Assembly: GCA_004524535.1 (NCBI GenBank)
Contig: SDNY01000017.1
Coordinates: 1 to 40,599, forward strand
Length of the DNA stretch: 40,599 nt
Reading direction: 5' to 3'
Origin: Promethearchaeota archaeon
GTDB lineage: Archaea; Asgardarchaeota; Lokiarchaeia; Sigyniarchaeales; SOKP01
Position 1 is the first letter of the stretch. Each line of letters begins with the position of its first letter. Made by a program: the position numbers and the translations under genes. This document shows positions 1 to 40,599 of this stretch, piece after piece. The notes beneath the pieces were generated by a model. It did not search any database. It was given only the letters and a program-made list of their open reading frames with translations, and was not told where the DNA came from.

Positions 1-6
1 AAAAAA

Positions 7-177
7 TTACATTGGAATTCCCATGAACATGTAAGGAGCGTATCTCGAAAAAAGAGACCAGAATCCTTTTTTCTTTTTCTTTTCTTCATCTTGAGGTTTT
101 TCTTCTTTTTCCTCTGCTTCTATTGGCTTTGCATCATCTATTTTTAACTCAATTTTTCTATCTATTGCTTCTGACAT
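7..177 (-). CDS. Small charged protein with hydrophobic C-terminus
   Basis: A 56-residue protein. An in-frame ATG at 192 lies inside the sequence GGAGGT, which is better read as the Shine-Dalgarno site, so the ATG at 177, 7 nt after it, is chosen. Residues 8-38 are almost all Lys, Glu and Asp. The last 18 residues (GFWSLFSRYAPYMFMGIPM) are aromatic and hydrophobic and could lie on a membrane. I recognise no family. A membrane-associated role is inference. Confidence 0.5.
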   Translation of the reverse strand: MSEAIDRKIELKIDDAKPIEAEEKEEKPQDEEKKKKKGFWSLFSRYAPYMFMGIPM

Positions 178-352
178 ATTATCTACCTCCATTTTATTAT
201 TTATATTCTAATTCAATTATTTGAATTTCTATTAAGTATAGATAAAAGGAATTATTTCAATCTTAGCACTCTAAAAATTAAATTTTTTTAAATTTTTAAT
301 TACTAAAATAAAGTAATTGAATGGAATTCAATTATAATACATAAAAAAAGGA

Positions 353-1894
353 TTATGATTTTATTTTTTGATTTTTTACAATCTTGTCTTTTTTATCTCT
401 AAATCTTCTAAATGAATATGGATTGATAAATAAATTACGGAATCCCCCTACAATCGAGTAATTCTTAATAGATTTACCAATTTCTAAGAAAAGCTCGTTT
501 AGTATTATCCTGCTTTTTACATCACCTTCTTCACTAACATAGGCTAATCTATGAAGAGCAATCAGTCCAATGAAAAATGCAAATATAAAGAAAAAATCAA
601 TTCCTCTTAGATTTAAGGTTTGGAAAGCAAAATTTCCATTTGGAGAAGTCCAGCTGAGAGTCCAAGAAAATTCTACTGCCACAAAAAAATCTATAAACAA
701 TCCTGCTGTAATTGAAGCAATAGCTAATGAGAGAGAACTAAAGATCATTGCTATTGCGAGATAATAATTTCCTTTTCCTTTTGGAGCTAATTTCAATCCA
801 ATATTATTTGAAGCAATTAGAATCCCTGCCATTGAGACCCCCATAAGCATATGTATTATAAATAAAAAAGGTAAGGTTAGAGTATACTGTTCTGGAAGGG
901 TAGTTAAAGTCCAAATCAAAATACATATTAAATATAATGGACAACAAATAACAAGAACAGATTTATTACTAAATCTATCTGAAAGGCGCCCCCATATTCC
1001 TAAAAACATTAGATTAGTGATTTGGTTAATGGCTATTAAAAAAACAACTATAAACAAATCTAATTGGAGCCTAATGAGCATATATACGACAAAGAATGGT
1101 ACAGCTAAATTTACGGCAAAATTCCAAAATATTAAAAATATTAGAAGATTCCGATAGTTCTTATCTTTAAATGGTTTTAAAATGAGGGCACTGAATTTAA
1201 CATTCTCACCTGTAATTATCATTCTGGGCTCGATAACTCTTGAAATCATATATATGCTAAGCGTACCGAAAATAAAACCAATAAAAAAGATTATTGAATA
1301 AGCAAGAAGCGTATAATTATCTTGATGTTGCCAAAAATCAATAAAAAATGCCGCTATTAAACTCGCTATCGTTGCTATTATTGTGGATAAAATCATACGT
1401 CTGGAAAAAAAAGTGCCTAATCTTTTTGTTGGGATTAAATCATGCATCCAAGAATACCATGCTGTATGTCCAATTGCTGCAAATATTGATTGAAATATTA
1501 AAAATATTATTAGAAACATCAATCCAAATTCAAAAATAAATAGAATAGGTATCAAAGCAATTAAGCATAGACATATTCTATAAAAAATTAAACATGATAC
1601 AGTTATGATCCTCCTATTACGATACTTTTCAACTAAATGAATTGCCGGAATACGAAATATCTGACATAATGCTGGAATCGCAGCTAAAAGACCAATTATA
1701 AAATATGATGCTCCAAGAATTAATGCAAACGCAATTAAAAAGGGGCCCGTAGTTAAAATAACCATAATTTGAGAAAGATAGCCATCAATTGTTACAAAAC
1801 TAAGACCTTTTTCAATCTCTTCATTGGTTAAAGTATCTGATGTTTGAAAACGCATTTTATTCATGGAATTTGGATTTTTTAAATTATTTATCAT
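353..1894 (-). CDS. MFS-type permease
   Basis: A 513-residue membrane protein with about 12 hydrophobic segments in two halves separated by a polar loop near residues 220-245, the usual major facilitator layout. Short basic loops such as EKYRNRR (about residue 90) and a second one near GRLSDRFSNK (about 305) match the cytoplasmic loop 2-3 and 8-9 motifs of the superfamily. The substrate cannot be told from sequence. It is the last gene of a minus-strand run, 70 bp after the opine dehydrogenase-like gene, so it may move a substrate or product of that pathway. Other in-frame ATGs lie at codons 11 and 14, and no strong ribosome site separates them. Confidence 0.75.
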   Translation of the reverse strand: MINNLKNPNSMNKMRFQTSDTLTNEEIEKGLSFVTIDGYLSQIMVILTTGPFLIAFALILGASYFIIGLLAAIPALCQIFRIPAIHLVEKYRNRRIITVSCLIFYRICLCLIALIPILFIFEFGLMFLIIFLIFQSIFAAIGHTAWYSWMHDLIPTKRLGTFFSRRMILSTIIATIASLIAAFFIDFWQHQDNYTLLAYSIIFFIGFIFGTLSIYMISRVIEPRMIITGENVKFSALILKPFKDKNYRNLLIFLIFWNFAVNLAVPFFVVYMLIRLQLDLFIVVFLIAINQITNLMFLGIWGRLSDRFSNKSVLVICCPLYLICILIWTLTTLPEQYTLTLPFLFIIHMLMGVSMAGILIASNNIGLKLAPKGKGNYYLAIAMIFSSLSLAIASITAGLFIDFFVAVEFSWTLSWTSPNGNFAFQTLNLRGIDFFFIFAFFIGLIALHRLAYVSEEGDVKSRIILNELFLEIGKSIKNYSIVGGFRNLFINPYSFRRFRDKKDKIVKNQKIKS

Positions 1895-1964
1895 TTCAAA
1901 CTATGAAAAAAGAAAGAAAATTATAATTTTTTTCTTTTTGAATTAATTATACTGAAAAAAGTTA

Positions 1965-3089
1965 TTATATTCCTTTAGTTTTTGAAGATTTATCTCTTTC
2001 TTCTATAAATAATTTTCCTATAGCGATATCTTCAACATATAATCTTTCTGTCAATAGGTTTTGAATTTGTAATTTCTCAATTATTCTACCCTCTTTCATG
2101 AAATCAATTCCGCATAATATACTTGCCAAATGAATCACTGAGTCTATTGTTGGAGTTGGCACCCCAAGGAATTTCCCTAGTGAGGAAATCGGTACAAGAC
2201 CGGTGGGTACATCTTCAGTAAAATATCTGGTTATTAATTGAGGCGGAGCATAAATATCTTGGTAGGGGTCCACTTTTTGAATTGCCTCATAGATTGTTTC
2301 CGCCTTTACGCCATATGACTTTTCAGCCCATTTGTGATATCTCAGCTGTTTTAGACCTAATTTTTCAAAAATTTCATTAAGTTCCATCTCGATCATTTCA
2401 AGAACTAAACAAACTCGTGGAGTTGTTCCTTCTTTATAAAATTTAAATTTTTTGCCAAAATCCATTAAGCCTGCGTTAAAAAGTGAGATAGTGGGGTGCA
2501 ATAACATCCCAATATTATTTAAGGTTATTTCAAAATAATCATCAATAGGTTCTAATTGTGGAAAAATATCTTTTATTATTTCATAAACTAGATCATTATA
2601 TTTATCTGGAAAGCAAGAAAAGCCAACAGAATCCTTTATTTTAATAATATTTACTTTGTTTTCAGATAATTGTCTTGAAGTAAAGAGTAAAGTTTGAGTC
2701 TCACCGACAAAGATCGGTATGTTTCCTCTATATTTTTCAACAATTTTAATAAATTCAATAGATCCAAAAGTTCTTCCTGGATTTAAAATAATGATTTGTC
2801 CCTCAGTTAAATAAGGAGCAATCATTTTTGCAATATGTTTATGAGCTGAGGCTGGTGTAACTACCATTATTACATTTGCGTCTTTAACGGCTAATTTGAT
2901 GTCTTGAGTTATACAGTCCAATGGAAAGAATCCAGTAAGTTCTCCGGACGCATCTATACCACTTTTTTCATTGATAGCACAAATTCTTGTAAAAGAACGA
3001 TTATAAAGAGAAACCGAATATCCTTTTGAAGCGATATAAGCGGCAAATGCTCGACCACCTGATCCAGCACCTATAACACAGAATCTCAC
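1965..3089 (-). CDS. Opine (octopine/nopaline)-type NAD(P)-dependent dehydrogenase
   Basis: A 374-residue protein with an N-terminal Rossmann fold: GAGSGGRAFA at residues 7-16 binds the dinucleotide and VVTPASAHKHI near 75 follows the second half of the fold. The C-terminal all-helical half contains NNIGMLLHP (about 190), the NxxxHP-type stretch typical of octopine/nopaline dehydrogenases, which reversibly condense an amino acid with a 2-oxo acid using NAD(P)H. The gene starts at GTG and overlaps the stop of the upstream B12-binding gene by 4 nt (GTGA), with a GGTGAT ribosome site just ahead, so the two are translationally coupled. The actual substrate is unknown. Confidence 0.8.
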   Translation of the reverse strand: MRFCVIGAGSGGRAFAAYIASKGYSVSLYNRSFTRICAINEKSGIDASGELTGFFPLDCITQDIKLAVKDANVIMVVTPASAHKHIAKMIAPYLTEGQIIILNPGRTFGSIEFIKIVEKYRGNIPIFVGETQTLLFTSRQLSENKVNIIKIKDSVGFSCFPDKYNDLVYEIIKDIFPQLEPIDDYFEITLNNIGMLLHPTISLFNAGLMDFGKKFKFYKEGTTPRVCLVLEMIEMELNEIFEKLGLKQLRYHKWAEKSYGVKAETIYEAIQKVDPYQDIYAPPQLITRYFTEDVPTGLVPISSLGKFLGVPTPTIDSVIHLASILCGIDFMKEGRIIEKLQIQNLLTERLYVEDIAIGKLFIEERDKSSKTKGI

Positions 3090-4834
3090 TGAATCATCAC
3101 CCCATTCGGGGAGAATTCACCTTGAAGTTCTTTTTCTGATAAGAATTCATCAGAATTACAAGCAATAATAATTTTGATTCTTTCAATCTCATCTATAACT
3201 TTCTGAGTTGATTCATCCCAAGAATAACATGCTCCATCTACGATTTTTGTTTTAATCTGTCCTAATGCAAACTTATTATTCTTTAAATGTGGTGCATCAA
3301 AAATTCCATATTTGACAAGACGATTTAAAATTTTATGATTCGTCCATGGATTTATTAATTCTGCTGAGTTTTTTGCTAATCTAGGAATTAAATTAACTAT
3401 CCACTTCGCTTGTTTTATTAATTCTTCTTTTCTCTCTTCAATTCTCCTATCATCAATTTTCAAATTACTAGAGTATACTTTATTAATTACTTGATCTACA
3501 ATATTACAACTTTCAATTATATCTTCAGGGCAAGCAGCATGAATTGCTTCAGAATGAGACACTACATGTACAATGTCTGGCTTTATTGATAATTGTATTA
3601 AGGTGGAAGCCGCTAATTGTCCCTTAGCTTTTTCTAAGTTTAAAGGAAAACTTGCTAAACCCGTTCTTACTTGTGTTATTACTTTGAAAGAATCATCAAC
3701 TAAAGTTTGAAGTAATTCATTTTTAGCATATATTTTTGCTAAGTCCATGTTAAAGGAACTTGCTGGGGGAGTATTAAACATAAATTGGGCAATAAAGTGT
3801 TTTACACCTAATTTTTTTGCAATTATTCCACACAGATACATATCCGCAACAGCTACGGCATCAGGAGCATCTCTTAAACTCCAGTGGTGAGGATCATTGA
3901 TCTCCACGGGGATATTATTTTCTGCATGCCATTTTATTGCCTCTAAATGTTGTTTTATTGAATTTTTTAATGTTAATGGGCCTCTACTGTCCATCTGATT
4001 AAACCAAAAGATTGAAATTGCTGCCCATGCATTTTTTATTGTCTTCTGATACAATTTTCCTAATTTTATAAAATCCCTTGTACCAGCATAAATCCTCAAT
4101 AAAGGAGAATTTCCTCTTAATCGTGCTTTATGCAATTTATTAAAATCTTCTTTAAATCTTAAAGGAACACCTCCCGCTCCAGATAGGCTCTTGATTTGGT
4201 TTTTTGGATGAAAATAGTTCGATTGAGTATTTTGATCAGGTGCAATTGAAATTACATCTAAAATTTCGGACTCAGCTAACTGCCTTATTCCTTTTATTGT
4301 TTCTTCTAAATTTGGTAAACCGAAATGAGCTCTGATAATTGGATAAGGTTTTTTCCAATTTATCCTAGAAATTATATCCATTGGAATTTGAGCTTTCTTA
4401 TGTTTTGAAATCTTATCTCTTCTCAATAGTGAGATTATTTTGTATTTTGATTCACCACCTATAAAAAATTCATCGATTGAATCAAATTTTCTCGCAAATT
4501 TTACGACATCAGGGGTACCTGCGAAAAATAAATGTTTCGGCTTATATGATAATTCATTATATTTTTTGAAAAATTCTTCAAGAAGGGGAATGACAGTTGT
4601 AGGAGTTAATCGATAACTTAATCCTACAATATCAGGCTTTTTCCTAATTATATTATTAATTATATGAGGGATTGGTGTTGCAGGGCCTAAAAATATACAA
4701 TCATAATCTAATTGATGAGCAATATTAATGAAATTATAGGTGCCAGCAACATGAACACATTGACCGAGACAGGCAGTTAAAATTCTTTTTTTCTTATTTT
4801 TACTTTCTTTATTAATATCATTTAATTTTTTCAT
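3086..4834 (-). CDS. B12-binding domain protein, possible cobalamin-dependent mutase
   Basis: A 582-residue protein. Residues about 16-150 form a cobalamin-binding Rossmann-like domain: the lower-ligand motif DxHxxG appears as CVHVAG, keeping His and Gly with Cys in place of Asp, and it is followed by FLGPATP and DIVGLSYRLTPTT, as in B12-binding domains. Residues about 165-450 look like an alpha/beta barrel (EINDPHHWS, RTGLASFPLN, LAASTLIQ), reminiscent of the large subunits of glutamate mutase or aminomutases. A strong GGAGATGAT site precedes the ATG. Its coupling to an opine dehydrogenase-like gene suggests amino-acid rearrangement or catabolism. The exact reaction is not known and the mutase reading is inference. 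Confidence 0.6.
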   Translation of the reverse strand: MKKLNDINKESKNKKKRILTACLGQCVHVAGTYNFINIAHQLDYDCIFLGPATPIPHIINNIIRKKPDIVGLSYRLTPTTVIPLLEEFFKKYNELSYKPKHLFFAGTPDVVKFARKFDSIDEFFIGGESKYKIISLLRRDKISKHKKAQIPMDIISRINWKKPYPIIRAHFGLPNLEETIKGIRQLAESEILDVISIAPDQNTQSNYFHPKNQIKSLSGAGGVPLRFKEDFNKLHKARLRGNSPLLRIYAGTRDFIKLGKLYQKTIKNAWAAISIFWFNQMDSRGPLTLKNSIKQHLEAIKWHAENNIPVEINDPHHWSLRDAPDAVAVADMYLCGIIAKKLGVKHFIAQFMFNTPPASSFNMDLAKIYAKNELLQTLVDDSFKVITQVRTGLASFPLNLEKAKGQLAASTLIQLSIKPDIVHVVSHSEAIHAACPEDIIESCNIVDQVINKVYSSNLKIDDRRIEERKEELIKQAKWIVNLIPRLAKNSAELINPWTNHKILNRLVKYGIFDAPHLKNNKFALGQIKTKIVDGACYSWDESTQKVIDEIERIKIIIACNSDEFLSEKELQGEFSPNGVMIQ

Positions 4835-5188
4835 AATATCATCTCCTATTATTATTTAGGAGTTAAATTTAGCCGAGTTTCGTAAATTATTCATAAAATC
4901 GGATTGAAAATTCTTCACAATCCGACTCTTTTATACTAAAAATAGGCATATATATTATAGTAACTTGGATCATTGTTATAATAATAATCAACTCTATATA
5001 TTTAATATATGGTTTCCATATTTAAATATAACGTTTATTTATATGGATATAAAATTAACCTTTATTTAAATAAATTATCTTTTTACTAATGCAGAACTTC
5101 ATTATAAATATAAACATTTATATGTTTTTATATCTATTATATAAATAAAGAAACATTTATTATTTTTCTTATAAAAATATTTTAATTA
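4835..5188. promoter_or_regulatory. Divergent promoter region with two palindromes
   Basis: This 354-bp gap has no plausible gene and separates the minus-strand B12 operon from the plus-strand HTH gene. It is very A+T-rich with several TATA-like stretches. Two inverted repeats stand out. TCGGATTG (4899-4906) pairs with CAATCCGA (4918-4925), 8/8 with an 11-nt spacer, in the leader of the B12 operon. AAACAT (5112-5117) pairs with ATGTTT (5122-5127), about 60 nt before the HTH gene. Either could be an operator, and the small HTH protein is the obvious local candidate regulator (inference). Confidence 0.4.
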
Positions 5189-5425
5189 GTGAGATTTATT
5201 CCTGAAAACCAATCTGTTCATAGGAAAAATGCATCACAAATTATAGAAAGCATTTATAATGCTCTGGGAGATGGAAGATATCATACTATTAGTGAAATTT
5301 CCCGTCTTGCTAAGTCGAACTGGACAACAATAAAGAATCAAATTGATATTATTGTAAAAATTCAAGAATTACCAAATCTAAAAATAATAAATGCTTCAAA
5401 ACAAGTCTTAGTGAAAAAGCAATGA
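5189..5425 (+). CDS. Small winged-helix DNA-binding protein
   Basis: A 78-residue protein starting at GTG. Residues 15-60 (IIESIYNALGDGRYHTISEISRLAKSN and on) have the pattern of a winged helix: helix 1, a short loop with GRYHTI, the ISEISRLAK helix, a turn and a recognition helix WTTIKNQIDII, then the NLKIINASKQVLVKK wing. There is no effector domain. No ribosome site is visible, so it is probably leaderless. It lies divergent from the B12/opine dehydrogenase operon and may regulate it, which is inference from position. Confidence 0.55.
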   Translation: MRFIPENQSVHRKNASQIIESIYNALGDGRYHTISEISRLAKSNWTTIKNQIDIIVKIQELPNLKIINASKQVLVKKQ

Positions 5426-5604
5426 ATTTGTATATTTTTTATCATGTTTATGCTAATAAAATGGTGCCGAAGATCTAAGTGAATCCCAAGTCGTTATTTA
5501 AATAAAAATTATCAAAAAAATTTTCTAATTTTCTAAAGTAGTAAAATAGGTAATTTCTTTTTAAAATTTAACTGATTAGACGAATTAGAAAGTTTGATTA
5601 TATC

Positions 5605-5650
5605 TGGAGTGCCTCCAACATATTATTTTTTTATATAAATGTATTGGAGG
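5605..5650 (+). promoter_or_regulatory. Two mutually exclusive hairpins (candidate RNA switch or terminator)
   Basis: TGGAG (5605-5609) can pair with CTCCA (5613-5617), followed after a few bases by a T-run, which resembles a terminator. The same CCTCCAA (5612-5618) is also exactly complementary to TTGGAGG at 5644-5650, a Shine-Dalgarno-like sequence. Both cannot form at once. It lies between the HTH gene and the operon beginning at 5697. The pairing is seen; any switching function is inference. Confidence 0.3.
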
Positions 5651-5696
5651 TCATTATTTCATAAATTTAATTAAAAAAATAAGTTGTGTATAAGAA

Positions 5697-6284
5697 ATGA
5701 ACGAAAAATATGATGTTAATTTAATTGAAACTGATAAATCAGTAATTAAAAATTATAATTTTGTTAGTCAGGATCTTCCCACTATTATAAAGAACTATTT
5801 ATTAAAAGTCAATACTAAAATAAATAAAATCTTATTAATTGGAAATAAGTCCAACTACATTTATGATCAATTGCATCAAGTTTTCTCAGATGTTCAATTC
5901 ATAATAGCGAACAGATCAGTGAAAACGTTAAATTTGTTTAATAATAAAAACATAGAAGAAAAGAATTATTTAGTTCATTTTATTGATGTTTTTGATGGTA
6001 GGGCCTTGTTTAACTTTACATTGAAATTTAATAAATTCGATTTAGTTATTATCTCGAATCTATATAATCATAATGAAAATAAGAAAAGGATAAGATATTC
6101 TGCTCGGTTTATATTTAAACATTTAATAAAAAAAAAAGGAATATTTTGTATAGTAAATTCAATTCAAGATTCAGAGTCAAATATATTTCCTTATTTAAAA
6201 AAGGTTAATCCACTATTAAATAATAAAATTAAAATGAAAATATCAGAAGGCCCTTTAAATCTAACTATTTATGTCAAAAAGTAA
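5697..6284 (+). CDS. Methyltransferase-like Rossmann protein, function unknown
   Basis: A 195-residue protein. KILLIGNKSNYIYDQL (about residues 43-58) sits where a Rossmann strand and nucleotide loop would be. FDLVIISNLYNHNENKKR (about 117) and KKKGIFCIVNS (about 146) match the fourth and fifth strands of class I SAM-dependent methyltransferases. The usual GxGxG loop is absent, so it may be divergent or inactive. It ends 13 nt before the asparagine-synthetase-like gene, and both starts share the context TATAAGAAATG, which suggests one operon. The family call is tentative. Confidence 0.4.
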   Translation: MNEKYDVNLIETDKSVIKNYNFVSQDLPTIIKNYLLKVNTKINKILLIGNKSNYIYDQLHQVFSDVQFIIANRSVKTLNLFNNKNIEEKNYLVHFIDVFDGRALFNFTLKFNKFDLVIISNLYNHNENKKRIRYSARFIFKHLIKKKGIFCIVNSIQDSESNIFPYLKKVNPLLNNKIKMKISEGPLNLTIYVKK

Positions 6285-6297
6285 GAGGCTATAAGAA

Positions 6298-7836
6298 ATG
6301 GCAGGAATATTTGCATTATATATGATAAAAGAAATAGAAAAGTCTAAGAGCAAATTATTGGAAAAATGTGCTTCAAAAATAAAACATCGCGGTCAAAAAT
6401 ATACGTATAAATATGAGAAATTTCCTTTTAAAGTAATATTTCATCAAAAAAGTTTGCTTAAAAAGAATAAAATGCTTAATTTCTCATTTAGCAAGGATAA
6501 TAGTAAATTTATTGCGATTGATGGACAAATCTATAATTCAGAAGAATTAAATGAAAAATATTTGAATTCGGATTATAGAGCAAAATATAATAATCTTAAT
6601 TTGGAGGGGCTACTTGCTGGATTTGAGAGATTAGATATAAAAATTCTCAACCATGCTATTGGTTCTTTTAGTGGAATCATAACTAATGATAGCGAATTGA
6701 TTGGCTTTAAAGATCCAGTAGGAGCAAAACCACTTTACTATTGTAAATCTGATGAGTTTTTTGCTTTAGCTTCTGAATTAAAAGCACTTGTTCCTTTAAA
6801 AAGAGAAATTAAACCTGTAATTCCTGGAACAATAATCTCCTCAAATGGTAGAATAGAAAGATATTTTCATTATCCTGAATTTGTTAAAGATTATAAAATT
6901 ACAAAAAATAAGGTTTTGAGCCTCGCAAAAGAGTTAAATATGTTAATAAAAAAAGCTGTAGTGGATAATATCAAAAAAGGGGAAAATATTAGTTCGCTAT
7001 TAAGTGGAGGATTAGATTCTGCTATTATAACTTATATCGCAAAAGATTATATTTCCGATTTGAGTGTTTATACAGTAGGGTTTAACGACTCCAAAGATTT
7101 ATACTACGCTAAAAAATTTGCGAAATTATATAATTTAAATCATAAAATCTTAAAAGTTAGATTAAAGGATATGCTTGATTGTTTACCGGATGTTATTTAT
7201 GCGCTTGAAACTTTTGATGCCGCATTAATTCGAAGCTCTATTCCCATGTTTTTACTTTTAAAAGAGATAAAGGCAAATAAAAATTGTGATGTAATACTTA
7301 CGGGAGAAGGAGGCGACGAACTTTTTGGAGGATATGAATATCTAAAGAATTTTGAGTCCTATTATTCCATAAACGATGAAATATTAAATCTCATAAAAAT
7401 CGAACATTTAACAGGATTGCAGAGAGTTGACAGGATTCCCTATTACTTTTCAATTGAAGCAAGAGCACCTTTATTTGATAGAAGAGTAGTTGAGTATTCT
7501 TTTAAGATACCGCCCGAACTAAAGATATTAAAAAATAATTATGGAACAGCAGATAAATGGATATTAAGAAAGGCTTTTGAAGATGAGATACCTGATGAAT
7601 TTATTTGGCGTAAAAAACAAAAATTCTCAGATGGAGCAGGATCTCAATTTATTTTGCGAGATTATATCAATAAAATCATATCTAATGAAGAATTTAATAC
7701 TGAAAAGCAAATTACAGCCTCATTAACGTTGCGATCAAAAGAAGAACTTTATTATTGGAGAATATTCAATTCACAATTTCATCCAACCATAGAAACATTA
7801 TCTAAAATAGGGATCACAGAAAACTATGAAATATAA
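6298..7836 (+). CDS. Asparagine-synthetase-like amidotransferase lacking glutaminase catalytic residues
   Basis: A 512-residue protein with the full two-domain AsnB layout. The synthetase half is intact: LLSGGLDSA (about 234), the ATP pyrophosphatase loop, then GEGGDELFGGYEYL (about 336), EARAPLFDRRVVE (about 388) and KWILRKAF (about 420). The N-terminal Ntn-hydrolase domain is not: AsnB begins Met-Cys-Gly-Ile, but this begins MAGIF, so the nucleophile Cys is Ala. The NGE oxyanion motif is DGQ, and HRG lacks the usual PDD. It probably uses ammonia, or another amine as beta-lactam synthetase does. The substrate is unknown. It is probably in one operon with the methyltransferase-like gene before it. 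Confidence 0.8.
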   Translation: MAGIFALYMIKEIEKSKSKLLEKCASKIKHRGQKYTYKYEKFPFKVIFHQKSLLKKNKMLNFSFSKDNSKFIAIDGQIYNSEELNEKYLNSDYRAKYNNLNLEGLLAGFERLDIKILNHAIGSFSGIITNDSELIGFKDPVGAKPLYYCKSDEFFALASELKALVPLKREIKPVIPGTIISSNGRIERYFHYPEFVKDYKITKNKVLSLAKELNMLIKKAVVDNIKKGENISSLLSGGLDSAIITYIAKDYISDLSVYTVGFNDSKDLYYAKKFAKLYNLNHKILKVRLKDMLDCLPDVIYALETFDAALIRSSIPMFLLLKEIKANKNCDVILTGEGGDELFGGYEYLKNFESYYSINDEILNLIKIEHLTGLQRVDRIPYYFSIEARAPLFDRRVVEYSFKIPPELKILKNNYGTADKWILRKAFEDEIPDEFIWRKKQKFSDGAGSQFILRDYINKIISNEEFNTEKQITASLTLRSKEELYYWRIFNSQFHPTIETLSKIGITENYEI

Positions 7837-7893
7837 CGACTAAGGTAGAATTAAAAAGGCACTAAAATAATTTAATATAGGCTGTTAAAATTG

Positions 7894-8109
7894 ATGAAAA
7901 AGCTAAAAATTTCAAGAAAAACAAAAAAAAAATTGAAAAAGTTTATGGATTTTGATAAAAATAAGAAAATTCTGTATAATAATATATATTTAAATGAATA
8001 CAAGGTTGTAATCAAAATACCTATAAATTTAAAAGAAAATACTCAAGAGAAAATTAAAATTGAAAAATTTGATTTAGCAAAATGTGTATATTTATTCACA
8101 TATAATTAG
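7894..8109 (+). CDS. Small lysine-rich hypothetical protein
   Basis: A 71-residue protein, with TTG one codon upstream as an alternative start. The first 20 residues are nearly all Lys, Ser and Thr around Ile and Leu. The rest contains an alternating EYKVVIKIPINL beta-like stretch. No family is recognised. It lies 57 nt after the asparagine-synthetase-like gene on the same strand and is short enough that it could be chance. Confidence 0.3.
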   Translation: MKKLKISRKTKKKLKKFMDFDKNKKILYNNIYLNEYKVVIKIPINLKENTQEKIKIEKFDLAKCVYLFTYN

Positions 8110-8180
8110 AATAGAGGAATATAAGAGCTTTATATTAAAAATTTATAAATTTAAATAAAAAGATTGGGGGCAATTTAACT

Positions 8181-8651
8181 ATTTATTATAAGATTCTCTT
8201 AGCTGTTGATGGATCTGAAGATTGTATAGAGGCTGCGAAACAAGTCCTTGAGATACAAAAAAAATATAAAAGTACAGTTGTAGCTTTTTATTCAATCGAA
8301 AGTTATAGTCATCCACAAAAGATAATACCTGTAGGAATGTCTATTACTAATGAGGATGATGGATCTTCTCAACGATTTACAAAAATTAGAAAAGAACTCA
8401 AAGATAAAGGAGAAAGAATATTAAGTGAAATTCGTAAAATGTTTAATACAAAAAATGGACAATTTGAGACCAGATTGATCAAAAATGAAAGACCTGAAGA
8501 TTATATTGAAAGAATTGTAATCGAAGAAAAATTCGATCTCGTAGCACTAGGATTTAGAAGTGAGCATTCTAAATCAAAAAAAATTACAAAGGGAAAAGTA
8601 GCTCAGAAAATATTTGATGATTCTCCCTGTCGTGTATTGATAGCAAGATAA
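8181..8651 (+). CDS. Universal stress protein (UspA-like), AUU start inferred
   Basis: About 156 residues, homologous along its length to the protein at 11512-11985: KILLAVDGSE matches KILLATDGSD at the N-terminus, and ETRLIKNERPEDYIERIV, FDLVALG and CRVLIAR match the C-terminal half. No ATG, GTG or TTG occurs in frame before 8337, which is inside the domain. Aligning the paralogues puts ATT TAT TAT AAG against ATG TAT GAA AAG, so ATT at 8181 is the likely start, about 10 nt after GGGGG. The nucleotide loop is weaker than usual (GFRSEHSKSKK, then GK), so ATP binding is uncertain. Confidence 0.7.
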   Translation: MYYKILLAVDGSEDCIEAAKQVLEIQKKYKSTVVAFYSIESYSHPQKIIPVGMSITNEDDGSSQRFTKIRKELKDKGERILSEIRKMFNTKNGQFETRLIKNERPEDYIERIVIEEKFDLVALGFRSEHSKSKKITKGKVAQKIFDDSPCRVLIAR

Positions 8652-8856
8652 TAAAATCTAATATGCTATAAGATTTAATATCTTTAAATTTTCTTTCTAT
8701 TTTATCTTTTATACATAATCTTTGAAAGAATAGATAATAAGATTTCTATTTGAAATTTAAATGAAAGAAAATAATCATTGAAATAGAATTTAAAATAATC
8801 ATATGTCAATTATATTAAAAAAATTAGAAATTAGAATAAAATTAGTGTGATTTCAT

Positions 8857-10155
8857 ATGGATTTTGAATTAATGGTATTCCTTTTTATAATTTTTATTCT
8901 AATGATAATTAGCTATATCATAAAAGATTTAGATTTTGTTGCGATTTCATTATTATGTTGTTTTATAGCAGCAACAGTCACAGGTTTAGTTAAGGGAATT
9001 GGAATTGATGTAATTATTACTTTTATACAATTTGAGGCAATAATACTAATTTTGAGTATGATTATTATAACTAAAATCGCTGAAGATTCAAATATTTTAG
9101 AGTATATAGCTATAAAGCTTTTTAAAATTTCCAAAGGGAACCAAAGAGTCTTTTTTTGGCTGATTTGTATTGTGTCTACACTACTAGCAGCAGTTATTAG
9201 CGATGTTGTTGTTATTTTAATTTTAGCCCCCGTCGTAATTAGACTTTGTCGTTTTTTAAAAACTAAAGCAGGCACATACTTATTGGGAATAACAATATGT
9301 ATTAATATTGGATCAATAATTACTCCGTTTTCAAGCGGTGAAAATATAATTATTTCTACAGCTTTTAATTTAGATGTGATTTATTTTATTCAATACTTCT
9401 GGATATTCTCTTTTATTATACTTTTTTTAACTATTTTCTTATTAGATAAAATTATTTTGTCAAAAGAACCAATAATTGAAAAACAGCAAAAATTATTTGT
9501 ATTGGAATTAATAAATGCTGAAATGCTAATAAAAAATAAGAAATTATTCTATTTTAATGGAATTATGATATTGTCAACTATTATATTATTTGTTATTTTA
9601 CCGCTAATGTATCTGACGGCTGCTATATCAGCAATGATTCTTGTTATTGTGAATAAAAAGTTTACAAAAAAACCAATGAAAGAATTATTAAAAAACATTG
9701 ATTGGGATATAATATTCTTCTTTATAGCATTATATATTGTTGTTGGTTGCCTCTTACAAGCAGGATTGAGGGACATTTTTGAATCAATAGATTTTAAGAA
9801 TTTTGATTTTTTCTTTTTAACTTTCATGATTCTTATTATTGTAAGCTTATTTTCTGGTTTTGTTGCTAATACGCCAACAGCTCTAATTTTTATACCTATA
9901 ATCGATACTTTAATTAGCACTCACGGATTTTCAGCAATTCCACTTATTTTTGCTTTTATAATTGGAATTAACTTAGGTGGAAATCTATTACCTCAAGGTG
10001 CAGCATGTGATTTAATGACTTTAAAAATAGCGCAAGATAATGAAGTTGAGAATTTAAATTATAAACGATTATTTAAGATGGGGCTCACTTTTGCAATATT
10101 TCATATTCTGTTAGCAATAGGATATCTCTTTATCCTCGTTCTTATTTTTGAATAA
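8857..10155 (+). CDS. ArsB/NhaD-type ion or anion permease
   Basis: A 432-residue membrane protein with about 11 hydrophobic segments. Features of the ArsB/NhaD/citrate-transporter superfamily are visible in both halves: AVISDVVVILILAPVV and ITPFSSGENIIISTAFN (about 90-170), then GFVANTPTALIFIPIIDTL (about 327-345) and NLGGNLLPQGAACDLMTLKIA (about 371-391). The half-repeats place N-[TS]-P and G-[EN]-N motifs at the transport site. It could carry arsenite, sodium, a dicarboxylate or another anion, and sequence alone does not say. A GTGAT site lies 5 nt before the ATG. Confidence 0.75.
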   Translation: MDFELMVFLFIIFILMIISYIIKDLDFVAISLLCCFIAATVTGLVKGIGIDVIITFIQFEAIILILSMIIITKIAEDSNILEYIAIKLFKISKGNQRVFFWLICIVSTLLAAVISDVVVILILAPVVIRLCRFLKTKAGTYLLGITICINIGSIITPFSSGENIIISTAFNLDVIYFIQYFWIFSFIILFLTIFLLDKIILSKEPIIEKQQKLFVLELINAEMLIKNKKLFYFNGIMILSTIILFVILPLMYLTAAISAMILVIVNKKFTKKPMKELLKNIDWDIIFFFIALYIVVGCLLQAGLRDIFESIDFKNFDFFFLTFMILIIVSLFSGFVANTPTALIFIPIIDTLISTHGFSAIPLIFAFIIGINLGGNLLPQGAACDLMTLKIAQDNEVENLNYKRLFKMGLTFAIFHILLAIGYLFILVLIFE

Positions 10156-10329
10156 TTCAAAATAATCTTAAAGATTTCTTTTTCTTTCTTTCCCTCTTAT
10201 GTTTCAAATGTTTTTTATAAATTTTTCCACGATAATGAAACCTATCGCATTTTATAGAATAATTCACCATTACGTTAAAATCTCTAATTATAAAATTTTA
10301 ATATTCATTTTTACTTTAGAAATTTAAAA

Positions 10330-10539
10330 TTACTCAATTTTCTCTTTCCATTTTTCCATTTCAATAGCATTTTTATATTCATCTCCAATATTATGAGAAA
10401 TATTTAAAGTCGATGAATATGAATCTACAATCTCTTCTGTAAGCGGTCTTCTCTCATCGCAATATCTACATTCAAGAAAAGTTTTTCCATTCTCTGATTC
10501 AGGCATTAATAATCCACCACATTTATCACAAAATTCCAT
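10330..10539 (-). CDS. Single zinc-ribbon protein resembling the N-terminal ribbon of TFS/RpoM
   Basis: A 69-residue protein. CDKCGGLLMPE then LECRYCDERRPL gives a CxxC-x18-CxxC ribbon like the N-terminal domain of archaeal transcription factor S and Rpb9. The second, catalytic ribbon of TFS is missing, and residues 35-69 are polar and helical. GAGGTGA 6 nt before the ATG fixes the start. It could be a free zinc-ribbon adaptor. A role in transcription is inference from fold similarity only. Confidence 0.6.
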   Translation of the reverse strand: MEFCDKCGGLLMPESENGKTFLECRYCDERRPLTEEIVDSYSSTLNISHNIGDEYKNAIEMEKWKEKIE

Positions 10540-10638
10540 TGAAATTCACCTCACTTATTTTCTTATTTTTAATGATAACTTTTTATTTGTATAAGTATTA
10601 ATTTTTTAAAATTTCCTAAATTGACCAATAAAAAGGAG

Positions 10639-11094
10639 TTAAGTACTCTTTTGAAACTCTTTACTGTATGAAGCCCATTTTCTCCATTTCTCAGCAAATT
10701 TTTTCGCTTCTAAAACTTTTAATTTAATATGTAAATCTTTGACTATTTTACTAGTTTTTTTAACCTTTTTCTTTTTTTCTTTATGTATCTGCTTTAAAGT
10801 CTTATTTAATTGCCTATTTTTTCTTTTTAATAGATGATTAACTTCTTTTTTTATGGTTTTTAACGCAATTTGTACATTTTTCCTTTTTTTAGCAGATTTG
10901 GTTGTATCATCATTGATTACTTCTAAATTTTTAACCAATCCTCTAAACTTACGTTGAATTTCCTTAATTTTAGTTCCGAATTCACTTTCAATCTCCTTTC
11001 TTGCCAAGGCTTTCTTTTCAGCCGCCTCGTCTTCAATTTTTACGATTTCCTTATCATAAATATTAATCTGACTTCTAATTTCTTCTATTGAAAT
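10639..11094 (-). CDS. Coiled-coil protein, AUU start inferred
   Basis: About 151 residues, nearly all Lys, Glu, Ile and Leu in heptad-like order, predicted to be a long coiled coil. The nearest conventional start is a TTG at 11007, but the frame stays open and similarly charged for 29 more codons (ISIEEIRSQINIYDKEIVKI and on) up to a TGA at 11101. No ATG, GTG or TTG occurs in that stretch. GTGAT lies 5 nt before ATT at 11094, so ATT is proposed as the start. No family is recognised. Neighbours are a zinc ribbon and stress proteins. Confidence 0.55.
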   Translation of the reverse strand: MSIEEIRSQINIYDKEIVKIEDEAAEKKALARKEIESEFGTKIKEIQRKFRGLVKNLEVINDDTTKSAKKRKNVQIALKTIKKEVNHLLKRKNRQLNKTLKQIHKEKKKKVKKTSKIVKDLHIKLKVLEAKKFAEKWRKWASYSKEFQKST

Positions 11095-11186
11095 ATTAAA
11101 TCACTTTTTTAATCTTTCTTTCCTATGATATAAAATGTCATAGATAAAGGACTAAAAAAGTAAGAAATAATTTACTTTCTTGTAAA

Positions 11187-11453
11187 TTAAGAACTTTCTA
11201 ATCTAAACACAGCTGACTCATTTGGAATATAAAATTTTTCATCATCTTTTAATACTAATGTGTGATAAAAATTTGCTAATTGTAAAAAACCTCTTATTAC
11301 ATCTTCATCTCCTTCAAATTTAAAACGTACTTCTGAGACAGAGTTTTTCGTCTTAACATCGACTTTTTCATAGATTTTTTCATCTATTAAAGGTACTTTT
11401 AGTTCATTTGCAATTTCATAGACCCTATTTATAAAAAGTTCATTTTTTTCCAA
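11187..11453 (-). CDS. Conserved-looking small protein of unknown function
   Basis: About 88 residues. An upstream GTG at 11462 lies inside GGAGGTG, which is the ribosome site. The TTG at 11453, 6 nt after it, is the better start, giving MEKNELFINRVYEIANEL. The protein alternates helix (residues 5-20) and strand-like stretches (SEVRFKFEGD, YHTLVLKDDEKFYIP). No known motif is visible. It sits just downstream of the universal stress protein at 11512-11985 on the same strand and may be co-transcribed with it. Confidence 0.5.
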   Translation of the reverse strand: MEKNELFINRVYEIANELKVPLIDEKIYEKVDVKTKNSVSEVRFKFEGDEDVIRGFLQLANFYHTLVLKDDEKFYIPNESAVFRLESS

Positions 11454-11511
11454 AATTAACACCTCCTTTTATTTATATATTAAAATTTTTATTTTACTAG
11501 AGAAAAAAAAA

Positions 11512-11985
11512 TTAACGGACTATAAGGACATCGCATGGAGCTTCATTCAAAACTTTGGTAGCCACTGTACCTAGAAAAATTCTTTTTAGTTTAGAATGGT
11601 TACCTTTACATCCTAAAGCAACAAGATCAAAATCTTCTTCCTTGACGGTTCGTTTAATATAATCCTCCGGTTCTTCGCCTTTAATTAATCGTGTTTCTAC
11701 AGGTCCAAACTCTCCATTAAACATGCTTTTAGTTTTTTCTAATATTGCTTTACCTTCTCTCTCATACTCTGCCCGTATTTTATTGTAATCTACCGTAGGA
11801 ACCGTATAGTGATTAGCACTACCAAAACCAATTCCTAATGGTATCGTTTTCTGAAGCATGTGATGCTCAATTGAATGAAAAATTACTACTTTACTCCCGT
11901 ACTTTTTCTGAAGCTCAATTACTCTACCAGCCGCACGTAATGCATCGTCCGAACCATCAGTTGCTAATAAAATCTTTTCATACAT
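11512..11985 (-). CDS. Universal stress protein (UspA-like)
   Basis: A 157-residue protein. MYEKILLATDGSDDA at the start is the first strand and nucleotide contact of the Usp fold. FDLVALGCKGNHSKLKRIFLGTVATKVL near the C-terminus is the GxxG-x(9-10)-G[ST] ATP-binding loop, and CDVLIVR is the last strand, so ATP binding is likely. GGAGGTGA lies 7 nt before the ATG at 11985, and a TTG directly before the ATG is an alternative. Probably dimeric and cytoplasmic, as usual for the family. It is the closer-to-consensus paralogue of the protein at 8181-8651. Confidence 0.9.
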   Translation of the reverse strand: MYEKILLATDGSDDALRAAGRVIELQKKYGSKVVIFHSIEHHMLQKTIPLGIGFGSANHYTVPTVDYNKIRAEYEREGKAILEKTKSMFNGEFGPVETRLIKGEEPEDYIKRTVKEEDFDLVALGCKGNHSKLKRIFLGTVATKVLNEAPCDVLIVR

Positions 11986-12140
11986 CAATTTTTCACCTCC
12001 TTAATTAATAATTTTATAAAAGATCTCTAGATTCGAAAAATCTTAAAGACTTTTGTAATCTTAAATAAAAGATTTAAAAAGTAATCACAAAAGAGATTAA
12101 TTTTTTTTATATCTTTTAAAAATATGTTTAAATGATCCTT

Positions 12141-12830
12141 TCATACTGGTTGTAATTGATACAACTCATTCATTTTCAACAGACTTGACGTAAAAATAAA
12201 TGGCTTTTTCAAATAATCTTTCTGATTTTCTTTACTTGAAGTGATTTCTTTAATTTTTTCATGAAAATCATTTATTACATCTAAGACCATTTTGAATTGT
12301 TCTTCACTAATAAATATTAAATTCATTAAAGGTTTAATCTTCTTTATATTTTTATAAAAAGTCTCATATTCAACATTTTCATTGTCCTCATAATTTTCAA
12401 TAAAGTCATTAAGGATATCAAGAGGGTTCTTCATAATTTTTATGATTGATTGAATTACTCTGAAATAATTAATGAATTCCTCCACTTTTTCGGGAGGCTG
12501 AATTGTTAATAAGCTGTTATCATCATAATTATCACCTAATAGGATATAATCATCTCTTAATCGATAATATTTAGATTTTATAGAGCCTCTTACTTTTACT
12601 TCTTTTGAGACATAAATAATTCCTGAATCAGTTAAATTTCGAAGATTTCTTACGATTGTAGATTTGCTTTTTTTTAAATGTTTACTTAAATGCGTTAAGC
12701 TTAATTCTTGATTAATAAAAAGTTCGATAATAATACGGATTTGTATCTTATCTTTAATTGAAGCAATTAATTCTCGCTTTCTTTCTTTCCTACTAACGTA
12801 ATTGTTTGTAGTTTTTTCCAAACCTATCAC
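12141..12830 (-). CDS. Winged-helix transcriptional regulator
   Basis: A 229-residue protein. Residues about 25-95 form an ArsR-like winged helix: KIQIRIIIELFINQELSLTH, then HLKKSKSTIVRNLRNLTDSG as the helix-turn-helix, then IIYVSKEVKVRGSIKSKYYRL as the wing. The C-terminal 130 residues are helical and acidic with no recognised ligand domain. The start is GTG at 12830 or TTG at 12821. The GTG is part of GTGAT, which could itself be the ribosome site. It lies 32 bp after the Lrp-like gene on the same strand. Confidence 0.7.
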   Translation of the reverse strand: MIGLEKTTNNYVSRKERKRELIASIKDKIQIRIIIELFINQELSLTHLSKHLKKSKSTIVRNLRNLTDSGIIYVSKEVKVRGSIKSKYYRLRDDYILLGDNYDDNSLLTIQPPEKVEEFINYFRVIQSIIKIMKNPLDILNDFIENYEDNENVEYETFYKNIKKIKPLMNLIFISEEQFKMVLDVINDFHEKIKEITSSKENQKDYLKKPFIFTSSLLKMNELYQLQPV

Positions 12831-12862
12831 TTTTTAGAATTTTTTTAAAATACAATATATAA

Positions 12863-13294
12863 TTATTTAATAATATCGGTTATGAAACAAGTCTCTATTA
12901 TTTTAACACCTTCGATTGTAGAGATTTTATTTTCTATTAAAGGATTAAAGTCTTCAATCGAATGGATTTTAATTCTCAAAAAAATACCACAATCACCAGA
13001 CAATCTCCAAATATCTGTAATTTCCTGAATTTGCTTTAATTGTTTTAAAATTTTCTTAATATTTTTGAAGTCAGGTTCTATTTTAATTGTCGAATAGACT
13101 TTTGGTTGTGAATTAATTTCATATTTAATTGTGAATTTCTCGATTATATCATTTTCTAACATTTTTTGAATCCGCCGTCTGACGGTTGCTTCTGTTCTTC
13201 CCACAACATCTGCAATATCACTATATGATTGTCTTGAATCTTCATTTAGTTCCTCCAAAATCTTGAGATCAACTATATCTACTGATTCTGAAAT
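12863..13294 (-). CDS. Lrp/AsnC-family regulator, AUU start inferred
   Basis: About 143 residues. The N-terminal HTH reads DIVDLKILEELNEDSRQSYS then IADVVGRTEATVRRRIQKML, the standard Lrp pattern. The C-terminal half (VYSTIKIEPDFKNI, RLSGDCGIFLRIKIHS) is the ligand and oligomerisation domain. The first conventional start (TTG at 13258) would cut into the conserved DLKILEEL helix. Further up, the frame runs ATT TCA GAA TCA GTA GAT and is closed by TAG directly before that ATT. GGTGA lies 6 nt ahead, so ATT at 13294 is the convincing start. Confidence 0.8.
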   Translation of the reverse strand: MSESVDIVDLKILEELNEDSRQSYSDIADVVGRTEATVRRRIQKMLENDIIEKFTIKYEINSQPKVYSTIKIEPDFKNIKKILKQLKQIQEITDIWRLSGDCGIFLRIKIHSIEDFNPLIENKISTIEGVKIIETCFITDIIK

Positions 13295-13416
13295 CTAATT
13301 TCACCATTTAACTTTTTTTAAATTAAGATATTTAAAAATCTTAAAAATATCTTATTTTAGAATTAATTTTTATAATCCTTATTTTCTAGTAAGAATTTAT
13401 CATTTATAAATGTTCC

Positions 13417-13474
13417 TATGAAACGATGTTTATGAAACGTTCTTACGGGGCGATGCAAACAAAACGTTTATAAG
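13417..13474 (+). promoter_or_regulatory. Hsp20 promoter with direct repeats
   Basis: TATGAAACG occurs at 13417 and 13431, a 14-bp period, and AAAACGTTTATAAG follows at 13461. The last contains a TATA-like TTTATAAG and a palindromic AAACGTTT. The spacing to the Hsp20 start at 13576 leaves a leader of up to about 80 nt. The repeats could bind a heat-shock regulator. The repeat is seen and its role is inferred. Confidence 0.4.
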
Positions 13475-13575
13475 TAATTAATTCTTATAATTATTTAGAG
13501 AGATAATTTTGGATAATTTTATTCAAAGGGATCTCAATATAATATTTAAATTAATAGAACTGAGGTGAAAACTTG

Positions 13576-14145
13576 ATGACTAATGAAAAGCAAATTAAAG
13601 ATAGAAAAAGAGAAGACGTTGAAGAAGAGAAACGGGAAAAGCAAAAATCAAGAGAACTTTCTATTAGAAGAGAAAGTCCATTTTCATTATTTCAACAAAT
13701 GGATCGAATGCTTGATAATATGTGGAGAGGATTTGATGATCTATTCTGGTGGCCTTTTAGCAGTAGAAACTATAGACCATTGTCTCTAAGAATAACAGAG
13801 AATGAGCCATTATTTAGGACGCCATTATCAAATATAACAGAAAATGATAATGAATATGAAATTTCTGCTGAAATGCCTGGGTTAGATAAAGGTGATCTTG
13901 AAATCAATATTTCTGATGGAACTCTAGAGATCAACGGAGAAATATCAGAAGAGAAGCAAGAAGAGAAAAAAGGAGATCTTGTAAGAAGAGAATGTTATTC
14001 CTCAAGTTATTATAGGCTATTTAATCTACCTAAAAATATTGATGAGGAAGGAATTGAAGCAAACCTTGATAAAGGTTTATTGAAAATAACAATTCCAAAA
14101 GTCGAACCGACAGAGTCAGCAAATAAAAAGATTGAAATTAAGTAA
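13576..14145 (+). CDS. Small heat-shock protein (Hsp20/alpha-crystallin)
   Basis: A 189-residue protein. Residues 1-30 are highly charged, 35-80 are aromatic (SPFSLFQQMDRMLDNMWRGF, WWPF), and about 88-180 form the alpha-crystallin domain: PLSNITENDNEYEISAEMPGL, then LEINGE, then LDKGLLKITIPK (the A/GxL signature). A C-terminal IEI anchor motif lies in KKIEIK, so oligomer formation is expected. GAGGTGA lies 7 nt before ATG, and a TTG one codon earlier is the alternative. It prevents aggregation of unfolded proteins without ATP. Its upstream region carries repeats noted separately. Confidence 0.92.
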   Translation: MTNEKQIKDRKREDVEEEKREKQKSRELSIRRESPFSLFQQMDRMLDNMWRGFDDLFWWPFSSRNYRPLSLRITENEPLFRTPLSNITENDNEYEISAEMPGLDKGDLEINISDGTLEINGEISEEKQEEKKGDLVRRECYSSSYYRLFNLPKNIDEEGIEANLDKGLLKITIPKVEPTESANKKIEIK

Positions 14146-14180
14146 TAACACAATCAATTTTTTGTTAGATCTTACTAATC

Positions 14181-14220
14181 TTTTTTTTTAATTATATTAA
14201 AACCAATCGAGGTGAAAACA
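14181..14220 (+). promoter_or_regulatory. T-run plus ribosome-site leader, copy 1
   Basis: A run of nine T follows the Hsp20 gene and could end its transcript. It leads directly into ATTAAAACCAATCGAGGTG, a leader with the ribosome site GAGGTGA. The same 34-nt arrangement recurs at 15069-15102 with 30 of 34 positions identical. The site fixes the next start at ATT (14221), because the only GTG nearby is part of the ribosome site. Confidence 0.5.
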
Positions 14221-15063
14221 ATTACAACTAATCTTGAGAAAGAAGAAGAACTTACTATAAAAAAATACATAATTTCTAAGAAAAATAAAGAATCTGCGAA
14301 AATTTTTCTTAAAGCTCTGGCAATATTTGGAATTTGGATGCTTTTAACGTATTTACTTGAAGGAATGCTATTAACACTACAAAGACCAGATGCAACTATG
14401 AATCGCATGTTATATACATTTATTGCTAATATTGTATTTGGAACGATTATTGGAATTTATTTTATACATTATAATCTAAAATCTTATGACTTTTCTAAAG
14501 AAGAATATGGATTTCGTTCAATTTCTTTTACGTTAAATTCTATAATAATAGGATTTTTGGCAGGTCTTGGCTTATACTTTGCTCAAAATCCCCCTACATA
14601 TGATCCCGTTATTATTGCCAATGGATTTGCGCAAGTTTTAGTAGTCTCTATTGCTGAGATTATAATTTGTTGGGCAATAGTGGGTACTATTTCTAAACAT
14701 ATAACTAAAAAAAAGATAGGAAAGATTCTCTCAGTAATATTTGCTGTTACAATTTCAAGCATATTATTTGGACTGTATCATTTTGCGCACAGCCCACCAT
14801 TTAATACTATAAATATGTTTATAATGTTAACAATAGTAGGTGTTGTGTTTACAAGTATTTACTATTTTATAGTTAAAGATATATATGGGACAATCGTATT
14901 TCATAATTTTTTAGGTGTTCTAGGAGTGTTAAATGCATTGAAACAATCAGGTAACCTAACAGCGTATACAACACCAATAGTTCCACTATTTATAACCGCA
15001 GGTATTGCATTATTAATATTAGTATTAATGGATTATTTCTTTATTCGTAGAGAGAACTACTAA
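14221..15063 (+). CDS. CPBP-like intramembrane protein, AUU start inferred
   Basis: About 280 residues with 7-8 hydrophobic segments. It resembles CPBP (Abi) intramembrane proteases: FGLYHFAHSP (about 186) matches motif FxxxH, and VFHNFLGVLG (about 230) matches the last His motif. The first motif EExxxR is degenerate (AEIIICW, about 145), so protease activity is doubtful. The GTG at 14212 is part of GAGGTGA. ATT at 14221, 5 nt after that site, is the likely start. It follows Hsp20 on the same strand. Confidence 0.6.
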   Translation: MTTNLEKEEELTIKKYIISKKNKESAKIFLKALAIFGIWMLLTYLLEGMLLTLQRPDATMNRMLYTFIANIVFGTIIGIYFIHYNLKSYDFSKEEYGFRSISFTLNSIIIGFLAGLGLYFAQNPPTYDPVIIANGFAQVLVVSIAEIIICWAIVGTISKHITKKKIGKILSVIFAVTISSILFGLYHFAHSPPFNTINMFIMLTIVGVVFTSIYYFIVKDIYGTIVFHNFLGVLGVLNALKQSGNLTAYTTPIVPLFITAGIALLILVLMDYFFIRRENY

Positions 15064-15068
15064 AATTA

Positions 15069-15109
15069 TTTTTTTTTTATTGAATTAAAACCAATGGAGG
15101 TGTTAGAAT
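15069..15109 (+). promoter_or_regulatory. T-run plus ribosome-site leader, copy 2
   Basis: Ten T residues, then ATTAAAACCAATGGAGGTG, repeating the leader at 14181-14214 almost exactly. GGAGGTG at 15096-15102 is a full-strength ribosome site. It is followed 7-10 nt later only by ATA codons in the open frame. Confidence 0.5.
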
Positions 15110-15556
15110 ATAATAACTAAAGATGCATTAAAATTTTTTCAAGCTTATATTGAAGAAATGGTTGATATAGGAGGTCCTAATTTACCTAAATCAGTTTCTT
15201 CAAAATTAGGCACTAAATTAGGTAAAATATACAAAAAAAGAAAAATTAAGAAAATTGAACCAGCAATTAAAAAAAGTCTCAATGCATTAGGAGAATTAGT
15301 AAATCTCATTGAAGAAAATGAAAATAAATTTGAAATTCAAGTAAAACATAAAAATAAATTTTGTCCAATTGGAGGGAAATATAATCCAACTAAAGCAGAA
15401 TTTTTCCAAGAAAGTATATGTATTCCATTCTATATCGCATTTCTAAATAGATTAGATCCTAGATCATATTACAATATCAGGGTAAAGAGCTGCGTTGTAA
15501 GCAGTAATACAAATTATTGCATATTTGAGTTATTTAGAAAAAAAAGGGAAAAATAG
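15110..15556 (+). CDS. Uncharacterised protein with four cysteines, AUA start inferred
   Basis: About 148 residues. The first ATG (15158) lies 62 nt downstream of GGAGGTG, while the open frame ITKDALKFFQAYIEE runs up to that site and is closed by TAG at 15104. The start should therefore be ATA at 15110 or 15113. The N-terminal half is basic and helical (SSKLGTKLGKIYKKRKIKK). The C-terminal half has Cys in KFCPIGG, ESICIP, VKSCVVSS and NYCIFEL, faintly like V4R ligand-binding domains. Family not recognised. Confidence 0.5.
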   Translation: MITKDALKFFQAYIEEMVDIGGPNLPKSVSSKLGTKLGKIYKKRKIKKIEPAIKKSLNALGELVNLIEENENKFEIQVKHKNKFCPIGGKYNPTKAEFFQESICIPFYIAFLNRLDPRSYYNIRVKSCVVSSNTNYCIFELFRKKREK

Positions 15557-15729
15557 AAATATGAGATTATTTAAAATTATATTAATTCAATATTAAAGAT
15601 TTAAAATTTCAGATTTAGAACGTATTTAGAAAATAATTGATGCCTATAATATATAATTAAAAAAATTTCCCCAATGTTTTAGAAACATAAATTAAAAAGA
15701 ATTAAATAAATCATTATACTATTAATCAT

Positions 15730-16632
15730 ATGAAAAAACAAAAGGCTTTTAACATAACTTATTTAATTGGATTAGCTGCTTCATTTTTTTTTATGATTTG
15801 GATCTTTATATTTGAATTATATGTGTTAAATTATTCATTTTTAGTATTTTTCTGGGTTGTGAAATATTTATCTGGCTTTGGACTAATTTTAAGCATTGCT
15901 AATGGATTTTTGTTATTATTTGATAAATTTAAAAATCAGCTTAGTAAAAGAGGAACAAATATTCTTATCGTTCTTCAATTCGTTATACCTATAATTTTTG
16001 TAATATACGCGATTTACCGTATTTTTTCAAGTTTTTATGGTGGAGCAGGGATCAGAATGGTTGGTGTCTGGGCAGATTTTTATGTTTGGATAGATGATAT
16101 TATATATATCTATGGTATCAGTTCTTTACTTATTACTCTTTATATTATTCCAATTATTCGAGATGAATTTGATGACGCCGTAAATCAGACTAGAGTATCC
16201 CGATTTAAAGTTGGCGCAAAATCCATTGGAAGAGGAATTAAGAAGAAATATTTTAGTGTAAGAAAGAAGCATGCAAAAGTTCAGCTCCAAGATCAAATGA
16301 CAGGAAAAGAAGTGCTTGTTTCATGGAGGAATAAATTTGCTGTGTATTTAATGATTCCTATAGCAGTAGGGTCTTTATTACTAATGCCCTTAGCATTCAT
16401 ATTAATTGTACTATGGTTGAAAATAATATTTTTTGAAAAAATAGATATAAAAATACATGAAAAAATTGCCTTACTAATCTCAATAATCATTCTAGGGGTT
16501 GTGGCTATCTTAGCTCCTTATTTAGAACTTGTATTTTATGCGCAGATTAGTAATTTATTTTGGACAATCAATATATTTTATCTTATAGGAATCGGTGTTG
16601 CATCTTTCATATATTTTAGAAAAATAATCTAA
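15730..16632 (+). CDS. Multi-spanning membrane protein, unknown function
   Basis: A 300-residue protein with about 7 hydrophobic segments: four in residues 8-150, then a basic cytoplasmic-looking stretch (RVSRFKVGAKSIGRGIKKKYFSVRKK, about 157-185), then three or four more in 195-298. No transporter or enzyme motif is visible. It has no close operon partner and no clear ribosome site. A membrane location is well supported and the function is unknown. Confidence 0.6.
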   Translation: MKKQKAFNITYLIGLAASFFFMIWIFIFELYVLNYSFLVFFWVVKYLSGFGLILSIANGFLLLFDKFKNQLSKRGTNILIVLQFVIPIIFVIYAIYRIFSSFYGGAGIRMVGVWADFYVWIDDIIYIYGISSLLITLYIIPIIRDEFDDAVNQTRVSRFKVGAKSIGRGIKKKYFSVRKKHAKVQLQDQMTGKEVLVSWRNKFAVYLMIPIAVGSLLLMPLAFILIVLWLKIIFFEKIDIKIHEKIALLISIIILGVVAILAPYLELVFYAQISNLFWTINIFYLIGIGVASFIYFRKII

Positions 16633-16872
16633 AGCAAATTAAAATATTAGTATTTCAAAAATGTCACCTGTAATTAAAAAATGACACAAAATCTATAATT
16701 TATTGCCATTTATTAGATTAGTGACCACAATTCATTTATAGTGAAAAATGTCAGTAAAATCTATATTTTTTTAATTCTTTTTATCAGCTTTTTTTTGACA
16801 ACAGACCTATTGTCGTTTCTATGATAAGTGACATTTTTTAAGTGAGAGGTAACTTAAGATTAAGCTATTTAA
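16633..16872. promoter_or_regulatory. Gene-free region with TGTCA/TGACA boxes and a palindrome
   Basis: The 240 bp between the membrane protein and the ferredoxin-domain gene repeats TGTCA or its complement about five times (near 16663, 16681, 16749, 16797 and 16830). Two stretches, AATGACACAAAATCTATAAT and AATGTCAGTAAAATCTATAT, are imperfect direct repeats. A perfect inverted repeat GACAA (16797-16801) / TTGTC (16810-16814) lies 60 bp before the downstream gene. This looks like an operator cluster controlling that gene (inference). Confidence 0.4.
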
Positions 16873-17808
16873 ATGATAAAATCTTTTGAAGAAATTCATG
16901 AACTCATAAAAAAGGATGAAATGTCAATTGAGGAATTAAAGAATGTTCTTGATAAAATGGTTTCGAAAGGAAATATTGGCTGGAGAGAAAGAGATGGGAT
17001 AAATTATTATCGAATAATTCCTTTAGTTGTTGGATTGGATGAATCAAAAGTATATGATCTTTCTCTTGAATATTTAAAACTTTTATTTGAATACATGATA
17101 GAATCACGATTTCCTTTGAAATTAGTTACTTCCAAAGTTCCTCAATTACGCACCATTCCAGTAGAACAAAGCATAACACCTCAACATTATATCAAGAATT
17201 ATGATAAATTAAAATCGTTGATTGAAAACATGGAAGGTCCATTTGTCGTTCTTGATTGTATATGTAAGAAAACGGCTGCATTAGGAGGAAATAAGTGTAA
17301 AATGACATCAAGATTGGAAACATGCTTTGTTTTTGGAGATATTGCTAAAACATGGTTAAAGAGAGGTTTGGGAAGGCAAATCAGTAAAGCAGAAACTCTT
17401 GAACTTCTCCAAAAAGGTGAAGAAGAGGGATTAATCCTCCAATCCTCCAACAGTCAAAAACCAGAATTTATATGTTGTTGTTGTAGATGCTGTTGCGGTA
17501 TTCTTTCAATGCAAAAATTAATCCCTAATCCTATAAAATTTTGGAGGAGTAATTATTATGCGGAAATAGATACAGAATTATGTGAAGGGTGTAAAACTTG
17601 TGTTGAAAGATGTCAAGTAGATGCTATTATGATTAAAAAAAGTAAAAATATTGCAAAAGTAAATTTTAATCGATGTATAGGTTGTGGAAATTGTGTGACA
17701 ACCGGTCCAACTCACGCGATCCGACTTGTAAAGAAAAAGGATGAAATATTACCCCCAAAAGATTACATTGAACTATATGAGGAAATAATGAGAAGTGAAA
17801 ATAAATAG
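16873..17808 (+). CDS. Ferredoxin-domain iron-sulfur protein with winged-helix N-terminus
   Basis: A 311-residue protein. Residues 5-60 look like the end of a winged helix (SIEELKNVLDKMVSKGNI, then DGINYYRIIPLVVG). About 118-150 holds CICKKTA, KCKM and ETCFVFG. About 202-212 is CCCCRCCCG. A dicluster ferredoxin domain follows: CEGCKTCVERC (about 238) is complete, but the second motif is CIGCGNCVTTGP, with Gly for the fourth Cys. One cluster therefore lacks a ligand and may be [3Fe-4S] or use another residue. An in-frame stop lies directly before the ATG, so it is probably leaderless. It seems shorter at the N-terminus than relatives I recall. Confidence 0.7.
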   Translation: MIKSFEEIHELIKKDEMSIEELKNVLDKMVSKGNIGWRERDGINYYRIIPLVVGLDESKVYDLSLEYLKLLFEYMIESRFPLKLVTSKVPQLRTIPVEQSITPQHYIKNYDKLKSLIENMEGPFVVLDCICKKTAALGGNKCKMTSRLETCFVFGDIAKTWLKRGLGRQISKAETLELLQKGEEEGLILQSSNSQKPEFICCCCRCCCGILSMQKLIPNPIKFWRSNYYAEIDTELCEGCKTCVERCQVDAIMIKKSKNIAKVNFNRCIGCGNCVTTGPTHAIRLVKKKDEILPPKDYIELYEEIMRSENK

Positions 17809-17826
17809 GAAAAAAAATTTAATAAA

Positions 17827-19836
17827 TTAGAGTTCTATTTTCTTTCGTTCTTCTAATAAAGCATCAACTACAGATGGATCAGCTAAGGTCGTTACATTTC
17901 CAATTTCAGTTCCTGAAGCAATAGCTTTAAGAATTCGGCGCATAATTTTACCACTTCTTGTTTTAGGTAAGGAATTAGCAAATTGAATAATATCAGGTTG
18001 AAACACAGGACCAATTTCTTTTCTGACATGCATTTTTAGCTCTTTAACGAGATCATCTGAACCTTCTATTCCCTCCATTAAAGTCACGAAGCTCCAGATC
18101 GCTTGTCCTTTAATTTCATGTGGGAAAGGAGCAACTGCCGCTTCAGCGACTTTGGGATGGCTTACTAATGCGGATTCCACTTCCATAGTTCCAATTCTGT
18201 GTCCTGATACTTTAATTACGTCATCAAGCCGTCCTAAAATCCAATAATATCCATCTTCGTCCCTTCGTGCACCATCATCAGTATAATAATAACCAGGATA
18301 TTTTTCCAGATATGTTCTTTTGAATCGATCTGTATCACCCCATACATCTCTGAGCATGCCTGGCCAAGGATTTGGCCCTATTGAGAGATAGCCCCCCTCC
18401 TCTGGATCAGTCACTTCATCCCCTTCTATATCAAAAATGACTGGATTAATCCCAAAGAACGGTAGACAGCATGAGCCTGGTTTTGTAGGTGTTGCAGTAG
18501 CAATTGGAGTTAAAAGAAATCCGCCCGTTTCTGTTAGCCAATACTAGCTATGTGCTTGTATTTTTTGCCAATAAGTATCTATTATCGGGCACTTCTCCTT
18601 TCCTATGATTCTCCAAAACCATGTCCAAGCTTCAGGATTTATAGGCTCACCGACGGTTCCTAAGACCTTTAATGAACTGAGATCATGCCCAAGGACAGGC
18701 TTATCTCCATATCGCATTATGGATCGAATTGCTGTGGGTGCTGTGTAAAAATGAGTAATCTTATAGGTTTCAACCATATCCCAGAATCTAGATACATCGG
18801 GATATGTAGGAACTCCTTCAAACATTACCGTTGTTGCACCATTAGCTAATGGACCATAAACAATATAGCTATGACCTGTAATCCAGCCCACATCAGCTGT
18901 ACAGAACCATATATCTCCTTCTTTAATGTTGAACGCGACTCGATGTGAAAAGGATGTATAGAGAAGATATCCTGCTGTTGTATGCTTTACTCCTTTCGGC
19001 TTTCCAGTAGTTCCACTTGTATAGAGAATAAATAAGGTGTCTTCAGAGTCCATAACTTCTGGTTCACATTCCTCACTTATTCCTTCAATGAGGTCATGAT
19101 ACCAAATATCTTTATTAGTATGTGGGACTTCATTTCCAGTTCTTTTAACTACAATCACATGTTCTATTGTGGGAACTTCATCAATAATTTGAGCAACATC
19201 CGCCATTTTTGGATAGGTTTTTCCAGCTCTGGCTGTTTCATCACTAGTAAATAAAAGCTTAGAGTTTGAATCACCTATTCTATCTTTTACGGCTTCTTTG
19301 GAAAACCCTCCAAATACAATAGAATGAATGACACCTAGTCGTGCACATGCTAGCATTATAATAGCTAATTCTGGAATCATAGGAAGCCAAATGGTGACCC
19401 TATCTCCTTTCTTCAGCCCTAATTTTTTCATTCCATTAGCAACTTTACAAACTTCACTTTTAAGCTGGTCAAATGTAAATGTCCTTCCCTTCCAAGGTTC
19501 ATCTGCTTCCCATATTATTGCTAATTTATCTCCTTTTCCTGCTTTTATATGACGGTCAATGCAATTATAACTAACATTTAGTTTTCCTCCTATAAACCAT
19601 CTACCTGGGAATAAATCTCCACTAGTTCTCTCCCAGACTTTCTCATAAGGTTCAAACCAGTCTAAAGATTGTGCCTGTTCACCCCAAAAACCTTCAAGGT
19701 CTTCTACACTTCGTTTCCACATCTCTTTATATTCATCAAAAGACAATCCTGTTTTGGCAAATTCTGGATTTAACTTTACTGGATCAAATACTCTTGTTTC
19801 AGTCAAAACTGTTGCGATTTTTTCTTCTTTCGACAT
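17827..19836 (-). pseudogene. acs: Acetyl-CoA synthetase gene interrupted by an in-frame UAG in a 30-nt insertion
   Basis: The whole frame encodes AMP-forming acetyl-CoA synthetase (acetate + ATP + CoA to acetyl-CoA): YTSGTTGKPKGV (adenylation P-loop, about 274), DDVIKVSGHRIGTMEVE, and KTRSGKIMRR near the end with the catalytic, acetylatable Lys. At residue 419 the expected DTYWQTETGG is broken. After DTYW comes QKIQAHS, then TAG (18544-18546), then YWLTETGG in the same frame. The 30-nt unit is bounded by direct repeats TATTGGC at 18567-18573 and 18537-18543. Removing one unit restores a normal enzyme of about 659 residues. As it stands, translation gives a 430-residue fragment unless the stop is bypassed. 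A downstream piece could restart at 18414. The gene looks less A+T-rich than its neighbours, which may mean transfer. Confidence 0.8.
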
Positions 19837-20005
19837 TTAATCTCACTATCTTTATGTCCATTATGAATTAAGATTTCCAATTCAAGTATTAATATAAAAT
19901 AATTTAAAGATTTATTTTCTTTCTCCTAATAATTTATAAACTACAAGCTATTTAAGATTTATAAAATAAAAACTATTTTAGAGATTCTTGAATTAGATTG
20001 AAATA

Positions 20006-20212
20006 TTAGAAAATGAGACATATAAGAATAACCATAAGAATTAACATAAGAATTCCTAATTCTACTAATAAAACAAGAATTATTTTACCCATATTATTTG
20101 AGAGCGAGCTTTTTCGGCTTAAGTTCAAGCGAATACAAGAAGAACACATCCCATTGAAATTTTCAAATTGATGTTCCGAAATTACATCTCCACAATTTAT
20201 ACAATATTGCAT
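20006..20212 (-). CDS. Zinc-ribbon protein with C-terminal membrane anchor
   Basis: A 68-residue protein. CINCGDVISEHQFENFNGMC then SSC gives a CxxC-x15-CxxC zinc ribbon in residues 4-25. A basic, Ser-rich linker follows, then one strong hydrophobic segment (IILVLLVELGILMLILMVIL) to the C-terminus. That makes it tail-anchored with the ribbon in the cytoplasm. The fold is clear and the function is not. Confidence 0.6.
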   Translation of the reverse strand: MQYCINCGDVISEHQFENFNGMCSSCIRLNLSRKSSLSNNMGKIILVLLVELGILMLILMVILICLIF

Positions 20213-20390
20213 TTAATATATGCACTTTCCCATTAAGAATTCATTGATTTAAATTCAGCGATAGTTTAAATTTATGTAATTTTACTATTTAAAAATTATT
20301 AATTATTGATCAAATTATTTATGAAAGCAAAATCTGAATTAATTATAGTTTAGAAATTGTTTTTAAAGTATCGGATCTTATTGTTATAAA

Positions 20391-21311
20391 ATGGGATTAT
20401 TTAGTTTTGAAAATATAATAAGTCTAATTTCCATGGGACCATCATTTTTACAATCAATAGTAAGAAATGTTCCGTTTTATGTGAATTATGATTTAACTTG
20501 GCAATGTAACTTAAAATGTAAGCATTGTTATTTTTTCTCATCAACAACGGAATTAAAAAATAAAAGAAGAGAATTATCCAGCGAAGAGTGGATTAAGGTT
20601 TTTAAATACCATAGAAAGTTAGGAACAAAAATAGCTGTTTTAACTGGTGGAGAACCTACTTTAAGAATAGATGTTATAAAAGAAGCGATTAAAATTTTCC
20701 CCTCAGTTCAAGTTGTATCAAATGGAGTTATACAATTACCTCGATTTAATGGATATAAACAACCAAAATACTGGGTGAGTTTAGATGGTACTAAGGAAAC
20801 TCATGATAAGATAAGAGGTGTGAAGGTTTTTGATAAAGTCATACAAACTATTCGGGAAAGCAATCCTGTTGTTACATCAACCATCATGACATTAAATCAT
20901 AAGGAAATTGAAGATATTGTTAAGATTGCTCACGATAATGGTGCTTCTGGATTTGTTTTTTTATTGTATACTGGTTATCCTAATGATCCACTTTTATTAA
21001 AAGGAAATATTTTAAAAAAGACAATTAAAGACATTTTAAAAGTAATGCGTGAATATGAAAATTTTATTTGTTATTCAAAAAAAATGTTGGAAGTATACCT
21101 GTCAAAAGAATTTGTACCACATTGCATATTTAAAACTGGTCAAATAAAAAGTTTCTATCCTGATGGAGAACAAAAGTTTTGTGTCATGGGAAATTCACCA
21201 CTATTATGTGAAAATTGTGGTTGTATAGTACCGATTGCTGCTTATGCCTTATTTAAGAAATTTGATTCTGGTACAGTTGATAAAGCGAGAAAATTGTTTA
21301 ATCTTTCATAA
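20391..21311 (+). CDS. Radical SAM protein
   Basis: A 306-residue protein. WQCNLKCKHCYFF at about residue 38 is the CxxxCxxC motif that binds the catalytic [4Fe-4S] cluster and S-adenosylmethionine. LTGGEPTLRIDV (about 84) is the GGE motif, and VSLDGTKETHDKIRG (about 125) matches the SAM-binding strand. The last 60 residues add Cys in HCIF, FCVMG and LLCENCGC, which could hold an auxiliary cluster as in SPASM-like proteins, though shorter. The residues before the cluster are hydrophobic. The substrate is unknown and there is no operon partner. The ATG has no ribosome site and is probably leaderless. Confidence 0.8.
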   Translation: MGLFSFENIISLISMGPSFLQSIVRNVPFYVNYDLTWQCNLKCKHCYFFSSTTELKNKRRELSSEEWIKVFKYHRKLGTKIAVLTGGEPTLRIDVIKEAIKIFPSVQVVSNGVIQLPRFNGYKQPKYWVSLDGTKETHDKIRGVKVFDKVIQTIRESNPVVTSTIMTLNHKEIEDIVKIAHDNGASGFVFLLYTGYPNDPLLLKGNILKKTIKDILKVMREYENFICYSKKMLEVYLSKEFVPHCIFKTGQIKSFYPDGEQKFCVMGNSPLLCENCGCIVPIAAYALFKKFDSGTVDKARKLFNLS

Positions 21312-21551
21312 AAAATAAGCACGGATTTTTCTCTTGCCAATTATGGACTTTTTCTTTTTTATCCATAAATTTACACATATTAAAATTCTAAATGCGATTA
21401 TGTGTTATTAATAAAAGAAGTAAGAACTCAATTATTTTTAAACATTTATTTTAAGTTTCATAAATATTTAATGAATAAAAGTGTAAAAAAATAATAATAC
21501 AGTATGACTATATTTATAACAAATAAATAGATACCTTTTTGCGCGTTTGGA

Positions 21552-23444
21552 ATGAAGAAAATGGAAAATATTGAATCTAACTGGAGAGAAAAATGGAAAG
21601 ACAAGGAAATTACTACTGAAGAAGCAATTAAAATGATCATTCCGGGAAATAGAGTATTTATTGGTACTGGGTGTTCTAAACCACAGGCATTAATTACCGA
21701 ATTAATAAAACAAGCTGTAAGGCTAATAGACACAGAAATCCTTCACTTCTTAGATATTGGTCTTGAAAAATACTTTGATAAAAACGCCGAAGATCTTTTT
21801 AGACATAATACCCTTTTCATAGGAGCTAATCTAAGAGAGGAAATTAACAAAGGAAAGGCAGATTATACTCCTATTTATGCTAGCGAAATTCCTTCTTTAA
21901 TTCTTTCTGGACGAAAACATATTGATGTAGCTCTTATTCAAGTCACACCTCCAGATCCTTACGGATTTTGCTCTTTTGGAATAAATGTAGATATAACAAA
22001 ACCTATCTCTCAATCAGCATATTTAACTATTGCTGAAATAAATCCTCAAATGCCGAGAACCCTTGGAGATAGTTTTATTCATATGAAAGAAATTAATTAT
22101 TTTGTTTATAATGATACCCCCTTAATAGAATATCATTTTGATGAACCTGATGAGATTGCTGAAAGAATAGGCCAAAATGTAGCTAATTTAATTCAGAATA
22201 AATCAACAATTCATGTGGGTTTTGGAGATTTACCGAATGAAGTACTAAAACATCTGGGAGAAAAAAAAGATTTAGGAATGCACTCTCACTATATTACGAA
22301 TAATATCATTCCCTTAATCGAAAAGGGTGTGTTAACATGTAGAAAAAAGAATATCTTTCCAGGAAAGATTATTACTAGTTTCGCATTAGGAACTAAAAAA
22401 TTGTATGATTTTATAAACACAAATCCTTTCATTGAATTCTATCCATCAGATCAGGTTTGCGATCCCCGATTTATTGGAAAAAACAAAAACTTAGTTTCAA
22501 TTAATTCTGCTAGACAGATTGATTTAACTGGACAAGTTAATGCTTCAACAGAAGGATATAAATTTTATTCAGGATTGGGTGAAACTATAGATTTTATGAG
22601 AGGTGCTGCGTTTTCTAAAGGAGGAAAACCCATTATAATATTACCATCAACAACAAGAGATGGTAAAAAATCCCGAATTGTGCCCCATTTAGATGAAGGT
22701 GCCGGAGTTATGTTATCTCGTGGAGATGTCCATTATATTATAACCGAATGGGGTGTTGCGCATTTACACGGGAAAACTATTCGCGATCGAGCCCTTGAAC
22801 TAATCTGTATAGCGCATCCTAAGTTTAGGCCACAATTATTAGAGGAAGCTAAAAGATTAAATTATATCTATTCTGACCAAATGTTATGTTGTGATGAGGA
22901 TGGAGAGATTTGTATTTACCCAAAACAATATGAGACCTATTTTAAGTCGAAACAAAACGAAAAAATTATCATTCGTCCTGTAAAAACTACTGATGAACCT
23001 CTTTTAAGAGAGTTATATTATTCATTAGATGAAAAAGATCGATACTTACGATTTTTTGAAATTAAAAAAGAATTTACTCATTCAAAAACTCAAAGCGAAG
23101 TAAATATTGATTATAATGACGTATTTTCGATTGGAGCGTTTATCGGAGATCTTTCAAATCAAAAAATGATTGGAAATGCGACATATTATTATAATCCAAG
23201 AAATAACATGGCAGAATTTAGTTTCATCGTGAGTAGTGAATGGCGTGGGCATGGTATCGGTTCCTACCTTTTAAATCACTTAATCATAATTGCTAAAGAA
23301 AAAGGAATTCGGGGGTTCTATGGAACGATTCATATTCAAAATAAATCTACTATACATCTATTTCAAAGACTTGGAACAAAAATCACTCCTCCTGAACCGG
23401 GAGAAAATGAACTATTTTATGAATTATTCTTTGAAAGAGAATAA
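21552..23444 (+). CDS. CoA-transferase/acetyl-CoA hydrolase fused to GNAT acetyltransferase domain
   Basis: A 630-residue fusion. Residues about 15-465 are a family I CoA-transferase/acetyl-CoA hydrolase: VGFGDLPNEVLKHLG, FIEFYPSDQVCDP, SINSARQIDLTGQVNAST, YSGLGETIDFMRGAAFSKGG. Residues about 472-630 are a GNAT domain (IIRPVKTTDEPLLRELY, then EWRGHGIGSYLLNHLI as the acetyl-CoA loop). In 4-hydroxybutyrate CoA-transferases the nucleophile is the Glu of EVDLxGQ. Here that position is Gln (RQIDLTGQ), so the transferase may act as a hydrolase or be regulatory. The second G of GGxxDF is also changed to Glu. Its 3' end is copied at 25858. Confidence 0.8.
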   Translation: MKKMENIESNWREKWKDKEITTEEAIKMIIPGNRVFIGTGCSKPQALITELIKQAVRLIDTEILHFLDIGLEKYFDKNAEDLFRHNTLFIGANLREEINKGKADYTPIYASEIPSLILSGRKHIDVALIQVTPPDPYGFCSFGINVDITKPISQSAYLTIAEINPQMPRTLGDSFIHMKEINYFVYNDTPLIEYHFDEPDEIAERIGQNVANLIQNKSTIHVGFGDLPNEVLKHLGEKKDLGMHSHYITNNIIPLIEKGVLTCRKKNIFPGKIITSFALGTKKLYDFINTNPFIEFYPSDQVCDPRFIGKNKNLVSINSARQIDLTGQVNASTEGYKFYSGLGETIDFMRGAAFSKGGKPIIILPSTTRDGKKSRIVPHLDEGAGVMLSRGDVHYIITEWGVAHLHGKTIRDRALELICIAHPKFRPQLLEEAKRLNYIYSDQMLCCDEDGEICIYPKQYETYFKSKQNEKIIIRPVKTTDEPLLRELYYSLDEKDRYLRFFEIKKEFTHSKTQSEVNIDYNDVFSIGAFIGDLSNQKMIGNATYYYNPRNNMAEFSFIVSSEWRGHGIGSYLLNHLIIIAKEKGIRGFYGTIHIQNKSTIHLFQRLGTKITPPEPGENELFYELFFERE

Positions 23445-23620
23445 TTAATTAATCACTCAAGAAATATGGGAAATAAATATTTATATTTAAGAGGTTGTTA
23501 AAGATGATGAGAAGTAGAGAAGAAGAACATATAGAAGGAGGAGGTCGTATTCGTAGCATTATTTTAGGATTGAATGATGGGTTGATCTCAACATTTACTC
23601 TTTTAGTTGGTATAGCAGCC
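23422..23620 (+). repeat. Direct repeat, left copy, flanking a 2.2-kb island
   Basis: It spans the last 23 bases of the CoA-transferase gene, the intergenic leader and the first codons of a VIT-family gene. It matches 25858-26056. The first 41 bases are identical in both copies, the leader has scattered changes, and the coding part differs mostly at third positions. The pair encloses sequence that neither neighbour needs. Confidence 0.75.
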
Positions 23621-23650
23621 GATTGCAATGTCTATTTTGACATCTCTTAG
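23504..23650 (+). pseudogene. Truncated VIT-family transporter gene
   Basis: The first 39 codons (MMRSREEEHIEGG, then SIILGLNDGLISTFTLLVG) match the N-terminus of the intact VIT-family gene at 25940. They then run into unrelated sequence and stop at TAG after 48 residues, before any full transporter domain. The differences from the intact copy are largely synonymous, so both were once selected as coding. It is a remnant at the left edge of the island. Confidence 0.75.
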
Positions 23651-23695
23651 GGGTGTTAAACATTCTTTTATCACTCTTGTTTTGGTTTCTTTTTG

Positions 23696-23728
23696 TTTTA
23701 AGGTTTTTGTTCGTTAAAAACCTTAAAA
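23696..23728. terminator. Long perfect hairpin at left end of island
   Basis: TTTTAAGGTTTTT (23696-23708) pairs 13/13 with AAAAACCTTAAAA (23716-23728) around a 7-nt loop GTTCGTT. T-rich DNA with runs of up to 10 T follows at about 23755-23770. It could act as a transcription terminator or as an element end. Between here and 24237 I see no convincing gene. Confidence 0.45.
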
Positions 23729-24237
23729 ACCCTTAAATTATAATTATATTTATCTTTTTTTTTTTATTTTTTATTCTCTCTTTATTTTCTTATTTTCTTT
23801 TTATTATTACTCCTGTTGATTTGAGGATATTAAGAAAACTAAAAAAAAATGAATAAAACAAGAAACAAGGCTATATTATTTATTTGTCGATAAAATGAAT
23901 GGTGGCTTTTGCTGGGTTTCAGTTATTCGACAATTCGTTGATCTTAATCAGAATTCTTTTTAGGGGGAAAATCTGGAATGCTCTGAATTCTCGTTATGGG
24001 GAGATCAAAGAAAAATATTTAGAAGTTCTAAACTTTTTTAAAAAAAAGAGGATGAACAAGTATTTCAAGACTCCCAAAAGGTATAAAATCAGCTCGTCCT
24101 ATAAGCATGGTGCAACCAAAAGACAAAAATCCATATATCTTGAAAAGTCTTGTTCATTAAATATTATTTTAAATTGAGGTATTTAAAGTTCGACAAAAAT
24201 GAGATAAAAATAAAAGAATAATAAAAAAAATAAATAA

Positions 24238-24732
24238 TTAGTTGGTTTGTTCGGTGTCTTCACGAAGACGGGGGCATTCATTGATTGCTTTTTTGAAGAT
24301 AATTTTATACAGCGTGCGTTCTGAGATAATCCCATCTTTGAATAATTCTTGAGGATTGTTGTTATAGGAAGGATCTAAAGTGATCTGAATGCCTTTAGAA
24401 GTCGGCGATATCGTTCCCCAGACAAAATATCCTAATTTCCCGGACTGAATTGCTTTAATTACCTCTACCTTTGAGTTTAATTCTTTTGGATTCAATTCCT
24501 TACTCATTGTGAATTCTCTCTCTCTTTCTTTCTTTCGTTGCTCTTCGCAAAATGCAAAAGTCTCAATCATGGATCTTTCTTCTTCTTCTTTTGAAAGGGG
24601 TTCATTCGGTTCATCCCAAAATTCATCATCTTCTAAATAATCATCCACAACTAAATGATATTCCCCATCCGTATAAACATACTTCTCATTGAATTCTTTA
24701 TTTTCATCTTCATCTTCATCATACTTATTCAT
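24238..24732 (-). CDS. Acidic hypothetical protein of the island
   Basis: A 164-residue protein. An upstream GTG at 24744 is inside AGGTGA, the ribosome site, so the ATG at 24732, 8 nt after it, is chosen. This still overlaps the stop of the upstream gene by 8 nt. Residues 1-70 are strongly acidic (DEDEDENKEF, DDYLEDDEFWDEPNEP). A Lys/Glu/Arg helix follows near 70-90, then a more globular part with GKLGYFVWGTI and GIQITLDPSYNN. No family is recognised. The overlap and charge resemble small virus or plasmid genes (inference). Confidence 0.5.
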   Translation of the reverse strand: MNKYDEDEDENKEFNEKYVYTDGEYHLVVDDYLEDDEFWDEPNEPLSKEEEERSMIETFAFCEEQRKKEREREFTMSKELNPKELNSKVEVIKAIQSGKLGYFVWGTISPTSKGIQITLDPSYNNNPQELFKDGIISERTLYKIIFKKAINECPRLREDTEQTN

Positions 24733-24967
24733 GGGAATATTCACCTTTCACATAAGGAATTATAATTACAATCTCTGTGGCTTCTTGTTCATAGAAAAAA
24801 TGATCTACAAAATCTTGAAATGTGGTGTAAGAGTCAAAAAATAAATCCCCAGACGCGATCATCCTGTTGCCTTTATGCACTTCAAAAAAGTATTTTTTAC
24901 AATTAAATTTATGTTGTAGAATGCTCTCAAATTCCTCTGCAGTTAATTTTCTTTCTTTAAGAGTCAT
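24725..24967 (-). CDS. Small hypothetical protein of the island
   Basis: An 80-residue protein, MTLKERKLTAEEFESILQHK at the start, then strand-like YFFEVHKGNRMIASGDLFF and EIVIIIPYVKG, with a helix between. It is compact and probably a single alpha/beta domain. It lies directly upstream of the acidic gene, overlapping it by 8 nt, so the two form one operon. A TATA-like TTTATATCC lies about 25 bp before the ATG and no ribosome site is seen, suggesting a leaderless transcript. Confidence 0.5.
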   Translation of the reverse strand: MTLKERKLTAEEFESILQHKFNCKKYFFEVHKGNRMIASGDLFFDSYTTFQDFVDHFFYEQEATEIVIIIPYVKGEYSHE

Positions 24968-25038
24968 ATAAATAAAGAATAAATACGGATATAAATAAAA
25001 ATAGAGACCGCAGATTTACAAACAATTCTTTTTTGACT

Positions 25039-25091
25039 CCACTTTTTCCGAAAAAGTGGAAACTACATCTTTCAAAGGCTTTTGGTGTGGT
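25039..25091. repeat. Palindrome and left arm of a 30-bp inverted repeat
   Basis: A perfect hairpin (CCACTTTTT with AAAAAGTGG around CCG, 25039-25059) directly precedes ACTACATCTTTCAAAGGC and on (25062-25091). That 30-bp stretch is the inverse of 25518-25547 with one mismatch. Together they bound a 486-bp stretch without a convincing gene, a layout like a miniature non-autonomous element. Confidence 0.55.
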
Positions 25092-25517
25092 TCTCGGCGT
25101 TATACTGCTTGTAATGAAGCGTTCCCAAAAAATGAATGCATGATCCACAATTTAGCCTTTTATGAAATGTAAGTTCATGGTAATTGTTTTTATTATATTT
25201 TTATTATGGTCTTTTCCTGTTAAAATATCTTTTCTCCAAAAAGACTAACTAATTTATTATAATCTGCATAAAAGTGGTCTTAAATCCTTTCCGATTTATC
25301 CTTTTTGAAAAAGAAATTTAAATTTAAATTTAAAAAATTTAGAGAAAATAGATTTGATTTTATGCGTGAATCCGTGTTTCAAGTTATCTTTTTTTCTCTT
25401 TTTCTTTTTTATTTTTTTTATTACAGGAGTAAAAAACTAAGATGGGTATATTCTCTAAAAAAAGATCTTCGTTCTATGCACAATCATCCCGACCATACAC
25501 AATATACAATACATAAC

Positions 25518-25570
25518 ACCACGCCAAAAGCCTTTGAAAGATGTAGTCAATAGCTATTGAAAATAGCTAT
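25518..25570. repeat. Right arm of the 30-bp inverted repeat and adjoining palindromes
   Basis: ACCACGCCAAAAGCCTTTG and on (25518-25547) pairs with 25062-25091 at 29 of 30 positions. It is followed at once by two copies of the palindrome ATAGCTAT. So each arm has a palindrome on its outer side. From here to 25857 there is no gene, only a stretch near 25665-25790 that weakly resembles 23895-24010. Confidence 0.55.
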
Positions 25571-25857
25571 CATTGGATCTCTCACGACTAACGGTTTAAA
25601 AGGCTTCACTATGGAGATAACAATTACATAATGAAGGCACATACTATTTTTTCGGCGTAAAAATGAAGGGTTTGGCTGAAGTCTTCAACTTATCGACTAT
25701 TCATTATATTCAACCCGGATTTCCTATAAGAAGAGATCGGAAATAAAAATGCTCTGAATTACTCTTGGGGGTAAAATCAGATTACTAAATAGAATAAAAA
25801 AAAAAGAAATAATAAATATTGATTCTGTATAAAGAAAATTCAAAATTTAGATATGTA

Positions 25858-26056
25858 AATTATTCTTTGAAAGAGAATAATTAATTAATCACTCAAGATA
25901 TAGGGGAAATAAAGTTCAATATTTAAGAGGTTGTTAAAGTTGATGAGAAGCAGAGAAGAAGAACATATTGCTGGAGGAAGTAAAGTTAGAAGCATTATCC
26001 TCGGATTGAATGATGGTCTAATTTCTACCTTTACTTTATTAGTCGGTGTTGCTGCT
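25858..26056 (+). repeat. Direct repeat, right copy
   Basis: Copy of 23422-23620. It starts with a fragment of the CoA-transferase 3' end including its stop codon, here with no gene in front, and continues through the leader into the intact VIT-family gene. This shows that the VIT gene originally followed the CoA-transferase directly. Confidence 0.75.
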
Positions 26057-26653
26057 GCAACTCTTGTTGCTACGGGAGGAAATTCTATAGTGATTTTAAC
26101 TGGGATCGCCGCGACCATTTCAGGGGCAATATCGATGGGGTTAGGAGAATATGTTTCTTCCAAATCAGAGTATAATTATATTAAAAATGAGATGAAGAAA
26201 GAAGCCGCTGAAATCGAATTATTTCCAGATGAAGAAAAACTAGAAGTAAGAGATATGTTTGAGGAGATGGGATTAAAAGGAGATACGTTAAATACATGTG
26301 TAGACACGATAACTTCAAATAAAGAAACTTGGCTTAATTTCCTCTTAAAAAGTGAATTAGGATTGGAAGAACCCGAAAATCCCGTATTAGGAGCAATATT
26401 AACTTTTATTTCTTTTATTATCGGGGCAGCAATTCCGCTCTCACCATATTTTCTAGACTTAGGAATAATATCATTGATTATAAGTTCAATAATTTCTTTC
26501 TCAATGCTTGCGTTTGTGGGATCAATGAAAACAAAAATCACAGGTGAGAAGAAGTGGAAGGGTGCATTAGAAATGATAATTATCGGAACTATTGCTTTTA
26601 TATGTTCTTACTCAATTGGATTATGGCTTGAGCAGTTCATAGCAGGGTTATGA
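25940..26653 (+). CDS. VIT1/CCC1-family iron/manganese transporter
   Basis: A 237-residue protein. RSIILGLNDGLISTFTLLVGVAAA (about 16-40) and ISGAISMGLGEYVSSKSEYN (about 61-80) are the hallmark first two membrane segments of the vacuolar iron transporter family. EMKKEAAEIELFPDEEKLEVRDM (about 84-106) is the acidic cytoplasmic metal-binding helix. Three more membrane segments follow. It would export Fe2+ or Mn2+ from the cytoplasm. GAGGT at 25927 precedes TTG (25940) and ATG (25943). The truncated copy has ATG-ATG here. It converges on rubrerythrin with a 6-bp gap, a sensible iron/oxidative-stress pairing. Confidence 0.85.
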   Translation: MMRSREEEHIAGGSKVRSIILGLNDGLISTFTLLVGVAAATLVATGGNSIVILTGIAATISGAISMGLGEYVSSKSEYNYIKNEMKKEAAEIELFPDEEKLEVRDMFEEMGLKGDTLNTCVDTITSNKETWLNFLLKSELGLEEPENPVLGAILTFISFIIGAAIPLSPYFLDLGIISLIISSIISFSMLAFVGSMKTKITGEKKWKGALEMIIIGTIAFICSYSIGLWLEQFIAGL

Positions 26654-26659
26654 ATAAAT

Positions 26660-27229
26660 TCAATCAATTTTTTTGAAAAATTTTTGTTCATGATCACAAT
26701 TAGGACAAGTTTTTGGAGCTTCCCCTAATACAACATTTCCACAAATAGAGCATACATGTATTTCAGTTGGTTTAAAATTTTCCTTTTTATCAAGTTTTTT
26801 TAGATATGCAATGTATAATTTACTATGAACTATTTCAGCTTTTCTTGCTAAATCAAATGAGAATTCTGCTAAATAAAGATCTTCTCTTTTAGCGTCTTTT
26901 ATAAAACTTTTATACATTTCTTTGAATTCAAAAGTCTCTCCTGCTATTGCTTGAATAAGGTTATTTCTTGTATCTTTAACTTGTTTTTTTAACTCATCTT
27001 CATTGATTTTAACGATTTCATTTATATTAACTTCAGAATTGGTAATTTTTGCTATTGCTTGTGTATGATTCTTTATATGTATACTTTCTGCAGAGGATAT
27101 TGCTCTAAATAAATGAGCTATTTCAGGGTAATTCTCTTTTTCTGCCTGTTCAGCGAAGAGTACGTATTTTAATTTAGCATTGGTTTCTCCTTTTATCGCC
27201 TCTTTTAAATGGTCTACAATTAATGACAT
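26660..27229 (-). CDS. Rubrerythrin
   Basis: A 189-residue protein. Residues 1-145 are a ferritin-like four-helix domain with diiron ligands in GETNAKLKYVLFAEQAEKE, AISSAESIHIKNH and GETFEFKEMY, ending AEIVHSKLY. Residues 157-185 are a rubredoxin-like knuckle pair, CSICG and CPNC. The family reduces hydrogen peroxide with electrons from rubredoxin or NAD(P)H oxidoreductases, in the cytoplasm. It is convergent with the VIT transporter, and the two may share an iron/peroxide response. Confidence 0.9.
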   Translation of the reverse strand: MSLIVDHLKEAIKGETNAKLKYVLFAEQAEKENYPEIAHLFRAISSAESIHIKNHTQAIAKITNSEVNINEIVKINEDELKKQVKDTRNNLIQAIAGETFEFKEMYKSFIKDAKREDLYLAEFSFDLARKAEIVHSKLYIAYLKKLDKKENFKPTEIHVCSICGNVVLGEAPKTCPNCDHEQKFFKKID

Positions 27230-27393
27230 TTCAATCTAATCTAATTTTTTTTTCTGAAATATATAAGGTTCTTTTTCTTTTAAGAATTTATTACTATCCT
27301 AAGAAAAATTCTTTCAATGAAAAACCTATTCTTTATAAATAATAAATAAATAATAATATATAATATTCAAAATCAAGTAAATGGAAAAGAAAA

Positions 27394-27459
27394 ATGATTA
27401 GAAAAAACTTAATAGTTCCTTCATCAACTTGGTTTTGTATTTGTTGTTGGCACGCATAG
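27394..27459 (+). CDS. Leader peptide of the trpDCFBA operon (Trp/Cys-rich)
   Basis: A 21-codon ORF ending STWFCICCWHA, then TAG. It aligns codon by codon with the trpE leader peptide (STWFWAWRWHV, then TAG). Two of its four Trp codons are kept and the others read TGT (Cys). The stop codon lies in the loop of a conserved hairpin. It is too short to be a normal protein gene, but its placement and its partner at 39219 argue that it is translated as an attenuation sensor. Upstream, TTTATAAATA near 27330 may be the TATA box. Confidence 0.65.
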   Translation: MIRKNLIVPSSTWFCICCWHA

Positions 27460-27470
27460 AGCGTGCGCAA
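27447..27470 (+). promoter_or_regulatory. Leader hairpin around the leader stop codon (trpD copy)
   Basis: GCACGC (27450-27455) pairs with GCGTGC (27461-27466) around ATAGA, which contains the stop codon TAG. TTG/CAA extends the stem past one bulged G. At 39278-39301 the loop-closing C-G pair is T-A, so the pairing is conserved by compensating change. The bases after it (GCGCAATGGCTTTA) are identical in both leaders. Confidence 0.65.
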
Positions 27471-27482
27471 TGGCTTTATTTA

Positions 27483-27596
27483 TTTTAGAATTTCTTGCTT
27501 TTATCTCTTTATAATTCTAAAAATTTTCTGTTTGAATTGTAAAGAATAAAGGGGTTTTCTACAATATTAGAAATTCTAATTCTCTTAACATTTTTT
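27483..27596 (+). terminator. Alternative pairings and T-run before trpD (candidate attenuator)
   Basis: TTTTAGAATT (27483-27492) is complementary 10/10 to AATTCTAAAA (27513-27522). The overlapping TTAGAATTTCT (27485-27495) is also complementary 11/11 to AGAAATTCTAA (27569-27579), followed after 11 nt by six T. The two pairings exclude each other. The second is conserved in the trpE leader. This is the layout expected of an antiterminator and terminator choice. Confidence 0.5.
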
Positions 27597-27635
27597 AAAA
27601 TTTTATCAAAAAAAAAATAAAAATATTGCATAAAA

Positions 27636-28691
27636 ATGTCTACAGAAAAAATAGTTGATGGTTTGAAAAAAATAACTCAAAAAGTAAGCTTAACAAGTGA
27701 AGAAGCAGAAAATATAATGAGAGAGATAATGTCCGGTAAGGTACAAGACGCTCAATTAGGAGCATTTTTAACAGGTTTAGCTATGAAGGGAGAGTCTGTT
27801 GATGAAATCACAGGGTTTGCTCTAATAATGAGAGAATTTGCAAATCAAATTGAACCTAATGTAAAGGGAGATTTATTAGATACTTGTGGAACGGGAGGAG
27901 ATAAGATTAAAACATTCAACATTAGTACACTTTCGGCCTTAGTTGTTGCAGGAGCTGGAATACCCGTTGCAAAACACGGGAATCGTGCTGTAACTAGTAC
28001 ATGTGGTAGTGCAGATTTATTGGAGGGTTTAGGAGTGAAAATTAATTTACCTCCTGAAGAAGTCAAAAATTGTATTGAAAAAGTAGGTATTGGATTTATG
28101 TTTGCGCCTTTATTTCATCCGGCGATGAAATATGCTATGCCTACTAGAAGGGCTCTAAAATTAAGAACTGTCTTTAATATACTTGGCCCATTAACAAATC
28201 CTGCAAAAGCCAATTGTCATGTATTAGGCGTATTTCAAAAAGATTTAATCCCTGTTATGGCCAAGGTATTAAACGGCTTGGGTGCAAAACATGTTTTTAC
28301 AGTTCATAACTCATATGGTATTGATGAAGTAGCACCAGTAGGAATAAATTATATCACAGAACTTAAGAATGGAACAATTGAGAGTTATGCAATTACCAAT
28401 GAAGATTTTGGCATTCCTGATTGTTCTATAAATGATATATTAGCGGGAAACACTGAAGAAAATCTTAAAATCGCAGTGAATATCTTAAAAAATAAAGTTA
28501 TAGATGCAAAATATAACACGGTATTAATGAATGCTGCATTAGCTCTTAAAAGTGTAAATAAGGCAAGCGATATCAAAGAAGGAATTGAAATCGCTAAAAA
28601 TGTTATTGAATCTGGAAGTGTTTTTGAAAAACTTAAACAATTTATCGAAGTATCCGGTGGAACTCAAGATAAGTTAATGAGTTTGTTATAA
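27636..28691 (+). CDS. trpD: Anthranilate phosphoribosyltransferase
   Basis: A 351-residue protein of normal family length. It joins anthranilate to PRPP, the second step of Trp synthesis. DTCGTGGDKIKTFNISTLSA (about 81-100) is the PRPP-binding glycine loop, KHGNRAVTSTCGSADLLE (about 110-127) binds anthranilate and the pyrophosphate, and RTVFNILGPLTNPA (about 177) closes the site. It is the first structural gene of trpDCFBA and follows a leader with attenuator-like features. The protein appears to contain no Trp, sensible for a gene needed when Trp is short. Confidence 0.95.
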   Translation: MSTEKIVDGLKKITQKVSLTSEEAENIMREIMSGKVQDAQLGAFLTGLAMKGESVDEITGFALIMREFANQIEPNVKGDLLDTCGTGGDKIKTFNISTLSALVVAGAGIPVAKHGNRAVTSTCGSADLLEGLGVKINLPPEEVKNCIEKVGIGFMFAPLFHPAMKYAMPTRRALKLRTVFNILGPLTNPAKANCHVLGVFQKDLIPVMAKVLNGLGAKHVFTVHNSYGIDEVAPVGINYITELKNGTIESYAITNEDFGIPDCSINDILAGNTEENLKIAVNILKNKVIDAKYNTVLMNAALALKSVNKASDIKEGIEIAKNVIESGSVFEKLKQFIEVSGGTQDKLMSLL

Positions 28692-28711
28692 AAAAAAAAA
28701 GCTTGAGATTA

Positions 28712-29509
28712 ATGATTTCGAATAAAATAAAAGAAATAGTTGAGCAACGGAAAAAGTCTATTCAAAGAGACATAGATTTCATGAGAGATATAGGTAGTGA
28801 GATTTTCAAAAATAATCGGAGACCTTTAAGTGAGATTATTAAAAATAATCAAGGGATTTCAATTATTTCAGAGATTAAACCAGCATCTCCTACTTTAGGT
28901 AATATTAAAAAGAATATTAATGTTAAGGAGATTGCTACAGAAATGGAAAGTGCAGGGGTAATTGGATTAAGCGTTTTAACTGAACCTAATTATTTTAACG
29001 GATCCTATGAAAATCTCAAGTTAGCGATACAAAGTACGAAATTGCCGTGTTTAATGAAAGATTTCGTTGTTGATGAGATCCAATACAAGATTGCTGCGCA
29101 AATAGGAGCAACTAATATTTTGATTATAAATTCAATTTGCAATTTGGAGGATTCCTACCGCAAAGCTTTAGAATATAGTTTAGAACCTCTGATTGAAATC
29201 CATAATATTGAAGAACTCAATGATATTCGTCATTTATATGATATAGGTTTTAAACCTACATTAATCGGAGTGAATAATCGAAATTTGAAAACATTGGAAA
29301 TTGATCTAAACACTTCTAAAGAGATTATACCCAAAATAAAGAGGGAATTTGGGGATGATATAATTGTTGTTAGCGAGAGTGGTGTGAATATCATAGAGAA
29401 TATTAATTTTCTCTTACAATATCAAGCTGACGCATTTTTAATAGGATCCTCAATAATGAAATCAAATAACATAAAAGAAAAAATACTATCATTAAGAGGG
29501 GTAAATTAA
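28712..29509 (+). CDS. trpC: Indole-3-glycerol phosphate synthase
   Basis: A 265-residue (beta/alpha)8 barrel that closes the indole ring. SEIKPASPTLGNI (about 54) carries the conserved Glu and Lys, LMKDFVVDEIQ (about 112) the catalytic Lys, IGVNNRNLKTLEIDL (about 188) the Asn, and VSESGV (about 222) the Glu/Ser phosphate site. The ATG at 28712 is chosen, with a TTG three codons earlier as an alternative. It follows trpD by 20 nt and shares one base with trpF. Confidence 0.93.
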   Translation: MISNKIKEIVEQRKKSIQRDIDFMRDIGSEIFKNNRRPLSEIIKNNQGISIISEIKPASPTLGNIKKNINVKEIATEMESAGVIGLSVLTEPNYFNGSYENLKLAIQSTKLPCLMKDFVVDEIQYKIAAQIGATNILIINSICNLEDSYRKALEYSLEPLIEIHNIEELNDIRHLYDIGFKPTLIGVNNRNLKTLEIDLNTSKEIIPKIKREFGDDIIVVSESGVNIIENINFLLQYQADAFLIGSSIMKSNNIKEKILSLRGVN

Positions 29510-30156
29510 TGGATTACGTTAAGGTTTGTGGCTTAAAAGAAACTGAACACATTGAATTATGCAGTAAAAATGAAGCTAATGCCGTAGGTTTCATTTACAA
29601 TGTTCCTAATTCTCCAAGAAATTTAGAAAAATCCAAATTAATGAATCTTTTAAATGACATTCCTAAGAATTTATTAAGAGTAGTTGTATTTAAACCCCAA
29701 AACGTGTTAGAATTAGAAAAAATAACCAATGAAATAGATGTTGATTTATATCAGATTCATAATAATTTTGAAGAACAAGAATTGGATGAGATTTCAATTG
29801 ATTTAAAGAAAAAGATTATTTTAGCTTTACAAGTAAATCCTTCCAATAAAGATGACGTAATTAATAAGATTAATAAATATTATGACCAATTTTTTGGATT
29901 TTTAATTGATAATAGTGAAGGTCATGGTACAGAATTTAATTTTAATATCGTTGCCGATATCATAGATAATACCAAAGGAGCGAGTATAATAGTCGCTGGA
30001 GGTATTAATATTAATAATATTGAAATTATAATTAAAAATTTAAACCCTTATGGAATTGATGTAAGTAGCTCATTAGAATCCGAAAAAGGGGTTAAAGATC
30101 CATTAAAAATTGAAAATTTTTTAAAAAAAGTAAATGAAATTAAGAAAACATTATGA
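29509..30156 (+). CDS. trpF: Phosphoribosylanthranilate isomerase
   Basis: A 215-residue barrel enzyme that makes CdRP for TrpC. VKVCGLKETEHIEL at the N-terminus carries the catalytic Cys (residue 7), FLIDNSEGHGTEFN (about 135) the catalytic Asp, and GIDVSSSLESEKGVKDP (about 182) the phosphate-binding end. Its ATG overlaps the trpC stop (TAATG), indicating translational coupling. The family is normally about 200-220 residues, so it is complete. Confidence 0.93.
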   Translation: MDYVKVCGLKETEHIELCSKNEANAVGFIYNVPNSPRNLEKSKLMNLLNDIPKNLLRVVVFKPQNVLELEKITNEIDVDLYQIHNNFEEQELDEISIDLKKKIILALQVNPSNKDDVINKINKYYDQFFGFLIDNSEGHGTEFNFNIVADIIDNTKGASIIVAGGININNIEIIIKNLNPYGIDVSSSLESEKGVKDPLKIENFLKKVNEIKKTL

Positions 30157-30165
30157 GGAATAAAT

Positions 30166-31368
30166 ATGAAATATAATGGGATATATCCTAATAAGTGCGG
30201 TAAATTTGGGGATTTCGGAGGTATTTTTGCTCCAGAGGTTCTCATGCCGGCACTTTGTGAGCTGGATGAAGCTTTTGAAAAATATAGAAATGACGAAAGT
30301 TTCAAGAAAGAGTTTTATCAGATACTCGAATCATATGGGGGCCGTCCAACACCTTTATTTTATGCTAAAAGACTAAGCGAAAATGTAGGATGCAAAGTAT
30401 ATTTGAAAAGAGAAGATTTACTTCATGGTGGAGCTCACAAATTAAACAATGTAATAGGACAGGCTTTATTAGCCAAGAGAATGGGAAAGAAAAAGCTTGT
30501 AGCAGAAACAGGAGCAGGACAACATGGGTTTGCTACTGCTATTGCTGGAGCTTATTTCGGTATGGAAACAAAAGTATTCATGGGAAAAGTAGATATAGCC
30601 AGACAAGCTTACAATGTTTATCGCATGCAATTACTTGGTGCTGAAGTAATACCTGTGGAAAGTGGTTCAAAAACATTGAAGGATGCAATTAATGATGGAC
30701 TTAGATATTGGATCACCAATGTAAGAGATACTCACTATTTAATGGGAAGCGTTGTCGGTCCACATCCATATCCTCTATTAGTTAGAGAATTCCAAAGAAT
30801 TATTGGAATTGAAACTAAAAAGCAAATAATGGAGTTAGAGGGTAGATTACCTAATGCAATCATGGCTTGTATTGGTGGTGGAAGTAATGCTATAGGAATA
30901 ATGTATGATTTCATTGAAAATGAGAACGTCCAGTTAATTGGAGTTGAGGCTGCTGGAGAGGGTTTAGAAACAGGAAAACATTCAATAGCATTAGGTTTAG
31001 GTCGCAGAGGCGTATTACATGGATCCTTAATGTATCTATTACAAAATGAATATGGTAATATATTAAAGAGTCATTCTATAAGTGCGGGACTAGACTACCC
31101 TGGTGTTGGTCCCGAACATTGTTTTTTAAAAGAATTATCAAGGCTTAGAGTAGAAACCGCAACAGATAATGAGACTCTAGAATCTTTTCAAAAATTATCC
31201 GTTTTAGAAGGGATAATTCCAGCATTGGAGTCATCGCATGCACTTGCATGTCTGGAAAAAATTAAGGGTGAGTTTAATAAGGATGACATTGTAATAATTA
31301 ATTTATCTGGTTCAGGTTCTAAAGATCTAAATATAATCAAACAACGTTTGGAGTTTAAAGTAAAATGA
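30166..31368 (+). CDS. trpB: Tryptophan synthase beta subunit (TrpB1 type)
   Basis: A 400-residue PLP enzyme that condenses indole with serine. [10 protein letters not shown] (about 15) is the N-terminal signature of TrpB1, which pairs with Trp[12 protein letters not shown] (about 85) carries the PLP lysine, with Gly where the family usually has Thr. [10 protein letters not shown] (about 107) has the catalytic Glu, [10 protein letters not shown] (about 227) the phosphate cup, and NLSGSGSKD the C-terminal PLP contact. It overlaps trpA by 4 nt (ATGA), which fits formation of the alpha2beta2 complex. Confidence 0.95.
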
Positions 31369-32204
31369 ATGATACAAATAGAATTTTGGACCTTTTTAAT
31401 GAGAAGAATTCATTAGAGGAAAAATATTTTATGCCATTTCTAGTTTGTGGAGATCCTTCGATTGAGCAGTTTATATCGATGGTTAAAAAGATCGCTCTAT
31501 ATATAGATCTTTTAGAATTAGGTGTGCCATTTAGCGACCCAATTGCTGATGGTCCTACCATTCAAGAGGCAAATATGAGAGCTTTCGAAGCAGGCATCAA
31601 TACAAAAGTAGCGCTCGATACAATTAAGAAAATTAGGACATTTTTCACTAAACCAATTGTTATTTTAACTTATTATAACATTCTAATTCAAGGGTCAGAG
31701 ACAATAGAAAGTTCTTTGGATAATACATTGAGAAGATTCAAGGAGAGTGGTATTGATGGAATTGTTATCGCCGATCTACCAATTGAGGAAGCAGGCTTAG
31801 CTTTAAAATATTGCAAAAAGCACGATATATCACTTATATTTTTGATTGCTCCTACTACTACCGACGATAGATTAGAAAAGATCTTGAAAGAAGCAAGAGG
31901 ATTTATCTATTTAATATCAATATTGGGTGTTACTGGTGCTCGAGAAAAAGTAGCTCAAATCACGAAAGAAACGATTAAAAGAGTAAAAGAAAAAATCAAA
32001 ACGAGGATTCCTGTTTTCTTGGGATTCGGCATATCTAAACCAGAACATGCATCCGCTGTAGCTGAATTAGGAGCTGATGGCATTATCATTGGCTCGGCAA
32101 TAATAGATATCATTAAGAGAAATTTAAGCAATTTTAATAAAATGGAGCAAGAATTAATCGAATTTGTATCAAGTATAAAAAATGCGATAAAGAGGTCGAA
32201 TTAA
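31365..32204 (+). CDS. trpA: Tryptophan synthase alpha subunit
   Basis: A 279-residue barrel that cleaves indole-3-glycerol phosphate to indole. [19 protein letters not shown] (about 47-65) holds the catalytic Glu and Asp. [11 protein letters not shown] (about 130) lies next to the flexible loop, [11 protein letters not shown] (about 180) is loop 6, and [10 protein letters not shown] then GIIIGSAI form the phosphate site. It ends 2 nt before a remnant of trpE, whose GAGGT ribosome site is inside the trpA end. Confidence 0.95.
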
Positions 32205-32206
32205 GA

Positions 32207-32293
32207 ATGGAATTTGATATACATATAGAAAAAATTGGATTATTTACCAATCACTTCTTCGAACTTAATTTGGACATATTTTATAATTCCTAA
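32207..32293 (+). pseudogene. trpE: Remnant of a trpE 5' end after trpA
   Basis: ATG two bases after the trpA stop opens MEFDIHIEKIGLFTN, matching the start of the intact trpE at 39434 (MEFDIHIEKLGFISN), 11 of 15 residues. All differences in the first nine codons are synonymous. Similarity ends near 32251, the frame stops at 32293, and the end of a convergent minus-strand gene overlaps it. An ancestral operon therefore ran trpDCFBA-trpE. Confidence 0.75.
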
Positions 32294-33127
32294 CTTCTTT
32301 GCCCATCTTAATATATAATTTATTCGTTTTTCAATAGTAATATCTAATAATATCACGGCAGGTATCGAAAGGATCGCTATTATTAGCGGAAATATCAAAA
32401 ACAGAGGAAGTTCTGGACCCCCAAAAAAACCTTTTTGGATCATTGTTATAACAAATACATAAAAAGAAAAGGCTAAACCAATTCCAGCGAAACCTTGCAA
32501 AAAATACAAGTACCACCCTCCTACACTTCGAATCTCAACCAGATCTCGTTTATTCTCAACTTTTTCAGCATTAGAATATACAATACCTGCATCTATCAAG
32601 AACCAAACGGAGGAGAATAAAAACATAGAAATTCCGACTGTAATACTAAGTAGCATTCCTAAAGTGATTAATACACCTTCACCACCCGCTTTTTCGATAT
32701 AAATAAAGTTGTTTACGATGTCATCGTTTATAACGAGCATTAAAGCAAGGTTAATACTAGTCAAACCTGGAAATAGCGCTCTAAATGTATAATTAAATTT
32801 TTCAGGAGTCTCCCGTATTTCTATTCCATATTCCATTTTTCGACCTATTGTTGATTTATGAAGGTAAAGAAATATTGGCCCTAACAAATATCCACCTAAT
32901 AATCCTCCAATTATTGCTGCTAAAACAACCATACCAAATGAAAATAATATCCAATGTCCTGTGCTATCAAATTTGATTATTTTAACATAGTCAGTGGCTT
33001 GAATTTCAATTTTAAAAATTATTATAATAATAGACAATATAATAAAAAAGCCAAATGTAGTAAAAAACAAAATTATTGGTTTTTTATATTTTTTAAAATT
33101 CACAATTTTTATGAATAGATTACTCAA
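32240..33127 (-). CDS. Multi-spanning membrane protein, unknown function
   Basis: A 295-residue protein with about 6-7 hydrophobic segments: residues 18-38, 58-86 (glycine-rich, AAIIGGLLGGYLLG), two or three in 110-190, and two in 205-265. A basic amphipathic C-terminus follows. It starts at TTG within the end of the upstream gene (8-nt overlap), so the two are coupled. Its last 18 codons run into the trpE remnant on the other strand, which suggests its 3' end lies at the rearrangement junction. No transporter motif is seen. Confidence 0.6.
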   Translation of the reverse strand: MSNLFIKIVNFKKYKKPIILFFTTFGFFIILSIIIIIFKIEIQATDYVKIIKFDSTGHWILFSFGMVVLAAIIGGLLGGYLLGPIFLYLHKSTIGRKMEYGIEIRETPEKFNYTFRALFPGLTSINLALMLVINDDIVNNFIYIEKAGGEGVLITLGMLLSITVGISMFLFSSVWFLIDAGIVYSNAEKVENKRDLVEIRSVGGWYLYFLQGFAGIGLAFSFYVFVITMIQKGFFGGPELPLFLIFPLIIAILSIPAVILLDITIEKRINYILRWAKKLGIIKYVQIKFEEVIGK

Positions 33128-34025
33128 TTAGAAGTTTTCTAATTTTCTTTCTTGAATTTTCTACATCCAATAGTGTAGAAGAATTTTTAATACTCAAAGC
33201 ATCTGCCCAAATATTTAACTCGTGAGAATTATATTCTGAGATCTCTTTACTCTCCCTTAAATCATTATAGTAGGTCTCCATTTTTTTTATTTGGGATTGA
33301 TTAGCTGTACCATTTTTTCTCAATATATTATAACTTTCGAAAGTAAATCCCGATTTATGGTTTTCATAATCATCCTTACCCTTCATTGAATTTGTTACAA
33401 AATAATTATTCCATAATTTCTTATCAATAGGCGGGACAATCAAAATTGACATGTTTCTATTTAATTTTCCATAAAGATTATCTTTTAGATAATCTCCTAC
33501 TGATGCTTCAAAACCAAACAGAGAGATAAAAATAATTTGTGGGATTATCTTAGAATACTGTTTAAGCTTTTTTCTATGCAGTAATTGAGCAAATCTCTCA
33601 ACTTCACCAGTTAATTTAAGAACTTGAATTAATTTTAATGGTTGGATTTTCTTATTGGTAAAAACAAAGGTGATTTTAAGATTACCATTCTCTTCTTCTC
33701 CCTCATCAGAATATTGATCTTCAATCCTATCCTTTAATGGTTTAAAATCATTTCTTGTACTCTTAGAAGTAGGATTAGAAATCTGTTCTTCAACTTCGTT
33801 TATAATTAAATCAGCAATTCGTTGCTGAACTGCATTATTAAATGCAAAATTGTGATTTCTAAATGTCTTTATAGAATTTTTTTTTGAGATAATAATTTTA
33901 CTTTCGATTGAATCTATGTAAGGGCCATAAACATCCTGCCATATATCCAATGGACCGTCTATTTCAAATAATGAAAAAGGATATTTTCCCAAAATATCAG
34001 AATAACTTTCTGTATGTATTGTCAT
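33120..34025 (-). CDS. Uncharacterised soluble protein
   Basis: A 301-residue protein with no membrane segments. It mixes strand-like stretches (SKIIISKKNS, LKITFVFTNKK, SILIVPPI) with charged helices, including an acidic loop near 107-113 (DEGEEENG). GAGGAG lies 7 nt before the ATG at 34025. It is translationally coupled to the membrane protein that follows, so the two may work together. I do not recognise the family. Confidence 0.5.
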   Translation of the reverse strand: MTIHTESYSDILGKYPFSLFEIDGPLDIWQDVYGPYIDSIESKIIISKKNSIKTFRNHNFAFNNAVQQRIADLIINEVEEQISNPTSKSTRNDFKPLKDRIEDQYSDEGEEENGNLKITFVFTNKKIQPLKLIQVLKLTGEVERFAQLLHRKKLKQYSKIIPQIIFISLFGFEASVGDYLKDNLYGKLNRNMSILIVPPIDKKLWNNYFVTNSMKGKDDYENHKSGFTFESYNILRKNGTANQSQIKKMETYYNDLRESKEISEYNSHELNIWADALSIKNSSTLLDVENSRKKIRKLLIE

Positions 34026-34587
34026 TTATTTTACTCCTCTTTTTTAATTTTAGAATGTGTTAAAATCTTTTAATTGAAGTCTGTTTTCTCACATTCAATG
34101 AAACAACTTTAAATTAAATCTCATAATATCTTCAATTTTAAAGGGCAACTGTAAAAATATCATAAGATATTTATCTACTTTCATTATGGTAACAAATAAG
34201 AAAGACACTGATACAAGAGAAATAATTTAAAAACAAATCTTACACTTAAAAATTTAAAGGATCTGAAATTTTTTTTGTGTCTGTATTAATAGTAGTAATA
34301 ATTATATTTATAATTAACGCTAAATTGTTTTATTTTATTAAAACTCAGCAGATATAAAATTTTTTTTTATAAAAGTTTAAAAGCTGAAATTTTTTTAAGT
34401 TTAATCTCTCAAAATCCCTAATTTTAAATTAAGTCTCTATTTTAATACTTAGATTTGTAATCGGGGATAATTTCTGAAAGAAAAGACTCCCAAGATACTG
34501 TACATGGAATCATATTATAATTTATATAAGAAAAACTTATACTTTTGAATTTTTTTTTATTATTGAAAAAGAAAGGAAATCTAGACT
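34026..34587. other. Gene-free A+T-rich divergent intergenic region
   Basis: 562 bp between two divergent genes with no ORF above about 15 codons that looks real. It contains several runs of 8-9 T and two loosely similar stretches rich in TAATCTC/AAGTCTC (near 34115 and 34400-34440). It presumably holds the promoters for both sides. I see no clear operator or RNA gene. Confidence 0.4.
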
Positions 34588-35601
34588 ATGATAGAGAAAT
34601 TTTTAGTTATATCTTATTTTGACATGCTCTTAGGGCCTAATATCCTTTATTGCAAAACCGAAGATACTAATAATATCTATGAATTTCCTGATTTAAAGAA
34701 ATTATTGGAATTTATTGATGATGAGGGTACCTTTTTATTTTCTTTTAGAAAATTTCAAACTGTTAATACTGTTTTTTATATGAAATCTGATATTGCAAGG
34801 GGAGGAGAAGATCTACTTATGATTTCTTGTGTAATCCGAGCATCTTATTTTAAGAATGAACTTACTGATATTCTTCAATACTTAGAAGCAAAGAAACCTA
34901 TTTTGGAAAAATTTGCAGCTGAATTGAAAGTACTCCCTAATTTTAACTTAATTCTACACAAACATAAACAAAACCCGACCATAAAACAATTTACACAATA
35001 TTGCAAAGAAATTAATGTAGATTTTTTTTCTATTTATGATAAATTTTTTGATCTAATTTATCCGGAATCTGAAATCAGAATTATCACCCAAGATATTAAT
35101 CTTCAAAAAAAAATTCTACTAATAGGACCTAAAGGTTCTGGTAAAGATACTTTCTTAAGATCCATTGAAGCGCTCCAATTTTATAGTCAAAATAAATTAG
35201 ATATTCCCACTAGAATTTTGGGAATTATAATTGACAATATTATTCTGTCTAGTAGTGCTGATTTTTTAGATGATAAAATCGGATTAGACAACGCTCAAGC
35301 GATAATTTTTCTTATTAAAAATCAAGATAAAAACCACTATAATGAAGTCAATTCATTAATAGAAAAATTTATTTCTTCCTATTCAAACCAGAGGTTTGGA
35401 ACAGTTCCGCTTTTAATAATAAATAATGTTTTTAAGGGTAAGATCCCTTTAAGAGAAAAAGACATAAGAAAAAATATTTCTCAACTCAAAAAAATAAAAA
35501 GAGAAAAAATTCCTATTAAATTTTATTCACTAAATGTTAATAAACAAGACCCTAAATTATTAGACCCTTTAAAGTGGTTAATTAAAGAAATTTTTACTTA
35601 A
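34588..35601 (+). CDS. Longin-like domain fused to a P-loop (degenerate small GTPase-like) domain
   Basis: A 337-residue protein. Residues 1-110 begin MIEKFLVISYFDMLLGPNIL and have the strand-helix order and F/Y-x-LGP start seen in longin/roadblock-type domains. From about 172, KKILLIGPKGSGKDTFLRSI is a Walker A loop (GPKGSGKD). ILGIIIDNIIL and VPLLIINNVFKG stand where strands 3 and 5 of a Ras-like fold would be, but DxxG and NKxD are not recognisable. It may be a degenerate GTPase or a partner of the Rag-like GTPase at 36496. The family is tentative. Confidence 0.5.
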   Translation: MIEKFLVISYFDMLLGPNILYCKTEDTNNIYEFPDLKKLLEFIDDEGTFLFSFRKFQTVNTVFYMKSDIARGGEDLLMISCVIRASYFKNELTDILQYLEAKKPILEKFAAELKVLPNFNLILHKHKQNPTIKQFTQYCKEINVDFFSIYDKFFDLIYPESEIRIITQDINLQKKILLIGPKGSGKDTFLRSIEALQFYSQNKLDIPTRILGIIIDNIILSSSADFLDDKIGLDNAQAIIFLIKNQDKNHYNEVNSLIEKFISSYSNQRFGTVPLLIINNVFKGKIPLREKDIRKNISQLKKIKREKIPIKFYSLNVNKQDPKLLDPLKWLIKEIFT

Positions 35602-35797
35602 ATATGTCCAAATCAGTAAGGAAATATTCTCTGGTAAAAAACAATTCCTTCACGTAAAAATGTGAAGTTAATACTTTTTTATGGTGGTTATAATATTTTT
35701 GAACATATTGATTTTAAATACTCTTCTCAAACATTCACTACTTTTTTAATTAACAATTTAATTTGTATTGTATCGAGCATTTTAAGAATGTTATTGT

Positions 35798-36403
35798 TTA
35801 TTCTTTTGAAATTGACTTTTTCTTTTTAGATTCTAATCTCTTTATACTCTGTTCATAAACTTTTTCAAGTTTTTGCTTTCTATTTAAATATTTATTTGTC
35901 TCATCATCAATTGCTTTATTTAATTTTTTTATTTTTTCAGAAAAACTAATACTATGTACGATTTTAATTGATTTTGGCTCTTTATTTATGATCCCTCTTA
36001 AATCTTTAGAAAAAGAATTAAACAAATCAATATTTACATACCATAATTCTTGGTTATATAAGTTCTCAAACTTTAAATTAAATTTTTTACCGATTCTCTC
36101 AATTAAAACATTTACTTTCGTTTCATCCATATCTATTTTGTCAGAAATAGATATTACCAACATGATTTGCTTTAAAAAATAAAAAAAGATCTTATGATTT
36201 GATAACTTTATATGTTTTATCTCACCTACAAACACTTCATCTGCAAAATTAACTAATGCTGAAAGAAAACTTAAAATCATATCAGTTGAAATCCCATATT
36301 TTGTTATATCTTTATAAATTTCTTCAAAAATAACAATTCCAGATTCAGTTTCTGATATCCAGACAGCATCAATAAAATCTTCAATCCTTTGCTTTTTTGG
36401 CAT
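35798..36403 (-). CDS. Longin-like domain protein with coiled-coil tail
   Basis: A 201-residue protein. Residues 10-125 (AVWISETESGIVIFEEIYKD, MILSFLSALVNFADEVF, IKHIKLSNHKIFFYFLK, IMLVISISDK) follow the longin/Mon1-like pattern of a five-stranded sheet with helices. Residues 160-201 are a Lys-rich coiled coil. Such domains in Asgard archaea often sit beside small GTPases, as here with the Rag-like gene 92 bp upstream on the same strand. A role as GTPase adaptor or regulator is inference. Confidence 0.5.
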   Translation of the reverse strand: MPKKQRIEDFIDAVWISETESGIVIFEEIYKDITKYGISTDMILSFLSALVNFADEVFVGEIKHIKLSNHKIFFYFLKQIMLVISISDKIDMDETKVNVLIERIGKKFNLKFENLYNQELWYVNIDLFNSFSKDLRGIINKEPKSIKIVHSISFSEKIKKLNKAIDDETNKYLNRKQKLEKVYEQSIKRLESKKKKSISKE

Positions 36404-36495
36404 ATTTTCTTTTTAGGTTATTAATTAAAATAAATCAAAAACTCCCTACAAATTAGAAATTGCATCTGACTATTTAATTTTTTTATTATTCTATC

Positions 36496-37722
36496 TTATG
36501 AACGGTCCAACTTCCTCTTTTTTGCGAACAAATCTTTTAATTCGGTCATAAGTGATTGTCTAACGTTTGGACCCTGGAGTCTTAGTGTAGATTCTGTAGA
36601 CGGGTGTGATGGTGGTGAGGCTTCGATAGGACCTGCAAAGATTTGCTGAGATAATTCTTTCGGAACAGTAACTGATTCAATAGCAACGATTCTTCTTTCT
36701 AACTCATTACAAAACTCAGATAACGTTATAACAGCGTTTAGCGTTTTTTTAATCGTTTCGCCTAAGCTGCTAATTTTCTCGGTAGTTGCTTCAGTGTCGT
36801 AGAGAAATGAATCTTTATCCCTTAATATCTCTTTTAATGATAATGAAAACTTTGGTTTCTTTGATATTAATGAGTAGATTGAGCTAAGATAGACTTCATA
36901 GTCAAATTTTTTTTCCTTAAGCAAAACGCTAACAATATCCTTAACGACCTCTACTTGAAGAGATATGTCAGGATCATCTCTAATTTCAGGGTCATATTTA
37001 TGAATTAGGACTATAATCTGAGGGTAAATTTCAATTCTATCTAAAATTTGAAGGATTTCATTGAAATATTGAAAATTATCATCAAATTTTTCAGGATCTT
37101 GTACATCTATAACGTAGACCAATAAATGGGTATTTAGAAAATTTTGTTCTTTTGAAAGATGGCTTTTCCTATATTCTTGCTGGCCCCCAAAATCCCAAAT
37201 CGCTAACTCCATATCATGTGTTTTTATTGTCTGGAAATCTATACCTTTCGTTGGCTCTAATTCGGCAATATTTTCAATCCCTAAGCGCCCTCCAATTTTT
37301 GATATAATTGCTGTTTTACCCGCATTATCAAGCCCTAATACTACTACTTTTTGTTTTTCCTTTTCTATTGGAAAAGATTTTTGTTTGATTAATTCTATAA
37401 GTATGGTAATTGTAATTGCTTTCTTTATTTTCTCTTCTAATTCTGGTTTAGCTTTCAATATATTCTTTACTAATGATTTAGTCTCATCCGATTTAAATAA
37501 TTCTTTAAAAGGGTCCTCTTGATTCAATTTCGTAAAATCTTTAATTTTTGAAATCCTGAATATTTTTTGTATATTTTCAACGTCCCTCTCTTCTAAAAAC
37601 TTATAAGCAGAAAGTGGTAGTTTAAACACACTCTCGATATCCTTCAGTTTGTCTAATTTAACTGTTTTTGGATTCAAAAACTTAGAAATTAAATCTAATT
37701 TACTCGATAATTTTTTGGACAT
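36496..37722 (-). CDS. Rag/Gtr-Arf-like small GTPase with helical extensions
   Basis: A 408-residue protein. Residues 1-120 are helical. The GTPase domain runs from about 123 to 290: VVVLGLDNAGKTAI (G1, the Arf-type GLDNAGKT), PTKGID (G2), WDFGGQQEYRKSHL (G3) and LIHKYDPE (G4). His in place of Asn in G4, and the stretch after G3 (QNFLNTHLLVYVIDVQDPEKFDDNFQYF), resemble Rag/Gtr GTPases of eukaryotes, which use HKxD. The C-terminal 110 residues are helical, then Pro/Ser-rich. It has no lipid-anchor Cys. An Asgard eukaryote-like signalling protein is the likely reading. Confidence 0.8.
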   Translation of the reverse strand: MSKKLSSKLDLISKFLNPKTVKLDKLKDIESVFKLPLSAYKFLEERDVENIQKIFRISKIKDFTKLNQEDPFKELFKSDETKSLVKNILKAKPELEEKIKKAITITILIELIKQKSFPIEKEKQKVVVLGLDNAGKTAIISKIGGRLGIENIAELEPTKGIDFQTIKTHDMELAIWDFGGQQEYRKSHLSKEQNFLNTHLLVYVIDVQDPEKFDDNFQYFNEILQILDRIEIYPQIIVLIHKYDPEIRDDPDISLQVEVVKDIVSVLLKEKKFDYEVYLSSIYSLISKKPKFSLSLKEILRDKDSFLYDTEATTEKISSLGETIKKTLNAVITLSEFCNELERRIVAIESVTVPKELSQQIFAGPIEASPPSHPSTESTLRLQGPNVRQSLMTELKDLFAKKRKLDRS

Positions 37723-37850
37723 AATTTAAAATACACCATTATATGTTTTGGCATCGTCAATATTAATACATTTAAAATTATTTCTTTCCTTTTAAATTAT
37801 CTTCATTATCCTTTACTTCATTATCCTCTATGAGATAAATATTACCCAAT

Positions 37851-38474
37851 TTAATTTACCTGCGGAATTAATAGGATAAAATTACTCCCCTTTGAATAAT
37901 CATTTTCTATTCTATCTTCAACCCAAATCTTACCATCATAGCTCCCAATGATTTTGTGAACAATTGTGAGTCCGACTCCCAACCCTTCTGACGTTTTTTG
38001 AAAAGTTTCTCTGAATAATTTAGCTTTTACTTTATCTTCTATCCCAGGACCATTGTCTTTAAATTGGAATTTAACATATTTAATAGTCTCTAAAATCTCA
38101 GATGAAATCTTAATATCGATAGTGATTTTCTCCTTATCAGTATGTTTAATTGCATTAATAAGAATATTCTCTATTACTCCATTAATTAGGTCATTTGCTA
38201 AAATTCTCAGATTTTTATCAAAATCTTGAATATTAATACTAAAATCCTTATTTCTAAAAGTTTTTTTTATATAATCTATACCTTCTTCGATAATATCATG
38301 AACTTTTATAGGACGCTTACTTTCCTCACCTTTTTCAAGTTTTGATATTAAATGTACATTTCCTGCTAAAATTTGAGCTTTATTAATTTGTTCTAAAATA
38401 ATTGAATTTAGTTTAGCTATTTGTGCTAAATTCTCTGGTTTATCTATAATCTTAGATAGGGCTTCACTAGACAT
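37851..38474 (-). CDS. Histidine-kinase-type ATPase lacking the phospho-acceptor helix
   Basis: A 207-residue protein. The HATPase domain is complete: NILINAIKHT (N box, about 108), KDNGPGIED (G1, about 144) and SEGLGVGLTIV (G2, about 166). Before it, LNSIILEQINKAQILAGNVHLIS looks like the second helix of a dimerisation domain, but no His in an H-E/D-x-R/K context precedes it, and no PAS or sensor domain is present. It is either 5'-truncated or an orphan ATPase. It lies upstream of the Rag-like GTPase on the same strand. Confidence 0.65.
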   Translation of the reverse strand: MSSEALSKIIDKPENLAQIAKLNSIILEQINKAQILAGNVHLISKLEKGEESKRPIKVHDIIEEGIDYIKKTFRNKDFSINIQDFDKNLRILANDLINGVIENILINAIKHTDKEKITIDIKISSEILETIKYVKFQFKDNGPGIEDKVKAKLFRETFQKTSEGLGVGLTIVHKIIGSYDGKIWVEDRIENDYSKGSNFILLIPQVN

Positions 38475-38605
38475 TAAAATAACTTGAATTAAATCATATT
38501 TTTAATATTTAAATCAACATTAATAATTTCCAAAACCTTCTGGATAAGTTCAATTTTTCTTCACTTGCTTGTAATTTTATGTTTTATCCTCAAATCGTTA
38601 AGATA

Positions 38606-38776
38606 TTATGTATCATAAGTTTCTTCATGGAATTCATTTTCATATTCGCCTTTTTCTTCATCCTCTTTTTTATTCCAGTCATCATCCTCGCTTTTTGTTT
38701 GTTTTTCTTCACGATTTTTACTCCTCTCGTTCCATTTATCCGTTTTCATTTTTTTGCTATCTTTTTTTTTTCTCAT
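38606..38776 (-). CDS. Small, extremely charged protein
   Basis: A 56-residue ORF (start MRKKKDSKKMKTDKWNERSK), Lys-rich in its first half and Glu/Asp-rich in its second, ending HEETYDT. GGAG lies 8 nt before the ATG, which supports translation. It is probably disordered. No family is recognised. It lies 131 bp upstream of the HATPase on the same strand. Confidence 0.4.
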   Translation of the reverse strand: MRKKKDSKKMKTDKWNERSKNREEKQTKSEDDDWNKKEDEEKGEYENEFHEETYDT

Positions 38777-39218
38777 AATTTTCGCTCCGATACATATTTT
38801 CTAACACACAATTCAAAGCTCATTTAAGATTTTTAAATGGAATTGTTATAAGTTATAAGCTTCTAAATATTCCTTACAAGATTTCTAACTAATCTTAGAA
38901 TAAGAAGTTAATAATGTAAAGAAAAAAATCTACATTGTTTAAGATTAATTAGCTTTCTCTTATTTTATCTTAGTCATTATTATTTTTAAAAAGAAAGATT
39001 AATTAAAAAATTGAAGCTTCTTTAGAAGAAAAACTTGAAAAGTCCCTGCTTTCAAAAGAAAATTTTTATTAAAACAATATAATTTCATATTGAATTTAGA
39101 TTCATACGAGCCATTATTTAAGATATTATTAAACTAACGTTATGCTGTTAAAATAAAATATAAATATAAGCTATCCTTAGTTTATTCATATTATACAAAA
39201 CAAAGTTGGTAAGTAAGA
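38777..39218. promoter_or_regulatory. Intergenic region and trpE promoter
   Basis: No gene is seen in these 440 bp. A small inverted repeat TTCTAA/TTAGAA lies near 38885-38902. AAATATAAATATAAG at about 39154-39168 is a plausible TATA element some 50 bp before the trpE leader peptide. Confidence 0.35.
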
Positions 39219-39290
39219 ATGAATGACTTGAATGAAAGTACTGGTTTTTGTAAATCAACTTGGTTTTGGGCTTGGCGTTGGCACGTGTAG
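39219..39290 (+). CDS. Trp-rich leader peptide of trpE
   Basis: A 23-codon ORF beginning MNDLNESTGF and ending STWFWAWRWHV, then TAG. Four TGG codons fall within seven codons, which is the signature of an amino-acid attenuation leader and far above chance for this A+T-rich DNA. The stop codon falls in the loop of the conserved hairpin. It sits 143 nt before trpE, the enzyme whose product pathway makes Trp. The same ORF ending occurs before trpD. Confidence 0.75.
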   Translation: MNDLNESTGFCKSTWFWAWRWHV

Positions 39291-39301
39291 AACGTGCGCA
39301 A
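39278..39301 (+). promoter_or_regulatory. Leader hairpin around the leader stop codon (trpE copy)
   Basis: GCACGT (39281-39286) pairs with ACGTGC (39292-39297) around GTAGA. TTG/CAA continues the stem past a bulged G. The loop-closing pair is T-A here and C-G in the trpD copy. The stretch GCGCAATGGCTTTA that follows is identical in both leaders, including bases not needed for pairing. Confidence 0.65.
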
Positions 39302-39315
39302 TGGCTTTACTTCTT

Positions 39316-39389
39316 TTAGGATTTCTTTTTATTAAATGCATGAATAGAATAGAGATTCTAATTCAAATTATAAAAATTATGATTTTTTT
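39316..39389 (+). terminator. Complementary segments and T-run before trpE (candidate attenuator)
   Basis: TTAGGATTTCT (39316-39326) can pair at all 11 positions with AGAGATTCTAA (39351-39361), using two G-U pairs. At trpD the same segments pair with only A-U and G-C. Seven T follow at 39383-39389. The first pairing of the trpD leader (the antiterminator candidate) has no clear counterpart here. Confidence 0.5.
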
Positions 39390-39433
39390 ACAGATTAAAG
39401 AAAAATAATAAAAAATTAAAAAGTTGGTTAAAA

Positions 39434-40599
39434 ATGGAATTTGACATTCATATTGAAAAGCTTGGCTTCATATCTAATTCGAATATTTTTGGATTCTACA
39501 AATATTTAGTGAATCTGTATGATTTAAAAAAGCATGCTCTATTAGAGTCCGCTTCAGAAAGTACAAAAGAAACCTTATATAGCTTCATTGCTCTACAACC
39601 TGATTTCATGATTGAAATTAATGAGGATAAGTTTAAAATATATGATATCACTACTGCCCGAGGTGAAACGATTAAAGAATTTGTGGAATCTAGAGATCCT
39701 GCTGCGGAAAGACCGCACAATCCCTTACCATTTAAAGATAATGTAGAATATAATATGGTCGCGCTCGATACTTTGAGCCATCTCACACCTTATTCTAATC
39801 TTCCTTTCACGGAGTTATTCCCAAGGAACATCTTTTACGGCGGAATGCTAGGGTATATTGGGTATGACGTAGTTGCTCCTTATGTGGGTTATAAATCTAC
39901 AAGCGAATTTCCAGATATTTTAATGGGGCTCTATACAAAAGCACTGGTCTATTCACATAAATCAAATGCATTATTCATGATTGATAATAGCATTGATGAT
40001 TATTCAAAAGATAAAGATATCCGATATCAACTCAGCTTATTTAATAGAAATCATAATTCAGATGAAGATGGAGAAATTCCCTCGGATATCGAAGAGGTGG
40101 ATGAATCTTATTTCAGATCCAATACAAGTAAAAGCGCTCATGAAAAAATGGTAGAAAAGACAAAAGAATACATTTATGATGGAGATATTATACAAGCAGT
40201 TATCTCCCGAAGGCTCTATACAGAGACAAAAATCGACCCTATGGCAATTTACGAAGTTCTAAGAGTTCTTAATCCATCGCAATATATGTACAATATAAAT
40301 TTTGGAAATATTCGCATCATTGGGAGTAGTCCAGAAGCACTTATCTCAAAAAATAAAGATATTCTTAATACTGTGCCAATTGCCGGAACAATAAGAAGAG
40401 GCAAAACTCCAGAAGAAGATACAAAATTGGAAAAGGAATTGTTAGATGATCCAAAGGAAAAGGCTGAACACATCATGCTTGTGGATTTAGCGCGCAATGA
40501 CCTAGCCAAAGTTTCATATCCAGGTTCTGTTGACACATTTGAACTCATGACAATTCAAAAATATCAAAAAGTTCAGCATATTGTTAGTAAAGTGAGAAG
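39434..40599 (+). CDS. trpE: Anthranilate synthase component I (partial, runs off the window)
   Basis: The first 388 codons are present and the gene continues past 40599. It converts chorismate to anthranilate with the TrpG glutaminase, which is not in the window. HALLESASES (about 34) contains the LLES element of the Trp feedback site. GSSPEALISK, PIAGTIRRGKTPEEDTKLE and HIMLVDLARNDLAKV are the chorismate and Mg2+ motifs. It has its own leader peptide and hairpin, so it should be controlled both by attenuation and by feedback. Confidence 0.93.
   Translation, partial: MEFDIHIEKLGFISNSNIFGFYKYLVNLYDLKKHALLESASESTKETLYSFIALQPDFMIEINEDKFKIYDITTARGETIKEFVESRDPAAERPHNPLPFKDNVEYNMVALDTLSHLTPYSNLPFTELFPRNIFYGGMLGYIGYDVVAPYVGYKSTSEFPDILMGLYTKALVYSHKSNALFMIDNSIDDYSKDKDIRYQLSLFNRNHNSDEDGEIPSDIEEVDESYFRSNTSKSAHEKMVEKTKEYIYDGDIIQAVISRRLYTETKIDPMAIYEVLRVLNPSQYMYNINFGNIRIIGSSPEALISKNKDILNTVPIAGTIRRGKTPEEDTKLEKELLDDPKEKAEHIMLVDLARNDLAKVSYPGSVDTFELMTIQKYQKVQHIVSKVR

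Follow-up and report, generated by a model that had tools for sequence, protein, structure and literature searches.

How the tryptophan genes of an Asgard archaeon sense the amino acid that they make is the question raised by the DNA in front of trpE in the window (the whole stretch of 40,599 nucleotides analyzed here). Leader-peptide attenuation is textbook regulation in bacteria. For archaea, trp control was in 2019 little known beyond the repressor TrpY, to which Tar was then added (PMC6737238), and a 2021 paper names promoter recruitment as the sole known target of archaeal transcription control (PMC8448881). No case of leader-peptide attenuation in archaea, including Asgard archaea, was found in the open-access literature, subscription papers lying outside the search. 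The comparisons below indicate that a translated, tryptophan-sensing leader (i.e., a ribosome-mediated attenuator) probably precedes the tryptophan synthesis genes of Asgard archaea.

The leader before trpE and its second copy before trpD

The preliminary description placed a 23-codon ORF ending WFWAWRWHV directly before trpE, with its stop codon in a hairpin loop and, beyond it, a complementary pair of 11 positions followed by seven T, and each of these elements is present at the position given for it (Table 1). The ORF closes with W-F-W-A-W-R-W (four Trp in seven codons), followed by HV and UAG. The inner stem of the hairpin, GCACGT/ACGTGC, joins 39281-39286 to 39292-39297 around a loop, GUAGA, that contains the stop codon (TAG, 39288-39290), and past a bulged G (39298) an outer helix of five pairs, CGTTG/CAATG, joins 39276-39280 to 39299-39303. 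Helix 2 includes two G-U pairs among its 11 positions, and a TATA-like stretch that may serve as promoter of the leader transcript lies ~50 nt upstream of the ORF. ORF ends with at least three UGG in the last 10 codons occur at 0.017-0.031 per kb of strand, a background computed from the retrieved loci and not from the whole genome; given this low rate and the conservation of the element in nine genomes, the trpE leader is more than chance. The host is marked as an Asgard archaeon by a eukaryote-like actin (441 bits) encoded in its genome.

A search of the leader DNA against the host genome returned one other strong match (27423-27496), shortly upstream of trpDCFBA. This second leader, missing from the preliminary description, spans 27394-27472 as a whole element (ORF and hairpin). 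Its inner stem reads GCACGC/GCGTGC versus GCACGT/ACGTGC in the trpE copy, a compensatory change. Two UGG codons are left in it, the remaining positions being UGU (Cys) or other codons. Elsewhere in the same genome, a contig end (G000:C133:3-362) carries a partial second trpE piece that matches residues 269-388 of trpE in the window at 96% identity, for which strain variation or assembly are possible explanations.

Table 1. Leader elements and adjoining genes in the window, with the basis of each assignment
Feature	Position	Strand	Basis or remark
TATA-like stretch, putative leader promoter	39159..39169	+	resemblance to consensus only
trpE leader ORF, ATG to TAG, 23 codons, MNDLNESTGFCKSTWFWAWRWHV then stop	39219..39290	+	sequence; in-frame conservation in relatives
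Hairpin around the stop codon: inner stem of 6 bp, one bulged G, outer helix of 5 bp; UAG within the loop	39276..39303	+	compensatory changes, swap test
Helix 2, 5' arm, TTAGGATTTCT	39316..39326	+	11 positions, pairs with 39351-39361
Helix 2, 3' arm, AGAGATTCTAA	39351..39361	+	complement of 39316-39326
Seven consecutive T, candidate U-tract site for archaeal termination	39383..39389	+	putative function
trpE (anthranilate synthase component I; Chorismate_bind)	39434..40597	+	extends past contig end
Second leader ORF, before trpD, MIRKNLIVPSSTWFCICCWHA then stop (UAG)	27394..27459	+	homologous to trpE leader
trpD-leader stop-codon hairpin, stem GCACGC/GCGTGC	27445..27472	+	same hairpin as trpE copy
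Helix 2, 5' arm, trpD leader, TTAGAATTTCT	27485..27495	+	
Helix 2, 3' arm, trpD leader, AGAAATTCTAA	27569..27579	+	
trpD-trpC-trpF-trpB-trpA, unit behind second leader	27636..32204	+	

Distribution of the leader among Asgard archaea

The GTDB family of the host comprises 65 genomes, among which trp genes are patchily present. A covariance model built on six leaders and run against 228 genomes of the phylum found 12 places in nine genomes, every one of them in the window's family and 10 of them directly upstream of trp genes. The preliminary description had called for such a model and for a search before trpE and trpD in relatives, and in these the Trp codons and the hairpin are indeed conserved. 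Family operons lacking a model match have leaders of other sequence, recognized by reading upstream by hand (non-type-1 endings include FRWQWLWRA, GWQMPWRY, WQWPWRWQ, and VWAWWRA), and all 20 of the family's trp transcription units whose 5' end lies intact on the contig have a leader. Where the trp operon is split (six genomes), a leader stands before each half, and unsplit operons have one at the front only. Leader start, length, and stop are conserved in family f1, and one Trp-rich frame (G147) has no ATG, GTG, or TTG start. Type-1 leaders share the C-terminus W-R-W-H-A-stop, and their sequence is conserved beyond what pairing demands.

Individual loci depart from this pattern in several ways. 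In G064 (L039:9083-9409), the leader is kept before a 42-codon remnant of trpE in an apparently decayed trp operon. In the trp region of G024 (L040:8800-10204), a type-1 leader with hairpin and helix 2 precedes a gene for an acetyltransferase-methyltransferase fusion ~2 kb past trpE (trpEG). A small gene (~85-99 aa, motif LGPEKxxTARFI), for which no Pfam family was matched, lies between leader and trpD at six loci (L042, L043, L044, L045, L036, and L035). The hairpin stop has been lost by substitution or indel, with Trp codons or hairpin remaining, at L035 (G062 trpD), L316 (G020 trpB2), L332, L333, and L337.

The leader also occurs before a gene outside the trp operons. Several trpD leaders are followed ~100 nt downstream by a second conserved hairpin (loop TTGAnnTCCAA; two-sided changes in five pairs), and a model of this hairpin matched a second locus in many family genomes, the stand-alone trpB2 (TIGR01415, 590 bits). 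A leader (e.g., MATVKNITWQWPWRWQ, MATVNNWAWRWQWPWRWR, or MVTENFDFCWQWPWRS) precedes 39 of the 48 trpB2 copies in the family; in 38 of these leaders the stop at the hairpin is in frame, and in that of G020 it is frame-shifted. The leader is degenerate in three further copies and absent from six (G000, G007, G008, G009, G010, and G013), in each of whose genomes the trp operon has a leader. The window organism's own trpB2 (G000:C22:24618-26097; L300, L307) keeps the downstream hairpin and has no Trp leader. Outside the family, trpB2 leaders are strongly Trp-rich in f7, f25, and f26 and shorter, with two Trp, in f2, f3, and f4; f17 and f23 give one less clear three-Trp match each (two in all), and most trpB2 genes of other families have no Trp leader.

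Beyond the family, Trp-rich ORFs end just upstream of trpD in f2, f4, f7, f26, f27, and f29, where the operon order is trpD-C-F-B-A-E-G. Under a fixed rule (at least three Trp within the last 10 codons before the stop, within 450 nt), such an ORF precedes seven of the 10 operons that begin with trpD in other Asgard families versus 0.33 expected from random windows in the same loci, and none of eight trpE-first operons. Among all residues compared at the trpD-first loci, Trp alone is clearly enriched. A control set of 80 unrelated trpD loci (bacteria and a few non-Asgard archaea) yielded one chance match, and neither a His leader upstream of hisG nor a Phe/Tyr leader upstream of pheA was seen, these genes perhaps not being first in their operons. 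In the Thermoproteota sampled, nothing comparable precedes the best-matching trpE loci or 30 trpB2 loci, and an Asgard-like trpC-first operon in one of them (G253) has the upstream TGGACTGGAAT motif in common and no Trp-rich end. At six loci (L085, L084, L097, L098, L102, and L224), a conserved motif around TTGGACTGGAA(T/A)TA (or GTTTGGATC) is seen, which precedes the Trp-rich ORF in f7, f26, f27, and f29 and trpC in one Thermoproteota genome; it may be another short ORF or mark where a longer leader frame begins.

Within the last 33 nt of the leaders, UGG triplets number 104 in frame and 0 and 3 in the other two frames; the in-frame count is biased upward, the frame having been picked by its Trp codons, and the near-absence out of frame is unbiased. 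Every comparative test run thus points to a translated leader, which, as judged from comparison of these loci, is specific to genes for tryptophan and occurs widely among Asgard archaea.

The stop-codon hairpin, the proposed sensor, and its output

The sequences that pair around the stop differ widely among leaders (e.g., GGCGTT/AACGCC, GGTCTT/AAGACC, AGTGGC/GCCACT, and GGTGGA/TCCACC). In a hand-made structural alignment of the family's inner stem, three of five pairs have changed on both sides, and pairing holds in 78 of 80 cells. When hairpin arms are exchanged between leaders, cognate arms fold better than exchanged ones in the family (n=47; 0 of 5000 permutations as good, p<0.001), for trpB2 only (p=0.002), and outside the family (n=24, p=0.0006), in a permutation scheme that cancels additive composition effects and leaves relatedness and some base-composition effects in place. 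The stop-codon hairpin is therefore solid in the family. Outside it, the hairpin is likely and not certain, because comparison with shuffled downstream sequence, which gives p=0.002 overall, gives p=0.28 for the non-family trp leaders alone, and because eight leaders form no 4-bp stem around the stop by a simple rule. The sequence comparisons show the ORF with its frame and Trp bias, the covarying hairpin, and the regulon, which consists of trp operons, trpE or trpAE where split off, and trpB2.

The Trp-sensing leader is most likely a ribosome-mediated attenuator, and for translation in vivo, stalling on the Trp codons, and the sign of the effect we infer the following course. A ribosome would translate the short leader ORF and, given enough charged tRNA-Trp, would pass the UGG cluster, reach the stop, and leave, whereupon the hairpin (its 5' arm made of the last Trp codons, its loop or an arm holding the stop, and its 3' arm made of the nucleotides that follow) could close and expression of the downstream genes would be low. 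With tRNA-Trp uncharged, the ribosome would wait at the UGG codons of the 5' arm, the hairpin would stay open, and expression would be high. As the hairpin would be opened by a waiting ribosome and released to close by a departed one, the element would therefore act as a tryptophan sensor. Among the points against an attenuator, a ribosome waiting on the first of the Trp codons before trpE would, by the usual footprint, fall short of the inner stem, the window's trpD leader has only two UGG left, and the G147 frame has no standard start. Codon runs also call for caution, as mutation of the Leu codons in the actinobacterial leuA leader reportedly left regulation unaltered (PMC1262725). Archaea are reported to be able to couple translation to transcription, and how they do so is an open question (PMC8116511, PMC11616081).

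The preliminary description had spoken of attenuator-like pairings, and this is well supported for the sensor (a Trp-codon leader with a conserved stop hairpin, specific to trp genes) and putative for the output. The claim is only partly right because the hairpin and helix 2 do not compete (the trpE leader folded with or without the hairpin's 5' arm forms the same helix 2), because helix 2, paired in eight of 11 type-1 leaders, is lost in three relatives, and because no long-range alternative covaries. A search of the type-1 leaders for a classical, mutually exclusive terminator and antiterminator found none, and G178 (below) offers the one possible case. Among the candidates rejected, the long-range pairing CATTGG:CCAAT has an invariant partner and no covariation (p=0.29), and CAAC(39256):GTTG(39277), an alternative to the hairpin, is lost in G008 and weak in G064. 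Readthrough of the UAG, judged by eye, was also rejected, the changes past the stop being mostly non-synonymous.

Each of the six leaders that stand before trpE or trpA-trpE has a run of T6-T8, and several other leaders have none; in DNA that is AT-rich, such runs are weak evidence for a terminator. U-tract or FttA/aCPSF1-dependent termination in archaea is described in two papers (PMC8716108, PMC11616081), and the U-rich stretches after the hairpin would fit either. Transcription termination at these stretches (intrinsic or FttA/aCPSF1-dependent) is the first choice for the output of the leader, held at roughly even confidence. Blocked translation of the first gene ranks second and is a tentative alternative: the leader would act as an upstream ORF, and its RNA structure or the departing ribosome would gate translation start of the first gene. 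The leader stop lies ~45-90 nt from the first gene in f7, f26, and f29, the TTGAnnTCCAA-loop hairpin lies close to where trpD-unit and trpB2 genes begin, and in G178 (f26; L097:9200-9250) a CTCTCC after the leader stop is, by eye, complementary both to a local arm (AAGCTCT:AGAGCTT) and to the trpD ribosome-binding site GGAGAGG, with which it could pair. Such gating is, however, harder to reconcile with first genes in the window's family that have no clear ribosome-binding site to hide, with the T6-T8 runs upstream of trpE, and with the lack of covariation in the long-range pairing tested.

Two further explanations give the Trp codons another role or none. That the hairpin is bound by an RNA-binding regulator or acts as a riboswitch-like element, with an incidental ORF (compare the actinobacterial LEU element), would account for type-1 sequence conservation beyond pairing and for the conservation of helix 2 and the downstream hairpin; we regard it as improbable, since the UGG frame is kept 104 to 3 and stem sequences differ completely between groups, in all of which the Trp codons stay. 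An Rfam scan gave no covariance-model match, the T-box included, and although the tRNA-Trp T-box riboswitch likewise senses tRNA charging for trp genes, the Asgard leaders have a translated frame in place of its specifier loop.

TnaC, whose catabolic tna genes are induced by free Trp, is also a Trp-containing leader peptide with a regulatory stop-codon region. Nascent-peptide arrest of this kind, with a Trp-rich peptide in the exit tunnel sensing free tryptophan and the ribosome stalling at the stop, would suit both the conserved W-R-W-H-A-stop of type-1 leaders and the position of the stop inside the hairpin. The fixed Trp/Pro positions of TnaC are, however, absent from the Asgard leaders, where residues of many kinds (A, V, Q, R, S, F, L, Y, N, and I) stand next to the stop, Trp alone is kept, and the hairpin arms can explain the conserved type-1 residues, all of which makes such arrest very improbable. 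Chance (a Trp-rich short ORF, common as short ORFs are in AT-rich DNA, beside an incidental hairpin) is refuted by the comparative data, i.e., conservation at dozens of loci, Trp-specific enrichment, the correct gene context, and covariation of the arms.

Relation to known trp control and meaning for Asgard archaea

The ribosome-mediated attenuator proposed here resembles the E. coli trpL type in having a short ORF with clustered Trp codons before trp genes, then a hairpin and U-rich stretches, and in the presence of one leader per transcription unit. It differs in that the hosts are archaea, the leaders precede trpD, trpE, trpA-trpE, or a stand-alone trpB2, and the stop codon itself lies inside a hairpin formed by the Trp codons; no exclusive 2:3 and 3:4 pairing was found, and no sequence homology is shown. 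By analogy, the sensing side would work like that of a bacterial trp attenuator, a likeness that is claimed for the sensor half alone. Actinobacterial trp attenuators and the LEU element likewise join a run of leader codons to RNA structure, and several pathway units may each have a leader (e.g., trpB1EDGC and trpB2A of C. diphtheriae); the bacterial LEU element, however, forms a pseudoknot that extends to the ribosome-binding site, and the Leu codons there are reported to be dispensable (PMC1262725). TrpY of Methanothermobacter and Tar (TK0271) of Thermococcus also control archaeal trp operons, but as promoter-acting DNA-binding proteins with no leader peptide (PMC6737238), and control through TrpY and the TRP box could coexist with the leader.

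Taken as a whole, a Trp regulon of Asgard archaea (trp operons, split-off trpE, and trpB2) is probably controlled through a leader whose stop lies in the attenuator hairpin, and this would be the first ribosome-mediated attenuation in Archaea. The leader design is a recognizable signature for annotating trpB2 and trp units. Should the output prove translational, the leaders would represent upstream-ORF control in the Asgard lineage. If the attenuator reading is true, ribosomes of these relatives of eukaryotes engage nascent or newly made mRNA early enough to determine expression, and a leader regulon across Asgard families would allow coupling to be tested in the closest archaeal relatives of eukaryotes. 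The recurrence of the leader across Asgard families suggests that tryptophan is sensed by the translating ribosome in a bacteria-like manner undescribed for archaea in the literature searched.
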